In this document: positions 1-64,000 of the stretch, piece by piece
How positions within the stretch are numbered: the stretch's first letter is position 1
Layout: each line of letters begins with the position of its first letter
DNA from: Cephaloticoccus sp.
Lineage (GTDB): Bacteria; Verrucomicrobiota; Verrucomicrobiia; Opitutales; Opitutaceae
Direction: 5' to 3'
Assembly (NCBI GenBank): GCA_030833445.1
Contig: JAURHD010000014.1
Location: forward strand, 1-64,000
Length of the DNA: 64,000 nt
Made by a program: the position numbers and the translations under genes
The notes under the pieces: model-generated
What the model saw: only the letters and a program-made list of their open reading frames with translations
The model's database searches: none
What the model was told of the DNA's origin: nothing

Positions 1-135
1 CGCGCCATTGCCGATGCTGACCATGGCAATGACAGCACCGACACCGATGATGATACCGAGTGCGGTGAGGGAGGAACGCAGGATATTGCGGCGCAGGGCG
101 CGAAGGGAAATGATGAGGGTGGAACTGATGCGCAT
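1..135 (-). CDS. MacB-like ABC transporter permease, N-terminal part (runs off window)
   Basis: Only the first 45 codons are present; the gene continues beyond the left edge. The translation begins MRISSTLIISLRALRRN and runs into a hydrophobic GIIIGVGAVIAMVSIGNG segment. This is the usual start of MacB/FtsX-type permeases: a short cytoplasmic amphipathic leader, then the first membrane helix before the large periplasmic domain. The ATG lies one base after the stop of the ATPase gene, so translation is probably coupled. It is the third gene of an adaptor-ATPase-permease operon. It is too short for the ORF track. The substrate cannot be told from this fragment. Confidence 0.8.
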   Translation of the reverse strand, partial: MRISSTLIISLRALRRNILRSSLTALGIIIGVGAVIAMVSIGNGA

Positions 136-136
136 C

Positions 137-904
137 TTAGGCTTGCTCCGTGAGTTTGGCCTCAGCCTCGGCGGCGAGGAGTTTCTTCATCTCCTCCGGC
201 GCTTGGAGCCGGTTGGCGACTTGTATATCGCTGACGATCCGGCCGTCGCGCATGATGAGGTTGCGCTTGCAGTATTGGGCGATGTCGAGCTCGTGCGTGA
301 CCATCAGGATGGTGATGCCGGCATCGTTGAGTTTTTGAAACACGCCGAGAATATCGACCGAGGTTTTGCTGTCGAGATTGCCGGTCGGTTCATCGGCCAC
401 GAGGATCTGCGGCTCGTTGACGAGGGCGCGGGCGATGGCGACGCGCTGTTGCTGACCGCCGGACAGTTGACTGGGAAAGTGATCGGAGCGGTTGCTCAGG
501 CCGACAAGGTTGAGGCAGTAGTCGGCCCGTTCACGGAGTGCCTTGGACGAAAGGCGCTTCTGGCCGTAGAGCATGGGGAGCTCGACATTTTCGAGTGCAG
601 TGGTGCGGCTAAGGAGATTGAAACCTTGGAATACGAATCCGAGTTTCTGATTCCGGAGGTCGGCGAGCTCGTTGCGATCGAGGCGGGATACATCGACGCC
701 GTCGAGCAGGTAGGTGCCCTCGCTGGGCCGGTCGAGGCAACCGATGAGGTTCATCATGGTGGACTTGCCGGAACCGCTGGCGCCCATCACGGCCATGAAC
801 TCGCCCTTCTGGATATCGAGGGACACTCCGCGCACGGCGTGCACCTTGACCTCGCCGGAGTCATAGACCTTGTGGATATTCTGCAACTGGACGACAGCGC
901 TCAT
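137..904 (-). CDS. ABC transporter ATP-binding protein, MacB/LolD type
   Basis: A 255-residue stand-alone nucleotide-binding subunit that would power the adjacent permease. Visible motifs in order are the Walker A loop GASGSGKST (about residues 41-49), a Q-loop (FQGFNLL), the signature LSGGQQQRVAIARAL (about 146-160), Walker B ILVADEPTGNLD and the switch histidine in MVTHE. The signature and the TGNLD extension are typical of the MacB/LolD/FtsE family of tripartite efflux or lipoprotein-release transporters. The gene sits between the HlyD-type adaptor (20-bp gap) and the permease (1-bp gap). In E. coli MacB the ATPase and permease are fused; here they are separate genes. Confidence 0.93.
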   Translation of the reverse strand: MSAVVQLQNIHKVYDSGEVKVHAVRGVSLDIQKGEFMAVMGASGSGKSTMMNLIGCLDRPSEGTYLLDGVDVSRLDRNELADLRNQKLGFVFQGFNLLSRTTALENVELPMLYGQKRLSSKALRERADYCLNLVGLSNRSDHFPSQLSGGQQQRVAIARALVNEPQILVADEPTGNLDSKTSVDILGVFQKLNDAGITILMVTHELDIAQYCKRNLIMRDGRIVSDIQVANRLQAPEEMKKLLAAEAEAKLTEQA

Positions 905-924
905 GAATTGGGCAGAGCGCTGTG

Positions 925-2316
925 TTAGATTCGGCGGCGCTGGCCGCTGAACGGATTCGTGGTCGGGGTGTTGGCAGCATCCCCACCCGGAATGAATACG
1001 CTCGTGACGAGGACATCGCCCTCGGCCAGGCCTTCAATGACTTCCGTGTTCGTGCCATCGGTAATGCCCAGTTTGACAGTGACCGGTTCGATCACGGGTT
1101 TTTCGGGCGTGCCGCTGAATTTGTAAACTGTGCGGGTGGTGATGGTGGGTTCGCTCGAATTACGGTTGCGGTCGCCCCGGTTACCGAATGCCGGTAACTC
1201 AAGGCCGCGCTCCTTCGCTAATTGCTGGATCTTGGTGCGAACTTCGGCTGACGGCGGACCTGAGCCGGGGGTGAACCCGGCATCCTGCATCAATTGCATC
1301 ATTTGTTCACGCGTGGCGGGAACCGGGGCGGCGGCCGATGGGGCGCTCGTTTCGCCTTTTGCCTGGGTCACAGGCGGCGAAGGTAACAGGGATTCCGGCA
1401 TGCGCACGCGCAAGGTGCTGTTGGCCACGCGCAGCGTGTTTGACCGGTTGGCGACAATGACGGAGACGTTGGCGGTCATGCCGGGTTTGAGTTTCAAGTC
1501 TTCATTCCGCACCTCGATGATCGTCTGATAGGTGACGACATTGGACTCGGTCGTGGGCTTGCTGCGGATTTGGATGACCCGGCCGCGGAACTGGCGATTG
1601 GGGAAGGCATCGACGGAGAAGTTTACATTCTGGCCAACCTCCACGCCGCCGATATCGGCTTCGGCAATAGATGCATTGATCTGCATCTTGGTCAGATCGC
1701 CGGCGATGACGAATAGCACCGGGGCGTTCAAGCTGGCGGCGACAGTGCGGCCAACGTCGGTTTGCCGATCGAGCACCATCCCGTCGACCGGGGCGTAGAT
1801 CGAGCAGCGGGCGAGATCGACCTTGGCGTTTTCCACCGCGGCCTGCTTGGTCAGCAAGGAAGCATCAGCCTGCGCCAGGGTGGCCTCGGCCTGGTCGAGC
1901 TCTTGTTGGGAAACAAGATTTTGCTGACGCAGGGCGCGGGTGCGTACCGTGTTAAGTTTAACCAGGGTGTAGTTGGCCTTGGCCGAAGCGTAGTCTGCTT
2001 CACTCTGGCGCAACCGCTGTTCATAGGTGGCGGGATCGATCTTGGCGATGAGCTGGCCTTCTTTCACCGGCGAGTTGAAATCAACCAGCACTTCGGTCAC
2101 GAGGCCCGAGACTTGGCTGCCAACCTGAATTGAGGTGACCGGCTCGAGTGAGCCGGTCGCTGTAATGACCTGGCTGACTTCGCCCTTACTGACGGTGGTG
2201 GTCGTGAAAATTGGCGCCGCTTCGGTTTTGTGGCCGTAATAATACCAAGCACCCACGGCGCCGGCGACAATCACGAGCAACAGAATGTAACGGAGAGGAG
2301 ATTTTGACTTGGCCAT
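925..2316 (-). CDS. Efflux periplasmic adaptor, MacA/HlyD family
   Basis: A 463-residue membrane-fusion protein expected to link the inner-membrane ABC transporter to an outer-membrane channel. It has one N-terminal membrane anchor (YILLLVIVAGAVGAWYYYG, about residues 10-28), a lipoyl/barrel-sandwich half (ATGSLEPVTSIQVGSQVSG), a long helical hairpin (about 95-165), the second lipoyl half and beta-barrel segments. An Ala/Pro-rich insert near residues 305-340 and a charged stretch follow, which is longer than in E. coli MacA (about 370 aa). It is the first gene of the operon. Only its position suggests that no TolC partner is encoded next to it. Confidence 0.9.
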   Translation of the reverse strand: MAKSKSPLRYILLLVIVAGAVGAWYYYGHKTEAAPIFTTTTVSKGEVSQVITATGSLEPVTSIQVGSQVSGLVTEVLVDFNSPVKEGQLIAKIDPATYEQRLRQSEADYASAKANYTLVKLNTVRTRALRQQNLVSQQELDQAEATLAQADASLLTKQAAVENAKVDLARCSIYAPVDGMVLDRQTDVGRTVAASLNAPVLFVIAGDLTKMQINASIAEADIGGVEVGQNVNFSVDAFPNRQFRGRVIQIRSKPTTESNVVTYQTIIEVRNEDLKLKPGMTANVSVIVANRSNTLRVANSTLRVRMPESLLPSPPVTQAKGETSAPSAAAPVPATREQMMQLMQDAGFTPGSGPPSAEVRTKIQQLAKERGLELPAFGNRGDRNRNSSEPTITTRTVYKFSGTPEKPVIEPVTVKLGITDGTNTEVIEGLAEGDVLVTSVFIPGGDAANTPTTNPFSGQRRRI

Positions 2317-2421
2317 GTAAGGTAGAGTGGATGCTGACTGGCCTTGGCGGCGCAGTCATTGCGTGTTTGGAGACGGTGAAGCAGCGTGCCGGTGACAAAT
2401 AATTAGTCCCAGAGGATATAA

Positions 2422-2901
2422 TTACTCCCTGGCGGATTGTTTCAGCGCGGCGGCCACGACCGGAGGCACGAAATGGCTGACATCGCCGCCATACTTGGCG
2501 ACCTGTTTGACCAAAGTCGAGCTGGTGTAGCTGAACTGCTCATTCGGCATCACGAAAATGGTTTCCAAGGCTGGTTGGAGGTGGCGGTTCATCAATGCCA
2601 TATTGAATTCGAACTCAAAGTCGGAAAGGGCGCGGAGGCCGCGAATGATGGCCTGGGCCTTTTGAGCCATGGCGAATTCCACCAACAAACCGTCGAAGGT
2701 GGTCACGGTGACGTTGGTCAATTCGCCGATGCTGGCCTCGACCATCTGTTGGCGCTCGTCGGCGGAGAAACGAGGGCCCTTGCCGACGTTGGCCGCGATG
2801 GCGACGGTTACATGATCGAACAGCTTGGCCGCGCGCCCAAGCACATCGAGGTGTCCATAGGTGATGGGATCAAACGTGCCGGGATAGATGCAATGGCGCA
2901 T
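2422..2901 (-). CDS. coaD: Phosphopantetheine adenylyltransferase
   Basis: Catalyses the penultimate step of coenzyme A synthesis: ATP + 4'-phosphopantetheine to dephospho-CoA + PPi, in the cytoplasm. The 159-residue length is typical. The nucleotidyltransferase signature GTFDPITYGH (about residues 8-17) contains the catalytic TxGH histidine. The central IIRGLRALSDFEFEFNMA and the late SSTLVKQVAKYGGDVS, which carries the ISSTxxR-like ATP-binding motif, are strongly CoaD-like. It is a monocistronic-looking minus-strand gene between the efflux operon and the divergent pgsA. Confidence 0.96.
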   Translation of the reverse strand: MRHCIYPGTFDPITYGHLDVLGRAAKLFDHVTVAIAANVGKGPRFSADERQQMVEASIGELTNVTVTTFDGLLVEFAMAQKAQAIIRGLRALSDFEFEFNMALMNRHLQPALETIFVMPNEQFSYTSSTLVKQVAKYGGDVSHFVPPVVAAALKQSARE

Positions 2902-2988
2902 GGGAATGGATCGAGCTAAAGGGTTGGAAGGCAGTCAAGCGAAGGTCTTTTTCGAACAAATGTCTCAATCAGGTTACGGTTTACGATA

Positions 2989-3621
2989 TTGCCTTTGGCA
3001 AGCCAACATGCGTTTTTCGCGATTCCCTTGCGTTTCACCCTACCCAATATCCTGACCGTCTCCCGGCTGCCCGCGATGTTTGCCATCGTGGCCCTGATGT
3101 ATGGTGACTTTCAATGGGGGGCGACGATTGCCTTTTGGCTCTTCATCGCCGCCGCTTTATCCGATTGGCTCGACGGCAAACTGGCCCGGGAAAGCGGTCA
3201 GGTTTCCACCTTCGGCCGTTTCATGGATGCGGTGATCGACAAAGTCATGGTCGTCGGACTCATGGTTGCGTTGGTGAATGGCGGTTATTTCGAGGCCTAT
3301 CGCACCACGGCGATGTTGATGGTGTTGTGCATCATTGGCCGCGAATTCCTGATTTCCGGTCTGCGCATGGTGGCGGCGAGCAAAGGCGTGGTGGTCGAGG
3401 CGGATGCCGGCGGCAAGTTCAAGACCTTCCTCCAACTCAATGCCATCGGCTGGTTGCTGGGTTGGAAAATGTTGGTGGTTGATTTTGGGGATGTGGGCGA
3501 GGCTGGGGTAACCAAAACGGTCCATGTCGTCGGTCTCGTATTTTTTGTCACATCGGTGGTGCTGACCCTGACCTCAGGCTGGACTTATTTCCGCAAGCAC
3601 GGGCACGTGGTGCGGGATTGA
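2989..3621 (+). CDS. pgsA: CDP-diacylglycerol-glycerol-3-phosphate 3-phosphatidyltransferase
   Basis: An integral membrane enzyme that makes phosphatidylglycerophosphate from CDP-diacylglycerol and glycerol-3-phosphate. The CDP-alcohol phosphotransferase signature D-G-x2-A-R-x8-G-x3-D-x3-D is complete (DGKLARESGQVSTFGRFMDA, then VID, about residues 63-85). Several hydrophobic helices surround it. The annotated start is a TTG; the downstream LRFTLPNILTVSR is where similarity to the family begins, so the true start could be slightly downstream. Four bases separate it from pgpA, which encodes the next enzyme of the pathway, strongly supporting the assignment over other CDP-alcohol transferases. 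Confidence 0.92.
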   Translation: MPLASQHAFFAIPLRFTLPNILTVSRLPAMFAIVALMYGDFQWGATIAFWLFIAAALSDWLDGKLARESGQVSTFGRFMDAVIDKVMVVGLMVALVNGGYFEAYRTTAMLMVLCIIGREFLISGLRMVAASKGVVVEADAGGKFKTFLQLNAIGWLLGWKMLVVDFGDVGEAGVTKTVHVVGLVFFVTSVVLTLTSGWTYFRKHGHVVRD

Positions 3622-3625
3622 AGCC

Positions 3626-4147
3626 ATGGAGTTCAAGCAACCGGTCTGGCCGCGATTTTTGTCCTCAGCGATGGTGCTGAATTGCGCGACCTTGGGTCCG
3701 ATTGGGCGCCGTCTGCCAGCCCCCGGAACCTGGGGCTCTGTGGCGGGATTGTTGTATTTCACGGTGTTCTTTGCCGATCGCTATGGGATTTTTGGCACAC
3801 TGCTGCTGAGTGCGATTGGGTCCTATGTGGCGGTGGCGATTTGCGGTGAAGCAGAGTTTCGTCTGGGCCGGCGTGATCCCGGTGAAGTGATACTCGATGA
3901 GTTCGTCGCCATGCCATTGTGCTTCCTCGGTTGGCCGGCTTTGGTTGGTCCGCTGCCGCCTTGGGCGATATTCCTGATCGGCTTCGGGTTGTTCCGCCTG
4001 TTCGATATCCTGAAGCCGTTTGGAATCAAGCGACTCCAGCATCTGCCGGCCGGGTGGGGCGTGGTAGTCGATGATCTGGCCGCAGCGCTGTTGACCTGCG
4101 GCGTGATGCACGCCGGGCAGTGGGCATGGCAGCGGTTTGGCGCCTAG
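3626..4147 (+). CDS. pgpA: Phosphatidylglycerophosphatase A
   Basis: A membrane phosphatase that removes the phosphate from phosphatidylglycerophosphate to give phosphatidylglycerol. The 173-residue protein has the PgpA landmarks PAPGTWGSVAG (about 30-40), DPGEVILDEFVAM (about 83-95), FRLFDILKPFGIKRL and the late GWGVVVDDLAAA, with three or four hydrophobic stretches between them. The acidic residues in DEF and VDD are the expected metal/phosphate site. It directly follows pgsA with a 4-bp gap, so the two steps of phosphatidylglycerol synthesis are co-transcribed. Confidence 0.93.
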   Translation: MEFKQPVWPRFLSSAMVLNCATLGPIGRRLPAPGTWGSVAGLLYFTVFFADRYGIFGTLLLSAIGSYVAVAICGEAEFRLGRRDPGEVILDEFVAMPLCFLGWPALVGPLPPWAIFLIGFGLFRLFDILKPFGIKRLQHLPAGWGVVVDDLAAALLTCGVMHAGQWAWQRFGA

Positions 4148-4173
4148 CCCCGTTCGTAGCCACGGCGGGTGGA

Positions 4174-5082
4174 TCAGGCGAAAAATGATTCCAGCAGCGT
4201 CTGCGGAGTGCCGTCGTATTCCGCCCATTGTAGATCGCCGCAAACCTGCTGGTCGCCACCCGTGAAATACACCAGCGTTCGCTCTTGCCAGTAGCAAAGT
4301 TCGACGTCGGAGGCGTTGCTTTCGCAGATGGTCGCCGAACGGAGCGGGTGGACGGGTTGAGTGGAATCAAAGGTTACAAAGGGCCGACCGTCCGGCGCAT
4401 CTTCCCAGTTTACGAGGTCTTGGGAGCGTGCGATGCGGGTTTCGTAGCTCGGTCCGGGCAAGGCTTCGAGGTAGAGGGTGTAGTAGTAGTCACCTTCGTA
4501 ATAAAGCGCCGGGCCACCGACATATTTTTCACGGCCATAAATGCCGTCAGGCACAGGTGTCCATCGGCGGAGATCGGCTGATGTGAAATATTTGAAAGTG
4601 AACGGCGGTGGCCAAGTTGGGTCGTTGGTCTCGACGAGCAGGGCAAATTGATCGGGGCCGTGGCAGATGCCGACATTGAAGAATTTCTCGTTTGGTTGGG
4701 CAAGCAGCACGACCTCCGGCGTGGTCCAGTGCTCAAGGTCCGTGGAAGTGGTGAGGACGATTTCCTCGATATTCCATTTGGCTCCCTCGCCCCAATTACC
4801 GGCAAAGACATGAACTCGGTTCTCCCAAACAAAGGCCATACCAAGGCCATGCCCAGTCAGGGGAGTGGTGATGATGCGGTCGGTGGCCATGTCGCGGATG
4901 CGAATGGCATCGTTCTGGCATTCGGTGCCGTCCGGCGATCCGGGGAACTCCCACTGCTTCTGCCAATTCTCCAAGCGGTAAAGCCGGTCTTGGAAGACAA
5001 ACGGCGTGACTTCGACCAATGGAGAATTGAGTTTCCCGCGTTTAATCAACGGGTGGCTCCAAGGCGTGGAGGGATGGCTCAT
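4174..5082 (-). CDS. Glycoside hydrolase family 43-like five-bladed propeller protein
   Basis: A 302-residue protein with no signal peptide, so probably cytoplasmic. It shows repeated propeller-blade signatures of the GH43/GH32/GH130 fold: TSTDLEHWTTPEVV, TSADLRRWTPV and ARSQDLVNWEDA, a 'D-L-x-x-W' pattern at roughly 70-residue spacing, plus YVGGPALYYEGDYYYTLYLEA. The catalytic acids cannot be assigned with confidence from sequence alone, so neither substrate nor activity is claimed. The start ATG is 10 bases after the stop of the NusG-like gene, which makes it the last gene of a minus-strand run. It may act on intracellular oligosaccharides or be a non-catalytic propeller. Confidence 0.65.
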   Translation of the reverse strand: MSHPSTPWSHPLIKRGKLNSPLVEVTPFVFQDRLYRLENWQKQWEFPGSPDGTECQNDAIRIRDMATDRIITTPLTGHGLGMAFVWENRVHVFAGNWGEGAKWNIEEIVLTTSTDLEHWTTPEVVLLAQPNEKFFNVGICHGPDQFALLVETNDPTWPPPFTFKYFTSADLRRWTPVPDGIYGREKYVGGPALYYEGDYYYTLYLEALPGPSYETRIARSQDLVNWEDAPDGRPFVTFDSTQPVHPLRSATICESNASDVELCYWQERTLVYFTGGDQQVCGDLQWAEYDGTPQTLLESFFA

Positions 5083-5092
5083 ATGAGTGAGG

Positions 5093-5608
5093 TTAGGGCA
5101 GCACGGTAAGATTTTCCACCGGCACCTTCACGAGCAGACCTTGGCGCAGGACGTCGACTGAAATGATGACGCCACGGGGATCGAGCGGATTGTCGACGTA
5201 GCCTTCGAGGCCGTGAAGTGCGCCGCCGGATACCTTCACGCGACGACCCTTGGTCAGGAGCGGCATGACGCTCAACTCGAAACCCGAGGCGACGATGGCT
5301 TTGACCGCCTCGATCTGGCGAAGAAATGCCGGCACATCGGTGACAGAAATGGCGCGGGCCAACAGGTCCATCTGGTAGATGCGGTTTTTCCGTTCGGTGG
5401 GCACACATGCGAAGACATAACCCGGAAACAGCGGCTTGGTGAAACGCTTGGTCTGCTTGGCATACTTGCGCACACTCTCCATCAGTGGCAGATAATGTTC
5501 GAACTGTTCCGCCTTCATCAGGGCAGCGAATTTCTTTTCGCAGCGCGGCTTGGTGTGGCAGACCAGCCACAGCAGTTCGACTGAAGGCGCGGGCGCAGAG
5601 TCGCTCAC
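5093..5608 (-). CDS. NusG-family transcription antiterminator paralogue (RfaH/UpxY-like)
   Basis: From the chosen GTG the protein has 171 residues. It shows an N-terminal NGN domain (WLVCHTKPRCEKKFAALM, then the LFPGYVFACV signature) and a C-terminal KOW domain (KGRRVKVSGGALHGLEGYV). It would bind RNA polymerase and change elongation or termination of selected operons. The GTG at 5608 overlaps the aroQ stop as GTGA; the ORF track extends 19 codons upstream inside aroQ, which is less likely. The genomic setting (not next to secE or ribosomal protein genes) and the divergent sequence argue for a specialised paralogue rather than housekeeping NusG. Its target operon is unknown. Confidence 0.82.
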   Translation of the reverse strand: MSDSAPAPSVELLWLVCHTKPRCEKKFAALMKAEQFEHYLPLMESVRKYAKQTKRFTKPLFPGYVFACVPTERKNRIYQMDLLARAISVTDVPAFLRQIEAVKAIVASGFELSVMPLLTKGRRVKVSGGALHGLEGYVDNPLDPRGVIISVDVLRQGLLVKVPVENLTVLP

Positions 5609-6039
5609 AGATACTTGGGCAACAGATTCAGCGCGTCCACGTAGCCAGGAAATCCCTTGCCGCAAATCATGGCCTTGCAGGCTCCGGCAGTCATTGACGA
5701 GTGGCGGAATTTCTCGCGCTTCTTGATGTCAGAAATGTGCACCTCGATGGCGGGTTTGCCCGAGGCAGACAAGGCGTCCCGCAAGGCGATGCTCGTGTGC
5801 GAATACGCGCCGAAGTTTACGATGAACGCAGCGATACCCGCATCGGTCAGGGCGTGAATCTTATCCACCAACGCACCTTCGTGAGCGGATTGAAAAAAGG
5901 TGGGGGTGAAACCGCGGGACTTGGCCTCGGCGCGGATCAGTTTCTCGAGGTCCTTGAGCGTGGCCCGTCCATAGACCTCAGGTTCGCGTTTCCCGAGCCG
6001 GTCGAGGTTGGGTCCGTGGAGTATGGCGATCTTTTTCAT
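5605..6039 (-). CDS. aroQ: Type II 3-dehydroquinate dehydratase
   Basis: Third step of the shikimate pathway, dehydration of 3-dehydroquinate to 3-dehydroshikimate by a dodecameric cytoplasmic enzyme. At 144 residues the length is right. The catalytic Arg and Tyr are in LGKREPEVYG, the substrate Asn in VNFGAYSHTSIALRDAL, the catalytic His in EVHISD, and the two later arginines in KKREKFRH. Some usually conserved neighbours differ: GPNLDRLG, SAHEG in place of SNHEG, and NFG in place of NPG. All residues known to be essential are kept, so it should be active. It overlaps the downstream NusG-like gene by 4 bp and follows the Nif3-like gene by 6 bp. Confidence 0.94.
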   Translation of the reverse strand: MKKIAILHGPNLDRLGKREPEVYGRATLKDLEKLIRAEAKSRGFTPTFFQSAHEGALVDKIHALTDAGIAAFIVNFGAYSHTSIALRDALSASGKPAIEVHISDIKKREKFRHSSMTAGACKAMICGKGFPGYVDALNLLPKYL

Positions 6040-6045
6040 GGTGGT

Positions 6046-6798
6046 TCAGAGAGGGTTGTCGGTGGCAACAAACTCCCAAGGCAAGTTGTATTTTGCCGCG
6101 AGCTCGGCGGCGAGAGCCTTCACGGCATGAACCTCGGTGGCGTAGTGTCCGCAAAGGTAGAGGTTGAGTTTTTCTTCTTGAGCGAGATTGAAGTGTTCCT
6201 CGCGCAGCTCGCCGGTGATGAGCGTATCGACACCCGTGCCGGCCAGCTCCCGCAGGGCGCTGTTGCCGCTACCGGTGCACAGGGCCACCTCCGCGGGACG
6301 ATCGGCGCCGTATTCGATGGCGATGACCCGGGCGTAAAGGGACTCCAATTTAGTGCGCAGTTCGGCGCGGGTGTAGGTGTTGGTGCAGATGGACGCGAGA
6401 TCACCGCCGGGATTTGGCATGAATCCCCTCGCGGGTTTCAAACCCAGCTCCCGGGCAAAGAGCGCGTTGTTGCCGATTTCCGGATGCGCATCGAGCGGCA
6501 GGTGGTTGGAGTAGAGGGCACAGTCCGCGCCGATCAAGGTGGACACGCGTTCGTAGGCGGCACCGGTGAGTGGCCGGGGCATGTCCCAATAAATGCCGTG
6601 ATGAACGATCAGGAAATCGATCCCGGCCGCAGCGGCTTTTTGAAAGGGGATGACGCCGGCATCCACGGCGGCGCCGATCTTGGTGACCTTCCCGCTATTG
6701 GCCATCTGAAGACCGTTGCAGGCACCCGGTGCATCCTCGAAGGCACTGCGTCGGGTGCGTTCGTCACAGTAGGCGACCAGTTCTTTGAGGGATGGCAT
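6046..6798 (-). CDS. Nif3-like dinuclear metal centre hexameric protein (YbgI family)
   Basis: A 250-residue protein of the Nif3/YbgI family, metal-binding toroids whose physiological reaction is still uncertain. The metal-binding signature is visible in FLIVHHGIYWD, the SNHLPLDAHPEIGNN block is diagnostic, and the C-terminal LITGELREEHFNLAQE and LCGHYATEVHAV supply the remaining acid and His ligands. I chose ATG 6798 (MPSLKELVAYCDE) because the longer ORF would run into the upstream polyketide synthase gene. It lies 6 bp before aroQ. It is the short form without the PII-like insert. Confidence 0.92.
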   Translation of the reverse strand: MPSLKELVAYCDERTRRSAFEDAPGACNGLQMANSGKVTKIGAAVDAGVIPFQKAAAAGIDFLIVHHGIYWDMPRPLTGAAYERVSTLIGADCALYSNHLPLDAHPEIGNNALFARELGLKPARGFMPNPGGDLASICTNTYTRAELRTKLESLYARVIAIEYGADRPAEVALCTGSGNSALRELAGTGVDTLITGELREEHFNLAQEEKLNLYLCGHYATEVHAVKALAAELAAKYNLPWEFVATDNPL

Positions 6799-6856
6799 GA
6801 TCAAATCGGGTCGCTTTAACCGGGCTTTTTCAAGGCTAAGTTGAATTGCTACCGGT

Positions 6857-7891
6857 TCAATCTCGCCCGAGCCGGCAACTGTGGGCGCTAAATCCTGCGC
6901 CAAAACTCACCAACCACAGGTCTCCGTTGGAAACGTTTGACGGATCGGTGAGCACTTCTTCCAAGGCAAATAACACGGATGGACTACTCATATTGCCATG
7001 GTCGCACAGGACCTTGATGCTGGCGTTCAAATTGTGGGGCGCGACTACTGGGGTGAGTGCAGTCAACACGTCGCGGCCACCGGGATGGGCGACTACGCGG
7101 GCAACCGGGCGGGTGCCGCGTCGTTCCCAAAGTTGGGCCACCGCGCCCGCTGCGAGCTCTGGCACGGTTGGGTCCAGCAGGTTGCGCAGCTTGCCGTCGC
7201 GTTGTTCAAAGCGGAGTTTGTCGCGATCAAGTGGTTGATGGTGGGTATCAAAGTCAAAACAACGCAGGCCGGTTGGTCCAGGAGTGCTGCGCCAGATCGT
7301 GGCGGCGGCACCATCACTAAACAGGCAGGCGCTGATCAGCACGCCCGGATCATCATCGAGGTAAAATGCGGCGGAGCAAATTTCAACCGCGATGCAGGCG
7401 ACCGTAGCACTGGGCTGGGCTGCGAGCACATGGCTGGCCGCGCGCAGAGTGGGGATGGCGGCTCCGCAACCGAGCCCGACCAGATCCTGCAGAAATGCGT
7501 TGGGTCGGAGATTGAGTAGTTCGGCGACATAACTGGTCAGTCCGGGACACAAGTAGCCGGTGCAGGTGCAGATGAGCAGTGCATCCAGTTCCTCCGGCCG
7601 CACCTTGGCTTGGGCCAACGCTTTGGTGAGTGCATGGGTGGCCAACTTGGGCCCGGCTTCCCGAAAGATCGCATGCAATTCGTCCGAGCTGCGGTCGAAT
7701 ATGCGGGTTATTTCCGGGGCAGCGAAGTGGCGGGTATTTATACCATGCTCGCCCCGGAGAATGCAGTTAAGGATTAGCCGTGAGCGCTTGGTCAGTTTGG
7801 ATTTTGCCGGGGACTGATCAATGATGTCCCAACAGTCACGCTGAGCGAAAGTGGCGGAAGGAGTGGTGGTGGCAAGGGCGTGCAGATACAT
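6857..7891 (-). CDS. Type III polyketide synthase (chalcone/stilbene synthase family)
   Basis: A 344-residue homodimeric thiolase-fold enzyme that extends an acyl-CoA with malonyl-CoA. The full catalytic triad is present: Cys142 in LVGLGCGAAIP, His269 in VVAHPGGRDVL and Asn300 in CDHGNMSSPSV. The GFGPG-like C-terminal motif is represented by SFGAGFSAHS. The start ATG 7891 is one base after the oxidoreductase stop; the ORF track extends it spuriously by 66 codons. The preceding genes encode an FAD oxidoreductase and a methyltransferase, a grouping known from bacterial alkylresorcinol/alkylpyrone pathways (as with BpsA-BpsB in Bacillus). The product is therefore likely a modified long-chain alkyl pyrone, resorcinol or quinone, but this is inference. 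Confidence 0.93.
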   Translation of the reverse strand: MYLHALATTTPSATFAQRDCWDIIDQSPAKSKLTKRSRLILNCILRGEHGINTRHFAAPEITRIFDRSSDELHAIFREAGPKLATHALTKALAQAKVRPEELDALLICTCTGYLCPGLTSYVAELLNLRPNAFLQDLVGLGCGAAIPTLRAASHVLAAQPSATVACIAVEICSAAFYLDDDPGVLISACLFSDGAAATIWRSTPGPTGLRCFDFDTHHQPLDRDKLRFEQRDGKLRNLLDPTVPELAAGAVAQLWERRGTRPVARVVAHPGGRDVLTALTPVVAPHNLNASIKVLCDHGNMSSPSVLFALEEVLTDPSNVSNGDLWLVSFGAGFSAHSCRLGRD

Positions 7892-7892
7892 G

Positions 7893-8918
7893 CTAATGTA
7901 AAACGGAGTAGAGGGGTTGCAGAGGCAGCAGCCGTGCCCGGCTGAGCACGGACAATAATCGTTGGGAGGCGGCGCTGGTAAGAAAGGGATGCAGCAGGTT
8001 GGCGGAACTGAGACGGCGGCGGAAGCGGTTATGCAGGGCAGAGTGTAGACGGTTGCCTGCAGTATCCCAATCGGTCTCGCCGCGCGCATAGGCTAGTATC
8101 GGATCGATTGCACATTCGGCACTTTGAAAGGCCATTGCCATGCCGTTGCCCGTAAACGGGGGAATCATGGCGCAGGCATCCCCCAATTGCATTCGCCCCT
8201 TGGGGGCTACTTGACGATCAAACTTCACGGCGGCCACGGCACAAAACGAATCCGGATCTAGCGTCGCGTTGGTGATGCGTTCCGCCAACCCGGCCAAGCC
8301 CGAAACCCGCAAATAGGTGAGCAATAGATCAGCACGCGTCGCACTGATTTTTTGACCGCGAAACAATCCGCAGATATTCACACAACCGGTGCGATCAACC
8401 CGGGTTAGACCGACGTAGCAATGGTCGCCGAGATGCAGTTCGAGGTCCCGCTCCAACGGCAAATCATAGGCATGAATTTTGAGACCGAGCCAATCGGAAT
8501 TGCCTCGCCGCCGGCCACTGGCAAACAGGCGACCCGGAGGTTTGGCATTTCCGGTTATACGGGTTTGTGCATGAAGCGTGCCGCCGCTGGTGACAAAAGC
8601 ATCGGCCAATTGGGCATCGAGTTGGTGGCGGCTCAGTCCGAGGGCGGGCTGGGGCAACGGTTGAATCTGCATCACGCGGTTGTGGTTGAACCAAGCGACC
8701 TCCCGATGAGTCAGGGCAGTATTGAGAAAAGGGGCGAGTCCGAGCCGGGTGATGGTATCCTCACCCAGACCGGTGATGAACTCGCCGCACACACGATGTC
8801 GCGGATAGGACCCTGCTTCAAACAGGGTGACCGGAATATCCTGTTGGCGGAGTGCGAGCCCGAGTGACAGGCCAGCCAAACCTCCGCCGACAATCTCAAT
8901 GGGTTGCAAAGATTTCAT
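7893..8918 (-). CDS. FAD-dependent oxidoreductase, geranylgeranyl-reductase-like
   Basis: A 341-residue flavoprotein. It opens with the Rossmann dinucleotide motif IEIVGGGLAGLSLGLAL, followed by the FEAGSYPRHRVCGEF region typical of the geranylgeranyl reductase/UbiH-like group. It later has the second FAD-binding motif RMQLGDACAMIPPFTGNGMAMAF, the GD...P...G signature. It probably hydroxylates or reduces the polyketide made by the next gene. The ATG overlaps the upstream methyltransferase stop as ATGA (4 bp), and the polyketide synthase starts one base after its stop, so the three genes are tightly coupled. The ORF track start at 8969 lies inside the methyltransferase gene and was shortened to MKSLQPIEIVGG. 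Confidence 0.88.
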   Translation of the reverse strand: MKSLQPIEIVGGGLAGLSLGLALRQQDIPVTLFEAGSYPRHRVCGEFITGLGEDTITRLGLAPFLNTALTHREVAWFNHNRVMQIQPLPQPALGLSRHQLDAQLADAFVTSGGTLHAQTRITGNAKPPGRLFASGRRRGNSDWLGLKIHAYDLPLERDLELHLGDHCYVGLTRVDRTGCVNICGLFRGQKISATRADLLLTYLRVSGLAGLAERITNATLDPDSFCAVAAVKFDRQVAPKGRMQLGDACAMIPPFTGNGMAMAFQSAECAIDPILAYARGETDWDTAGNRLHSALHNRFRRRLSSANLLHPFLTSAASQRLLSVLSRARLLPLQPLYSVLH

Positions 8919-9562
8919 AGGCGGCGGCGCGCGATCATGTGGTAGGCACCCAACAGAGTGGTGGAACAATCACAGTCCCATTCGGCCGGGTTCAAACCGA
9001 GTAACCGAGGGAGTTCATTATTTTGAAATCCGGCGGCGATACTCACGTGGGCGTCATGCAAACTCACATGATTGGCGCCGAAGAGTGGACCGAGCCCGCG
9101 ATAAAGCCATTGGGAGACCCGCCGCCGGGCTGGTTCGCAGGCCACGATCACGCGGGCATTTGACCGAAGCTGGTCCCCGAGTCGGGCCAGTTGTTCTTCG
9201 CTGAATTGGTGGAAGATGAGGTTGCCTATCACGATCGGGTAAAGCGGCCAATCGGTAAAATTGAGCAAATCGGCCTGATGCCATCGATGCGCGGCGGGCC
9301 AGTCGGGTGGGCAGGGCCATAAATCGAGACCGGCGGTAGTGATGCTGTGCCGGAGTAGGCGTTGGCAAAGTTCCCCGGTGCCGGCACCCAATTCCAAAAC
9401 CGGTTCCGGTGGCCGGCGCAGGTGGCGGATGACTCTCGTCATCCAGCGATGATTGCCCATCAGCCGATTGGTCAGGCGCAGATCCCGTCGGTTATGCAGA
9501 GCGTCGGGATGTTCCGGCGACAGCGTGTCGAGTAACTCGGCTTGCAATGTGCGCGGCATCAT
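8915..9562 (-). CDS. Class I SAM-dependent methyltransferase of the polyketide operon
   Basis: About 215 residues from the ATG at 9562; a second ATG follows immediately. The SAM-binding motif I is VLELGAGTGELCQ, motif II is AGLDLWP, and a motif-IV-like segment is VIGNLIFHQF. It is the first gene of the minus-strand methyltransferase-oxidoreductase-polyketide synthase run and overlaps the oxidoreductase by 4 bp. The expected role is O- or C-methylation of the polyketide product, by analogy with methyltransferases next to type III synthases in other bacteria. The 29-bp gap to the divergent deaminase gene must hold the promoter, or the promoter lies within that gene. Confidence 0.85.
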   Translation of the reverse strand: MMPRTLQAELLDTLSPEHPDALHNRRDLRLTNRLMGNHRWMTRVIRHLRRPPEPVLELGAGTGELCQRLLRHSITTAGLDLWPCPPDWPAAHRWHQADLLNFTDWPLYPIVIGNLIFHQFSEEQLARLGDQLRSNARVIVACEPARRRVSQWLYRGLGPLFGANHVSLHDAHVSIAAGFQNNELPRLLGLNPAEWDCDCSTTLLGAYHMIARRRL

Positions 9563-9591
9563 CAAGAGGAAGGTTGCCCGGTTGGCTGAGA

Positions 9592-10089
9592 ATGTCCAAC
9601 TTGGCCGCACTTTATATGAGCGCCCGGTCCAACCCTGTAGATTTGATTGCCCAAGCGACGGAACAATTTTCCGACCGACCCTCATGGGACGAATATTTCA
9701 TGGCGACCGCCGTGCTGATCTCCACTCGCTCGAGCTGTGAACGACTCAACGTCGGCTGCGTAATCGTAACCGGTGGCGAACGGAAAAACCGCATCGTGGC
9801 GGCAGGTTACAACGGCTACCTGCCGGGCACCCCGCATGTCTCCCGGGTAAGGGATGGGCACGAACAGGCGACGGTGCATGCGGAGCAAAATGCCGTGGCA
9901 GATGCCGCCCGTCGCGGCAGCTCCGTGGAAGGGTGCGTCGCCTACGTGACCCATTATCCGTGCGTCAACTGCGCAAAGATTCTCGCTGCCTCAGGTATCG
10001 CCGAAATTCGCTATCGCCTCGATTACAGCAACGACCCGCTGGTCGCGCCCATGTTGGCGGAAGTCGGGGTCAAGACCCTGAAGCTTTGA
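9592..10089 (+). CDS. Deoxycytidylate (dCMP) deaminase / ComEB-like
   Basis: A zinc-dependent cytidine deaminase-fold enzyme that converts dCMP to dUMP for thymidylate synthesis. The SWDEYFMATAVLISTRSSC opening, the zinc-binding HAEQNAV (His and catalytic Glu) and PCVNCAKILAASGI (two Cys) are all in place and in family order. From the chosen ATG (MSNLAALYMSARSNP) the product is 165 residues; a second ATG eight codons later is also possible. It is followed six bases later by the YqgE-type gene and is divergent from the polyketide operon. Confidence 0.9.
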   Translation: MSNLAALYMSARSNPVDLIAQATEQFSDRPSWDEYFMATAVLISTRSSCERLNVGCVIVTGGERKNRIVAAGYNGYLPGTPHVSRVRDGHEQATVHAEQNAVADAARRGSSVEGCVAYVTHYPCVNCAKILAASGIAEIRYRLDYSNDPLVAPMLAEVGVKTLKL

Positions 10090-10095
10090 CTTGTC

Positions 10096-10653
10096 ATGCG
10101 CGGACATCGTCCAACCAAGAAAAAGACAGGTAATGTGGCGGGCTCGTTGCTCCTTGCTCATCCCGCTTTGCAGGACCCGAATTTCCGGCATGCCGTGATT
10201 CTCATGTCGGAACACAATGACGAAGGGGCGATGGGCGTGGTCTTGAATCGTCCGGAGGAAAAGCGACTCGGGGCATTGAGCGGCGATTTTGCCCTTGGTC
10301 CCTTGGCCCAGGTTCCGATCTACAGCGGCGGACCGGTCCAGGAACGCCAATTACTATTAATCGCATGGGAACTGCAGGATGACGGGTTCAGAATGCATTT
10401 TGGCATCGAGCCCGGCCGGGCGGAACAATGCCTGCAGGATGGCATGCAGGTGAGGGCGTTTCTTGGCTATTCCGGCTGGGATGCAGGTCATTTGGAGAAT
10501 GAAATGCGCCACAATACTTGGGTGGTGTCGGACATCCCGGATGGTCTGATCGATTACCCGCAGGATGAGAATCTCTGGCGTCGGGTGCTGGGGGCCAAAG
10601 GCGATGAATGGCGTTTACTTGCCGAGGAGCCGGATGACACCAGTCTCAATTGA
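10096..10653 (+). CDS. YqgE/AlgH family protein (DUF179)
   Basis: A 185-residue member of a widespread family of unproved function. Its fingerprints are GSLLLAHPALQDPNFRHAV near the N-terminus, GAMGVVLNRP, the IYSGGPVQ block, and FLGYSGWDAGHLENEM in the second half. The early RPTKKK basic tail is extra. It is 6 bp downstream of the dCMP deaminase and on the same strand, so it is probably co-transcribed. In proteobacteria yqgE usually neighbours yqgF/ruvX, which is not seen here. Confidence 0.9.
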   Translation: MRGHRPTKKKTGNVAGSLLLAHPALQDPNFRHAVILMSEHNDEGAMGVVLNRPEEKRLGALSGDFALGPLAQVPIYSGGPVQERQLLLIAWELQDDGFRMHFGIEPGRAEQCLQDGMQVRAFLGYSGWDAGHLENEMRHNTWVVSDIPDGLIDYPQDENLWRRVLGAKGDEWRLLAEEPDDTSLN

Positions 10654-10758
10654 CCCAGTTGGCCGCTGGAACTAGGTTGAATTGAAGTGTTTCTGTAATT
10701 TGGTGTCCGGAACCGTCTGGCTTTGGGTAAAAGTGCCCTCCAGATTCCGACATTTCGG

Positions 10759-10787
10759 TTGACAGAGGGTGGCTAGCTCTCTGTTTT
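10759..10787 (+). promoter_or_regulatory. Possible promoter upstream of rpmJ
   Basis: A perfect -35 hexamer TTGACA lies at 10759-10764, about 34 bases before the rpmJ start. The -10 region at standard spacing (TGTTTT) is a poor match, so this is a tentative call. The 144-bp gap between the yqgE-type gene and rpmJ contains nothing else I recognise, and I see no clear Zur-type palindrome in it. Confidence 0.3.
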
Positions 10788-10797
10788 CAGCCCTTTT

Positions 10798-10923
10798 ATG
10801 AAAGTTGTCTCCTCCATCAAATCTGCGAAGAAGCGTCACCCTGACTGCCAGGTTGTGCGTCGGAAGGGCCGCATCTACGTGATCAACAAGACCAACCCCC
10901 GCTTCAAGGCGCGTCAGGGTTAA
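10798..10923 (+). CDS. rpmJ: Ribosomal protein bL36, zinc-independent (C-minus) form
   Basis: A 41-residue ribosomal protein, too short for the ORF track. It begins [18 protein letters not shown] and continues [20 protein letters not shown], closely matching the pattern of the E. coli alternative L36 (YkgO). Only one cysteine remains, so the CxxC...C...H zinc ribbon of canonical L36 is absent. It is followed 16 bp later by an L31 that also lacks its zinc ribbon, the same pairing as E. coli ykgM-ykgO. It contributes to the 50S subunit. In some bacteria such forms are induced under zinc limitation; here they may simply be the only copies. Confidence 0.95.
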
Positions 10924-10939
10924 TAAACCATTTATACCT

Positions 10940-11188
10940 GTGAAAGCCACCGGCCATCCCGCTCTCAATAATGTCTGCTTCCTCGACGTTGCCACCGGCA
11001 AACGTTTCCTGACGAAGTCCACCATGAAGTCCGCTCGCAAGGAGCAGATCGACGGTCAGGAATACTTCGTCATCGTTCGTGATGTGACGATGGATTCGCA
11101 CCCGGCTTACACCGGTGAAAAGCGCCTCGTCGATACCGCGGGCCGCGTCGAGAAGTTCACCAGCAAGTTCAAGCGCGCCCGCAAGTAA
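10940..11188 (+). CDS. rpmE2: Ribosomal protein bL31, type B (zinc-independent)
   Basis: An 82-residue 50S protein starting at a GTG. The type B hallmarks are HPALNNVCFLDVATGKRFLTKST, DSHPAYTGEKRLVDTAGRVEKF and a basic tail. The CxxC zinc motif of type A L31 is missing. It forms a two-gene unit with the preceding L36 and is followed by an intrinsic terminator. In E. coli the equivalent genes are repressed by Zur; no Zur box is evident here. Confidence 0.95.
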   Translation: MKATGHPALNNVCFLDVATGKRFLTKSTMKSARKEQIDGQEYFVIVRDVTMDSHPAYTGEKRLVDTAGRVEKFTSKFKRARK

Positions 11189-11215
11189 TTCACTGGAATT
11201 CAGGATTAATTTTCC

Positions 11216-11242
11216 AAGCCTGCCGTTATGGCAGGCTTTTTT
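11216..11242 (+). terminator. Rho-independent terminator after rpmJ-rpmE2
   Basis: A perfect 9-bp stem, AAGCCTGCC (11216-11224) with GGCAGGCTT (11230-11238), closes a five-base GTTAT loop and is followed at once by a run of T. It lies 28 bases after the L31 stop codon and would end the ribosomal protein transcript before the phosphatase gene. Confidence 0.9.
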
Positions 11243-11279
11243 ATTGCCGCGAATCCGGGGTGCTTGACTGTCTAGCACG

Positions 11280-11924
11280 ATGGCGGCGCCCAAACTGATA
11301 TTCTTCGACTGCGACAGCACCCTCAGTGCGATTGAAGGAATTGATGAACTGGCGCGCCTGAGGGGCCCCGATTGTTTCGCCCGGATCGAGCAGATGACCC
11401 GCGATGCCATGGACGGTAAGCTGCCGATCGATGAGATTTTCGCGCGCCGCTTGGATATCATCCGCCCAACACGGGATGAAGTGGATCAGGTCGGGCAAAT
11501 GTATATCACGCAGATGGAGCCGTCGGCGGAGAGCGTGGTTCAGCGACTGCGCGCGGAGGGTTGGACCCTGATAATTTTGAGTGCCGGCTATACCGAGGTG
11601 ATTCAGCCACTGGCCGACCATCTCGGGATTGAACGAATCGAGGCGGTGGGCCTTAGCTTTGATGCGGAGGGAAATTATCAGGACTATGATCGTGATTTCC
11701 CGACGACGCGAAATGGCGGCAAACCGGCACGAATCTTGCAAATACAGGATGAACTGAAACCGGCGCGCACCGTCATGGTGGGCGATGGGATCAGTGACTT
11801 GGAAACACTGGGGGTGGTTGACCTTTTTGTCGGATTTGGCGGATATGTGGAACGACCAAAGGTCAAAGCCGGCGCCCGGGTGTTCATCCGCAGTTTGGCC
11901 GAATTATTTTATCATCTAACATGA
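11280..11924 (+). CDS. HAD-family phosphatase, probable phosphoserine phosphatase
   Basis: A 214-residue HAD-IB phosphatase. Motif I is FFDCDSTLSAIEGIDELA with the nucleophile and acid aspartates, motif II is LSAGYTEVI, the lysine is in GGKPARI, and motif III is MVGDGISDLE. The serine-phosphatase-like EGIDELA after motif I fits SerB (phosphoserine to serine), the last step of serine synthesis. Related HAD-IB enzymes that act on other phosphomonoesters cannot be excluded. The stop overlaps the antiporter start as ATGA, so the two genes are translationally coupled; no functional link is obvious. Confidence 0.8.
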   Translation: MAAPKLIFFDCDSTLSAIEGIDELARLRGPDCFARIEQMTRDAMDGKLPIDEIFARRLDIIRPTRDEVDQVGQMYITQMEPSAESVVQRLRAEGWTLIILSAGYTEVIQPLADHLGIERIEAVGLSFDAEGNYQDYDRDFPTTRNGGKPARILQIQDELKPARTVMVGDGISDLETLGVVDLFVGFGGYVERPKVKAGARVFIRSLAELFYHLT

Positions 11925-13435
11925 TCCAACGTTTTCTTCGCTCCGTGTTTCTTTTTACGGCCCTGACCATCGGTCCGATGCTGTGGTCGGCCGAAGGCGT
12001 GCACTTGGCGCAACCGGACGCCCCATTTCCCCGTGAAATCGACAGTTATGAGACCTCGGCGGCCACGAGTGTGATCGAGGTCATCAAGGCCCGGGCCGTT
12101 CAAGAGCCGTTTAATATAGTGGCCACGGTTATCTTTATCCTGGCCGTATTGCACACTTTCATGACTGCACGGATTCGCCACTGGTCGCATGTGGTAGAGG
12201 CGCGTCACGCCAAACGATTGAAGGCGCGGATTGAATCGAGTGACAATGATGAGGATGGCAATCCGGATGAAGTGAGTTTCGGAGGGCAAATCCTGCATTT
12301 TCTTGGTGAGATCGAGGCGGTCTTTGGTATCTGGGCGCTCGTGCTTTTTATCGCGATTAGCGTCAACAAAGGCCTCGACACGGCGATTTATTACATTGGT
12401 GAAAAGGTGAACTTCACCGAACCGATGTTTGTCGTGATTATTATGGCACTGGCTTCGACCCGGCCGGTACTGCGTCTGGCGGAAAAATGCCTGCGTCTCG
12501 TGGCCCGTCTAGGCAAGGAGACCCCCTTGGCATGGTGGCTGAGTATTCTGACGATGGCGCCGTTGCTGGGCTCCTTCATCACCGAGCCCGCAGCCATGAC
12601 GATAGCCGCTCTGCTGCTGGCCAAGCAGTTCTACGACCTCAAGCCGAGCAACCGTCTGAAGTATGCCACCATCGGGCTGCTCTTCGTAAATATTTCAATT
12701 GGGGGCACGTTGACCCATTTTGCCGCTCCTCCGGTGCTGATGGTAGCAGCTGCTTGGGGCTGGGACATGAAGTTTATGTTCACCCATTTTGGCTGGCATG
12801 CGATCTCAGGCATCGTGTTGTCCAACGCCGCCTATTTCTTCATTTTCCGCAAGGAGTTGCTGGGACTGAAAGGGGCTCCCGTGGTGAAAGAAAATCCCGA
12901 CGATGCGATTCCGGTATGGGTCACCGGGGTGCATTTGATCTTTTTGGCCTTTACGGTCTGGATGGCGCATTATCCCGTGCTGTTCATTGGTGGCTTTTTG
13001 TTCTTCCTGGCATTCTCGCAAGCTACCGCCCACCACCAAAGCAAGACGGAGCTGCGCACACCATTGCTGGTTGGTTTCTTTCTAGCTGGGTTGGTGATTC
13101 ACGGTGGCCTGCAGGCCTGGTGGATTCAGCCCGTGCTTGGTTCGCTGGGGGAAATACCCTTGTTTGCCGGAGCGACGATTCTCACTGCGTTTAACGACAA
13201 CGCAGCGATTACCTATCTGGCGACGTTGGTGCCAAATTTCAGCGATGAACTAAAATTCGCGGTCGTTTCCGGGGCTGTGACTGGGGGTGGCCTGACCGTG
13301 ATCGCCAATGCGCCGAATCCGGCGGGACAGTCGATTCTGCAACGGTATTTCGAAGACGGTGTTTCGCCCTTGGGTCTGCTGTTGGCCGCCTTGTTGCCGA
13401 CGGCGCTCGTCGCATTCTCGTTTATGGTGTTGTAA
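11921..13435 (+). CDS. Putative Na+/H+ antiporter (PF07399-type, NhaD/ArsB-like)
   Basis: A 504-residue polytopic inner-membrane protein with an N-terminal signal-like helix and about ten further hydrophobic segments. A hydrophilic acidic loop (ESSDNDEDGNPDE, about residues 106-118) separates the first part from the transport core. The core has ITEPAAMTIAALLLAK and TAFNDNAAITYLATLV, the paired re-entrant-like ion-transporter-superfamily motifs with a buried Asp/Asn, and GGGLTVIANAPNPAG near the end. These features match the putative sodium/proton antiporter family found in Chlamydiae and Verrucomicrobia. Transport activity is inferred from family only. It overlaps the upstream phosphatase by 4 bp and the convergent methyltransferase gene by 14 bp. 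Confidence 0.85.
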   Translation: MIQRFLRSVFLFTALTIGPMLWSAEGVHLAQPDAPFPREIDSYETSAATSVIEVIKARAVQEPFNIVATVIFILAVLHTFMTARIRHWSHVVEARHAKRLKARIESSDNDEDGNPDEVSFGGQILHFLGEIEAVFGIWALVLFIAISVNKGLDTAIYYIGEKVNFTEPMFVVIIMALASTRPVLRLAEKCLRLVARLGKETPLAWWLSILTMAPLLGSFITEPAAMTIAALLLAKQFYDLKPSNRLKYATIGLLFVNISIGGTLTHFAAPPVLMVAAAWGWDMKFMFTHFGWHAISGIVLSNAAYFFIFRKELLGLKGAPVVKENPDDAIPVWVTGVHLIFLAFTVWMAHYPVLFIGGFLFFLAFSQATAHHQSKTELRTPLLVGFFLAGLVIHGGLQAWWIQPVLGSLGEIPLFAGATILTAFNDNAAITYLATLVPNFSDELKFAVVSGAVTGGGLTVIANAPNPAGQSILQRYFEDGVSPLGLLLAALLPTALVAFSFMVL

Positions 13436-14474
13436 GCGGGTTCTGCCGCACATTCGCACGCAGTTCAGCAGAGGAGAGCAGGCAATCGATCAGGTAGGCG
13501 CGTGACACGCCTTTGGCGAGTTGGCTCCGATAAAATGTCGCACCGGCCTCATCGGCCGGACGGCCCAATATAGTCTCAAAGGCTTTTCCGAGAAATTCAT
13601 GGTTAGTAAAGCGAGTTGTTGAGGCCAACCAAGTTGAGGAGAATTCACGGAGACTACGTCGCCCTGACAGGATGGCTTCCTTTGCCATTGGGTTAGGCTG
13701 CCCCAATCGGTTTAGTAGATCGCCCAACGCTTCAATATTCCATTGTGGCGGCAAAGCCGTGGCATTGGCGGGGTTGCTCTGCCCGGATTTCAAGCATGCC
13801 GTGATCCAGTAATACTGGGTTTGTTCGCCCCATGTATCGACAATGTTGAAACCGGCCCCCTGTAAGATCTGCCGAATCTCGTTCGGTTTAAACCATACAC
13901 CGAGCCATGTGTCCGCGCCGCGCAGTAAGGAGCGTTCCCGTCCATCCACCTGAAATTTGAAGACCCCGCCAGGTTTCAATACCCGCGCTGTTTCCTGGAT
14001 ATAGCGGCTTATGGCGCGTTTGGAAGGGATGTGTTGGAAGACGACAAAGGAGTAAACGTAATCGAGGGTTTGGCTCGGAAACATGTTCAAGGAACCATCG
14101 GTGACTTCGAGCCGCGCGTTGGGCAGATCTGAGAGCAGCTCACGGCCTTTGGAAATCATACCCGGGGCAATATCCACCCCGTTGATTGCGGCCAGACGCT
14201 TGGCCAATGGCCGCATTAAGCGGCCGACTCCGCAGCCAATCTCCAAGGCGCACGTCTGCTCGTTCACACTGATGCCATTGAGAATATGCTGCGTGACATC
14301 CGCTTCACCCGATGCCCAGAAAGTATGGTCGTTTTCGGCGTAACCGCGTCCGATGAAGCCGTAGGCATCCGATTGGGCGCGCTGTTCCCATTCGACCTGC
14401 ATGCGGCGGTTGGGTTGCCACCAACGGGTGACCAGTCTGCGCCAGAAACGGGGGCCGCCGATGGGTAAATTCAT
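13422..14474 (-). CDS. SAM methyltransferase fused to a DUF4214-like domain
   Basis: A 350-residue protein. Residues about 75-190 are a class I methyltransferase: motif I ALEIGCGVGRLM, motif II INGVDIAPGMI, then VYSFVVFQHIP and ARVLKPGGVFKFQ. The last 70 residues hold a separate unit, FLGKAFETILGRPADEAG, then FYRSQLAKGVSR and LIDCLLSSAELR, the recurring pattern of DUF4214. That domain is often attached to secreted or surface-glycan proteins in bacteria. The substrate is unknown; the family is common in polysaccharide-related clusters. No signal peptide is seen. Its 3' end overlaps the convergent antiporter gene by 14 bp. Confidence 0.82.
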   Translation of the reverse strand: MNLPIGGPRFWRRLVTRWWQPNRRMQVEWEQRAQSDAYGFIGRGYAENDHTFWASGEADVTQHILNGISVNEQTCALEIGCGVGRLMRPLAKRLAAINGVDIAPGMISKGRELLSDLPNARLEVTDGSLNMFPSQTLDYVYSFVVFQHIPSKRAISRYIQETARVLKPGGVFKFQVDGRERSLLRGADTWLGVWFKPNEIRQILQGAGFNIVDTWGEQTQYYWITACLKSGQSNPANATALPPQWNIEALGDLLNRLGQPNPMAKEAILSGRRSLREFSSTWLASTTRFTNHEFLGKAFETILGRPADEAGATFYRSQLAKGVSRAYLIDCLLSSAELRANVRQNPLTTP

Positions 14475-14515
14475 GCGACCCCGAGCACACGGAAACCACC
14501 ACGCATGGCAAGGAC

Positions 14516-15790
14516 TCAGGGAAATAATCCGCGGCTTTGCTTGGCCTCGGCGACCCGGCCGATACCGAGCGTCAAGGCGGCCAACCGGCGGCTGAACTTG
14601 AACTTCCGCTTTTGCGCCTCCACCGAGTCCTTCGCTTTGTCGAGGATGGCGTATAGTTTCTCAATCACCTCGTCGCGGGTCCAGTAGTAGTTGGCCCGGT
14701 TTTGCAGCCATTCAAAATAGGACACGACGACGCCGCCTGAATTGCAGAGAATGTCGGGAATAATCTGAATGTCCCCGCGCTGTTCGATCAGCCGATCGGC
14801 CCCGTTGGTGGTGGGTCCATTGGCTGCCTCGGCCAGAATCTGGCAGCGGAGCTTTTTGGCGTTTTTCTCGTGGATCACACGTTCCAGCGCCGCGGGCACC
14901 AGAACCGTGCACTTGAGCTCCAGCAACTGTTCATTGGTGATCGATTCGCCGAGGTGATAGTCCTTCAGGGTCTTGGCGTATTGCAGATAGGCCAAGGCCT
15001 TTTGGATATCGATGCCTTTGGCGTCGTAGATGCCCCCGGTGTAATCCGAAATGGCGATGATCTTGGCCCCGAACTGCGCGAGGGCGAGGGCGGTCTCGCT
15101 ACCGACATTACCAAAACCCTGGATGGCGACGGTGGACTTCTTGATCGGGATTTTCATGTCCTCGAGATACTTTTTAACGAGGTAGGCTACGCCGGCCCCG
15201 GTGGCTTCGCGCCGGCCCTGTGAGCCGCCGAGCGCGATGGGCTTGCCGGTCACGACCGCCGGTTCATTGTGGCCGACGTGATTGGAATAGGTATCCATCA
15301 TCCAGCCCATGATTTTCTCATTAGTGCCGACATCGGGAGCGGCGATATCGATATCCGGCCCTAGGACACTGATCATTTCCTGCATATAGCGGCGCGAGAG
15401 CCGCTCCAGCTCATTTTCGGAAAGCTGGGAAGGATTGACGATGACGCCCCCCTTGGCTCCGCCATAGGGCAAGCCGACGAGGGAACACTTCCAGCTCATC
15501 CACATGGACAATGCGGCGACCTCACCGATGGTCACATTTTGATGGAAACGGATGCCGCCCTTTGATGGACCGGTGGAGAGATTGTGCTGCACCCGGTAGC
15601 CTTCGTAGACGGTGACGGTGCCATCGTCGCGTCGGACCGGCAGGGCAACGCACAGGCAGCGCCGGGGATATTTGGTGCGATCACGAATGGCTTCGGGGAG
15701 GCTGATGGCATCGGCGGCGACGTCGAATTGACGGCAGGCCATTTTAAATACGTCGGAATCGTATAGGGACGAGACGATTACTTTGGACAT
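14516..15790 (-). CDS. gdhA: Glutamate dehydrogenase (Glu/Leu/Phe/Val dehydrogenase family)
   Basis: A 424-residue NAD(P)-dependent enzyme interconverting glutamate and 2-oxoglutarate plus ammonia. The substrate-binding region VQHNLSTGPSKGGIRFH and the catalytic lysine segment LPYGGAKGGV are intact, as is the later IAAPDVGTNEKIMGWMMD. The dinucleotide-binding glycines are in VAIQGFGNVGSETA. Length and motif order fit hexameric GDH of the short 420-residue class. A leucine-dehydrogenase specificity is less likely because of the longer length. The gene stands alone on the minus strand with about 145 bp upstream that show no recognisable regulatory motif. Confidence 0.92.
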   Translation of the reverse strand: MSKVIVSSLYDSDVFKMACRQFDVAADAISLPEAIRDRTKYPRRCLCVALPVRRDDGTVTVYEGYRVQHNLSTGPSKGGIRFHQNVTIGEVAALSMWMSWKCSLVGLPYGGAKGGVIVNPSQLSENELERLSRRYMQEMISVLGPDIDIAAPDVGTNEKIMGWMMDTYSNHVGHNEPAVVTGKPIALGGSQGRREATGAGVAYLVKKYLEDMKIPIKKSTVAIQGFGNVGSETALALAQFGAKIIAISDYTGGIYDAKGIDIQKALAYLQYAKTLKDYHLGESITNEQLLELKCTVLVPAALERVIHEKNAKKLRCQILAEAANGPTTNGADRLIEQRGDIQIIPDILCNSGGVVVSYFEWLQNRANYYWTRDEVIEKLYAILDKAKDSVEAQKRKFKFSRRLAALTLGIGRVAEAKQSRGLFP

Positions 15791-15935
15791 GGAGGCTAAA
15801 GGTTGGGGTTGCGCCGGGAAGGCGGGGTTTGTTTATGACAAAACGCTGGGCCATGGTTCCCGGTTTAGCAATTGGCTTCGTGGAACATGGGCAGTTCAAT
15901 GACGTCAACTTATTCGGTCTAGATGACCCGATGAT

Positions 15936-17345
15936 ATGCTTTCCGTGCTAAAATTTCTCCGCTGGCTATTCCAAAAAGTAGCGGCTGCGCTGCTGATGGT
16001 CGTGCTGGCGTTGGCGGCTTACGGTTTATGGATATTTCTGCGCGATAACGTCGATTTCGACCTGCATCGTCACGAGATCGTCCGGGCGTTGAATGGTGAA
16101 CGCACTCACATCCGGGAAGCCCTGATTGATGTGGATCACCGACTTGAAAAGCTCTCGCAAACCATTGTTGCGGAGAAGGAAAGGGCGAGTCAGGCCCAAA
16201 AGGTCATCACCAAGTTGAAGGATTTGGAGAGCACATGGGACAAGTTGATTGGGAATCCCGAACAACAGGCAGCCAACGCCCAGCAAATTGTGAAGATGGA
16301 ACAGTTGCGGCTGGATGCTTTGGAAAAAGTGGAAGACCTTGAGCGGCAGTATAGCCGGACAACCTGGGAGCGGGATGGCTTGGAAGTGGCTCTGGGCAAA
16401 TTGGAAACCCAGATTGTCAAAGTTGAGGCGCAACGTTCGAAGGTGATGCACTATGTGATGCAGGCATGGGAAAGGCTGCGTTGGTGGCTGCTCGTGGCCT
16501 TGGCGCTGTATTTTTTAGGGCCGACCGTCGGCAAGCTCTTCATGTATTACGGAATTGCGCCGACGGTCATGCGGGGCCGCCCTGTCCGTTTGTCGAATGA
16601 GGTGGCGCAATTGCCTGAGATTAGTCCCAGCCACGTTTCCCTCGATCTGGGCCTAAAGAGAGGTGAGCGCTTATGGATTCGGGAGCGGTTTCTGCAGGCA
16701 TCGGATGAGGGGCTAAAAAAGCGCACCCGCTTGCTGCTGGATTGGCGGATCCCGTTTACCTGTCTCGCGAGTGGTTTGGTGGAGTTGGTGGAATTGGAAT
16801 CCGCCAGTGTGGATGGAACCGAACACATCACCCTTTCCAATCAAGCCAACCCACACATCGAATTGTGCCTGATCACATTAACCGCAGGCTCCTCGATTAT
16901 CCTGCGCCCGAGTTTCTTGGCTGGTGCCACGGCGGTGGATGGTCAAAGGGTCAGGATCCGTCGCCGATGGCAGATCTTCCGGTGGCAGGCTTGGGTGACA
17001 TTGCAGTTCCGCTACTTTGAATTTGTCGGACCCAGTCGTTTGATCATAGCCGGGAGCCGAGGGGTGCGGGCGGAACGACTGGAGAAACGTGACAGTGGTC
17101 GACCAGCGGCCCGGCGCACCAATCAGGATGCCACGGTCGGTTTTACCCCCAGTCTCGATTACAAACCGGTGCGGGCTGAGACATTCTGGGGTTATTACCG
17201 CGGGATGAACCCGTTGTTTGATGATTTGTTTTCAGGGAGCGGATTGTTTTTGTGTCAGGAAATCTCCACGGAAGGGGATGCTGGCCGTGCGCGAAAGTTC
17301 TGGGCTGGCCTCTGGGGCTCGATGCTCAAAGTCTTCGGACTGTGA
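15936..17345 (+). CDS. Two-helix membrane protein with large coiled coil, function unknown
   Basis: A 469-residue protein I do not recognise as a named family. It has a first membrane helix (about 12-35), then a long heptad-rich, charged coiled coil (about 50-165, probably periplasmic), a second helix (RLRWWLLVALALYFLGPTV, about 183-201) and a C-terminal domain of beta-rich character, probably cytoplasmic. Within the last domain, LTAGSSIILRPSFLAG and the pattern up to RLIIAGSRGVRAE faintly resemble AIM24/TRAP-like folds, which is a guess. Its stop overlaps the start of the HAD phosphatase as GTGA, and uvrB follows three bases after that gene, so all three are probably one transcript. Confidence 0.75.
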   Translation: MLSVLKFLRWLFQKVAAALLMVVLALAAYGLWIFLRDNVDFDLHRHEIVRALNGERTHIREALIDVDHRLEKLSQTIVAEKERASQAQKVITKLKDLESTWDKLIGNPEQQAANAQQIVKMEQLRLDALEKVEDLERQYSRTTWERDGLEVALGKLETQIVKVEAQRSKVMHYVMQAWERLRWWLLVALALYFLGPTVGKLFMYYGIAPTVMRGRPVRLSNEVAQLPEISPSHVSLDLGLKRGERLWIRERFLQASDEGLKKRTRLLLDWRIPFTCLASGLVELVELESASVDGTEHITLSNQANPHIELCLITLTAGSSIILRPSFLAGATAVDGQRVRIRRRWQIFRWQAWVTLQFRYFEFVGPSRLIIAGSRGVRAERLEKRDSGRPAARRTNQDATVGFTPSLDYKPVRAETFWGYYRGMNPLFDDLFSGSGLFLCQEISTEGDAGRARKFWAGLWGSMLKVFGL

Positions 17346-18013
17346 GCAAACCGTATACTACACTGGGCGTATTATTTGATTGGGATGGGGTCATTATCGA
17401 CTCATCCCGTCAGCATGAAGAGAGCTGGGAGCGACTGGCACTTGAGCTCAACGCGCCGTTGCCGGCCGATCACTTCAAGGTCGGGTTTGGCCGCAAGAAT
17501 GAATGGATCATTCCGAACTTGCTGAATTGGAGCCAGGACAAGGAAGAGATTCACCGGCTTTCGTTACGCAAAGAAGCGCTTTACCGCGAGATCGTGGTGG
17601 AGCGTAGATTGGAGGCACTGCCGGGGGTGGCGGAATTTTTGCAGCGTTTGAAATCCGCCGGGGTGCCCACCTGTGTCGGCTCGTCCACCCATCGCGAGAA
17701 TATTGATACGATTATCGGGGTGTTGGGGTTTGCGGATTACTTTGGCGGTATAGTGACAGCAGAAGACGTCAGTCACGGGAAACCCGACCCGGAGGTGTTT
17801 TTGAAGGCCGCGGCGAAGACCGGATGTGCCCCGGCACAGTGCATTGTCTTTGAGGATGCTTATGCCGGGATTGAAGCGGCGAGAGCCGGCGGTATGAAAG
17901 TGGTGGGGGTGGCCACGACGCATCCAGCCTCGGCATTGCAGATGACCGACCGGGTAGTCGAGCGATTGGATGAACTGACGGTTGCGGATTTGGAGACCCT
18001 GATTTCCAGTTAG
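17342..18013 (+). CDS. HAD phosphatase/phosphoglucomutase-like (subfamily IA)
   Basis: A 223-residue HAD hydrolase. Motif I is VLFDWDGVIIDS, motif II CVGSSTHREN, the lysine is in HGKPDPEVF, and motif III is IVFEDAYAGIEAARAGGM. The helical cap between motifs I and II and the overall pattern match beta-phosphoglucomutase and related sugar-phosphate phosphatases; the substrate cannot be assigned. I chose the GTG at 17342, which overlaps the upstream stop as GTGA; the longer track ORF lies inside the preceding gene. The uvrB gene begins two bases after its stop. Confidence 0.88.
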   Translation: MSKPYTTLGVLFDWDGVIIDSSRQHEESWERLALELNAPLPADHFKVGFGRKNEWIIPNLLNWSQDKEEIHRLSLRKEALYREIVVERRLEALPGVAEFLQRLKSAGVPTCVGSSTHRENIDTIIGVLGFADYFGGIVTAEDVSHGKPDPEVFLKAAAKTGCAPAQCIVFEDAYAGIEAARAGGMKVVGVATTHPASALQMTDRVVERLDELTVADLETLISS

Positions 18014-18015
18014 GC

Positions 18016-20040
18016 ATGCTTTTTCAGCTAAAGTCCGATTACTCACCAACAGGGGATCAACCAGTGGCTATTGAGCAGTTGGTGGCCTCGATCAAGGCAG
18101 GGAATCGCGACCAAACCCTGCTGGGTGTGACCGGTTCGGGCAAAACCTTCACGATGGCCAACGTGATCGCGCAATGCGACCGGCCGACCTTGATCATCTC
18201 CCATAACAAGACTTTGGCGGCTCAGCTTTATTCCGAGTTTAAGAACTTCTTCCCGGAGAACGCAGTCGAGTATTTTGTCAGTTATTACGACTACTACCAG
18301 CCCGAGGCCTACATCGCTTCGAGCGACACCTATATCGAAAAGGACTCCTCGATTAATGAGGAAATCGAACGGCTCCGCATCGCCACGACGAATTCGTTGG
18401 TATCACGTCGGGATGTGATTGTGGTGGCCAGTGTATCGTGCATTTACGGACTTGGCTCGCCCGAGGATTTTACCGAGATGCGGATTGCGCTGCGCAAGGG
18501 CTACCCGTTCGGTCGCGATGTCCTGTTGGAAAAGTTGGTCGATAATATCTACGAGCGAAATGACTATGAACTGAAACGAGGCCGCTTCCGGGTGCGTGGT
18601 GATGTGGTGGATATCATGCCCGCCTATTCTGAGCAGGGTCTGCGCGTAGAATTCTTTGGGGACGAAATCGACAGCTTATCTGAATTCGATCCGCTGACCG
18701 GCAAGGTGTTGCGGACACTGGATCAATTCGATCTCTACCCGGCCAACCAGTATGTCACGACCCGCGGCAAACTGGATCCGGCGATTGTCACCATCAAGGC
18801 GGAGTTGGACGAGCGGGTGGCCTGGTTTGAGAAGCAGGGTAAATTGTTGGAAGCGCAGCGCATTCGCATGCGCACCAATTACGACTTGGAGATGCTGCAG
18901 GAAATGGGCTTCTGCAATGGCATCGAGAATTACTCACGGCATCTGACGGGACGTAATCCAGGTGACCGGCCTTTTTGCCTGATCGATTTTTTCCCGAAGG
19001 ATTTCATGCTGATGGTGGACGAAAGTCATGCCACCATCCCGCAAGTCGGCGGCATGTTCAATGGAGACAAAGCCCGGAAACAAAACCTGGTAGATTTCGG
19101 ATTTCGGTTGCCGTCTGCACTGGATAATCGACCCCAAAGTTTCGAGGAGTTCCGGAAAATCACCGGGCAAACCCTATTCGTCTCGGCGACGCCCGCGAAA
19201 TATGAAATCGAGCATTCGACTGTGGTAGCCGAGCAATTGATTCGGCCGACCGGATTGCTTGATCCCGAGATTTCACTGCGATCAACCAAAGGACAGGTCG
19301 AGGATCTGATCGGAGAAATCCGGGCGGCGGTGGGGCAGGGTGAGCGCGTGCTCGTGACCACGCTGACCAAGCGTCTTTCCGAGGATATCACCAGTTACCT
19401 GCGCGAGGCCAAAATCCGGGTGGAGTATCTGCACAGTGATATTGATGCGATTGAACGCGTGGAGATTCTGCGAAACTTACGCTTGGGCAATTTCGACGTG
19501 TTGGTGGGCATCAATCTGCTGAGGGAAGGACTTGATTTACCCGAGGTTGCCTTGGTCGCCATTCTTGATGCCGACAAGGAGGGTTTTCTCCGGAGTGAAA
19601 CCAGTCTGACACAAACGGCGGGCCGGGCTGCGCGTCATGAAAAAGGCCGGGTGATCTTTTATGCCGACAAGGTCACGGATTCCATCCGGCGGACGACCGA
19701 AACGGTAAATTATCGGCGGGAGAAGCAGATTGCGCATAATCTGGCGAACGGCATCACCCCTCGCAGTGTAATCCGGTCCGCGCAGGCGAGTTTACATGTC
19801 TACGACGGTTCTGGTGATAAGGAAGAAGTGGCGGTGGCTGAGTCCGCGGATGATGTAAATGCGGTTATTTCCGAATTGGAAACCGAGATGCTGGAGGCTT
19901 CGAGTAAATTGGAATTCGAGCGCGCCGCCCTCTTGCGTGACCAGATCGACGCGCTCCGCAGTGGCGATTATAAGAAAATCGCCCGCACGCAGAAGGCCGG
20001 TTACCATAAAGCCAAGGGCTCTCGCAAATCACGGTCGTGA
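18016..20040 (+). CDS. uvrB: Excinuclease ABC subunit B
   Basis: A 674-residue helicase-like DNA damage sensor of nucleotide excision repair. It accepts damaged DNA from UvrA and then recruits UvrC. Seen in order are Walker [11 protein letters not shown] (about residues 35-44), the beta-hairpin [11 protein letters not shown] that grips one strand (about 93-103), helicase motif [16 protein letters not shown], the motif V/VI region [13 protein letters not shown], and a C-terminal UVR domain ([19 protein letters not shown]) that contacts UvrC. Full length and intact. It is the last gene of a run with the coiled-coil membrane protein and a HAD phosphatase. Confidence 0.98.
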
Positions 20041-20108
20041 TGGGTGATTGCACGGAGATCCAATGCAATTTCAATTGATGAACCCACGGGATATTGCATG
20101 ACAGCAGC

Positions 20109-20927
20109 GTGCGCATCGCGGTCATAGCAGACATCCACGGTAATTTGCCGGCATTGGAGGCGACGTTGGAAGCCATTGGGCGCATCCGGCCAGATCGGCT
20201 GATTGTGGCTGGGGATGTGGTGGATGGAGCTCCAGATTCCGCCGCCTGCTGGGAACGGGTTAAACAACTGGGCTGCCCGGTGCTCCGGGGTAATCACGAG
20301 CGCTATGTTTTCGATTTTGGGACGGTGCGGGCCGATCCACTTTGGGCCACCGAACAATTCGCACCGCTGCACTACACTTATCGCATGATCAAGGCGGAGG
20401 CACGGGCGGAGATGGCGGCATTGCCCATGACGTGGTCATCGCCCGACGCTCCGGGCTTGCTGATTGTGCATGCATCCGAACGCAGTGACGCAGATTCGAT
20501 CCTGCCTCATACCTCGGTCGAACAAATCGACGCCATGTTTACGAACCGGGCTGCGGAAATCATTGTGCGCTCGCACAACCACATTTGTTCCACCCGCGAC
20601 TGGAGGGGGCGACGGATAGTCACCACCGGTGCCGTGGGGCTGCCACTTGATGGTTATCCCCGGGCGCAATTCTGCCTGCTGACGTTAAGTAGGGAGAATT
20701 GGCAAGTGGAACACCACGCGGTCAACTATGACGTAGTGGCCGCCCTGAAAAGATTTGATGAGACCGGCTATTTGGCGGAGGCAGGCACCGTCGGGCGTCT
20801 GTTCATGCGTGAAGTCGCCACCGGGGCTCATCATGTGGTGCCGTTCCTGAGGTATCTCTGGATGCGTCGGCAAAAGGACCCTACTCTCGACCTGAAACAG
20901 GCCGAGAGCGATTACTTCAATTTGTGA
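20109..20927 (+). CDS. Calcineurin-like metallophosphoesterase
   Basis: A cytoplasmic two-metal phosphoesterase of about 272 residues. Metal-binding motifs are in the expected order: VIADIHGN, VAGDVVDG, LRGNHE and the later VRSHNH. The class resembles YfcE/Ap4A-hydrolase-like and bacterial phosphodiesterases; the substrate is unknown. I favour the GTG at 20109, giving MRIAVIADIHGN; the track start is an upstream TTG five codons earlier. Neither has a clear Shine-Dalgarno sequence. It lies 68 bp after uvrB and converges on typA. Confidence 0.85.
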   Translation: MRIAVIADIHGNLPALEATLEAIGRIRPDRLIVAGDVVDGAPDSAACWERVKQLGCPVLRGNHERYVFDFGTVRADPLWATEQFAPLHYTYRMIKAEARAEMAALPMTWSSPDAPGLLIVHASERSDADSILPHTSVEQIDAMFTNRAAEIIVRSHNHICSTRDWRGRRIVTTGAVGLPLDGYPRAQFCLLTLSRENWQVEHHAVNYDVVAALKRFDETGYLAEAGTVGRLFMREVATGAHHVVPFLRYLWMRRQKDPTLDLKQAESDYFNL

Positions 20928-20953
20928 CCCACGTGACGGGTCGTCGTCACGTA

Positions 20954-22780
20954 TTAATGCTTGGAATGTTTGGCCGCCTTTTGGCGTTCGCCGTTATTGA
21001 GGATGCGCTTCCGTAAACGCAGGCTCTTGGGCGTGACTTCCAAAAGTTCGTCGGCGGCAATGTATTCGATCGCGCGCTCGAGGGAGAACTTGACGGCAGG
21101 AGTAAGCCCAGCGGCGACACCTTCACCTTGGGAACGGAAGTTGGTGAGCCTCTTTTCACGCACCGCGTTGACCGCGATATCTTCGTTACGGGGATTCTCC
21201 CCGACGATCATGCCTTCGTAAACCTTTTCACCGGGGCTGACCAAGAGTTTGCCGCGCTCCTGACACATAATCAATGCGTAGGTGGTGGTTTCGCCGGCTT
21301 CCGTGGCGATAAGGGTGCCCGTGATGCGGGTGAGCACTTCGCCGGCATAGGGACCGTATTCCTTGAACAAATGACTCATGACACCGTGACCGCTGGTGGC
21401 ATTGACGACGTCAATTTCCATGCCGATCAAACCACGAGTCGTGATCAGGGCTTCAATCATCGTCGTGGTAACCAGCTTTTCCATGTTGGTCAACTGGCCC
21501 TTGCGGTTGGCCAAATTCTGCATGATGGCACCGACGTTTTCATCGGGCACTTCGATCCAAACGGTTTCGTAGGGCTCGAGGCGCTCACCATTCGGGCCTT
21601 TTTTCTCGATCACGGTCGGACGCGACACGAGGAGCTCGAAGCCTTCGCGGCGCATGGTTTCAACAAGCACGGCCACCTGCATGGCGCCGCGGGCCTTGAC
21701 GTTGAATGTGCCGGCACGATCCGGCGCATCATCAATATAAATGGAAACGTTGGTCTTGAGTTCGCGTTGCAGACGGTCGCGCAACTGACGCGAAGTGACC
21801 AATTTGCCTTCAGTGCCAACCAGTGGACCGTCATTGACCGAGAACTGCATCTCGAGGGTCGGCGGGTCAATCTGGGTGAAGGGCAGGGCATGGCCCGCTT
21901 CATCGGCGGTCAGGGTGTCGCCAATGTCGATGTCTTCAAAGCCGGCCAGGCCGACAATGTTACCGGCGCTGGCAGTGGTGTTTTCCTTCGTGCCGAGGCC
22001 AGTGAATTCAAAGACCTTGGTGATCTTGCCGCGCACGCGCTTGCCGCCTTCGGAATGTCGGATGATAAAGACGGGGTCGCCGACGTTGACGGTGCCGCCG
22101 AGAATCTTACCGACAGCGATACGACCGACATAGTCACTCCAATCAATGTTGGAGACCAACATGTGGAACGGATCGTTCGGCTTGGCAAATGGAGGCGGAA
22201 CGTGGTCGAGAATCGTCTGAAAGAGCGGGGTCATGTCCTTCTTCTCGTCGTTCAGGTGATACATCATGTAGCCGTCGCGGCCTGAACCGTAAACCACTGG
22301 CGCGTCGAATTGTTCGTCGTCGGCGTTCAGCTCGAGCAACAACTCGAGCACTTCATCATACATCTTGGCGGGTTCGGCGTTATCGCGGTCGATCTTGTTG
22401 ATGACGATCACGACCTTGAGGCCGTGGGCGAGAGCTTTGCGGAGCACGAAACGGGTCTGGGCCTGCGGACCGTCATAGGCATCCACCACCAGCAGCACGC
22501 CATCGACCATACGGAGGGCACGTTCCACTTCACCGCCAAAGTCGGCGTGACCGGGGGTATCGAGAATATTGATGATCTTGCTGCCCCAGTGCACCGACGT
22601 GTTCTTCGCCTTGATCGTGATGCCCTTTTCCTTTTCCAAGTCCATGGAATCCATGGCGCGCTCTTCTACCTGTTGGTTTGCGCGGTAAACGCCACCTTCC
22701 TTGAGCAATTTGTCCACGAGCGTGGTCTTCCCATGGTCAACGTGGGCAATAATGGCGATGTTACGGATGTTCTGGTTCAT
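20954..22780 (-). CDS. typA: Translational GTPase TypA/BipA
   Basis: A 608-residue ribosome-associated GTPase of the EF-G family, linked in other bacteria to 50S assembly and stress adaptation. G1 is [13 protein letters not shown]2 lies around the KEKGITI segment, G3 is [14 protein letters not shown], and G4 is INKIDRDNA. The C-terminal region with [18 protein letters not shown] is specific to BipA. I chose the ATG at 22780 ([16 protein letters not shown]); the track ORF adds 35 residues with no family resemblance. The ORF ends in a basic tail. Confidence 0.97.
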
Positions 22781-22905
22781 GGCTCTGGCGAGTTCTAGTC
22801 GTGATGAAAAGGGAAGAACGTGCCGAGTGGTCACCATGTTGGCAAGGACGAACCTGATTTCAGAAACGACTTGCGCGTAAACCACGAACGGGGTGCGCTT
22901 AAGGC

Positions 22906-23718
22906 ATGCCCGAAGCTCTGGTTACATCAACAGACAAAGGCGGCCGCAAAGTTCGCACGGAGACACTGTCCGTGGCCCCGGATATCGTTGGTCTGACTTT
23001 GGCGGAACCATGGAAACGGGCCGCGGCCATGTTGATCGACCTTTGCGTGATCGGCCTGCTTTCATTGCTGGCCAAGCCGTTTCTGGGCATCGCGATTGGT
23101 CTGTTGCTGGCTCTGATATTTGGTCATGGGAAACCGGCACCGCTTGCTTTACGGCTTGCCCGATGGATTTGCCGAGGAATCGGGGCGATGATCGTCCTCT
23201 TGGCCGTTCTGGCGCTCGGACACTCATCATTTACGCGAATGGATGCTCTCAATCTCGATGTGCTTAAAGGGAGGAAAGAAAGTCCCGCGATGAAGAAAAC
23301 GGTGCTCGTGCCGCCCAGTGCATCCTATGGGCAGATTCACTCCGTGGCCGAGGATCTCGCTGAACAGGTCAAAGATTTGAAGCAGGAACTCGAGGCAGAG
23401 CGCGCGGCCAGTGGCACCTTGGTCGGACGGGCGCGAGCTTTGACTGGCACACTTGGCGTCACCTTTGGGTGGTCCGGCGTGTATTTTACACTGCTCACCG
23501 GGTTGCTGAATGGACGCACGGTGGGAAAGTTTTTGTTTCGAATTCGGGCGGCCAAGATCAATGGCAGTAAATTTTCGTATTTCGATGGGTTCGTCCGGCA
23601 GGGTGGTTACATTGCCGGCGTCGCCATGGGCATGTTGGGTTTCCTGAAATTGCTGTGGGAACCCAATCGGCAGGCGGTCGAGGACCGCATCGCGGCGACC
23701 GTGGTGGTTAAGGTTTAA
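22906..23718 (+). CDS. RDD family membrane protein
   Basis: A 270-residue inner-membrane protein with the RDD arrangement: PWKRAAAMLIDLCVIGLL carries the family Arg and first Asp, and a late block (GRTVGKFLFRIRAAKING, then WEPNRQAVEDRIAATVVV) carries the final Asp. Three or four hydrophobic segments are separated by a soluble, partly coiled-coil insert of about 75 residues (IHSVAEDLAEQVKDLKQELEAE, paraphrased by its heptads). Function is not established for the family; transport or channel roles have been proposed for some members. It is divergent from typA. Its downstream neighbour is the structured RNA region on the other strand. Confidence 0.82.
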   Translation: MPEALVTSTDKGGRKVRTETLSVAPDIVGLTLAEPWKRAAAMLIDLCVIGLLSLLAKPFLGIAIGLLLALIFGHGKPAPLALRLARWICRGIGAMIVLLAVLALGHSSFTRMDALNLDVLKGRKESPAMKKTVLVPPSASYGQIHSVAEDLAEQVKDLKQELEAERAASGTLVGRARALTGTLGVTFGWSGVYFTLLTGLLNGRTVGKFLFRIRAAKINGSKFSYFDGFVRQGGYIAGVAMGMLGFLKLLWEPNRQAVEDRIAATVVVKV

Positions 23719-23779
23719 GTTTACCGGCAAAACCGACAGCAGTTGTGCGGACATAGGCGGCTGGCGGGTTCATTGGATT

Positions 23780-23816
23780 CAAAACAAAGAACCCGGGACC
23801 TTGCGGTCCCGGGTTC
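23780..23816 (-). terminator. Rho-independent terminator ending the structured RNA
   Basis: A perfect 12-bp stem, GAACCCGGGACC (23789-23800 on the plus strand) with GGTCCCGGGTTC (23805-23816), has a four-base loop that reads GCAA on the minus strand. The T-rich tract TTTGTTTTG follows only on the minus strand (23788 down to 23780); the plus-strand side reads AAAGTGGGGG. This fixes the direction of the RNA. It could also slow plus-strand transcription from the RDD gene. Confidence 0.85.
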
Positions 23817-24600
23817 AAAGTGGGGGTGGGCGTTCGCCACGCGCTCTTTCCCTGCGGCACTCCATTTGGCGCTCTCGCTTTCGCGGGCTGGGTGCTCCCC
23901 GACGCCACTCAACGCGGCATGCGCTGATTTCGGTCTCATGGCGGGACCGTCCCGGTCGTTGCCGGCTGGGATCTATCGAGTGAGGTCTCTTCGCCCGGTT
24001 CGGTCACTTCCTGCCGGAAGTGGCTCGCCGGACGGGGTGCAGACACGCCTGCAATCCGTGGATATTTGCGCGTCGGCACCGTGGCCACAGGGACGGCGCC
24101 GGCGGATTACCGGCCGTTGGCCCTGTGTTACGGGTCTGACCTCTTAGCTCTCAGGTTGCGTTCGGTTTGCAGTGGGGTGATGTGTTTTTCACACCGCCCC
24201 TGTTGAGGAGGTTGACGGGCTTTGCCAGGCCCGCTCACTCCGCGTGATCACGTTTCCCTTGCGCTCCCCGCTTCATTGAAGCCGGGTCTTTTGGCGGGGT
24301 TGTCCCGCCGGGAATCGCCATCACGTTCTGGTCTGCGCAGTAGCAACCATAACCCTCTGGGTAACTGCGTCGGTCTACGGTTCGAAACTTCCCGTAGACC
24401 TGACTCGACTCGACCGCGGTTTCTAATCGCGTCTTGTCGCTCAGCTCCTGAGTTCATGTTCCGTCGGTCATGACACCGACGGTGGAGCTGGTGATATATG
24501 CCTGTTGCCTGCAAAAATTGCACGCAGAGGGGGTGACGACACCAGCTGTCGTCAACCATTCCCCGGTCACCCGGGATTATCCCAGTCGCGCCCGCAACAA
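23780..24600 (-). ncRNA. Candidate large structured non-coding RNA (novel or unrecognised class)
   Basis: The window's only long gap (23719-24837) holds no credible coding ORF, but its minus strand is full of perfect stems. From the presumed 5' side these are CCCGG-GTGA-CCGGG (24562-24575), a 7-bp stem at 24535-24553, a 7-bp stem 24442-24490 enclosing an 8-bp stem 24461-24482, a 9-bp stem 24372-24400, GGCGGG/CCCGCC at 24293-24309, CGGGC/GCCCG at 24216-24233, GGGG/CCCC with an inner 6-bp stem at 24174-24200, CACAGGG/CCCTGTG at 24086-24127 enclosing ACGGC/GCCGT, CACTTCC/GGAAGTG at 24005-24022, a GAAA-capped stem at 23874-23887, and the terminal hairpin 23789-23816. GNRA loops (GTGA, GAAA, GCAA) occur on the minus strand, and the last stem is followed there by a T-rich tract. 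I found no RNase P, tmRNA, SRP or 6S signature. The 5' end is a guess. Confidence 0.55.
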
Positions 24601-24837
24601 ATCGTTTCAGACCGTTGCACTACGACTGTTCTATCAAGGAACGTGGTGATGTTGCGGCGCGAGCTGCGGTTTGGGAAGGGTTTGTTCTGCACAACTTCTG
24701 CACCGGGCAAAGTGGTGAATAACATGGGGGTAAACTAACTCACCGGTTATTCACAGGCTGCTTGCACAAGATTTTCAGCGGGTGATTAACAGCAGCATTG
24801 CACCGTCTCAGGGTCGCGCCCGTATTGATGCACTTGC
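24601..24837. other. Intergenic stretch with DnaA-box-like sequences
   Basis: No gene is visible. It contains one exact DnaA-box consensus TTATTCACA (24747-24755, plus strand), one near match reading TTATTCACC on the minus strand (24714-24722) and a weaker TTAATCACC on the minus strand (24781-24789). It must also contain the promoter of hrpB on the plus strand and probably that of the structured RNA on the minus strand; no good -10/-35 pair was found for either. An origin is not claimed, since dnaA, dnaN and gidA are not nearby. Confidence 0.3.
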
Positions 24838-27381
24838 ATGGTCCCGAATGAACTGCCCATTTACGAACTGGAAGCGCCCATGGTCGCGGCCTTGCGGTCG
24901 CAGGGCCGGTTGGTCGTGCAGGCTCCAACGGGTTCGGGCAAATCTACCCAGCTACCCCAAATTCTACTAAAACATGGATTTGCTGAAACGGGTCAGGTCG
25001 TGGTTTTGCAGCCACGCCGGTTGGCGACCCGGATGCTGGCCAAGCGGGTTGCCGAGGAATTGGGATCACCGGTCGGCGGATTAGTCGGCTATCAGATCCG
25101 ACTGGAGGCCAAGGTTTCTGCGCAAACCAAGATTCGTTTTGTGACCGAAGGCGTGCTGTTACGACAGATGTCATTTGATGCCCTGCTATCCGGGATCGCG
25201 GTCATCGTGTTTGATGAATTTCACGAGCGTCACCTTTATGGGGATATCACGCTGGCGCGTGCCCTGCAGATACAGCAAACCACGCGCCCTGATTTGAAGA
25301 TCATCGTGATGTCAGCGACTTTGGACACGGTGGTTTTGAATACCTATCTCGCACCTTGTGAGGTCCTGACATCGGAAGGGCGCACCTTTCCAGTGGAGAT
25401 CGAATATTTGTCCAAGGCGGTAAATTTTGAAAGCGATCCGGTTTGGGATATTGCAGCCCGGGAATGCGCGCGGATCGCACCGGTGACAGCCGGTGACTTG
25501 TTGGTTTTTATGCCGGGAGCCTTTGAGATCAGCCGAACAATTCAGGCCATTCAGGCAAATAGATTACTCCGTGACTTTGATTGTCTCCCTTTGCATGGGG
25601 AATTACCACCTGAGCAACAGGATCGCGCGGTAGAACGAAGCCGCACGCGCAAGATCATCGTTTCGACCAATGTGGCCGAAACCTCACTGACGATTGATGG
25701 GGTCACTGCGGTGATCGACAGCGGCCTGGCGCGCATGGCGAAATTTGATCCGCATCGGGGCATAAATACTTTACTCATCGAAAAAATATCAGCGGCGAGT
25801 GCAGATCAGCGCACCGGTCGGGCGGGGCGCACCGCAGCGGGAGTGGGTATTCGCCTTTGGACCGAACGGGAGCATGGGCAACGGGCTTTGCAGGAATTGC
25901 CCGAGGTCAAACGGCTGGATTTGGCCGAAGTCGTGCTCACATTGAAGGCGAGTGGCATTGATGACGTGGCCGGGTTTCCTTGGATTGAAAGTCCTGACTC
26001 AAAGGCATTGGAGAAGGCCGAGACATTGTTGCGTGATCTGGGGGCCTTGGAGGGAAAGCAAAACGGAATAACGGAAACCGGTCGTAAGATGCTCCGCTTT
26101 CCCCTGCATCCGCGTTATGCGCGCATGCTGTTGGAGGCACAGTTACGTGACTGTGTGCGGCCAGTGGCCTTGATGGCGGCCCTGACCCAGGGTCGTAATT
26201 TTTTGCTCCGGGGTGTTGCCAAATCCATTGAGCAGAGCCGGGAGGATGCACTGGGTGAGGAACATGCGAGTGATTTCCTGCTGTTAATGCGGGCGTGGCA
26301 GGAGGCGGATAAGGCGGGATACCGGATTGAATTTTGCCGCGATTTAGGCATTCATGCGCAAGGCGCGCGACAAGTCGGGCCACTTTTTCAGCAATTCTTG
26401 AAAATTGCCGAAAAAGAAGGGCTGAACATTGGTGATCGCGGGGTTGATGTGGTCGCAGTGCGAAAATGTGTGCTGGCTGGTTTTTCGGATCAAGTGGCCA
26501 AGCGACTCGATGCCGGAACCCTGCGTTGCGAATTGGTGCACGGCCGGCGTGGCATGCTGGCGCGGGAAAGTGTAATACAAAAAGCGGTCCTGCTGGTGGC
26601 AGCAGAAATCACGGAAGTCGGGGGCCGGGGTGGTGAGGTCAATGTGCTGCTTAATTTGGCTACAGAGATTGAAGAATCATGGTTGGGAGAACTCTTTCCG
26701 TCGGATTATCATACCACGGACAGAGTCGTTTTTGATGAAACCGCCAAGCGGGTGATTGTGCGCAAGGAACGACGGTTTCGGGACCTCGTGATCGAAGCGA
26801 AAGTGAGCGGTGGCGAGGTGCCATTGGATGCCGCTGCAGGGCTGTTGGCCAAGGAAGTGCTGAGCGGACGAATCAAGCTCGAAGCTTGGGATGAGGTGGT
26901 AGAGCAATGGATTACCCGAGTGAATCGCTTGGCGGAATGGTTTCCCGAACTTGAAGTCAGCCCAATCACCGAGGAGGACCGCCCGATGCTGATTGAGCAG
27001 ATTTGCCACGGCGAATTGTCGGTGAAGGCGCTGAGAGATAAACCAGTGATGCCGGTTTTGCGTGAGTGGCTCCGTCCTGAACAGCTGGCGGTGCTCGACA
27101 CTTACCTGCCAGAGCGGCTGACGATGGCGAACGGCCGGAAATCGCGGATTGAATATCGCACGGAGGGACCGCCGATTCTCAGTGCGCGCATTCAGGAACT
27201 CTACGGCATCGAGGGAAAGTTCACGCTCGGCCAAGGCCGGGTGCCGGTGAAAATCCAAGTGCTGGCGCCGAATCAGCGACCGATTCAGGTGACCGATGAC
27301 TTGACGAATTTCTGGCGTGAACAGTATCCGAAAGTGAAGGCGGAATTATCGCGGCGATATCCGCGACACGAGTGGCGTTAA
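24838..27381 (+). CDS. hrpB: DEAH-box ATP-dependent helicase HrpB
   Basis: An 847-residue RNA/DNA helicase of the HrpB type. Motif I is APTGSGKSTQLP (about residues 29-40), motif II VFDEFHERH is the DExH box, motif III is MSATLD, motif V is TNVAETSLTIDGV and motif VI DQRTGRAGRTAAG. A helicase-associated winged-helix/ratchet region follows. The C-terminal HrpB_C-type domain is recognisable from ILSARIQELYGIEG, RVPVKIQVLAPNQRPIQVTDD and FWREQYPKV up to the end. Length and this domain distinguish it from the longer HrpA. Its cellular role is poorly defined in bacteria. It begins with an ATG (MVPNELPIYELEA). Confidence 0.93.
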   Translation: MVPNELPIYELEAPMVAALRSQGRLVVQAPTGSGKSTQLPQILLKHGFAETGQVVVLQPRRLATRMLAKRVAEELGSPVGGLVGYQIRLEAKVSAQTKIRFVTEGVLLRQMSFDALLSGIAVIVFDEFHERHLYGDITLARALQIQQTTRPDLKIIVMSATLDTVVLNTYLAPCEVLTSEGRTFPVEIEYLSKAVNFESDPVWDIAARECARIAPVTAGDLLVFMPGAFEISRTIQAIQANRLLRDFDCLPLHGELPPEQQDRAVERSRTRKIIVSTNVAETSLTIDGVTAVIDSGLARMAKFDPHRGINTLLIEKISAASADQRTGRAGRTAAGVGIRLWTEREHGQRALQELPEVKRLDLAEVVLTLKASGIDDVAGFPWIESPDSKALEKAETLLRDLGALEGKQNGITETGRKMLRFPLHPRYARMLLEAQLRDCVRPVALMAALTQGRNFLLRGVAKSIEQSREDALGEEHASDFLLLMRAWQEADKAGYRIEFCRDLGIHAQGARQVGPLFQQFLKIAEKEGLNIGDRGVDVVAVRKCVLAGFSDQVAKRLDAGTLRCELVHGRRGMLARESVIQKAVLLVAAEITEVGGRGGEVNVLLNLATEIEESWLGELFPSDYHTTDRVVFDETAKRVIVRKERRFRDLVIEAKVSGGEVPLDAAAGLLAKEVLSGRIKLEAWDEVVEQWITRVNRLAEWFPELEVSPITEEDRPMLIEQICHGELSVKALRDKPVMPVLREWLRPEQLAVLDTYLPERLTMANGRKSRIEYRTEGPPILSARIQELYGIEGKFTLGQGRVPVKIQVLAPNQRPIQVTDDLTNFWREQYPKVKAELSRRYPRHEWR

Positions 27382-27402
27382 GAGAGCGGTCCTCCGAGCG
27401 GA

Positions 27403-29349
27403 CTACTTTTTCTTTTTCTTCCGGCCGGTGGCGCGCTCGATATTGAGGTAGGTCTTGTTGAGCATCTGACTTTCGTAGAGCTCCAGCAGGCGGACGCCTT
27501 CCCGGGGTTTAATCAAGTCACTGCGGGTGGCGGCATCGATCTGCACCTTCATTTTACGGCAAAGATCGTCCTGCTTGTATTGCACGCCCTCGATGACATC
27601 GCCGATGCGGCTGCCGTTGAGGGTTTCTTCAATGTAGAAACCGTTCTCTTCATCATCTTCGAGGAACACGTGCACCTCATTGACGCGGCCAAAGAGATTG
27701 TGGAGATCGCCCATAATGTCCTGATAAGCACCGGTCAGGAACACTCCAAGATAGTAGGGTTTATTGTTCAACGGGTGCAGCTGGACGTAATCCTTCACAT
27801 CCTGCAGATCGATGAAACTGTTGATCTTGCCGTCGGAGTCGCAGGTAATGTCTACCAAGATCGCGTTGACCGAGGGTCTTTCGGTCAGACGATGCAGCGG
27901 TGCGACGGGGAAGAGTTGCTTCAGTGCCCAGTGATCGAGCAGGGATTGAAAGACGGAGAAGTTGCAGACGTATTGGTCGGCGAGGAGTTTGTTCAGCTCG
28001 TGCAGTTCTTCGGGCACATAACCGGCGCTGCTGGTTTCGCGGGCCAGTTGCTCGCAGATCTGCCAGAAAAGTTGTTCGGCCGCCGCCCGGTTCTCGAGGT
28101 CGAGGTAACCGAGATTGAAGAGTGAAAAGGCTTCCTCTTTCTTTTGCACGGCATCGTGAAACCGTTCCAGACGCCCGAGTTTCGAGCGATTGCGCAGCAT
28201 CACCTCGAGGTCGGTGACGATCTTGTGTTTTTGCTTCGGCTGATGTTTTTTGCCGAGGGATTCACGCTTGTTTATGCGTTCGAAAACCTCGACGACCAAC
28301 ATGGAGTGGGGGGCTACCACGGCGCGACCTGATTCACTGACGATGTCCGGCACCTTGACACTGGATGCGTTACAGATTTCGCGAATATTGGACACCACAT
28401 CGCGGGCATATTCCGCCATGGTGTAGTTCATCGACGACTCATAGTTCGTGCGAGAACCGTCGTAATCGATACCGAGTCCACCGCCGACATCGAGCAAGCC
28501 CATGGGGAAGCCCATCTTGGCCAGCTGGCAGTAAAAGCGGGAGGCCTCGATCACGGCGTTCTTGATCGTGATGATGTTTGGCACTTGGGAACCGATGTGG
28601 AAATGCACCAAGCGCAGGCAGGATTGCAATTTGGCGGCCTTGAGCTTTTCGCAGGCAAAAAGGATTTCGGCGGTATTGAGGCCGAACTTGGCGTTGTCAC
28701 CAGTCGACATCGCCCATTTGCCTTCCCCTCGTGTCTGGAGTTTGGCGCGAAAGCCAATCATGGGTTCAACTCCGGTTTCCTCGGCCAGACGAATGATATC
28801 GTCCAATTCCGCCAACTGTTCGACCACGATAATGATCTGTTTGCCAAGTTTACGCCCCATCAGCGCCAAGCGGATGTAATCGAGGTCCTTGTAGCCGTTG
28901 CAGATGATGAGACGCTCGGTGCCCTCATGCATGGCGATGGCTATCATCAATTCGGGCTTGGAACCCGCCTCGAGGCCATAATTGAACTCTTTGCCGGCTT
29001 CGACAATCTCATCGACCACCTCCCGGAGTTGATTGACCTTGATGGGGAAGACGCCGCGATACTCGCCTTGGTAGTCCTCATCTTCGATTGCTTTGCGAAA
29101 AACCCCGTTCAGCTGGGTGACCCGATGGCGCAGCAAATCCTGAAAACGAATGACCATGGGCGCCTTGAGTCCCATGTCCACGGCCTCCTGCACCACGTCG
29201 AGAATGCGGATATCCCGTTCGTCGCCCAAGGGTTGCACGGTGGCAAAGCCATCGCTATCAACGGAAAAGTGACCGGAGCCCCAGCGTTTGAACCCATAGA
29301 GTTCCTCGGACTTGGCGGCGGACCAGGCGGTGGTGGATTTGCTTTTCAA
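27403..29349 (-). CDS. speA: Biosynthetic arginine decarboxylase
   Basis: A 648-residue PLP enzyme of the alanine-racemase-fold group that makes agmatine from arginine for polyamine synthesis. The N-terminal WSAAKSEELYGFKRWGSGHF, the PLP-lysine segment YRGVFPIKVNQ (about residues 96-106), the HFHIGSQVPN loop and the glycine-rich LLDVGGGLGIDYDGS phosphate-binding region are all SpeA-like. The SESGRAVVAPHS segment and the length (SpeA about 630-660) separate it from the shorter diaminopimelate decarboxylase. It ends with a lysine-rich tail (GRKKKKK). No ubiquitous neighbour of the pathway (speB) is seen in the window. Confidence 0.96.
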   Translation of the reverse strand: MKSKSTTAWSAAKSEELYGFKRWGSGHFSVDSDGFATVQPLGDERDIRILDVVQEAVDMGLKAPMVIRFQDLLRHRVTQLNGVFRKAIEDEDYQGEYRGVFPIKVNQLREVVDEIVEAGKEFNYGLEAGSKPELMIAIAMHEGTERLIICNGYKDLDYIRLALMGRKLGKQIIIVVEQLAELDDIIRLAEETGVEPMIGFRAKLQTRGEGKWAMSTGDNAKFGLNTAEILFACEKLKAAKLQSCLRLVHFHIGSQVPNIITIKNAVIEASRFYCQLAKMGFPMGLLDVGGGLGIDYDGSRTNYESSMNYTMAEYARDVVSNIREICNASSVKVPDIVSESGRAVVAPHSMLVVEVFERINKRESLGKKHQPKQKHKIVTDLEVMLRNRSKLGRLERFHDAVQKKEEAFSLFNLGYLDLENRAAAEQLFWQICEQLARETSSAGYVPEELHELNKLLADQYVCNFSVFQSLLDHWALKQLFPVAPLHRLTERPSVNAILVDITCDSDGKINSFIDLQDVKDYVQLHPLNNKPYYLGVFLTGAYQDIMGDLHNLFGRVNEVHVFLEDDEENGFYIEETLNGSRIGDVIEGVQYKQDDLCRKMKVQIDAATRSDLIKPREGVRLLELYESQMLNKTYLNIERATGRKKKKK

Positions 29350-29403
29350 CGGGAGGGTGTGGGGGAGTTATGGGCTTGCTTTTAATTAAGCGGAATCAGT
29401 TAG

Positions 29404-29787
29404 ATGCGTGTTTTCTTTTTTCAAAACCACCAACACGCAATGCCGAAAATGTCACTATTGACCGACGCCTCCCTTTTTATCGCCCAAACCGCCCCCGCTC
29501 CAGGCCCCCAATCACTCTTGGGCGGCATGCTGCCCATCATCCTGCTATTCGCGGCGATGTATTTCCTGATGATTGCGCCCCAGCGCAAGAAACAGAAGGC
29601 GCACGATAAGATGCTGTCAGAGCTGACCAGTGGTGACGATATTGTGACAAGCGGCGGAATTTACGGCCAAATTACCAACGTCAAGGATGACCGCTTCGTG
29701 GTTCGGATCGCGGATAACACCAAAATCGAAGTCGGCAAATCGTTCGTCAGTGCCGTGGTGCGCAAGGCCGGGGCCGAGAAAAGCTAA
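29404..29787 (+). CDS. yajC: Preprotein translocase subunit YajC
   Basis: A small single-pass membrane protein of the Sec accessory complex. The membrane helix GGMLPIILLFAAMYFLMIAPQ (about 40-60) followed by RKKQKAHDKMLSELTSGDDIVTSGG is the family signature, and the C-terminal beta domain ends at about residue 120. Two starts are possible: ATG 29404 (127 aa) or the in-frame ATG 29440 (MPKMSLLTD), which gives a more usual length of about 115. The secDF gene follows 71 bp downstream, the standard yajC-secDF order. Confidence 0.93.
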   Translation: MRVFFFQNHQHAMPKMSLLTDASLFIAQTAPAPGPQSLLGGMLPIILLFAAMYFLMIAPQRKKQKAHDKMLSELTSGDDIVTSGGIYGQITNVKDDRFVVRIADNTKIEVGKSFVSAVVRKAGAEKS

Positions 29788-29858
29788 ATTATCGCCAGTC
29801 TTTCGCTTGGCCCGTAGCGTTAGGCGCTCCGGGCCCGTTCATTTAACCCAACATACAC

Positions 29859-32408
29859 ATGCTCAGACGCAACCTCTGGAAGCTTATCCTCAGCCTCGCC
29901 ATCATGGGCTGGGCCGTGGCCACGCTACTACCCCTCAACGACCGACCGTTCCCCGAATACATCAAGTCGCAGGCGACGGCAAACAAGGCCGAGTTCAACC
30001 GTTTGGTTGACGAAGCCGCTGCCATGGCGGCGGCTGGACAAGCTCCCAGTGAGTTTGTCGCACTGAAGCGTATCGGCGCGGAACGGAAGATCGATCTCGC
30101 CCAATATTTTCCTGAGGTGCGCTTCGAAGCGAAGATGCGTAATATCGAGAAGCGCAATGACATCCTGTTGAACGAAATGCTCAAGCAGGCGAAGAGCCCT
30201 TTGCAATACGGTCTCGATTTGCGCGGAGGAGTGGCTTTCACCCTCGAGGTGGATGAAAAGGCCGCCGGCGCGGACAGCTTGCAAGACCGCAAGGAGAAAC
30301 TCGACAAGGCGATCGAGATCATAGGCCAACGCATCAACGCATTTGGCGTTACCGAGCCGGTCATCCGTCCGGTGGGCAATAATCGCATCGAGGTTCAGTT
30401 GCCCGGAGTTAGCACCAAGGACAACCCCGAGGTGGTGGACAATGTCAAGAAACCGGCCCGTCTCGATTTCCGATTGGTTCATCCATCGATCACCCCGCAA
30501 ATGACGGATGCCGTCCCGCCGGGTTACGAGATGATGACTCTGGATTACGAAGGGCAACGCGGCGAATCCTCCACGGAGGAAGTTTACGTAAAACGCATCC
30601 CGGAAATGACCGGCGAGATGATCGAGAATGCTTTTGCCCGCCCTGATATTTACGGCAAACCCGAGGTTATCCTGCAGTTTACCAATGATGGCAAAGCCCG
30701 CTTTGCCGAGGTAACCCGGGAAATCGCCGAGGGCGGCCAGAAGGCTGGCAGCATTGGTCGTTTGGCCATCGTGCTGGATGGAAAACTTTATTCCGCCCCG
30801 AGTGTGCGGGAAGAAATCGATAGCGACAGTGCACAGATCACCGGCAACTTCAGTGAACGTGAAGCCCTCAATCTGGCCAACGTGCTGAACAACCCGCTCG
30901 ACCTGCCCCTGATCATCAAGGAGCAATATGAGGTTACTCCTTCGCTCGCGGCTGACGCGGTTTCGAGTGGGATCAAGGCCTCCATCATCGGCACCGTCCT
31001 GGTGGCCGCATTCATGATCACCTACTATACGGTGGGTGGTTTGATCGCCGTCGTCACCTTGGCGGTAAATTTACTGATCATCGTGGGCGTAATGGCCAGC
31101 ATCGGCGCCACCATGACGCTTCCCGGTATTGCCGGCATCGTGCTCACGGTCGGCATGGCGGTGGATGCGAACATCCTGATTTTCGAGCGCATGCGCGAGG
31201 AACTCAATCTCGGCAAAAGCCTGCCGGCCGCGGTCAGTGCCGGCTACGACAAGGCATTCACCACCATTATCGATGCACACCTGACTCAACTCGCGATTTG
31301 TGCGGTAATGATCGGGTTGGGCAGTGGTCCAATCAAGGGCTTCGGGGTTACCCTCGCCATCGGTGTTTTTTCCACGATGTTCTCCGTATTGATTACCGGT
31401 CACTTCCTCACGGAATGGCTGGTGGATAAGAACATTATCAAGAAGTTCCCCATGATGTCCTTCATCAAGTCCATCAAGATGGACTTTTTGAAATATGCCC
31501 GGCCGGCATTTATCGTTTCCTGGCTGATCGTGCTGATCGGCGTGGGGATGGTATTTTCGAAAGGTGACAAGATCTACGGCATTGATTTCGCCGGTGGCGA
31601 TTCCATCACCGTTGATTTCAAGGAGCGGGTAAGTTCCGCCCAGATCCGTGAAGTAGCCCGGGCCAACAATCTCGGGGAGGTTAATCCCATTTATGTAAGC
31701 GAACTCGGCACGGGCCACGAAACGCTCCGAATCGAGACGGCCTACGACAAATCGGCCGAGGCATTGGCGGCGATCATCAAGGCTTACCCAAATGCCGGAC
31801 TCGAAAAGATCGGCGAGAACCGTATCGGGCCTGCGATAGGTGAGGAAATCCAATGGAATGCACTGAAGGCACTCTCCTGGTCGATGCTCATTGTGTTGGC
31901 CTACATCGCACTGCGCTTCGAATTCGGTTTTGGCATCGGTGCGGTGGTGGCCTCGGTTCACGACATTCTGATGACGATTGGCATCTTCGTGCTTTTTGGA
32001 TATCAATTCTCCGCGCCGATGGTGGCGGCCATCCTCTGTATCGCCGGTTATTCGATCAATGACACCATCGTGGTCTTCGACCGTATTCGGGAGGAATTAA
32101 AGCTTAACCCGAACACCCGCTTGCGCGAAGTAGTGAACATGGCCATCCACCGGGTGTTTGCCCGGTCCCTCATGACCAGTATCACAACCTTGCTGGCTGC
32201 CTCTGCCCTCTATGTTTTCGGCACCGGCGTGCTCAAGGATCTCTCGTTCACCTTCATCGTGGGTATCATCACCGGCACCTTCTCCTCCATCTTCATCGCT
32301 TCCCCGGTATTTTTCTGGTGGCACAAGGGCGATCGTAAACATGTGGAGGCGCACGCCGATGTTGCGCCGAAATACGAATGGACCGGGTCCAGTAAGGCAT
32401 CAGAGTAA
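29859..32408 (+). CDS. secDF: Fused protein-export translocase SecDF
   Basis: An 849-residue fusion of SecD and SecF, which uses the proton-motive force to help pull translocating proteins across the inner membrane. The N-terminal helix is followed by the SecD signature YGLDLRGGVAFTLEVD (about 114-129), a large periplasmic P1 domain and six helices (VLVAAFMITYYTVGG... onward). The SecF half starts near residue 530 with its own helix, GIDFAGGDSITVDF and six more helices including SINDTIVVFDRIREE. Fused SecDF occurs in several phyla. It sits between yajC and recJ; the first half is about the length of stand-alone SecD. Confidence 0.97.
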   Translation: MLRRNLWKLILSLAIMGWAVATLLPLNDRPFPEYIKSQATANKAEFNRLVDEAAAMAAAGQAPSEFVALKRIGAERKIDLAQYFPEVRFEAKMRNIEKRNDILLNEMLKQAKSPLQYGLDLRGGVAFTLEVDEKAAGADSLQDRKEKLDKAIEIIGQRINAFGVTEPVIRPVGNNRIEVQLPGVSTKDNPEVVDNVKKPARLDFRLVHPSITPQMTDAVPPGYEMMTLDYEGQRGESSTEEVYVKRIPEMTGEMIENAFARPDIYGKPEVILQFTNDGKARFAEVTREIAEGGQKAGSIGRLAIVLDGKLYSAPSVREEIDSDSAQITGNFSEREALNLANVLNNPLDLPLIIKEQYEVTPSLAADAVSSGIKASIIGTVLVAAFMITYYTVGGLIAVVTLAVNLLIIVGVMASIGATMTLPGIAGIVLTVGMAVDANILIFERMREELNLGKSLPAAVSAGYDKAFTTIIDAHLTQLAICAVMIGLGSGPIKGFGVTLAIGVFSTMFSVLITGHFLTEWLVDKNIIKKFPMMSFIKSIKMDFLKYARPAFIVSWLIVLIGVGMVFSKGDKIYGIDFAGGDSITVDFKERVSSAQIREVARANNLGEVNPIYVSELGTGHETLRIETAYDKSAEALAAIIKAYPNAGLEKIGENRIGPAIGEEIQWNALKALSWSMLIVLAYIALRFEFGFGIGAVVASVHDILMTIGIFVLFGYQFSAPMVAAILCIAGYSINDTIVVFDRIREELKLNPNTRLREVVNMAIHRVFARSLMTSITTLLAASALYVFGTGVLKDLSFTFIVGIITGTFSSIFIASPVFFWWHKGDRKHVEAHADVAPKYEWTGSSKASE

Positions 32409-32431
32409 TCGCTCACGGGGCACTACGTTTG

Positions 32432-34159
32432 ATGCGCTGGACTTACACGCCGCCCTCGGCCGAGGAGGTCGAGGCGTTTAGCCAAAACGCGAAATTCAGT
32501 CGGGTTATGGCCGAGCTGTTGCTGCGTAATGGCCATCGAGATCCCGTTTTGGCAGAGACCTTTTTGGAACCCACTTTGGCTAGCTTGGGTGACCCGTTTA
32601 TCCTGCCCAACTTGGAAGCGGCAGCCAGCCGGTTGCGCCAAGCGGTGCTCGGTAATGAAGCCGTCGTGGTGCTGGGAGATTACGATGTGGATGGCGTGAG
32701 CAGCACAACCCTGCTGGTCGGAATTTTGCGCCGATTCGGCCTCAGCCCCCGGTTTGTTGTGCCGCGCCGGGCGGAGGATGGTTACGGCCTTTCCCGCAGT
32801 GCCATTGACCGGGCATTGGAGGGCGGTAAACCGCAGCTCTTCGTGGTGCTCGACTGTGGGACGAATTCGTTCGATGAGGTGGCTTACCTGATTGAGCAAA
32901 ATATCGATGTAGTGGTGGTGGACCATCATCGATCGAAGGAAGGAACCCTGAAGCAGGGAATCTTGGTCAATCCCCACGTTGATGGTGAAACTGGGGCCGT
33001 TCAGGAGGAATTGCGCAATCTTTGCACCGTGGGTCTGGTCTTCAAGCTGGCCCATGGTCTCATCAAGCAGTTGCGGCAGGAGAATCATCCGGTCGCATTG
33101 GATATCAAATTACGTGATGAGTTGGATTTGGTGGCACTCGGGACGGTGGCCGATCTGGTGCCACTCCTGGGTGAAAATCGCACACTCGCGAAGCACGGGC
33201 TACGCATCTTGCAGAATACCAGTCGTCCCGGTCTCAAAGCTCTGATGTCTGTGGCCGGGGTTCGTGAAGGTCAGGACATCACTCCGGTGGATATTTCTTT
33301 CCGTCTGGGGCCACGAATCAACGCCAGTGGGCGGCTCGCAGATGCCGCCCTTTCGGTTGAGTTGATGCTTAGTGCCGATGCCCGATTTAGTGCCGAAACG
33401 GCCCGGCAATTGAATGAGTTTAATCGGGAACGGCAGGATATTGAGCGTTTGATCACCGAAGACGCAGATCGGATGATTGAGTCCAGCTATGCCGATGACC
33501 AAGGGATTGTCCTCTATAGTGAGGATTGGCACCCGGGGGTGGTGGGCATTGTGGCGGGTCGAGTATCGCGAAAATACAATCGACCCTGCATCGTATTGGG
33601 CAATGATGGTGAGCTGGCCAAAGGGTCCGGTCGCAGTGTGAACAGAATAAATTTGGTCGAGGTGCTGGCAACTTGCAGTGAGCATTTGGATAGTTGGGGT
33701 GGCCATCCCATGGCCGTTGGCGTCGCGGTAAAGAAGGAGCATTTGGCTGCATTTCGTATCCGGTTCGCCGAAGCGGTTCGGGAATATGCGGGCAGTGACA
33801 TCGCCGAGGCGGAACTCGAAATCGCGGCCTGGTTGAGCCCGGATATGATCGGCGAGGCATTGATGATGGAACTGGACGCGCTACACCCCTTTGGGCAGGG
33901 GAATCCCGAACCTGTATTTGGAATTCGGGGCGTGGTTTTCCGTCAGTCTCCCGACGTCTTCAAGGATCTCCATTTCCGCTTTTGGTTTGATGGTGACAAC
34001 GGTCGGAGATTGCACGGGGTGGCATGGAAAATGGCCGACCGGGTGCCTCCCGCTCGTGAACCTGTGGATTTGGCCGTCAAATTGACCTGGAATCACTTCA
34101 ATGGACGCAAGTTGCTGCAACTGGAGTTGATAGACTGGCGCCCTTCAACCAAGAGCTGA
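32432..34159 (+). CDS. recJ: Single-stranded-DNA-specific exonuclease RecJ
   Basis: A 575-residue 5'-3' ssDNA exonuclease used in recombination and mismatch repair. The DHH-family motifs are present: LGDYDVDGVSSTTLL (motif I, about 76-90), LDCGTNS, VVVVDHHRSKEG (motif III), then the DHHA1 domain with INASGRLADAALSVELM, WHPGVVGIVAGRVSR, GSGRSVNRIN and the GGHPMAVGVAV signature. The C-terminal OB-fold is recognisable. I favour the ATG at 32432; the track start is the immediately preceding TTG. It follows secDF by 23 bp and may be on the same transcript. Confidence 0.96.
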   Translation: MRWTYTPPSAEEVEAFSQNAKFSRVMAELLLRNGHRDPVLAETFLEPTLASLGDPFILPNLEAAASRLRQAVLGNEAVVVLGDYDVDGVSSTTLLVGILRRFGLSPRFVVPRRAEDGYGLSRSAIDRALEGGKPQLFVVLDCGTNSFDEVAYLIEQNIDVVVVDHHRSKEGTLKQGILVNPHVDGETGAVQEELRNLCTVGLVFKLAHGLIKQLRQENHPVALDIKLRDELDLVALGTVADLVPLLGENRTLAKHGLRILQNTSRPGLKALMSVAGVREGQDITPVDISFRLGPRINASGRLADAALSVELMLSADARFSAETARQLNEFNRERQDIERLITEDADRMIESSYADDQGIVLYSEDWHPGVVGIVAGRVSRKYNRPCIVLGNDGELAKGSGRSVNRINLVEVLATCSEHLDSWGGHPMAVGVAVKKEHLAAFRIRFAEAVREYAGSDIAEAELEIAAWLSPDMIGEALMMELDALHPFGQGNPEPVFGIRGVVFRQSPDVFKDLHFRFWFDGDNGRRLHGVAWKMADRVPPAREPVDLAVKLTWNHFNGRKLLQLELIDWRPSTKS

Positions 34160-34244
34160 TCGGTGCACGCATGCGCTCCAATGGAATTCCTGCAAATTCA
34201 CGCTTGCCCTTTGGGGTCTCAATCTGCTTTTTCGCACCCTCCAC

Positions 34245-34321
34245 GCACCCGTAGCTCAATTGGATAGAGCGTCTGACTACGAATCAGAAGGTTTGGGGTT
34301 CAAGTCCCTACGGGTGCACCA
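34245..34321 (+). tRNA. tRNA-Arg (anticodon ACG)
   Basis: A complete cloverleaf. Acceptor stem GCACCCG/CGGGTGC, D-arm GCTC/GAGC, anticodon stem TCTGA/TCAGA with loop CTACGAA (anticodon ACG at 34279-34281, read as ICG), T-arm TGGGG/CCCTA with TTCAAGT loop, discriminator A, and CCA encoded in the genome (34319-34321). It decodes CGU/CGC/CGA arginine codons. It lies 85 bp after recJ and is followed by its own terminator. Confidence 0.97.
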
Positions 34322-34326
34322 CTTTT

Positions 34327-34362
34327 AAGCCACCAATGCATTGCATCGGTGGCTTATTTTTT
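34327..34362 (+). terminator. Rho-independent terminator after tRNA-Arg
   Basis: An 8-bp stem AAGCCACC (34327-34334) with GGTGGCTT (34348-34355) and a 13-base loop that contains the palindrome ATGCAT/TGCAT. It is followed by ATTTTTT. It starts five bases after the tRNA CCA and is placed to end the tRNA transcript. Confidence 0.85.
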
Positions 34363-34378
34363 GGCCACTATTGCGGGC

Positions 34379-36589
34379 TTAGGCTGGATAGGAGACCGGC
34401 AATTCGGCGGCCCGCGATATGTCCTGTCCGAGTAATACAACAATGTCGTGCCGCCGCTCCGGTGGGTAGACCTCCAGTCGGGTGATGCCGCCGTCCTTGA
34501 GCTCACATTCGATGGTGGTCTGACCGGGCAGATTTAACTTGAAATCGACATTCCAACGATCGCTCGGCCAAGCGGGGAAAAGATAGATACGCGAACCCAC
34601 GCATTGGACCAACATGGTCTGCATGGCAATTTGGGTGACACCTCCATGATCAAAATCGGGGATCCAATCGTAATTGGGTCCCCAAAAGCCCTTGAAGCGG
34701 ATTTGTGGCTGATTGGAGCTCTCGCAATTTTTGTGGGCTAGGTAGGCCGCTACATTCGTGATCCCTAGGTATGCAGCGTGAATGGCGTCCTGTCGCCAGC
34801 AGCCGGTATCGGGGAAGGTGCGGTGCGTGTAGGCATTACGGGCCGCATCCAAATCAGGATGGCCGATGCCATAGAGTTTATACGGGAAAACCGCATAGAG
34901 CTCCGGATTTTCCGAATTGTGCGGAGTGTCTTCGACTTTGGCCGCATGCAGGAGCATACGGGCGCCATGGCGCACTCCTACGGGGATTTCCGGCAAACGG
35001 GCGGATAACGCCCGCCATGCCCCTAAATCACTCACTTCAAGGTAAGTATCCGGCAGGGCCAACAGTTGTGGGAGCAGGTAATGCAGACCCGCTATCTCCG
35101 GCATTGGATTTTCCGTTTCCCACCAAGTTTCGAGTGATTGTGCGGGTTTGAGTAGCAACCGACCCTCACTGTCATTGGGGTAATGCAGGGCATAGAACCT
35201 CAATACCGCCCGGGCAACGGGGAGAAGTTCGTTGGTGAGTAGTGCCTCGTCGCCGGTGTGCTGGTAGGTTGCGAGCATCAGGGCGATCAGCTCGAAGCCA
35301 CTTTGCCAATAGCGGCGGATGTATTGATTTTCCACATCGCCCGGTTCCTTATCAGTGCGATCCAAACCATAGTTGCTCGGGAGGAGGGCACCCCAGAAAT
35401 ACTGGGTCTCCGGGAAAAATACACCACCGTGGCCGAACCAGACCTGCGTTCGTTGTTCAGCCAAGGACAACATATCGCGATACATCCGGAAGAGCGGACG
35501 CATCAAATCAAAATCTCCATTGGCGAGCAGGCCCCAGTAAAGCAAACGCGTGTTTTGCCACCAATACCCACCGCCCCAACGCCGATAATCCGCGTCGTAG
35601 GATTCTCCAGTTACGCCCCAGTCGGCGGTGAATAATCCGCCGTTGAATTTTATGGGAAAAAGTCCCCGGCCTGAACACGCAATCATGTATCGCTGCCATT
35701 GCAGGTGCTCGGTGATATTTCCCGGGTTGCACCAATCTGTGTCGCGCAAGCCGGCGTGGATGTGGCTGCGTTCCCAGAAATCACGCCACCAAGTCTGATG
35801 GTCGCGCCACGCATCCCGCAGCGACGGAAGTCCGTCGGGATTGGCCGCACCTTGGATCTGGTTGACCCATTCATTGATGGTGGGGGTTTGGGCACAGTGC
35901 ACCGTAACGGAGAACACCGCCGAGGTGGTCTTGCGCGCGGTAATGATGCCGCTCCGGCCCTTGCGCTTGAATCCGGCGCCTTGCAGATAGCCGCCAAAGG
36001 TTCGACCTATCAACGGATCGTCGTTCTCCGACTTGAATTCGTCCAAGCTCTGGGCTTGCAGCACTTCACCCCAAATCGAACTTTCGTTACGCTGATACCA
36101 TGCGACGGCCCCGCGCAGTTTGGGCACGATGATATCAGGTTGGAAAGTAACAGGTTTCTTGGGATCCAGTCCCAGGGCGGAATAGGCTTCACGGCCGGTA
36201 ATTTCCCGAGCCTGGTTGCGCCATGGCTCCAGCTCGACCCGAACATTCACTGGTTCGTCACTGGTTACTTCGACCACCAGACGTGGCCAGTGGGCATCCA
36301 TCCACAACCGCACCTTGGTCGAACCATTGGTGACCAAGATGGAGGCGTCGGCCAATGAAAGCCGCTGTTCGAATTTCCCTTCATCGAGCAGGTCGGGTTT
36401 TAGACTGATCCTCAACCTCCCGATTTTGATCAGACGCGACAGGTGATCCCATGCGTCAGTCTTGGACAGATAGAAAAGGATGTCACCATCCTGATCCGTC
36501 CATATGTTGGCGGCAATGTCACCATTACCAAGGGGTAGTGAATCGGCCGATGAATGGCCGGGGGTATTCCAAGTGATGTCTCCAATCAC
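34379..36589 (-). CDS. DUF5703-like/GH95-like (alpha/alpha)6 glycosidase
   Basis: A 736-residue protein with no signal peptide. The N-terminal beta domain opens ITWNTPGHSSADSLPLGNGDIAANIW, the LGNG signature shared by GH95 fucosidases and DUF5703 proteins. The middle is rich in Trp/Tyr with RRWGGGYWWQNTRLLYWGLL and DADYRR typical of an (alpha/alpha)6 barrel, followed by a C-terminal beta-sandwich. I favour the DUF5703 family over true GH95; the substrate is unknown. The gene is transcribed toward tRNA-Arg and the translation ends 17 bp after that tRNA's terminator. Confidence 0.75.
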   Translation of the reverse strand: MIGDITWNTPGHSSADSLPLGNGDIAANIWTDQDGDILFYLSKTDAWDHLSRLIKIGRLRISLKPDLLDEGKFEQRLSLADASILVTNGSTKVRLWMDAHWPRLVVEVTSDEPVNVRVELEPWRNQAREITGREAYSALGLDPKKPVTFQPDIIVPKLRGAVAWYQRNESSIWGEVLQAQSLDEFKSENDDPLIGRTFGGYLQGAGFKRKGRSGIITARKTTSAVFSVTVHCAQTPTINEWVNQIQGAANPDGLPSLRDAWRDHQTWWRDFWERSHIHAGLRDTDWCNPGNITEHLQWQRYMIACSGRGLFPIKFNGGLFTADWGVTGESYDADYRRWGGGYWWQNTRLLYWGLLANGDFDLMRPLFRMYRDMLSLAEQRTQVWFGHGGVFFPETQYFWGALLPSNYGLDRTDKEPGDVENQYIRRYWQSGFELIALMLATYQHTGDEALLTNELLPVARAVLRFYALHYPNDSEGRLLLKPAQSLETWWETENPMPEIAGLHYLLPQLLALPDTYLEVSDLGAWRALSARLPEIPVGVRHGARMLLHAAKVEDTPHNSENPELYAVFPYKLYGIGHPDLDAARNAYTHRTFPDTGCWRQDAIHAAYLGITNVAAYLAHKNCESSNQPQIRFKGFWGPNYDWIPDFDHGGVTQIAMQTMLVQCVGSRIYLFPAWPSDRWNVDFKLNLPGQTTIECELKDGGITRLEVYPPERRHDIVVLLGQDISRAAELPVSYPA

Positions 36590-36616
36590 GCGGTTAGTCG
36601 TAGGAAGTGGTCGTCC

Positions 36617-36649
36617 ATAAGCAAGAAAACCCGCCGGGTGGGCGGGTTT
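36617..36649 (-). terminator. Rho-independent terminator of hpf
   Basis: A 9-bp perfect stem, AAACCCGCC (36627-36635) with GGCGGGTTT (36641-36649), loop of five bases. On the minus strand it is followed by TCTTGCTT, a T-rich tail, while the plus strand continues ACCGTGG. It lies just beyond the end of the minus-strand hpf gene (stop at 36677), in the correct direction for ending it. Confidence 0.78.
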
Positions 36650-36676
36650 ACCGTGGAATATATAGATTGACGCGAA

Positions 36677-37051
36677 TCAGACTGCCTTGGGCAGGGCGAC
36701 ATCCGCGAATTCGATGGTGTGCGGGTGATTGCGCTTTTCTTTTTCCAAGCGGGCGCGCCGACGCAGCATCCGGTCGAGTTTATCGGTCAGGAGTGAGATG
36801 GCCTTGTGGCATTCGTCGGACGACACCGTGGCATTGAGTTCAGGCCCATTGATTACCATATGGCCCTTGGCTTTGAAGCGACTGCTCACCGCCTCCTTGG
36901 AGTCACATTCCAGTTCCACGCGGATCCGCAGGATACGTTCCTCGTGACGAAACAATCTCTCGGCTTTCTCGCGGACGTAGGTTTTGAGTGAAGGGGTCAG
37001 GTCGAGATGGATGCCAGAGACGATTAGTTCGTGGTTATTTTGTCTGTTCAT
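36677..37051 (-). CDS. hpf: Ribosome hibernation promoting factor, short form
   Basis: A 124-residue HPF/RaiA-family protein that binds the 30S channel in stationary phase and blocks mRNA and tRNA. The sequence MNRQNNHELIVSGIHLDLTP and LKTYVREKAERLFRHEERI shows the family beta-alpha-beta pattern. The long HPF-specific C-terminal dimerisation domain is absent. A later basic, coiled segment (DRMLRRRARLEKEKRNH) may be a species-specific tail. I chose ATG 37051 over the earlier ATG 37063 and track start 37126. It is divergent from an SDR gene across 53 bp, which must hold both promoters. Confidence 0.88.
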   Translation of the reverse strand: MNRQNNHELIVSGIHLDLTPSLKTYVREKAERLFRHEERILRIRVELECDSKEAVSSRFKAKGHMVINGPELNATVSSDECHKAISLLTDKLDRMLRRRARLEKEKRNHPHTIEFADVALPKAV

Positions 37052-37104
37052 ATTTCGGTCCATGGGTTGTGGTTGCTGACAGAAATGAGTCGATATTTGA
37101 TGCC

Positions 37105-37923
37105 ATGGCCTCGCTAAGCGAAGCACTTAAACCATTCTCCGCCGTCATCGTGACGGGGGGATCCTCCGGTATTGGAAAATCGTTCATCAAACTGTTGAGG
37201 AGTCTGCAACCCGATCTGCAGTTTTGCAACCTCTCTCGCAGTTTTCCCGAACTAAAATCAGGAGAACTTAAGTTGCACCACATTGCTGTTGATCTGGCCG
37301 ATAGGGCTGGGCTGGGCACCACGGTTGAGAGTATTGATGCTTGGCTTGCCAGCGTGGCGCCCGTAGGAAAAGTCCTGCTGATAAACAACAGTGGGTATGG
37401 TGGTTACGGTGCATTTCCTGAACCAGATATCACTCATCAACTAGGAATGATTGATTTGAATGTCCGGGCGTTGGTGGAACTGAGTGCACGTCTGTTACCG
37501 ACTCTACGCACCCGGGGTGGCGCCATCATAAACATAGCTTCTACTGCCGCATTCCAGCCGACTCCGTGGATGGCGGTTTATGGAGCTACCAAGGTTTTTG
37601 TTTTACACTGGAGCCTGGCCTTGAATCAGGAACTACGGGGCACTGGCGTGCAAGTGCTCGCCGTATGTCCGGGACCCACTGCGACGGAGTTTTTTCGCCG
37701 GGCCGGACTAAAACAGGGGAGTGTGGTGGATGCGCTCAGCATGGATAGTGAGACCGTTGTGCAGCAATCCCTGCAAGCACTCGCCGCCGGTCGATCCTTG
37801 GTGGTTACCGGTTGGAAAAACAAACTAGGTGCAGCCGTGATTTCAGTTTTTCCAAAACCGTTGGCGACATGGATTTCTTCCAAGGTGCTCGCCCGATTCC
37901 GACTCCAAAAGGTGGCACGATGA
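37105..37923 (+). CDS. Short-chain dehydrogenase/reductase, DltE/YqjQ type
   Basis: A 272-residue NAD(P)-dependent SDR. The cofactor motif is IVTGGSSGIGKSF, the NNSG element is in LLINNSGYGGYG, the catalytic Ser is in NIASTAAFQ and the YxxxK pair is in YGATKVF. The substrate is unknown. The chosen start is ATG 37105 (MASLSEALKPF); the track ORF extends through the hpf promoter. The last codon overlaps the pseudouridine synthase start as ATGA, so the two are translationally coupled. Confidence 0.85.
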   Translation: MASLSEALKPFSAVIVTGGSSGIGKSFIKLLRSLQPDLQFCNLSRSFPELKSGELKLHHIAVDLADRAGLGTTVESIDAWLASVAPVGKVLLINNSGYGGYGAFPEPDITHQLGMIDLNVRALVELSARLLPTLRTRGGAIINIASTAAFQPTPWMAVYGATKVFVLHWSLALNQELRGTGVQVLAVCPGPTATEFFRRAGLKQGSVVDALSMDSETVVQQSLQALAAGRSLVVTGWKNKLGAAVISVFPKPLATWISSKVLARFRLQKVAR

Positions 37924-38735
37924 ATCCCCCTGAACCAGGGAAGGGATTCTATGCAGGCAAAGCCTGTGCATGGCCTCCCCGGCCCCCGCCAAAACCAGAG
38001 AATGTAAGGCAGATTACGCCTGTGGAGATGCGATCATGGATCATCTATGAAGATGAGCGGCTCTTGGTTGTAAATAAACCGGGGGATGTGGTGTGCCATC
38101 CTTCCAAGGCCGGTCCATGGTCAAGCTTGGTGGGAGCCGCGCGCGAATACACCGCTTTGCCGACGATGCATTTGGTCTTCCGATTGGATCGGGAGACCAG
38201 TGGCGTGGTTGTATTAACAAAGGATTCTGCGATGGCGGGTCGATTGCAGACCGCGATGCAGAAGCGTAAAGTCGGCAAGGAATACCAGGCTATCCTGACG
38301 GGTGAGTTACGAGACGCAGTTACAGTCGATCAACCGCTCGGCGATGATGTCTCGAGTCCGGTCTATGTGAAAACCACTGTCCGCCCTGATGGTTTGGCGG
38401 CGAAGACGCATTTTACCCCGCTGAAGACGGCCAATGGTTTTACCTTGGCCAAGGTGGTGACGGAGAGCGGACGGAAGCATCAGATCCGGGCGCATGCTCT
38501 TTGGCTGGGCCATCGATTGGTGGGCGACAAAATTTACGGCCCCGATGATCGCTTGTATCTGGAATTCATCGATCACGGTTGGAGTGTGGCAATGGCCGAC
38601 AGATTACTATTACCCCGGCAAGCCCTGCATTGTGCCTCGATTGACTTGACCATCGCCGGAGCGCCAGAGGTCTTCCGGGCCCCACTGGCTGCGGACATGC
38701 AGGACTTTTGTGTCAGTCACGGATTAACGATGTGA
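37920..38735 (+). CDS. RluA-family pseudouridine synthase
   Basis: A 271-residue RNA pseudouridine synthase. The S4 domain seen in RluC/RluD is not present; the core starts at IIYEDERLLVVNKPGDVVCHP. The catalytic aspartate is in the HRLDxxTSG-type motif, here FRLDRETSGVVVLTK, and the later SGRKHQIRAHALWLGHRLVGDKIYG block is diagnostic. Which rRNA or tRNA uridine is modified is unknown. An extra proline-rich N-terminal 35 residues precede the core. It starts at an ATGA overlap with the SDR gene and ends overlapping the convergent peptidase gene by 23 bp. Confidence 0.92.
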   Translation: MNPPEPGKGFYAGKACAWPPRPPPKPENVRQITPVEMRSWIIYEDERLLVVNKPGDVVCHPSKAGPWSSLVGAAREYTALPTMHLVFRLDRETSGVVVLTKDSAMAGRLQTAMQKRKVGKEYQAILTGELRDAVTVDQPLGDDVSSPVYVKTTVRPDGLAAKTHFTPLKTANGFTLAKVVTESGRKHQIRAHALWLGHRLVGDKIYGPDDRLYLEFIDHGWSVAMADRLLLPRQALHCASIDLTIAGAPEVFRAPLAADMQDFCVSHGLTM

Positions 38736-39477
38736 CTGCAGCTGCGACGGCCGCCTGCATGGCACCGATGCGGTCAGACACAGGCAAGGCGGACGGTGTT
38801 TCCAAAGTATAACTCAAGGTAGTATGCGAGAGACTGAGAAATATCGCTTCCGGCCAATTGGTGCGGAGGAGGGGATCGCTAACCGGTCGGATGATGCCAG
38901 GTTCGGCAATAGGCCGACCGTCGATAATGCTGGCCGGTTCTATCGGCATCAATCCACTCACTGTCTGGATCATCTTATCGGCCAAAGTTGGACGGGCCCT
39001 CGGGTTGAGCTCGTAAAGATAGAATCCGGTCGATTCCCAGTCTTCATGCAGGCATAGAGTAAGATCAAATGGGGGCTGCCGCCCCAACCAGCGGGTATGG
39101 GCCTGAACTTCTAGCGAGCTTCTGTCCTGATAATCGCGGTTGAGGTCGCATTGGTCGACGTTTTCGCGGGTGGCGGCCTGCAGTCCTTCGGGATTTAGCA
39201 CCGGGCAGATAAACCAATTGGCATTATTTGAGAAAAATCCGGCACGTAGCATGGTCAGCAGGGCGAGGGGCGGCGCCGGTTCATCCCCATGTAGCCCAGC
39301 CGAGATGTATATCCGGGGACGCGGCCCGGGATTTCGCCGGGTCAGGGCAATGAGAGGGAATTCGCCGATTCGACCGAATGTCTCGACGCGAAATCCCTGG
39401 GCCAACGCAGCGGTTTCGATATCGCCGATCAGTTCATGCACGTTGAGGGAGGATCCCGGCTTACCAGTAGAATTCAT
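38713..39477 (-). CDS. M14-like zinc carboxypeptidase / succinylglutamate desuccinylase-like
   Basis: A 254-residue probable zinc hydrolase of the AspA/AstE/M14 group. The HxxE motif is in AGLHGDEPAPP, an Asn-Pro-Glu-Gly segment (VLNPEGLQAATREN) and NRDYQDRSS follow, and the third zinc ligand is probably the His in LCLHEDWE. A C-terminal TLETPSALP resembles M14 catalytic segments with ETP. Substrate unknown; peptide or amide. I chose ATG 39477 (MNSTGKPGSSLNV) since the upstream ATG 39540 coincides with the divergent gltX start. It converges with the pseudouridine synthase. Confidence 0.8.
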   Translation of the reverse strand: MNSTGKPGSSLNVHELIGDIETAALAQGFRVETFGRIGEFPLIALTRRNPGPRPRIYISAGLHGDEPAPPLALLTMLRAGFFSNNANWFICPVLNPEGLQAATRENVDQCDLNRDYQDRSSLEVQAHTRWLGRQPPFDLTLCLHEDWESTGFYLYELNPRARPTLADKMIQTVSGLMPIEPASIIDGRPIAEPGIIRPVSDPLLRTNWPEAIFLSLSHTTLSYTLETPSALPVSDRIGAMQAAVAAAVTSLIRD

Positions 39478-39538
39478 GCCGACGCTATAATCGTGGCTTG
39501 GAACCGGGGTGCAAACCCTGTTAACAATTACTCTTTCC

Positions 39539-40912
39539 ATGTCACAAGTTCGCGTCCGCTTCGCCCCGAGTCCCACCGGGTTTTTCCATATCGGCAGTGC
39601 CCGCACGGCCCTGTTCAACTGGCTATATGCCCGTCACACGGGCGGGCAGTTTATTCTGCGGATTGAGGATACCGACAAAGAGCGCAACAGTGACGCGTTT
39701 CTGAATGTAATCTATGACAGTTTGAAATGGCTCGGGCTGAATTGGGATGAGGGTCCTCAGGTCGGTGGAGATTTTGGACCCTACCGCCAGAGTGAGCGTG
39801 GAGAGATTTATAAGATTTACGTGCAGAAACTGCTCGATGCAGGTCGAGCCTACGAGAAGGATGGTGCTATCTGGTTTAAACTTCTTGGCGAGCGCTCTGA
39901 GGTTTTTGATGATCGCAGGGAGAAGACCGTGACTAAGGTCAAGACAGAGCCGACCGTGATCGAAGATCGGATTCGTGGACATGTTGAGCGAATCGAGGAT
40001 GAGGATTTCGTTATTGTGCGTTCAGACGGTAATCCGGTTTTTCACCTGGTTAACGTGGTGGACGACATTGCAATGGGCATTACGCATGTCATCCGGGGAG
40101 AGGATCACCTTTCGAATACCAGCAAGCATGTGGAATTATTTAAGGCTTTTGGGGCCTCAGTGCCGGAATTTGCTCACATACCACTAATCCTGAAGCAGAA
40201 CGGTCCGGGCAAAATGTCCAAACGTGATCAAGGTGCCCTTGTCGAAGAGTATCAGCGTCGGGGTTTTCTGCCGGATGCCTTAGTCAATTTCCTCAGCTTG
40301 CTCGGCTGGAATCCAGGTGATGACCGCGAGAAAATGCCGATCGAGGAAATCGTGCGGCTCTTCGATCTCCCCGGAGTGAATCAAAGTAATGCCCGATTTG
40401 ACGATAAGAAACTCGCGCACATGAACATGGTTTACCTGCTGGAATTGCCGGCAGATGAATTCGTGACGAAGGTCCGCACCTATCTCACCGCCCAAAGTGC
40501 TGGACCGGCTCTGGCGGCGGATGAGGGCTACTTTCGCGAGGTCATGCTTCTCAGTCAGCCCAAGATCAAGGGTTTTGAAGAGTTACCCTCTTACACAGTC
40601 TATTTCTTTACCGAGAACTATCCGATCGACGACAAGGTGAAAACCAAGGTCATGGGTAAAGGCGAACCCAAGGTCCGCTTGGCTGAATTGATCGCAGCGA
40701 TGCCGGCCATGGATTTTACCACAGATGAAAGCATCGAGAATGGAATCAAGGCAGTGGCCGAGGCCAATACCCAAGGCTTTGGGGCTTACCAATCAATCGC
40801 GCGACTGGCGCTGACGGGCACCAATGTAGGGCCAAGTATCACCGGCATTATGCGGGTGCTGGGCCGTGACAAGGTGTCGGCACGACTCGTTGGGTTTGCC
40901 GCGGCGAATTAG
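39539..40912 (+). CDS. gltX: Glutamyl-tRNA synthetase
   Basis: A 457-residue class I synthetase that charges tRNA-Glu (and possibly tRNA-Gln). HIGH motif: [26 protein letters not shown] motif: [15 protein letters not shown]. The Zn-binding insertion of E. coli GltX is not evident. The start is ATG 39539 ([14 protein letters not shown]). The convergent neighbour is glnS, so this genome charges tRNA-Gln directly; a misacylating GluRS is therefore not needed. Confidence 0.97.
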
Positions 40913-40922
40913 ATTAGATCCA

Positions 40923-42692
40923 TTACGCCCAGGTGTCGCGCAGGGTGATCGTGCGATTGTAAACGGGTTTGTCCGCGGTGGAATCCACCAAGTCAGGTGT
41001 GAAATAGCCCAGCCGCTCAAATTGAAACACGGTTCCCGTGACTGCGGTCTGCAGGCCGAATTCCAGGCGGGCTTTAACAACCTCCATGGATTGTGGGTTT
41101 AGCACCGTCATGAAATCCTCTTCCTTGCCCGGTTCGGCTACCGTAACCATGCGATCGTAGAGGCGCACTTCGGCTTCGATGCTGTCGGTTGCACTGACCC
41201 AGTGGATGGTCCCTTTGACTTTCTTTCCGGAGTTGGGTTCACCGCTGCGCGTATCGAGTTGGGCGGTGCAATGAAGTTCGGTGACCTGGCCGGATTCGTC
41301 CTTGATGATCTCATCCAGCGCGATGATGCAGGCATATTTGAGACGCACTTCACCGCCCGGTTTGAGTCGATGGAATTTTGGCGGCGGCACTTCAGCGAAA
41401 TCGTCCTGTTCGATGTAGACTTCGCGGGTTAAGTTGAGTGGTCGCTTGGTCGGCGCGTCAGACTGCGGATTGTTGATCGCTTCACAGTTGATGATTTCAC
41501 CCTCAGCAATGTTGGTCAGAACCAGTTTCACTGGCTTTAATACGGCCAGCCGACGTTCGGCCGATTGATTTAATTCGTCGCGCACCGCATGCTCCATGGC
41601 GGCGATGTCGGTGATGCCGTCGTGAGTGGTAATGCCGGTGCTGATCACGAAGCGGCGCAGAGCGGCAGCCGGAATCCCGCGGCGGCGCATGCCGGCCAAC
41701 GTAGGCATCCGCGGATCATCCCAGCCCGTCACCTTTTTCTCCTGCACCAAGCGCAGCAGGTTACGCTTGCTCATGATTGTGTAGGTGGGAATGAGCTTCG
41801 CGAATTCGTATTGGTGTGGGACCGGCCGGGGTAGCTCTAGACTGGCCAGAACCCAGTCATAAAGCGGACGATGCGAAACGAATTCCAAGGTGCACAGACT
41901 GTGGGTGACGCCTTCGAGGTAGTCACTCAGGCAATGCGCATAGTCGTAGAGAGGATAGATGCACCACTTGTCCCCGGTATGGTGATGGGTGATATGCCGG
42001 ATACGATAGAGCAATGGATCACGCAGCCAAAGATTCGGCGATGCCATGTCTATTTTGGCCCGAAGCGAGTGTGCGCCATTCGGAAACTCACCGGCTCGCA
42101 TCCGTTGAAAGAGATCAAGGTTTTCTTCGATTAAGCGATTTCGGTAAGGGCTGTCCTTGCCCGGTTCAGTAGGGGTGCCGCGGTATTTTTCCGTATCCTC
42201 CGGACTTAGATCGCAAACATAGGCTTTGCCCCGTTTGATCAGTTCCAGAGCGTAAGCATAGAGCTGTTCAAAGTAGTCTGAAGCGGTGAACGGTTCAGCT
42301 TGCGCGGTATCAGCCGGGACGGACGTAACCTTGTAGTCGGTCTGACCATTGATTTGATGGGCCACGGGGACGGCTCCCAGGGGTTTGAAAGTCAACTGGG
42401 CATCACCCCAACCGCTGATCAACCAGCGAATGTCTGCGGTTATGGCCGAAACGAAATGGGCATCTTCTTTGGCCGGGTTGGTGTCATCAAACCGCAGATT
42501 ACACTGACCGTTATTTTCCCGAGCCACGCCAAAGTTGAGCAGGATGGAACGTGCATGCCCGATATGAAGGTAGCCATTGGGTTCGGGGGGGAACCGCGTA
42601 ACGATGTTAGTGTAACGCTTCTCCGCTACTTGGCTCGCGATGATGTCGCGGATAAAATCGGAGGGCAGAGTGGGATTGTCTTCAGCGGACAT
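40923..42692 (-). CDS. glnS: Glutaminyl-tRNA synthetase
   Basis: A 589-residue class I enzyme that attaches Gln to tRNA-Gln. HIGH is FPPEPNGYLHIGHARSILLNFG, and the KMSKS-type loop reads IMSKRNLLRLV. The GlnRS-specific DDTNP in LRFDDTNPAKEDAHF and the C-terminal double beta-barrel anticodon domain (residues about 345-560) are present. Length matches bacterial GlnS with no YqeY-like tail. The gene ends ten bases from the convergent gltX stop. Confidence 0.97.
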   Translation of the reverse strand: MSAEDNPTLPSDFIRDIIASQVAEKRYTNIVTRFPPEPNGYLHIGHARSILLNFGVARENNGQCNLRFDDTNPAKEDAHFVSAITADIRWLISGWGDAQLTFKPLGAVPVAHQINGQTDYKVTSVPADTAQAEPFTASDYFEQLYAYALELIKRGKAYVCDLSPEDTEKYRGTPTEPGKDSPYRNRLIEENLDLFQRMRAGEFPNGAHSLRAKIDMASPNLWLRDPLLYRIRHITHHHTGDKWCIYPLYDYAHCLSDYLEGVTHSLCTLEFVSHRPLYDWVLASLELPRPVPHQYEFAKLIPTYTIMSKRNLLRLVQEKKVTGWDDPRMPTLAGMRRRGIPAAALRRFVISTGITTHDGITDIAAMEHAVRDELNQSAERRLAVLKPVKLVLTNIAEGEIINCEAINNPQSDAPTKRPLNLTREVYIEQDDFAEVPPPKFHRLKPGGEVRLKYACIIALDEIIKDESGQVTELHCTAQLDTRSGEPNSGKKVKGTIHWVSATDSIEAEVRLYDRMVTVAEPGKEEDFMTVLNPQSMEVVKARLEFGLQTAVTGTVFQFERLGYFTPDLVDSTADKPVYNRTITLRDTWA

Positions 42693-42737
42693 GCGGAAAT
42701 TCTGGTGGTGGGTTAGTCGCCGGCAAGCATACAGCCT

Positions 42738-44519
42738 TTAACGGCGGTCAGTGCTTCTCCGAGAGCGATTGAAAGGGGCCGTTGAATTCGTCGGGGTGGC
42801 GCCATCTGCCGCCATTTCACGGAGCAGACTGCCAAGATAAGGGATCAGTTGCTTCTTGCGACTGACGATGCCGGGCAAATCAAAGATATCCTCGTTTTCC
42901 ACGTGAGGGTAGGAGATCCGGCCGATGAAGCCCGGGTCGCCTTTGGCCAGGAGTAATGAATTTTGGGTGTTGATATCGGTTACCAGCAGGCACGCGAATG
43001 CGAGGCCTTCCTCATTGCGCAGATCGTGCAAAGCATCGGCAATCGGTTTGGCGTGGCTCCAAAAATTCCCGAAACCGAGTTCCTCGACCTGCGACACGGC
43101 GAAACGCACGCCTTCCTCTTCATATATCTTGAAATCCGAACGAACCACGGTGGCCGGAGCACTTGCGAGGATAACAGAACCTGAGCTGAAGATTTCGTCA
43201 GCTAATTTTCGGGAGTCGACTCCGGCAATTTTGGATAGCCAGGCCAAGGCGGCACCGTCCTTCGGCGTGGTCGTGGGACTATTGAGATGCAGGGTATCCG
43301 AAATAAGCCCCGACATCATGATTCCGGCCATATCAGCGGTCGGGGTAAGACCTTCCCGGCGGAACAGATCGGCGACAATGGTGCAGGTTGAGCCCACCGG
43401 TTCGTTAATGAAGAGGATCGGTTGCTGAGTGTTCAGCGAACCCAGACGGTGATGGTCGATGATTTCGGAGATCGTGACTTCCTCGGCGCCGTTGACCGCC
43501 TGGGTCATTTCGTTGTGATCGACCAAAATCAGACGGGTTTCCACCGGCTTCAACAAATCGCTCTTGGTTAAAATGCCCTGCAATACGCCGGCTTCATCCG
43601 TGACCATCAAGGCATGGGAGGAGGTGGGCCCGAACTTCTTGCGAACCTGATCGATGGGCGTATCGGCACTCACTGTCACAAATTTGCGGTCAATCACGCG
43701 ATCCAAGGTGGAAGCGGTGCGCACGACCCATGCCGTGGTGGCCGTGTCGTGCGGGCTCGAAATAACGCTGACGTTACGTTCCTTCGCTCGGGCCAGCACA
43801 TCGTCATCAATTGGGAGATCACCGCTGATGATCAGTGCCCGGATTCCGATCTCAATGGCGCGCAGCTGCACATCCCGCCGATCACCCACGATGATGATCG
43901 ATTGCGATGGCGGCAGGTTTTCCCGTTCGGAGATTTTCCAAAATGTGCCCACATCCATCGCACCGATGCGCACAAAGAGCTCCTCGAGTTTGTTGTCGTC
44001 GACACTGTGCAGGGTTCGTGCCTGCAAGGAGCGCACGATTCGGCTGAGGCTGGTGCGCACCTGACGCATTTGGCGCGGCTCATTGATGTGGGGCACAAAG
44101 AAACTGCCCATTTGTGCGAGCGTCACGGTGCCTTTGATTTTGCGTTTGGAATTGGTAATCGGCAGCGTGCTCACGCCGTGCCGGTCGATCATTTCCAGCG
44201 CTTCCGCACAGGTGGCATTGTCCTGCACCGAGACGACTGAACTGATCATAAGATCGTGCACCCGGGGACTCACATCGGTCAGATAATAAGGTAACGGTTG
44301 GTTGAATCGCTGCAGGATGGTGTCGATCCGGGCATTCGAGTTACCGCAGCGCGCGGCGACAAAACCGGTTTCTCCCCGCTGTTCCTTGAACGCGGCATAG
44401 GCGATGGCCGAACAGATAGCATCCGCATCCGGATTTTTGTGTCCGATAATATAGGTGATGTTTTTAGCCGTCCGGCTGGTGTGGTCCGGGCGGGCGGGCG
44501 CTGTGGCGTCGGTCGACAT
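42738..44519 (-). CDS. ppaC: Manganese-dependent family II inorganic pyrophosphatase with CBS and DRTGG domains
   Basis: A 593-residue cytoplasmic pyrophosphatase (PPi to 2 Pi). The catalytic DHH domain is split: GHKNPDADAICSAIAY near the N-terminus and LVDHNE plus IIDHHRLGSL about 330 residues later. The regulatory insert between them has a first CBS motif (VVSVQDNATCAEALEMID), a DRTGG-type domain and a second CBS motif (FVTVSADTPIDQVRKK). The C-terminal DHHA2 domain carries the SRKKQ signature. In characterised enzymes such inserts bind adenine nucleotides (AMP/ADP inhibit; ATP or Ap4A activate). I chose ATG 44519 (MSTDATAPARPD). Confidence 0.95.
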   Translation of the reverse strand: MSTDATAPARPDHTSRTAKNITYIIGHKNPDADAICSAIAYAAFKEQRGETGFVAARCGNSNARIDTILQRFNQPLPYYLTDVSPRVHDLMISSVVSVQDNATCAEALEMIDRHGVSTLPITNSKRKIKGTVTLAQMGSFFVPHINEPRQMRQVRTSLSRIVRSLQARTLHSVDDNKLEELFVRIGAMDVGTFWKISERENLPPSQSIIIVGDRRDVQLRAIEIGIRALIISGDLPIDDDVLARAKERNVSVISSPHDTATTAWVVRTASTLDRVIDRKFVTVSADTPIDQVRKKFGPTSSHALMVTDEAGVLQGILTKSDLLKPVETRLILVDHNEMTQAVNGAEEVTISEIIDHHRLGSLNTQQPILFINEPVGSTCTIVADLFRREGLTPTADMAGIMMSGLISDTLHLNSPTTTPKDGAALAWLSKIAGVDSRKLADEIFSSGSVILASAPATVVRSDFKIYEEEGVRFAVSQVEELGFGNFWSHAKPIADALHDLRNEEGLAFACLLVTDINTQNSLLLAKGDPGFIGRISYPHVENEDIFDLPGIVSRKKQLIPYLGSLLREMAADGATPTNSTAPFNRSRRSTDRR

Positions 44520-44617
44520 GGCAAAAATGCAACCTTGGCAGATGCCCGCCCGGGGGGGAAGCGGGAAAACAAAAAACGAACGCACCTATGCGTTCAGGGG
44601 CCAGACTAAGCTGCAGA

Positions 44618-45340
44618 TCAACGGGAGGTGCCAGCAGGGGTGCCGATCCCACCGCGGGAAGTGCCCCAAACCTTTACATTGCTCCGATTAGGTAGGGCCT
44701 CGAGGATGTTATCCGTGCGCTGGCCGGAGATCGCATTCACAAATTTGCCCACGGCGGTATCTGGATAAAATTCTACATTGCCCCCGAGGTAGACGACGTA
44801 GCCGCCCGTATCGCCATAGACGCCGTTGGTGGCATCCCAGCTGCCGTCGGTGCGGAGGCCACGGGTAAATGCCACCGGGGTGGAGGCTGGGTCACTCATT
44901 TTTAATCCACCGACAAATTCAAAGCTTAGCTCGCGGCCATCCGTGAAGCTTGCGTCCAAGGCATTTCGGTTGCCGGGGCTGAGAATGGATGTGGGCAAGA
45001 CCCCGTCGAATGCCGGGTCGACCTTGGAAAAATAGATGCCCGGTTCGGACAGGGAACCGGCGCGGGCTAGGATGCCCAGCCACAAAAATACCCTGGCGCT
45101 GGCATTGAGAGAGGTGGCGGCGTCGGGATCGGGCAACCGGTCATTGTTATCGCCGGCGTAAATCATGGCTGCCTTGCCAATTTCACGAAGATTATTGGCG
45201 TCCACTGCCCGTTGGGCCTTTTCACGCACACTGGCCACTGTCGGGATAATGATGGCGGCCAGAATACCGATGATGGCGATGACCGTCAGTAACTCGATTA
45301 GCGTGAAGGCGAAGGTAGCACGTCGGGAGGTAAGGATCAT
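44618..45340 (-). CDS. Type IV prepilin-like protein (pseudopilin)
   Basis: A 240-residue protein with a class III signal: a short basic leader, then [20 protein letters not shown], the N-methylated helix shared by type IV pilins and type II secretion pseudopilins. The residue before the predicted cleavage is Ala rather than the usual Gly ([10 protein letters not shown]), with Glu5 retained. The C-terminal part is variable with aromatic/glycine-rich repeats and is typical of the numerous pseudopilin-like proteins in Verrucomicrobiota and Planctomycetota. Which secretion or pilus machine it serves is unknown; no assembly genes are nearby. Start chosen at ATG 45340. Confidence 0.85.
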
Positions 45341-45446
45341 GGCGTTCGAAGGTTGATTCAGGCTTCGGTTGATTGGGGTTAAACTCAACCCGATTCTGAC
45401 AGCCGGACTGGACAAAGCTTTTGAGTCTGCCGTAGATATGGTGCGT

Positions 45447-46313
45447 ATGAAAATCTACCTCGATGGAAAATTCGTGGATTCGGCCGATGCAAAAATTTCC
45501 GTGTTCGATCATGGACTGCTCTATGGCGATGGAGTTTTTGAGGGCATCCGACTCTACGGCGGAAATATATTCCGCCTCGAGGAACACTTGGAGCGTCTGG
45601 AATATTCGGCCAAGGCGATCATGCTCGACCTGCCGCTGACACGGCAGGAATTTAGCGATATTACCTGCGAGGCTTGTCGGCAGAACGGATTGACCGATGG
45701 CTATATCCGGCTCGTGGTAACCCGAGGGGTAGGCGATTTGGGCTTGTCTCCCTGGACTTGTCCGAAGCCTTCCGTCTTTGTGATCGCGAGCAAGATATCG
45801 CTCTATCCACAGGAGCATTACGACAACGGGCTGGCCATTGTTACCGTGCCTACTCGCCGGATCAACGCTGCAGCGCTGCCCCCGACCGTGAAATCCTTGA
45901 ATTACCTGAATAACATTCTGGGCAAAATTGAGGCCAAACAATTCGGGGCGCTGGAAGCCATCATGCTCAATGACCAAGGCTATGTGGCGGAATGCACCGC
46001 GGATAATATCTTTATCGTCCACAAAGGCGAAATTATCACCCCAGGTGCTTCACAGGGGGCCTTGAAGGGCATTACGCGTTCCAGCATATTCGATATCGCG
46101 GCCGAGTTGAAAATCCCAATTCGGGAAAGCAACATGACCCGCTATGATGTGTGGTGTGCCGATGAGTGCTTTTTGACCGGCTCGGGCGCCGAAGTCGTGC
46201 CTGCGGTGAAACTTGACGGTCGCGTCATAGGTTCTGGCAAACCCGGTCCCATCACTCAGCAGGTTTTGGCCTCATTCCGCCGACGGGTGCTCGTCGAAGG
46301 CACCAAGATTTGA
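45447..46313 (+). CDS. ilvE: Branched-chain amino acid aminotransferase (class IV)
   Basis: A 288-residue fold-type IV PLP aminotransferase. It opens [20 protein letters not shown], then [19 protein letters not shown]. The PLP lysine is in [19 protein letters not shown] and the phosphate-binding segments ([14 protein letters not shown] and [12 protein letters not shown]) follow. It transaminates Val, Leu and Ile keto acids; D-amino-acid transaminase is a less likely alternative. I chose ATG 45447, nine bases after another in-frame ATG. It is divergent from the prepilin gene. Confidence 0.9.
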
Positions 46314-46338
46314 CGTTAACGACTCCTAACACCTGCGC

Positions 46339-46367
46339 CACTAGCGTGACACCTTGGCACGCTAGTG
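46339..46367 (+). promoter_or_regulatory. Perfect inverted repeat upstream of mcsA-mcsB-clpC (possible operator)
   Basis: CACTAGCGTG (46339-46348) and CACGCTAGTG (46358-46367) form a perfect 10-bp inverted repeat with a nine-base spacer. The N9 spacing recalls CIRCE (HrcA operator) but the arm sequence differs. It lies about 100 bases before the mcsA start and 26 bases after the ilvE stop. It lacks a T-run, so as a simple intrinsic terminator for ilvE it would be weak; an operator for the stress operon is the alternative. No CtsR heptad repeat is seen. Confidence 0.4.
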
Positions 46368-46466
46368 ATGCAGAGTGTGCGAAATTGGCAGGGGAATTAC
46401 TTGCTGTCATGCACTTGCCAGACGGGGAGAGCATGGCATCATATCTGCATAGCAAGAACACGAAAT

Positions 46467-46973
46467 ATGGCCAATCCACTTAAATGTGACCTATGTCCCA
46501 AGCCCGCTACAGTGCACCTGACCCAGATTGTGAACAACAAGGTGCACAAGGTGGATTTGTGCGAGGAATGCGCCCAAGCCAAGGGAGTGACCGATCCCAG
46601 TGGGTTCTCACTCGCGGATTTGCTGCTGAAGGCCTCACTTAATCCGGAACCGGCGGAGCTCGCCGTGCGCTGCGAACATTGCGGCTGCACCCAACAGGAT
46701 TTCAAGAAGCACGGACGATTCGGTTGTCCGCAATGCTATGATACCTTCAATGCTTCGATCGAGCCCATGCTGGAAAGCATGCATAAGGGCACGGTGCACA
46801 CGGGCAAGATTCCCCAACGGGCCCTGGCCCGCAAATCACTTTATGATCGCCTGACCCAACTTGAAGACGAGCTCAGTGAAGCCGTCAAAACCGAGCGCTA
46901 CGAGGACGCCGCACGTTGCCGTGATGAAATCAGCCAAGTCAAACAAACCTACGGGCAAAAATCGACGCGTTAA
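46467..46973 (+). CDS. mcsA: McsA, activator of protein-arginine kinase (UVR-motif protein)
   Basis: A 168-residue zinc-ribbon protein that activates McsB. The first zinc-binding cluster is KCDLCPKPATVHLTQI with LCEECAQAKGV, a second cluster is RCEHCGCTQQDFKKHGRFGCPQCYDTF, and the C-terminal UVR motif (ERYEDAARCRDEISQV) is the part homologous to UvrB/UvrC interaction domains. Domain order and size match Bacillus McsA. The start is ATG 46467 (MANPLKCDLCPK). It is followed four bases later by mcsB and then clpC, the same order as in Firmicutes. Confidence 0.93.
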   Translation: MANPLKCDLCPKPATVHLTQIVNNKVHKVDLCEECAQAKGVTDPSGFSLADLLLKASLNPEPAELAVRCEHCGCTQQDFKKHGRFGCPQCYDTFNASIEPMLESMHKGTVHTGKIPQRALARKSLYDRLTQLEDELSEAVKTERYEDAARCRDEISQVKQTYGQKSTR

Positions 46974-46977
46974 GCCC

Positions 46978-48063
46978 ATGACCATCGCTTCGCTGATCGA
47001 CACGCCTTCGGAACTAACCGACGCGTCGAACAGTAAGACGGCGATTGTCCTGATGACACGCATTCGGCTCGCCCGCAATTTGGCCTCCGTGCCATTTCCG
47101 GGGTGGGCTCGGCCTGCCCAGCGGGAAGAAGCCTATGATGTCTGCCGGACGGCATTGGCCGGCGCGACTTCCATGAAGCGCAGTCTGTGTATCGGTGTGT
47201 CAGAACTCAGCGAACTGGAAAAGCAGATCTTGGTTGAGCGGCACTTGATCAGTCGCGAATTGAGTGGGGCCAAGAGCGGTGCCGGGGTCGTGATTAGTCA
47301 AAACCAAGCCATTTCGGTGATGATCAACGAAGAGGATCATCTGCGTATCCAAGTGCTCCGGTCAGGCTTTCAATTGAAGAAAGCGTGGAACACGATCAAC
47401 GATTTGGACACCGCCCTCGAGGAACAATTGGACTACGCCTTTTCCGCCAAGCAAGGTTACCTGACGGCTTGCCCTACAAATTTAGGGACCGGGATGCGCG
47501 CTTCCGCAATGATGCACCTGCCTGCGTTGGTCATTGCCGGTCAGATGGAAAAAGTCGTCCGAGCGGTGAACCAACTCGGCATGGTGGTGCGCGGGCAATT
47601 CGGCGAAGGGTCGGATGCCAGTGGCAGTATTTTTCAGATTTCGAACCAGACCACTCTCGGGGAATCAGAGCCGGAAATAATCAAGCGTCTCGGGAGTGTG
47701 TTGAACACGATTATCGAGCATGAAACGAATGCCCGGCAAAGACTGATCGAGTCCGATTCCGGTAAGCTTTTTGATAAGATTGGCCGGGCTTTCGGCATCC
47801 TGCAAAACAGTCATCTGCTGAATTCAGCCGAAGCGATGAATCTGCTGTCTTTGATTCGCTTGGGGATCGATCTGGGCATCTTTGCCGAAGTGGAGCGCCC
47901 CAAGGTGGACCGGCTCTTCATTGAAGCTCAACCGGGCCATCTCCAGCATGCCCAACGCGGTGAATTTGAAGCCGGTCAACGTGATTTGATGCGGGCAGCC
48001 AGACTGCGCTCCGAGTTTGCCAATTTCACTCCTCCTCGTTTTACTGAGTCACATAACAACTGA
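46978..48063 (+). CDS. mcsB: Protein-arginine kinase McsB
   Basis: A 361-residue guanidino kinase-fold enzyme that phosphorylates arginine side chains and marks proteins for ClpC. Kinase landmarks are LMTRIRLARNLASVPFP with the phosphate-binding arginine, ISQNQAISVMINEEDHLRIQ, the catalytic-cysteine loop YLTACPTNLGTGMRASAMM and QISNQTTLG. The C-terminal RDLMRA matches the RDxxRA allosteric phosphoarginine-pocket motif of true McsB. The phosphagen-kinase N-terminal all-helical domain is missing, which also distinguishes it from creatine/arginine kinases. It is four bases after mcsA. Start ATG 46978; the track start lies inside mcsA. Confidence 0.95.
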   Translation: MTIASLIDTPSELTDASNSKTAIVLMTRIRLARNLASVPFPGWARPAQREEAYDVCRTALAGATSMKRSLCIGVSELSELEKQILVERHLISRELSGAKSGAGVVISQNQAISVMINEEDHLRIQVLRSGFQLKKAWNTINDLDTALEEQLDYAFSAKQGYLTACPTNLGTGMRASAMMHLPALVIAGQMEKVVRAVNQLGMVVRGQFGEGSDASGSIFQISNQTTLGESEPEIIKRLGSVLNTIIEHETNARQRLIESDSGKLFDKIGRAFGILQNSHLLNSAEAMNLLSLIRLGIDLGIFAEVERPKVDRLFIEAQPGHLQHAQRGEFEAGQRDLMRAARLRSEFANFTPPRFTESHNN

Positions 48064-48090
48064 AGCTGATATTTTAACCAACCTACATAC

Positions 48091-50607
48091 ATGTCCCAAG
48101 AGCCGATGAACAACTTCACCCCCCGGGCCCAACAGGTTTTGGCCCTGGCCCGCAAGGAAGCTGACCGTTTCCACCACAATTACGTGGGCACGGAGCACAT
48201 TTTACTTGGACTCATCAAGCTTGGGCAGGGTGTGGCGGTCAGTGTGTTGCAGAAGATGGGTCTCGATTTGGAGACCGTGCGGGCTGCGGTCGAAAAGCAG
48301 GTTGGCACCGGGCAGGAGACCAAGACTCCCGGCAGCATACCGTATACGCCCCGCGTGAAGAAGGTCCTCGCCCTGGCGGGCAAGGAAGCCAAGACCCTCA
48401 ACCATTCGTATGTCGGGACAGAACATATCCTCCTTGGTTTGCTGCGTGAGGGGGAAGGCGTGGCGGCGCGAGTGTTGAAATCCCTCGAGATTGATATTGA
48501 GCGGACCCGCAATGAAATCCTGCGCGAATTGGATCCACAGTTCTCCGGTGGTGAACCTGGTGGTGAAGAAGCCGCGGCTGGTGCGGGCGGTCCGACCGGA
48601 CCTGGGGATGACAAAAAGGAAGTAAAGACTCCCGCGCTAAAGGCCTTTGGCCGTGATCTGACAGAACTGGCTCGCAAGGGTGAAATGGACCCGGTAGTGG
48701 GCCGTAAGGCAGAGATAAGTCGCGTCATCCAGATTCTTTGTCGGCGCAGCAAGAACAACCCGGTGCTCATCGGTGAGGCAGGCGTTGGCAAGACGGCCAT
48801 AGTGGAAGGCTTGGCGCAGGAAATCGCCAGTGGTAATGTCCCGGAAATCCTGTTCGATAAACGGGTCGTGACCCTTGATCTCGCCCTGATGGTGGCTGGC
48901 ACTAAATACCGCGGTCAATTTGAAGAACGCATCAAGGCGGTGATGGATGAAATCAAACGGGCAAAGAATATCATCCTGTTTATCGATGAGCTTCATACTA
49001 TTGTCGGGGCGGGTGCGGCCGAAGGAGCGATGGACGCCTCAAACATCTTCAAGCCGGCGTTGTCCCGCGGTGAATTGCAATGCGTCGGCGCAACCACCCT
49101 TACCGAATACCGCAAGTATATCGAAAAGGATGCGGCGCTCGATCGTCGCTTCCAGTCGGTCAAGGTAGAAGCCCCGTCAGTTGATGACACTATCCTGATT
49201 TTGCACGGGATCCGCAGCAAGTATGAGGATCACCACAAAGCCATCTTCACAGACAAAGCGCTCGAGGCGGCGGCCAAGCTGTCCGATCGTTACATCACAG
49301 GCCGGTTTCTGCCGGACAAGGCCATCGATATCATGGATGAGGCCGGGTCGCGCGCACGCATTGGCGCCCTGAGTCGTCCGCCCAATCTTGAAAACCTGAG
49401 CAAGGAAATCGAAACTGTTTGTGCCGACAAAGAGAAGGCGATCGCTGAACAACACTTTGAGGAAGCGGCGAAGTTTCGTGACCAAGAAAAACAGCTCCGC
49501 GCCAAGTTGGAGCAGACTACCGAAGAGTGGCGGAAAGTCCGTGACGAGAAGCGTGTGACCATTGATGAGGATCAGGTCATGCACGTCGTCGCCACGTGGA
49601 CCGGAATTCCGCTCAGCCGGATGGAGAAGAAGGAAAGTGAGAAATTGCTCTCCATGGAGGCCGAGATTCAAAAGGTTGTCATCGGGCAGGAAATAGCCGC
49701 ATCGGCGATTGCCCGCGCTCTGCGTCGATCACGCGCGGATCTCAAGGATCCCCGCCGGCCAATAGGTTCATTCATGTTTGTTGGACCCACCGGTGTGGGT
49801 AAGACAGAAACTGCCAAGCAACTGGCCGCCCAAATGTTTGGCAATCAGGATGCCATCATCCAAATCGACATGTCGGAATACATGGAGAAATTTGCCGTTT
49901 CCCGTTTGGTGGGTTCACCTCCGGGGTATGTGGGTTATGACGAAGGTGGCCAGCTGACCGAGGCAGTGCGGCGCAAGCCGTATGCCGTGGTGCTGTTTGA
50001 CGAAGTGGAAAAGGCACACCCGGATGTCATTCAACTCTTGCTGCAAATTCTCGAGGATGGCCGCTTGACCGATTCGCTGGGTCGCACCGTCGATTTCCGC
50101 AATACTATCATTATCATGACCTCAAATGTTGGGGCTCAGTTGCTGCAACGTCAGACCTCGATGGGTTTTGCCGCGGCGGCCGTGGATCCGAATGATGCTG
50201 AAAAGATGCGCGAGAAGGTGCTCGAAGAATCCAAGCGGGTATTCAAGCCCGAGTTTCTGAATCGTATCTCGGATATCATCTTCTTCCGGCCGTTGGAAAA
50301 AGCAGATTTGGTTAAGATCGTGGAACTCGAACTTTCCAAGTTCACGTCCCGTCTTTCTGAGCGTAAGATCAGTCTGGAGTTTACCGATCAGGCCAAGGAG
50401 TTGCTCGTCGAAAAGGGCTACGACGAGAAATATGGCGCCCGGCCATTGCGTCGTGCGGTTGAGGCTTATCTTGAAGATCCTTTGGCCGAATCGATCCTTC
50501 GGGGTGATATCAAGGATGGCGAACCTGTGCTGGTGGATCGCAATGGCGATAAGCTCGAATTCAAAGAGAAATCACCGCCTGCTACCAGCGAAGTCGCCTC
50601 GGATTAA
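48091..50607 (+). CDS. clpC: ATP-dependent Clp protease ATP-binding subunit ClpC
   Basis: An 838-residue double-AAA+ unfoldase that feeds proteins to ClpP. It has a repeated ClpN domain ([18 protein letters not shown] and [16 protein letters not shown]), a Gly/Glu-rich linker, D1 Walker [10 protein letters not shown] (about residue 230) and Walker B ILFIDELH, a middle domain with a UVR motif ([18 protein letters not shown]) that fits McsB partnership, D2 Walker [13 protein letters not shown], and a ClpP-contact loop of the xGF type (SMGF). These features mark ClpC rather than ClpA/ClpB. It closes the mcsA-mcsB-clpC operon (27-bp gap). Confidence 0.97.
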
Positions 50608-50634
50608 ATCGGGTCGACTCGTCGGCTTTGCCCG

Positions 50635-50780
50635 TTAACGCCCGGTTGGTCGCAATACTTCCATTGCGACCAAACTTGCGGCGACCCGTGTCTCCAAGCC
50701 CAGCTTGCGAAAGATGTTTTCCACATGTTTGTGGACGGTGCGCACACTCGTGGTGATGATGGACGCGATGAGATTGTGGC
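50635..50780 (-). pseudogene. Truncated LuxR-type response-regulator HTH remnant
   Basis: The minus strand reads HNLIASIITTSVRTVHKHVENI then FRKLGLETRVAASLVAMEVL and a stop, the second half of a LuxR/FixJ-type DNA-binding domain (helix-turn-helix followed by a dimerisation helix). It is preceded in frame by a stop codon at 50781-50783, and I see no receiver domain or first half of the HTH upstream. It is therefore a decayed C-terminal fragment of about 48 codons, not an intact gene. It lies just after clpC and was missed by the ORF track. Confidence 0.75.
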
Positions 50781-50858
50781 TTTAGCAGTGCACCCATTGC
50801 AGCCTGATGCAAACGCCTGACGAAGAGGGTGCAATGGCGTAGTGAATTGACCCTAGAA

Positions 50859-51782
50859 TTATGACGGGGTTGTTCTTAATTGACTACTGGCGAGACTGAT
50901 GAACGCTGACACGGCAGACACCGGTTTGGGCATTGATCTCCATCCGAGCACAAGCCTGCTTTCTGGCGCCGGTCCGCTCAACGGTCGGAAAACCACCTCG
51001 AAAGGTATATGTCTTGCCTCTGAAGGGGTGATAAAAGTTACCCCAAGTCCGGCGCGCACCAATCCGATACCATTGGTCCGAGGCCAGACTTCTTCCGCAA
51101 TCTGCAAGGTGATGCCTGCATTTGAACACGCGGCGAGGATGCGGTCGTAGAAACCTGGATTCAACTGACGGGGAAACAGCACAAATGGAGTGTCAGCAAA
51201 ATCTTTTAACCGAAGGTTGTGACGTTTACTGAGCGGGTTCTCCTTCGGAATCAGAATGCCGTTTTTTTCACGGAGTAACAGTTGTGTTTGCAGACCGGCG
51301 GGAACCAGGGGTCCGGGATGAAAAAATCCACAGTCAATTTGGTTGGCCAGCAGTTCATCCATCTGGGTGCTCGTGGGTGATTCTTTCAATTCCACCCGGA
51401 TACCAGGATGTAACTTGGTAAACTCGCGGATAATATCCGGCAGCACTGTCGCCATTGCGAGACCGGTAAAAGCAATTTTAACATGCCCAATTTTCCCTTG
51501 GTCAACTGATTGTAACTCTACCGGGATTCGTTCCAATGATTGCAGTAGTGGATCCAGCCGTCTCAGGAGAGTCTGCCCGGCTTGGGTTAACTCTACGCGA
51601 CGCTGAGTGCGGTTGAATAGTTTGACGCGCAGATTACCCTCCAGTTGCGCGATTTGCCGACTCAGAGCAGGTTGGGCGATATTCAATGCCTCGGATGCTT
51701 TACGAAAATGCAGGTGTTCCGCCACGGATTGAAAGTAAACCAAGTGGCGTAGTTCAAAAGGGAATTGATACTTATAAGGCAT
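50859..51782 (-). CDS. LysR-family transcriptional regulator
   Basis: A 307-residue regulator. The N-terminal winged HTH reads FELRHLVYFQSVAEHLHFRKA then SEALNIAQPALSRQIAQLEG, the classic LysR HTH with LNIAQPALSRQI. The effector domain follows. It is divergent from leuC, sharing a 122-bp promoter region. Such arrangements commonly mean a regulator of the divergent genes, here leuCD, but the effector is unknown. I chose ATG 51782 (MPYKYQFPFELRH); the track starts 12 codons upstream. Codon and length are normal. Confidence 0.93.
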   Translation of the reverse strand: MPYKYQFPFELRHLVYFQSVAEHLHFRKASEALNIAQPALSRQIAQLEGNLRVKLFNRTQRRVELTQAGQTLLRRLDPLLQSLERIPVELQSVDQGKIGHVKIAFTGLAMATVLPDIIREFTKLHPGIRVELKESPTSTQMDELLANQIDCGFFHPGPLVPAGLQTQLLLREKNGILIPKENPLSKRHNLRLKDFADTPFVLFPRQLNPGFYDRILAACSNAGITLQIAEEVWPRTNGIGLVRAGLGVTFITPSEARHIPFEVVFRPLSGPAPESRLVLGWRSMPKPVSAVSAFISLASSQLRTTPS

Positions 51783-51803
51783 CAATAAGAGCTGATTAAG
51801 TAT
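51768..51803. promoter_or_regulatory. Inverted repeat at the start of the LysR gene
   Basis: ATACTTA (51768-51774) and TAAGTAT (51797-51803) form a 7-bp perfect inverted repeat spaced by 22 bases, and inside it CTTAT/ATAAG is a second, 9-base-spaced inverted repeat. It spans the LysR start codon and the leuC-proximal upstream DNA, so it could be an autoregulatory operator. LysR boxes are normally T-N11-A; this does not match exactly. Confidence 0.25.
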
Positions 51804-51904
51804 TTTGGCATATGGCAATCCTGTGTTAAGATTTGTCGTGATGGTATGCGACCAGGCCCCGTCTAGTTACATCCTTCCGGCACAATTTACTTATTCAAAA
51901 TCGT

Positions 51905-53320
51905 ATGGCTAAATCACTGTTCGAAAAAGTCTGGTCGGCGCATGCCGTTCGCACCTTGTCCAATGGACAAATTCAATTGCTGATCGGCACTCATCTCATT
52001 CATGAGGTTACGAGTCCGCAGGCTTTTGGCATGTTGCGTGATCTGAGACTCAAGGTGGCGATGCCGCATCGCACCTTTGCCACCGTGGATCATATTGTGC
52101 CCACTGATCAGCGCACCGAACCGTTCGCGGATCCGCTGGCGGATGAGATGATCAAGGAACTACGGCGCAACTGTGATGAACATGGCATCACGTATTTCGA
52201 TTTGGGATCGGGTAAGCAGGGCATCGTGCACATGGTGGGTCCCGAACAAGGTATCACCCAGCCTGGAACTACGATTGCCTGTGGCGATTCTCACACCAGC
52301 ACCCACGGGGCATTTGGCGCGATTGCGTTAGGCATTGGCAGCAGTCAGGTGCGGGACGTCTTGGCGACCCAGACCATTTCCCTGAGTCCGCTGAAGGTCC
52401 GGCGGATCAATGTCACAGGTCATCTGCAAGCGGGGGTTTATGCCAAGGACGTTATACTGCACATTATCCGAAAGCTCGGTGTAAATGGCGGCACAGGGTA
52501 TGCCTATGAATACGGTGGTGAAGTATTTGACCGATTTTCGATGGAGGAGCGCATGACCGTGTGTAACATGTCCATCGAGGGCGGGGCCCGCGTGGGCTAC
52601 GTTAACCCAGACGACACGACAATCGCCTACCTCAAAGATCGGCCATACTCCCCTCAAGGATCAGCTTGGGATGAAGCGGTAGCACATTGGCGCTCTGTCG
52701 CCAGTGACTCCGGATGCATCTACGATGATGAGGTTACAATCCGAGGCGAAGAGATCCCGCCAACAGTGACATGGGGTATCAACCCAGGACAGGGCATCAG
52801 CGTAACGGAAAATGTGCCATCGCCTGATCAAGCTGAATCCGCCGATGAGCGCACGAGTATTGAAGAGGCGTTGGCCTACATGAAGCTGCCGCCCGGAGCC
52901 CCCATCAAAGGAACCAAGATTGACGTGGCATTTCTGGGTAGTTGCACCAATGCGCGTCTTTCAGACTTCAAGGAAGTCGCACGATACATCAAGGGGCGAA
53001 AGGTTGCCTCCGGGATTAAAGCCATAGCCGTGCCCGGGTCACAACTGGTTAGTGCCATATGTGCGGAACTGGGAATTGATCAGGTATTCCGGGATGCTGG
53101 CTTTGAGTGGCGAGAAGCGGGGTGTTCGATGTGTTTGGCGATGAATCCAGACAAACTTATCGGCGATCAATTGTGTGCGAGTTCTTCCAATCGAAACTTC
53201 AAAGGCAGGCAGGGTAGTCCCACCGGGCGGACACTATTGATGAGTCCCGTGATGGTAGCGGCGGCGGCCGTTTGTGGCTCGGTGGCAGATGCCCGTGAAG
53301 TTTTTGGCGTAAGCAACTAA
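51905..53320 (+). CDS. leuC: 3-isopropylmalate dehydratase large subunit
   Basis: A 471-residue aconitase-family [4Fe-4S] protein that isomerises 2-isopropylmalate to 3-isopropylmalate in leucine synthesis. The iron-sulphur cysteines are in [13 protein letters not shown] and in [13 protein letters not shown]. The signature [21 protein letters not shown] and the N-terminal [11 protein letters not shown] are intact. The following leuD, nine bases after the leuC stop, supplies the small subunit. Divergent from a LysR gene. Confidence 0.97.
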
Positions 53321-53329
53321 TCCAAATTT

Positions 53330-53938
53330 ATGTCTCTCGAAAAATTTACCACGATTTCCGGCGCTGCGATCTATATTCCGGGCAATGATATCGACACGGA
53401 CCGCATTATTCCGGCCCGTTTCCTGAAATGCGTAACCTTTGATGCTCTCGGCGAAGGCCTGTTTGCGGATGATCGCAAGGCGGCAGCAACAGATGGCGGT
53501 CGTCATCCTTTGGACAAAACCGGTGCCACTGAGGCGGCAATCCTGATCTCGGGGGCCAATTTCGGTTGTGGGAGTTCCCGCGAGCATGCCCCGCAGGCCA
53601 TAAAGAAGTTCGGGCTGCGGGCAGTCATTGCGGAAAGCTATGCCGAGATCTTTTTCGGCAATGCCACGAATATTGGTTTGGTGTGTGTCAGTGCGTCACG
53701 GGCTGATATTCAGCGTATTGCGGAAGCCTTAAAGCAGGAGCCAAACCTGAAGATCGAAGTGGATTTGGTGGCTCAGGTCATCCGTTACGGTCCCGAGACC
53801 GTGCCGCTGGTAATGCCGGATTCCGCCCGGAATGCGCTCGTCAATGGGCGCTGGGATACGATCGCGGAACTACTGGAGGGCAGTGGGGCGGTGGCGGAAA
53901 CTGCCGCGGGCTTGCCCTATTTAAATAAGGTAGGTTAA
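53330..53938 (+). CDS. leuD: 3-isopropylmalate dehydratase small subunit
   Basis: A 202-residue subunit that forms the swivelling domain of isopropylmalate isomerase. Visible signatures are the N-terminal IPGNDIDTDRIIPARFLK, which forms the substrate loop, and FGCGSSREHAPQAIKKFGLRAVIA with the SRE catalytic/substrate arginine. It is paired with leuC. The C-terminal half is slightly longer than E. coli LeuD but normal for the bacterial group. Confidence 0.96.
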   Translation: MSLEKFTTISGAAIYIPGNDIDTDRIIPARFLKCVTFDALGEGLFADDRKAAATDGGRHPLDKTGATEAAILISGANFGCGSSREHAPQAIKKFGLRAVIAESYAEIFFGNATNIGLVCVSASRADIQRIAEALKQEPNLKIEVDLVAQVIRYGPETVPLVMPDSARNALVNGRWDTIAELLEGSGAVAETAAGLPYLNKVG

Positions 53939-53992
53939 ATATTTTTCGAACCTTTTTCCGGTTTCCGGCGTCATACCCACGACTTTAACACC

Positions 53993-54565
53993 ATGATAAT
54001 TGCTGCAATTGAAGTATTTAAAGGAGCCGGACTCCTCATTTACCCCTTGGGACTCTGCTCTGCCGTCGCGGTATTCATTATTTGCGAGCGGGCATTTTCC
54101 CTGCGTAGGGCGGCGGTGATGCCCCAAGATTTGGTGGATGCGGTGGTGAACAAGCGCCAGTTGATGGGTGGGAGACACACGGTTCTCGCACGTATCGTGG
54201 AGTTTGCTGAGCAACACAAAAACGACGAAGGGGCGGTCAAGGCATTTGCCCGACTGGAGATTAATCGGATGGAGCGGGGGATCCCTTACCTCGACGTTAT
54301 CTATGCTGCGGCGCCCTTGATCGGTTTGACCGGCACGGTCACCGGCTTGTTGGAAGTATTCTCCCAAATCTCACCGGAAACAGGTTTGCCGGATCCGGTT
54401 GCATTTACCTCGGGGGTAGCCTTGGCGTTATCGGCCACCGTCATTGGTCTTTGCATCGCAATCCCATCCCTAGTGGGAAGTGGATGGCTGCAGCGCAAGG
54501 TTGAGAATTACGCAGCGCAACTGGATGTGCTGCTGGAACGCATTCTCCAGCGCGGTCAGCAATGA
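53993..54565 (+). CDS. exbB: ExbB/TolQ-type proton channel subunit
   Basis: A 190-residue inner-membrane protein of the MotA/TolQ/ExbB family, which uses the proton gradient to power TonB or Tol systems. It has an N-terminal helix, a cytoplasmic loop (including EQHKNDEGAVKAFARLEINRM), and the two conserved helices AAPLIGLTGTVTGLLEVF and SGVALALSATVIGLCIAIPSL. The pairing with an ExbD/TolR gene overlapping by 4 bp (ATGA) supports the call. Which energised system it serves is not shown; no TonB or outer-membrane receptor gene is nearby. Confidence 0.92.
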   Translation: MIIAAIEVFKGAGLLIYPLGLCSAVAVFIICERAFSLRRAAVMPQDLVDAVVNKRQLMGGRHTVLARIVEFAEQHKNDEGAVKAFARLEINRMERGIPYLDVIYAAAPLIGLTGTVTGLLEVFSQISPETGLPDPVAFTSGVALALSATVIGLCIAIPSLVGSGWLQRKVENYAAQLDVLLERILQRGQQ

Positions 54566-54963
54566 GCTCCCTCTACCCAAAAAGACGGAAGCGGCCTGAA
54601 CTCAACCTGGTCCCGCTAATCGATGTCTTGGTGATGTTGATCTTCTTCGCGTTCGTCACGATGCAGTTCAAGTCGTCCACGACTCTGAATATCACGGTTC
54701 CCAAAGTGCAGACTTCGGGTCAAAACCAGTTTACCGGCAAGGTCGAGATCGGCATCGATAAGGAAGGAAATATTTCCTACAATGGACGCGTGACGAACTT
54801 GAAGGACCTTGAAGGCCTGTTGCTGGAAGTGAAAAAGGTCAGCAAGGATACCCCGATTCTGGTTCGGGCGGACGAGACGAGTCATTTTGGCGTTGTTACC
54901 CAAGTATGGGATGCATGTCGGCGTCTGGGTTTGAACAAGGTAGTCATGCAGACTCGTAAATAG
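54562..54963 (+). CDS. exbD: ExbD/TolR-type biopolymer transport protein
   Basis: A 133-residue single-pass protein. The start PKRRKRPELNLVPLIDVLVMLIFFAFVTMQF shows the membrane anchor with the essential proton-relay Asp (LVPLIDVLV), followed by a periplasmic domain including ETSHFGVVTQVWDACR. It partners the overlapping ExbB to couple proton flow to periplasmic energy use. The TolR versus ExbD distinction cannot be made from this sequence alone. Confidence 0.93.
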   Translation: MSSLYPKRRKRPELNLVPLIDVLVMLIFFAFVTMQFKSSTTLNITVPKVQTSGQNQFTGKVEIGIDKEGNISYNGRVTNLKDLEGLLLEVKKVSKDTPILVRADETSHFGVVTQVWDACRRLGLNKVVMQTRK

Positions 54964-55009
54964 GCTCTATGCCATTGCCAGGGGTGGTTCTGCGGACCAT
55001 CGTTGCGCC

Positions 55010-55684
55010 ATGAAAATTGTTATTACGGGGGTGACTCGCGGCCTTGGCCGGGCTCTGGCAGATTTCTACATTAAGGCAGGCCACACCGTAATAGGCTGCG
55101 GTCGCAGCGGACCTGAGATATTTGATCTCCGAATGAATCATCCCGACCATCACTTTTCCGTGGTAGATGTGGCCTTGGACAACAAGGTGGCGATTTGGGC
55201 GGCTGATGCGGTTGGAAGCTACGGTGCACCTGACATTCTCATCAATAACGCGGCTATCATGAACCGACTGTCGCCGGTATGGGAGCAAAGCGATGGTGAG
55301 TTTACCAAACTAGTTGATGTAAATTTGCGTGGAGTGATGAACGTCCTGCGTCATTTTGTGCCGCCAATGGTGAAGGCTGAAAGTGGAGTTATCGTAAACT
55401 TCAGTTCGGGCTGGGGGCGTTCGGTGTCCTCTGATGTGGGTCCCTACTGTATGTCGAAATGGGGCATTGAGGGTCTGACCAAGTCCTTGGCTGAAGAATT
55501 GCCGGCGGGAATGGCCGCCGTGCCGTTAAATCCTGGCGTCATAGACACCGACATGCTGCGTGCCTGTTGGGCCGAGGGAGCCTCCAGTTATCCCAAAGCC
55601 AAAGCATGGGTGGAGATCGCGGCGCCTTATATCCTGAAATTAGGAGCCAAGGATAACGGCCAATCGGTCAGTGTGCCTTCGTAG
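55010..55684 (+). CDS. Short-chain dehydrogenase/reductase
   Basis: A 224-residue NAD(P)-dependent oxidoreductase. Cofactor motif ITGVTRGLGRAL, NNAA in ILINNAAIMN, the catalytic Ser in NFSSGWGRSV, and Tyr/Lys in YCMSKWGIEG are all in place. The substrate is unknown. It sits 46 bp downstream of exbD on the same strand and may be co-transcribed; no functional link is visible. The convergent gene is dtd. Confidence 0.87.
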   Translation: MKIVITGVTRGLGRALADFYIKAGHTVIGCGRSGPEIFDLRMNHPDHHFSVVDVALDNKVAIWAADAVGSYGAPDILINNAAIMNRLSPVWEQSDGEFTKLVDVNLRGVMNVLRHFVPPMVKAESGVIVNFSSGWGRSVSSDVGPYCMSKWGIEGLTKSLAEELPAGMAAVPLNPGVIDTDMLRACWAEGASSYPKAKAWVEIAAPYILKLGAKDNGQSVSVPS

Positions 55685-55710
55685 GCATAAGGCGGGCACC
55701 TGCTGCGTGC

Positions 55711-56163
55711 TCATTCGCGTAGCATAGAATCGATTACCAAGGTGACGGGTCCGTCGTTTTCTAATTGCACCGTCATGTGTGCGCCAAATTTTCCGGTAGT
55801 CACTGGGCGACCTGACAGCTCCTGCATTTGCCGGCAAAACGCCTCGTAGAGCGGATTGGCTAGTTCAGGTGGTGCGGCCTCGTTGAATGAAGGTCTGGTG
55901 CCCTTACGGGTGCTGGCAATCAGAGTGAACTGGCTGACTACCATCACTTCGCCATGATGATCTAACACTGAGAAATTCAACTTCTCTGAGTCGTCAGGGA
56001 ATATGCGTAAATTGGCGATTTTCTGGGCCAGCCAGATTCCATCCTCCGTGGTGTCCCCCTTTGCAACACCCAGGAGTATGAGCAATCCTTGGCTAATTTG
56101 ACCGATCATCGCCCCGTCTGTTGTAACCGCGGCGGAGGAGACGCGTTGGACAACAGCTCTCAT
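55711..56163 (-). CDS. dtd: D-aminoacyl-tRNA deacylase
   Basis: A 150-residue homodimeric proofreading enzyme that removes D-amino acids from tRNA. It starts [17 protein letters not shown], typical of the family, and has the SQFTL active-site motif ([19 protein letters not shown]) and the cis-Gly-Pro motif in [12 protein letters not shown]. Full length; intact. It is convergent with the SDR gene and lies just upstream of fabV on the same strand (47-bp gap between fabV start side and dtd end are not coupled). Confidence 0.96.
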
Positions 56164-56210
56164 TGATTGAGCAATGGAGTCACCTGGAATTAGTGACTAA
56201 TATTTACAAC

Positions 56211-57395
56211 TCAAATGAGCGGCACGTGCGGCTCGGTTTCAGCTTCGTAGTCGATACCAGCCAAGCCAAAGCCGAACAGTTTGAGAAATTCTTCCCGATA
56301 ACCGGCAATATCAGTCAAGGCTTCCAAGTTTTCCGTGGTTACGCCGGGCCAGATTTTCGCCACCGCGGCCTGAATTTCAGGGCGCATTTCCCAATCGTCA
56401 ACCCGGGCACGACCCGCGGAATCAAACGTGGGGGTGTTGCCATTATACATTTGGGAGGCAAACAACCGGTGCATCTGTTCGATACAGCCCTCATGGGTGC
56501 CAGCCGCTTTCATCACCTTGTAGAGAATTGATATGTAGAGAGGCACCACCGGAATGGCGGAACTGGCTTGGGTTACCAGGGCCTTGTTGACCGAGATGAA
56601 GGCCCGGCCACCAGATGCCTTGAGTTTGCCATCAATAGCTTGAGCGGCACGTTCGAGATCATTCTTGGCGAGTCCGATTGTCCCATTCTTGTAGATCGCC
56701 CAAGTGACCTCCGGGCCAATGTAGGAATACGCCACCGACTGGGCGCCGGGAGCAAGCAGCCCGGCTTGGGATAACGTATCGATCCACATTTCCCAGTCTT
56801 CACCACCCATGACGGCTATCGTATCCGCGATTTCATCGCTGTTAGCCGGCTCGATGGTGATGTCACTCACCACACCCTTGTCCGTATCGACGGTCTTGTT
56901 CGTGTAAGATGTCCCTACCGGCTTCAGGCAGGAGCGATGAACTGCGCCGGTTTTGGGATGAGTGCGACGCGGGGAGGCCAGAGAATAGACGACCAAGTCA
57001 ACCTGACCAAGATCGGCTTTTATGGTTTCGACGACTTGGCGTTTGATGTCGTCCGAAAAAGCATCGCCCATGATATTTTTGGCGTAGAGACCGGCTTCAC
57101 GGGCTGCTTTGGTAAAGGAGATGGTGTTATACCAACCGGGCGTCGCTGATCGTCCTTCCTCGGACGGACGGTCAAAGAATACCCCCAATGTGGATGCTCC
57201 GGAACCAAAGGCGGCGGTGACACGAGAGGCCAGGCCGTAGCCAGTGGATGAACCCAAGATCAGCACTTTTTTCGGACCGCCTGCAATTGGCGTTTGGGCC
57301 TTCACGTAATCAATCCATTCCTGCACGTGAGCGGCGCAGCCCTCGGGATGGGCGGTGACGCAAACGAATCCGCGAACCTTAGGTTTGATGATCAT
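56211..57395 (-). CDS. fabV: Enoyl-[acyl-carrier-protein] reductase FabV
   Basis: A 394-residue NADH-dependent enoyl reductase of the last step of fatty acid elongation. The N-terminal MIIKPKVRGFVCVTAHPEGC and the NADH-binding VLILGSSTGYGLASR are FabV-specific. The extended SDR active site, Tyr-x8-Lys, is in SYIGPEVTWAIYKNGTIGLAK. FabV enzymes are longer than FabI and are usually insensitive to triclosan. The trans-2-enoyl-CoA reductases are the close alternative. The gene stands upstream of dtd. Confidence 0.95.
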   Translation of the reverse strand: MIIKPKVRGFVCVTAHPEGCAAHVQEWIDYVKAQTPIAGGPKKVLILGSSTGYGLASRVTAAFGSGASTLGVFFDRPSEEGRSATPGWYNTISFTKAAREAGLYAKNIMGDAFSDDIKRQVVETIKADLGQVDLVVYSLASPRRTHPKTGAVHRSCLKPVGTSYTNKTVDTDKGVVSDITIEPANSDEIADTIAVMGGEDWEMWIDTLSQAGLLAPGAQSVAYSYIGPEVTWAIYKNGTIGLAKNDLERAAQAIDGKLKASGGRAFISVNKALVTQASSAIPVVPLYISILYKVMKAAGTHEGCIEQMHRLFASQMYNGNTPTFDSAGRARVDDWEMRPEIQAAVAKIWPGVTTENLEALTDIAGYREEFLKLFGFGLAGIDYEAETEPHVPLI

Positions 57396-57461
57396 AGCGG
57401 GGAAGTTTTCCCGCTCGGTGAAGTGGCGTCGAGATTAGATTTCAGCTCCCGCAAGTCATTG

Positions 57462-58301
57462 TCATTGACTTAAAAGCACCATCGGGCCTTCAGCCTTTGG
57501 CACGCCGCCCTTTCGCTCCAGACTGACGGCGAATTTCGCAACCGTTTTAATCGGCTTATTGGCGTGGAATTTGATGCGGGCATGGCCCGTCACTGGGTCA
57601 ACTTGGAATAAGCCACCATCGACCGGGATGGGATACTGGGGATCCACCACCCATAGCTGGTAATCTTGGTTGGCTGCGAGGGCCGGCAGTTTTTCCACAC
57701 TCAAGACGCCTTGTTGTTGGTCCGGGTTCCAAACGGCGACTGCGATCGCTTCGGGACTGTTGCCCAGGAGAGAAGTCAGGGGAGCGATTTTGAAGCGCGC
57801 CAAATCAGCCTGATCCTGCAATTGCAGATTTAGCTCCGCGATCTGACGTTTGGCGTCGTCCAGCTCGTGGGCGGTCAGGATGAGTTCGCTTTGCGATTGA
57901 TTCTGAAGGCTGCGAAGGGTGGTGTCGGCCAGTTCCTGTTGCTGACGGAGAATCGAATTTTCGGTCTGCGTTATCGTATACATCCGGCCGGCCCAGAGCG
58001 CGACGAGGGCGAAGCACGCAGCGGCGGCCCAACCGAGGTAGGCCATGGGTCTAAATGGTATAACTTTCGCGGTCTCAGTTTTCACGATAACCTGATTGAG
58101 GATGCGCTCCTTCAATTGAGGGGGCAGATCGACTTCAGGTGCAATATGCGCCAGACGATTGGCCGTTTCGCGCAGTCCGTCCACGTAGTGTTGCAACTCA
58201 ATATCTTGCCCAGTGAGAGTCTCGAACGCGGCTAATTCCGCTCCTTCAAGCAGCCCGAAAACGTAGAGGCAAGCGAGTTCCTCTTGATGTTCGGTAATCA
58301 T
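57462..58301 (-). CDS. Anti-sigma factor, RskA-type
   Basis: A 279-residue membrane protein expected to hold its sigma factor inactive. It has an N-terminal zinc-less anti-sigma segment (EELACLYVFGLLEGAELAAFE), a membrane helix (YLGWAAAACFALVALWAG, about residues 89-106), a heptad-rich coiled region after it and a C-terminal extracytoplasmic RskA-like domain with AVWNPDQQQGVLSVEKLPAL and YQLWVVDPQ. The ATG overlaps the sigma-factor stop as ATGA, so the two are coupled. The signal it senses is unknown. Confidence 0.9.
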   Translation of the reverse strand: MITEHQEELACLYVFGLLEGAELAAFETLTGQDIELQHYVDGLRETANRLAHIAPEVDLPPQLKERILNQVIVKTETAKVIPFRPMAYLGWAAAACFALVALWAGRMYTITQTENSILRQQQELADTTLRSLQNQSQSELILTAHELDDAKRQIAELNLQLQDQADLARFKIAPLTSLLGNSPEAIAVAVWNPDQQQGVLSVEKLPALAANQDYQLWVVDPQYPIPVDGGLFQVDPVTGHARIKFHANKPIKTVAKFAVSLERKGGVPKAEGPMVLLSQ

Positions 58302-58897
58302 TGTTGGAGCGCGAAATTCTCGCGTAGTTTTAAAAGTCCACGTCTAATGCGGGCTTTGATGGTGCCGAGTGGCTCGCGGAGGGTGGTGGCGATTTCCTGC
58401 TGGGTCATGCCGCTGAAGAATGCCAACTGCAGGGCTTTTTGCTGTTCCGCGGGAAGACCCTTTACCGCGGTTCGCACCTTGGCGGCAGTTTCCTTGCTTT
58501 CGAGGTCCGCTGTTGAATCCGCGGAATCGTCTGGACCGGCATAACCAAGGTCTTCCGGGACAGACTGGCTGAGTAGCACACCACGGCGTTGACGCATGCG
58601 GATACGGTCTATGGAGCGATTGCGGGTCAAGGTAACCGCCCATGAAAAAGCACTGCCGCGCTGTTGATTGAAATCAGCTGATTTTTCCCAGAGCGAAAGG
58701 AATACCTCCTGCAAGACATCTTCCGCTTCCGCAGAATCATTCAGGATGCGAAGAGCGGTCGCAAAAAGAGGCCGGGAAAATCGATCGTAGATCTGCGCAA
58801 ATGCCGACCGATCACCGCGAGCGACACGCTGCATCAAACGGGCATCCTCCAGATTATGTGCAGACCGATCCGGTGAGGGCTGGTTGGTGTTACTCAT
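58298..58897 (-). CDS. ECF-type RNA polymerase sigma factor (SigK-like)
   Basis: A 199-residue extracytoplasmic-function sigma factor. Region 2 reads DRFSRPLFATALRILND and EAEDVLQEVFLSLWE, with AFSWAVTLTRNRSIDRIR; region 4 reads LPAEQQKALQLAFFSGMTQQE and PLGTIKARIRRGLLKLRE. The chosen start is ATG 58897 (MSNTNQPSPDR); the upstream track start gives a non-family extension. It is in an operon with the RskA-type anti-sigma factor, so it is probably released by an envelope signal. No target promoter was identified. Confidence 0.94.
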   Translation of the reverse strand: MSNTNQPSPDRSAHNLEDARLMQRVARGDRSAFAQIYDRFSRPLFATALRILNDSAEAEDVLQEVFLSLWEKSADFNQQRGSAFSWAVTLTRNRSIDRIRMRQRRGVLLSQSVPEDLGYAGPDDSADSTADLESKETAAKVRTAVKGLPAEQQKALQLAFFSGMTQQEIATTLREPLGTIKARIRRGLLKLRENFALQQ

Positions 58898-59066
58898 ACG
58901 ACTACGCAATACAACGACACCACGGAGATGTGCGGTGATTGCAGGCAGGCAGCATGTGTTGACCAACATATACTGGTAATACGTATGGGCATGTCCGCAG
59001 GATGCAGAAATGCTGTGCCGAGCCCCGGGGTTGGCAATGGCATAGTTCGGTTTGCGACCTGCATGA

Positions 59067-59159
59067 TCATAAAACGGCCATGCCGATCAGCCCCAAAATG
59101 ATGATAAGCGCTACGATCGAGAGGATGCGGGCCTCCACTTTGGTTACGGGAAATGGCAT
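59067..59159 (-). CDS. 30-residue hydrophobic microprotein after the exosortase gene
   Basis: A 30-codon ORF, MPFPVTKVEARILSIVALII then ILGLIGMAVL, ending in TGA; too short for the ORF track. Residues about 12-30 form one hydrophobic helix preceded by basic/acidic residues, a single-pass membrane peptide. Its ATG is four bases after the EpsI-like stop (59164), so it is probably translated with it. I do not recognise the family. Its closeness to an exosortase-EpsI locus suggests an accessory role in protein sorting or just chance; no sequence signature supports either. Confidence 0.5.
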   Translation of the reverse strand: MPFPVTKVEARILSIVALIIILGLIGMAVL

Positions 59160-59163
59160 CCGA

Positions 59164-59598
59164 TTACAGGCCCAGTGGCACTAAGTTTTGGAATATCTCC
59201 TGCAGCAGAGGTTCGTTGGCCAATAGCTCCCAGTTTACATTGGCTGATACCCGCACGAACAGTTGGTCGCCATTTCTGGTAAATCCATGACGCAAGGCAA
59301 TCCGTAGCAACTCTGCAGCGGAATAGGGATTTTCATAGGCAATGGGCCGTCCATTATAGACATGCCAAAACCATACATGCTGCGAGTAAGGACCGTTATA
59401 GAACAGGCGAGATTCTGCGACTGGTAGATTCAGGCCGGGCAGAATCAAGGTCTCTTGGGGCGTCTCGTTTTGGACGAGGCTCCAACCGGAACCCGGCCAG
59501 CACGCATCCGGCGTGTGCATGGCAACCTGACTCACGGAAGATTGCCCAGCCTGCCAGAATGCCAGATAGACCGTCAGCTGGATTTCCCCTGTCTCCAC
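59164..59598 (-). CDS. EpsI-like (DUF3485) C-terminal portion in shifted frame
   Basis: In this frame the protein continues the EpsI-type domain: [38 protein letters not shown] with the family Cys-Trp-Pro-Gly motif, [20 protein letters not shown] and a C-terminal [20 protein letters not shown]. The ORF lacks its own N-terminus, which is in the exosortase frame; one nucleotide near 59608 separates the frames. It is thus the second half of an exosortase-EpsI fusion, or a broken one. The GTG at 59598 has no good ribosome-binding site. Confidence 0.75.
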
Positions 59599-60766
59599 TG
59601 CGTTTACGATAAGTTCTTTGGGCGAGATTCTCGGTTTCGAGGATGCCGCTGAATTGGTATACCTCCGTGCTGGTTGTCACACGCCAGCCATCTGCTTCGG
59701 TTGGTAACATGGAGAGTAGAACTGGTAGCGGGGTCTCGTTCGGGGGCAACGGCCGGGTGTTGAGGTAAAAAAATATGGCCAGCGATGCGGCGCAGATCAT
59801 GCCGATGGTCAAAAACTTCGAAGCGGTTTGTGGGCGAGGGGGCTTTTCCGCTTCTGCAACCTTTGTGGACGAATTCTCATTGATTGGCTTTCTTTGATCC
59901 AGCAAGAGGGCACTACCGCCCAGGATTACTGCCGTAACCCCGAGAACCGCAAATCCGGTCAAATCATGCCAAGTGCCGCTAATATCGACCCCGCGATTGG
60001 CCATCAGGGTGAGGATCAGTGAGCGAATAAAATTCATCAGCACGGCAAGCGGTGCCGCCAAGAGGATGATAATTAACCGCGCCCATGGCTTGGTCACCAA
60101 TGTGGCCGAAAAGAAGAATCCGGCAAAGATGCAGGAGATCAGGCTTCTGACCCCGCTGCAGGCCTCAGCTACCCCTACCGATGTGCTGGCCAACTCAATG
60201 ATATTCCCGTGTCGACTCGCCGGAATCCCGAGCAGATGCAGGGCGGACAATACGTTTTGCGACACCATCAGCTGCAAACTGAGTGTAATGTGGGTATAGG
60301 TGCCGGGTGGAATCGGGGCACTGAGCAGCCATAGCCCTATGGCCACGAGCGAAGTCCAGTTCATGGGCATTAATCCGACCTGACGATTTGAGAACACCAA
60401 TAATCCAGCGAAGAAAAGCAGGGTGGTGGAGATGGTCAGACTGAAAGCCACCAAAGTGTGGTTCCAGCCAACTGAGGCGGAATAAAGTCCGCTGGCTGCC
60501 AGCGCGACGAGACCAGACAATAGACTCACCGCTATCAGGCAATGCAGGCTCCAGTGTGAAGGCAGATAGCGTGGTGTGCCCTGTGAGCGGGACTCCTTAA
60601 GTAACAGCAGAAATAGCACCGACATAAACAAACCATGCGATAGGTCCGGGTTATGTTTCCAGTGGGGCCAGAGCAATGCCGTGATCGTAACAAAGAGCAA
60701 TCCCAGCAGTATCAAGTTGAGCTTGATATGCCATGGCTGTCTTTGCGCTTCGCGATAGAGGGTCAT
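59396..60766 (-). CDS. Exosortase/archaeosortase, fused to EpsI domain by a frameshift
   Basis: A membrane cysteine-protease-like transpeptidase that sorts PEP-CTERM-type proteins. About eight hydrophobic helices carry the catalytic signature: Cys in [13 protein letters not shown], Arg in [16 protein letters not shown] and His in [13 protein letters not shown] linker and a second membrane helix ([14 protein letters not shown]) lead into the start of an EpsI domain ([13 protein letters not shown] to LAQRTY). After that the frame becomes Arg/Ser/Gly-rich and unlike the family, and the correct continuation is in the +1 frame near 59608. I chose ATG 60766 over the TTG five codons upstream. The tail 59396-59607 is therefore not expected to be native. 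Confidence 0.85.
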
Positions 60767-60915
60767 GCCTGATTGAAACAATTGAATAGATAATCTGCGA
60801 AAGCCGCAAGCAGTGCAGCGTCAGACATGGTGACTCCTGCCCATACACTAGTCTCCTAAAATCATGCGACGACTGGCTTTTTTCTCAAATAGGTTTTACT
60901 CGTGTGCAATTACTC

Positions 60916-61527
60916 ATGAATGCAAAACCACTCATTGGTGCATGTTTACTCACATTGGGACTAGGCGTTGGTGCCGCCCAATCCGCCCAAACGGAAATCG
61001 GCCAATCAGCGCCCGATTTCACGCTGACTGATATAGATGGTCACACCCACAGCTTGTCGGATTATCGGGGTAAAACCGTAGTGGTTGAGTGGGTGAATCC
61101 AGAATGTCCGTTTGTGATAAAACACTATGAGAGTGGCAATATCCCGATGTTGCAGAAGCAGTCGACTGGCGAAGGAGTTGTTTGGTTGGTAATCAATTCA
61201 GGTCATGCCGGGGCCCAAGGCGATTTCAGTCCTGAGCAAGTCCGCGACTGGCAGCAGAAAACCGGTTCTGGTCCGACCGCATATTTCCGTGATCAGGACG
61301 GGGCAGTTGGCCGTTTGTATCGGGCAAAAACGACGCCCCATATGTTTATTGTGAATGCGCAGGGCACCCTAGTTTACAATGGTGCGATCGACAGTATCCG
61401 GTCAGCCAATAAATCAGATATAGCCAGAGCAGAAAATTATGTGACATCGGCCCTTAGTGAATTGGCCGTTGGTGAAGCGGTCAGCACTCCCGTCTCCCAA
61501 CCCTACGGTTGTTCGGTCAAATACTGA
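60916..61527 (+). CDS. Secreted redoxin/thioredoxin-like protein with a single active-site cysteine
   Basis: A 203-residue exported protein. It starts with a signal peptide (MNAKPLIGACLLTLGLGVGAA), followed by the AhpC-TSA/redoxin core APDFTLTDIDGHTHSLSDYRG and VNPECPFVIKHY. Only one cysteine lies where thioredoxin has CxxC (CPF-V), similar to peroxiredoxin-like family members that use a second resolving thiol elsewhere; Cys199 near the C-terminus could serve. AKTTPHMFIVNAQGTLVYNG carries the cis-Pro motif (TTPH). Start is ATG 60916; a GTG is four codons earlier. It ends one base before the convergent dapF-like gene. Confidence 0.85.
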   Translation: MNAKPLIGACLLTLGLGVGAAQSAQTEIGQSAPDFTLTDIDGHTHSLSDYRGKTVVVEWVNPECPFVIKHYESGNIPMLQKQSTGEGVVWLVINSGHAGAQGDFSPEQVRDWQQKTGSGPTAYFRDQDGAVGRLYRAKTTPHMFIVNAQGTLVYNGAIDSIRSANKSDIARAENYVTSALSELAVGEAVSTPVSQPYGCSVKY

Positions 61528-62385
61528 TTAGGCAGGTAGATTATACCCGAACAAATCCGGTTGGAGGATTCCTTCCGCGACCCGGGTAACGGAACCCGTC
61601 ATCAGGATATCGAAATCAGGGGTCATCTCAATCTGGAGAGACCCACCCGGCATACGCACCGTGACCCTTGGGTCGACCAAATTCAATTTATAGGCTACGG
61701 CGGCTGCGGCACTGGAGCTACTGCCGGATGCGAGAGTATAGCCGGCGCCTCTTTCCCAGATTTCGATTTGGATAGTCTCGCGATCGATCACTTTCAGAAA
61801 TTGGACGTTGGTCTTGTTCGGGAAGTTCGGATGCACCTCCAGGACGGGACCGTATTGATTGGCAAGCTCGGCTGAAATATCCGCCATGGGCAGCACGCAA
61901 TGGGGGTTGCCGATCGTGGCGGAGCAATAGGTAAAGTCGCGCTCCAGAACCTTGATGGATTCCTGCAGAACTTCCCGGGGCGATCCCACGACAGGAATTT
62001 TTCTACTGTCGAAACTCACGCGGCCCATCTCAACCGAGATCAATTGGTTTCCCTCGTGGATCGTGGATTGCACCCGTCCTCCCATAGTCTCGATACTAAA
62101 CGTCGGATTGGAGACCAAAGAGTGATCCGACAGGAAACGGGAAAAAATTCTGAGCCCATTGCCTGACTTTTCGGCTTCTGAACCATCAGGATTAAAAATT
62201 CTCAACCGGTGATCAGCGTCCCGGGAAGGCAGGGGCCCCCAAAGGATACCGTCTGACCCAACCCCAAAATTGCGATGGCAGATCGCGCGAATTTGTCGGC
62301 TTGTTGGCTCGTTCCAATCCGGGTAATGAGCGGGATTTAGGACAATGTAATCATTGCCAAGGGCATGATACTTGAAAAAGCGCAT
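61528..62385 (-). CDS. dapF: Diaminopimelate epimerase homologue lacking both catalytic cysteines
   Basis: A 285-residue protein from ATG 62385 (a GTG lies six codons upstream). DapF architecture is complete: MRFFKYHALGNDYIVL, FNPDGSEAEKSGNGLRIFSR, TIGNPHCVL and IWERGAGYTLASGSSSS. The two catalytic cysteines of DapF (in MCGNG and ACGSG motifs) are both serine here: Ser74 in EKSGNG and Ser220 in LASGSS. The Asn, His (about 162), Glu-Arg (WER) residues that hold substrate are kept. Classical racemisation would be lost or much reduced. It may act on a different substrate, be a regulatory paralogue, or have an altered mechanism. Confidence 0.85.
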   Translation of the reverse strand: MRFFKYHALGNDYIVLNPAHYPDWNEPTSRQIRAICHRNFGVGSDGILWGPLPSRDADHRLRIFNPDGSEAEKSGNGLRIFSRFLSDHSLVSNPTFSIETMGGRVQSTIHEGNQLISVEMGRVSFDSRKIPVVGSPREVLQESIKVLERDFTYCSATIGNPHCVLPMADISAELANQYGPVLEVHPNFPNKTNVQFLKVIDRETIQIEIWERGAGYTLASGSSSSAAAAVAYKLNLVDPRVTVRMPGGSLQIEMTPDFDILMTGSVTRVAEGILQPDLFGYNLPA

Positions 62386-62469
62386 GGGCAGAGCGGTGGA
62401 CACGATGCGGGATTCTGTCGGACGGTTGTCCGTCCCGACAAATCAAATGCGGCCCATTTGTTCGATATG

Positions 62470-63948
62470 TCAGCTGGACTGGGATTCGTAGCCGAAGAGA
62501 TGGCGGGTCTTGATGGCCTTGGCGACTGATTCTGGCACCATTTTCTCCCAAGTTTCGTCACGCTCATTGATGCGGCGCAGAACGTCGCGGGAGAATATGT
62601 GCAGGATGCTGGCGTCGAAGCCTACAATGCAGTCGATGTAATGATTTTCCAACAGGTGTGCGTATAGGTTCCTGAGATGGTCGACCACCTGAACATTTTT
62701 GGCGTTGATCAAAACCCCGGCGGCAAAGGCATTCGTGTTCGGGGTTGCGGTGGGTTGCTCCCCGGTGGCGAGATAATGATCAAAGGCCTCCTGCCGCATG
62801 GGATACACGTAAAGTTTCACTGAATTGCGGAAGAGCCTGCCAAAAGACTCGAGAATGCCACCCTCAAGATTTTCATAGTATTTCTCGTTAAAAATCTCGA
62901 GGAGGTTGTTGATGCCCATGGCGACCCCGATCATTTCCTTGGTGTAGCGGCGGAAATAGGAGGTGAGTCGGTAGAATTCGGAATAATTCGAGATTAGGAC
63001 CGTAAAACCAATGTCACCGAGGAGATCCACCCGGGAAAGAAAATCGGCCGCGTCAAGTTCACCGCTGGCCAACAGATTGTGCATGGTGATCTCCATCAGA
63101 ACCACGATGTTCTTACCTTTAACGATCGGTTCCTGCACAAATTGCGACGCCGCGCAGTTCAACATGTCCACATTGACATGCGTAACGGGACGAAAACTAC
63201 CGCGTTCCACCAGAATAGCTTTTTTGTAGAGCACTTCGGATGGCTGCAGGACATCACCCTTGGGACCAAACATGACGGCATTGGTCAGTCCCCATTGCAC
63301 GAGGGAAAGCGAAGTCAGCCGGTTGTCGACATGGGCAAATTCCGGTCCGCGTAGCTCCAGCATGTCGACCTCGATGCGATCATGGCTCAGATTGTCGAGG
63401 AGTGACTGAATGAATTTTTGCGGATCGTTACGGTAATAAAATGCGCCGTAAACCATGTTGGTGCCGACAATGCCGAGGGCTTCCTGCTGAAGCACATTTT
63501 CCTTATCCCACATGCGCACATGCATCACGATTTCACTGGGCTCGCCCCCCGCTTCGCATTGGAAACGAACGCCCATCCAGCCGTGGGATTCATTAGTCCC
63601 TTTGAAATTTCGGGCAGAGACCGTGTCCGCGAAAACAAAGAACTGGGTGTGGTCACCCCGCTGGTTGGCCAAGCGCTCATTGAGCAATTGGAACTCATGA
63701 TCCAACATCAGGGACAGTCGCTCCTGTGATACATACCGGGCCGACTTGCCATAGATGGCATCGCTGAAGGTCATATCATAAGCCGAGATTGTCTTGGCCA
63801 CGGTGCCGGAGGCTCCGCCGGCATGAAAAAAGACCCGGGCGACTTCCTGACCGGCCCCGATTTCGGCAAACGTGCCGTATTTACTCTCGTCCAGATTTAC
63901 CGTGAGCGCCTTGCGATTGGTGGTCAGCAGATCTTTTTGCTCACTCAT
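62470..63948 (-). CDS. Large conserved protein of unknown function (often mislabelled in databases)
   Basis: A 492-residue protein with N-terminal YGTFAEIGAGQEVARVFFHAGG and ASGTVAKTISAYDMTFSDAI, then SQERLSLMLDHEFQLL, and a well-conserved middle with VGTNMVYGAFYY and DMLELRGPEFAHVDNRL. I recognise the pattern as a family present in Bacteroidetes and Verrucomicrobia that is often inherited as 'TonB-dependent receptor' or 'nicotinate-nucleotide adenylyltransferase'. Neither fits: no signal peptide or beta-barrel, and no HxGH nucleotidyl-transferase motif. I do not know the function. The chosen start is ATG 63948 (MSEQKDLLTTN). It is on the same strand as the upstream-free right edge and 84 bp from the dapF-like gene. 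Confidence 0.75.
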   Translation of the reverse strand: MSEQKDLLTTNRKALTVNLDESKYGTFAEIGAGQEVARVFFHAGGASGTVAKTISAYDMTFSDAIYGKSARYVSQERLSLMLDHEFQLLNERLANQRGDHTQFFVFADTVSARNFKGTNESHGWMGVRFQCEAGGEPSEIVMHVRMWDKENVLQQEALGIVGTNMVYGAFYYRNDPQKFIQSLLDNLSHDRIEVDMLELRGPEFAHVDNRLTSLSLVQWGLTNAVMFGPKGDVLQPSEVLYKKAILVERGSFRPVTHVNVDMLNCAASQFVQEPIVKGKNIVVLMEITMHNLLASGELDAADFLSRVDLLGDIGFTVLISNYSEFYRLTSYFRRYTKEMIGVAMGINNLLEIFNEKYYENLEGGILESFGRLFRNSVKLYVYPMRQEAFDHYLATGEQPTATPNTNAFAAGVLINAKNVQVVDHLRNLYAHLLENHYIDCIVGFDASILHIFSRDVLRRINERDETWEKMVPESVAKAIKTRHLFGYESQSS

Positions 63949-64000
63949 AGTGCTGTTAAGTAGAAATAAACATAATCGGAACAGCAATCAGTTCGTGAGC

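Follow-up and report, generated by a model that had tools for sequence, protein, structure and literature searches.

Can a DAP epimerase work without the cysteines on which its chemistry is built? In textbook DapF chemistry, a cysteine thiolate/thiol pair does the work. The stretch of 64,000 nucleotides from Cephaloticoccus sp. analyzed here (hereafter the window) contains a gene that was originally predicted to encode a DapF homologue in which serine replaces both catalytic cysteines; family scores, motifs and alignment with the H. influenzae enzyme bear this out. The Protein Data Bank returned no natural Ser/Ser DapF, the Ser-bearing DapF entries among its matches being the mutants C73S and C217S, and a description of such a protein was not found in the open-access papers searched. 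Because annotation pipelines label the Ser/Ser proteins plain DapF, the change from Cys to Ser has so far been invisible.

If a Ser/Ser DapF does epimerize DAP, then a thiolate would be dispensable for DAP proton abstraction, and the proteins that share the pair would point to what can substitute for it. Inhibitors of the aziridino-DAP type trap the cysteines of DapF; such cysteine-trapping compounds should fail on a working Ser/Ser enzyme, which would be of consequence for drug design. The wall type of verrucomicrobial subdivision 4, a long-standing question, also becomes directly testable.

The gene and its two catalytic positions

The gene can be read from a GTG or from an internal ATG (Table 1), the latter being the start matched by most homologues; residue numbers refer throughout to the 291-aa form that begins at the first GTG. 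The product scores 246 bits against the NCBIfam DapF model TIGR00652 (cut-off 114.65; residues 7-280 of 291) and 185.7 bits against the Pfam model PF01678 (cut-off 34.7), and it stays below the cut-offs of the PhzF family (TIGR00654; 19.7 bits against 76.2) and, by far, of the bifunctional DapF/glutamate racemase of Chlamydia type (NF038284; 70.2 bits against 350), an enzyme that has the DapF fold and comes from a related phylum group. An AlphaFold2 model (pLDDT 95.9) finds its best Foldseek matches in solved DapF structures, with TM values of up to 0.92, and thus has the DapF fold.

The motifs are NPDGSEAEK[S]GNG and ERGAGYTLA[S]GSSSS, in which brackets mark the serine at each catalytic position, and the serine codons are TCA and TCC, as originally read. 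In the AlphaFold2 model, Ser80 and Ser226 stand immediately before helices 81-93 and 227-239, which is where DapF has its catalytic cysteines, one at the head of each central helix. The protein belongs to the DapF family by homology and fold, and it lies outside the canonical two-cysteine definition by its catalytic pair, Ser80/Ser226, which its whole clade shares. It also departs from the Ser/Cys epimerases of the proline racemase superfamily, whose two faces carry Ser and Cys, respectively, and whose substrate is of proline type, in that Ser occupies both faces.

Compared with canonical DapF (EC 5.1.1.7; structures from H. influenzae, P. aeruginosa and Anabaena), the fold, length, DAP-binding residues and motif frames are the same, the catalytic pair is likewise placed at helix N-caps, and the pathway role is alike by context. 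The differences are Ser/Ser for Cys/Cys and, in addition, Lys79, Gln201, Glu214, Tyr222 and Ser229 in place of Met, Glu/Asn, Arg, a variable residue and Gly, respectively. Ten DAP-binding residues (N17, N71, G81, N82, N166, H168, N199, E217, R218 and G227) are invariant in both the Ser and the Cys types. Relative to H. influenzae DapF, a single substrate-site residue is changed, Gln44, which is Gly in the query, as it is in plant and cyanobacterial Cys enzymes (PMC12039745). In the Desulfobacterota, Cyanobacteria and IMCC26134 loci examined, the gene lies outside any dap operon, so that gene context is uninformative.

Table 1. Positions in the window of the dapF gene, its key codons and neighboring genes
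Feature	Position	Strand	Remarks
Ser/Ser DapF-like gene	61528..62403	(-)	GTG start, 291 aa; TIGR00652 and PF01678
Same gene from internal ATG at 62385	61528-62385	(-)	285 aa
Lys79 codon	62167..62169	(-)	Immediately N-terminal of Ser80; Lys present in 99% of Ser-clade members
Ser80 codon, TCA	62164..62166	(-)	Replaces the first catalytic Cys (Cys73, H. influenzae DapF)
Glu214 codon	61762..61764	(-)	Glu present in 99% of Ser-clade members; position computed from ORF start
Tyr222 codon	61738..61740	(-)	Tyr present in 98% of Ser-clade members; position computed from ORF start
Ser226 codon, TCC	61726..61728	(-)	Replaces the second catalytic Cys (Cys217, H. influenzae DapF)
505-aa protein adjoining dapF	62473-63987	(-)	No Pfam or NCBIfam match
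Exosortase/archaeosortase-family protein	59399-60781	(-)	TIGR04178, 49.5 bits (cut-off 23); a fused C-terminal part may run on in another frame at 59164-59598, possibly through a frameshift

Conservation, descent and distribution of the serine pair

Relatives came from 80 loci of a genome collection, at 59-71% identity, and from a set of 57 related genomes. More than 150 Ser/Ser proteins, 41-71% identical to the query, come from Opitutales, other Verrucomicrobiota, Desulfobacterota and Cyanobacteria. The alignment has 237 rows, 150 of them Ser/Ser and 87 Cys/Cys, and another 39 loci divide into 38 Ser/Ser and 1 Cys/Cys; no mixed Ser/Cys DapF occurs among these rows and loci. Every aligned relative above 41% identity has Ser at both sites, the sampled Cys-type DapF proteins being about 33-37% identical to the query, and the Cys-type genes sampled in its phylum keep both Cys. 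Both positions are 100% Ser in the 133 unique clade members, and the codons at Ser80 are TCN in 85 and AGY in 47, those at Ser226 TCN in 127 and AGY in 5; switching between the two codon families takes two base changes and passes via Thr or Cys. The serine pair is a conserved state, and decay is excluded. The source is a draft genome of 72 contigs, which might raise the suspicion of a sequencing or assembly artefact; however, considerably more than 100 independent assemblies show the same residues, among them a single-contig chromosome of 4,199,284 bp (G318), so that such an artefact is hardly conceivable and the original reading, that no misread base is involved, is upheld.

With both catalytic columns removed from the alignment, a maximum-likelihood tree groups the Ser rows in one clade (100% SH-aLRT) on a stem of 1.5 changes per column, with a single change of state. 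The tree is a quick one with long branches, and the placement of the clade among the Cys types is therefore unsure; its unity is well supported. A block of residues marks the clade: the combination Lys79/Ser80/Gln201/Glu214/Tyr222/Ser229 is complete in 145 of the 150 Ser rows, and its counterpart in the Cys rows is Met (Leu, Thr, Ile)/Cys/Glu or Asn/Arg or Lys/variable/Gly. Position 79 is never Lys in the Cys clade, where Met prevails and Leu, Thr or Ile are rare; almost every member of that clade has Arg or Lys at position 214, and position 222 is variable and never Tyr. Ile86 of the Ser clade stands where the Cys clade has a near-constant Cys. A divergent Ser/Ser DapF (L118:5021-5863), from a genome of 0.9 Mb in which LysA was not detected (G042), has Ile instead of Lys79.

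Opitutales were sampled with 74 genomes, each at least 90% complete and drawn from two sets of 45 and 29: 64 carry Ser/Ser DapF, 6 a Cys-type DapF instead, 4 are without DapF and none has both. Among the Cys-type genomes, G016, G021, G027, G043 and G329 were checked by motif, and G267 was assigned by similarity only. The lineage comparison suggested along with the original prediction thus finds Ser/Ser DapF near-universal and single-copy in Opitutales and patchy elsewhere. In other Verrucomicrobiota it is sometimes found beside Cys copies (G160, G186, G259, G288 and G319); divergent Cys/Cys DapF-like proteins on a long branch of their own (L161, L162, L163, L166 and L167) also occur in some Verrucomicrobiota that carry Ser/Ser. 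Ser/Ser is present in 4 of the 197 Desulfobacterota genomes sampled, and five carriers from an earlier search have it as their only DapF. In Cyanobacteria (3 of 146 genomes), it usually lies alongside canonical Cys DapF: both types occur in Dulcicalothrix desertica (G331; L093, L165), which has two Ser/Ser copies, in Westiellopsis (G332; L164) and in Aphanothece (G333; L157). The role of the cyanobacterial Ser/Ser copies beside Cys DapF may differ. This distribution across Opitutales, other Verrucomicrobiota, Desulfobacterota and Cyanobacteria suggests a single origin followed by transfer. Among the matches listed from plasmid and phage collections, DapF appeared only below 40% identity.

The DAP pathway and wall chemistry of carriers

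The original prediction separated two cases: an only dapF, with epimerization by a serine-based or some other route, and a gene beside an ordinary dapF, which would be a repurposed paralogue. In the source genome (97.75% complete), the genome search found no second PF01678 gene and no meso-DAP dehydrogenase (Ddh), and DapL is present (569 bits). The first case thus applies to this genome and to Opitutales; the second fails for the source genome, where the gene is the sole copy, and may hold for cyanobacteria with Cys DapF alongside. MurE (537 bits) has the motifs DNPR and GKGHE, which we take to be those of meso-DAP ligases, and DNPR was found in MurE of 15 of the 15 genomes examined, among them Ser genomes. 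Within a search covering PF01678 and Ddh, this genome accordingly combines DapL, LysA and a meso-DAP MurE with the Ser/Ser protein as its single candidate epimerase, and it lacks Ddh. Since DapL, LysA and a DNPR MurE are present, the source organism is expected to need meso-DAP, for which the PF01678 and Ddh searches of its genome point to no other putative source.

Two genes of the source genome are LysA-like. One is canonical (G000:C22:205875-207098; L276:1851-3107; about 447-448 bits); the other (G000:C1:13975-15231; L277) is divergent and, at 291.5 bits, slightly below the curated cut-off. Most Opitutales families have the divergent LysA alone, and most Opitutaceae have the canonical one. 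A coupling of Ser DapF to canonical LysA was considered and rejected, because the wider set contains many Ser genomes with divergent LysA alone; the LysA pattern reflects lineage. LysA was not detected in G045 and G048, which keep the Ser/Ser gene, as does G042; its retention in these genomes fits a peptidoglycan role for DAP.

Ddh is an enzyme that makes meso-DAP directly. Ddh is present in three of the four DapF-less Opitutales, with strong matches of 262-266 bits (G051, G194 and G220), and among the 64 Ser/Ser genomes in four (G010, G018, G011 and G072), a difference with a Fisher p=0.0027 that ignores kinship. G010 and G018 have a full DAP-DH by TIGR01921 (320 bits) despite low PF16654 scores, and G011 and G072 have Ddh-like proteins with weaker PF16654 matches. 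Strict exclusion between Ddh and Ser/Ser, which we had considered, was rejected on account of the full DAP-DH in G010 and G018, and what is left is an association. Outside Opitutales, in family f32, Ddh is present in 13 of 15 DapF-less genomes. One Opitutaceae genome (G029; 97% complete) has DapL, LysA and MurE, and neither DapF type nor Ddh was found in it; a gap in the assembly or some further route to meso-DAP may account for this.

Among cultured relatives, DAP was detected by GC/MS in Lacunisphaera limnophila IG16b and Opitutus terrae, and sacculi were isolated from the former (PMC5303756). In the genome taken as L. limnophila IG16b (G318), Ser/Ser is the only DapF match, Ddh was not detected, and LysA and a DNPR MurE are present; the genome taken as O. 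terrae (G011) is one of the Ser/Ser genomes with a Ddh-like match. DAP in Opitutaceae is ~1/10 of the E. coli level, ornithine also appears in the hydrolysates, and GC/MS is blind to the isomer (PMC5303756), all of which leaves room for LL-DAP walls in this family.

Candidate serine chemistry and competing explanations

Most DAP-producing cells with Ser/Ser DapF have no other copy, and a chemical pair other than Cys/Cys is therefore the probable basis of its activity. We consider it likely that the protein is a working LL-DAP to meso-DAP epimerase with Ser/Ser as its catalytic pair, a reading that is supported by the single copy, the surrounding pathway, the strict conservation and the occurrence of Cys-DapF or Ddh in its stead. 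Fold and substrate site are those of DapF, and the thiol/thiolate acid-base pair would give way to two serine hydroxyls at helix N-caps, with Ser80 and Ser226 as the putative bases of a two-base proton transfer. Their reactivity may be tuned by Lys79, Glu214, Gln201, Tyr222 and Ser229 together with the helix dipoles, and of these residues Lys79 is the best candidate for activating Ser80. A more specific proposal has about an even chance of being right: the enzyme would be a cysteine-free, cofactor-independent amino acid epimerase that abstracts an unactivated alpha-proton by means of Ser/Ser and an activating Lys79/Glu214/Tyr222 network, would be the essential source of meso-DAP in Opitutales, and would go back to a single origin, the two Cys having disappeared before the last common ancestor of the clade. 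A redox rationale, by which the enzyme would be oxidation-proof, does not agree with the presence in the clade of Desulfobacterota, which are typically anaerobes, and was rejected.

It counts against a Ser/Ser epimerase that the hydroxyl of serine is much weaker as a base than a thiolate. Single Cys-to-Ser changes, moreover, hinder catalysis in Cys enzymes (PMC12039745; PMC11602996), although this hindrance fits a need for the co-fixed residue block as well. The H. influenzae DapF mutants C73S and C217S (PDB 2Q9H, 2Q9J) have Ser at one of the two positions of the query, but they are single laboratory mutants without its compensating residue block. The nearest precedent is the 4-hydroxyproline 2-epimerase with Ser93/Cys255, which is active and demonstrates that Ser can stand for one Cys in a two-base epimerase (PMC4113996). 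This enzyme shares the broad fold of the query, hydroxyproline epimerases being found by Foldseek, but it keeps one Cys, acts on another substrate and is about 15% identical.

DAP might also be epimerized with Lys79, or another residue fixed in the clade, moving the proton, and with the serines merely positioning or relaying. Lys79 is shared by 99% of Ser-clade members and by no member of the Cys clade, it changed jointly with Glu214, Gln201, Tyr222 and Ser229, and a Lys/Ser base pair is known from PLP-dependent serine racemase (PMC8142540). However, the residue that precedes the catalytic Cys makes no hydrogen bond with the ligand in Cys-DapF structures (PMC12039745), and the reduced-genome homologue L118 retains Ser/Ser with Ile79; we regard a lysine base as possible but somewhat doubtful. 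A broader departure would be a clade repurposed for the racemization or epimerization of another amino acid, or for an elimination, with DAP epimerized by another enzyme or, given an LL-DAP wall, not needing to be. Racemases of His, Dab or O-ureidoserine are indeed known among DapF-fold proteins that had been annotated as DapF (PMC11602996, PMC8225329), the cyanobacterial Ser/Ser gene coexists with Cys DapF, and ornithine is present in Opitutaceae hydrolysates (PMC5303756). We nevertheless consider repurposing unlikely, since the DAP contacts, including the distal-site Arg218, are all retained, MurE has the meso-DAP motif, and the gene has no second copy beside it in Opitutales or in several Desulfobacterota, being replaced one for one by Cys DapF or Ddh.

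E. coli DapF binds RppH, an example of a non-catalytic role, and a catalytically dead DapF could be retained for such a function, for instance as a protein-binding partner. Both catalytic Cys have been lost, and the change from Cys to Ser impairs known DapF (PMC12039745), as this explanation would have it. We nonetheless find it very improbable: the active-site residues are the most conserved part of the protein, both Ser are 100% conserved over both codon families, and the Ser/Ser protein is the only candidate epimerase where meso-DAP is needed.
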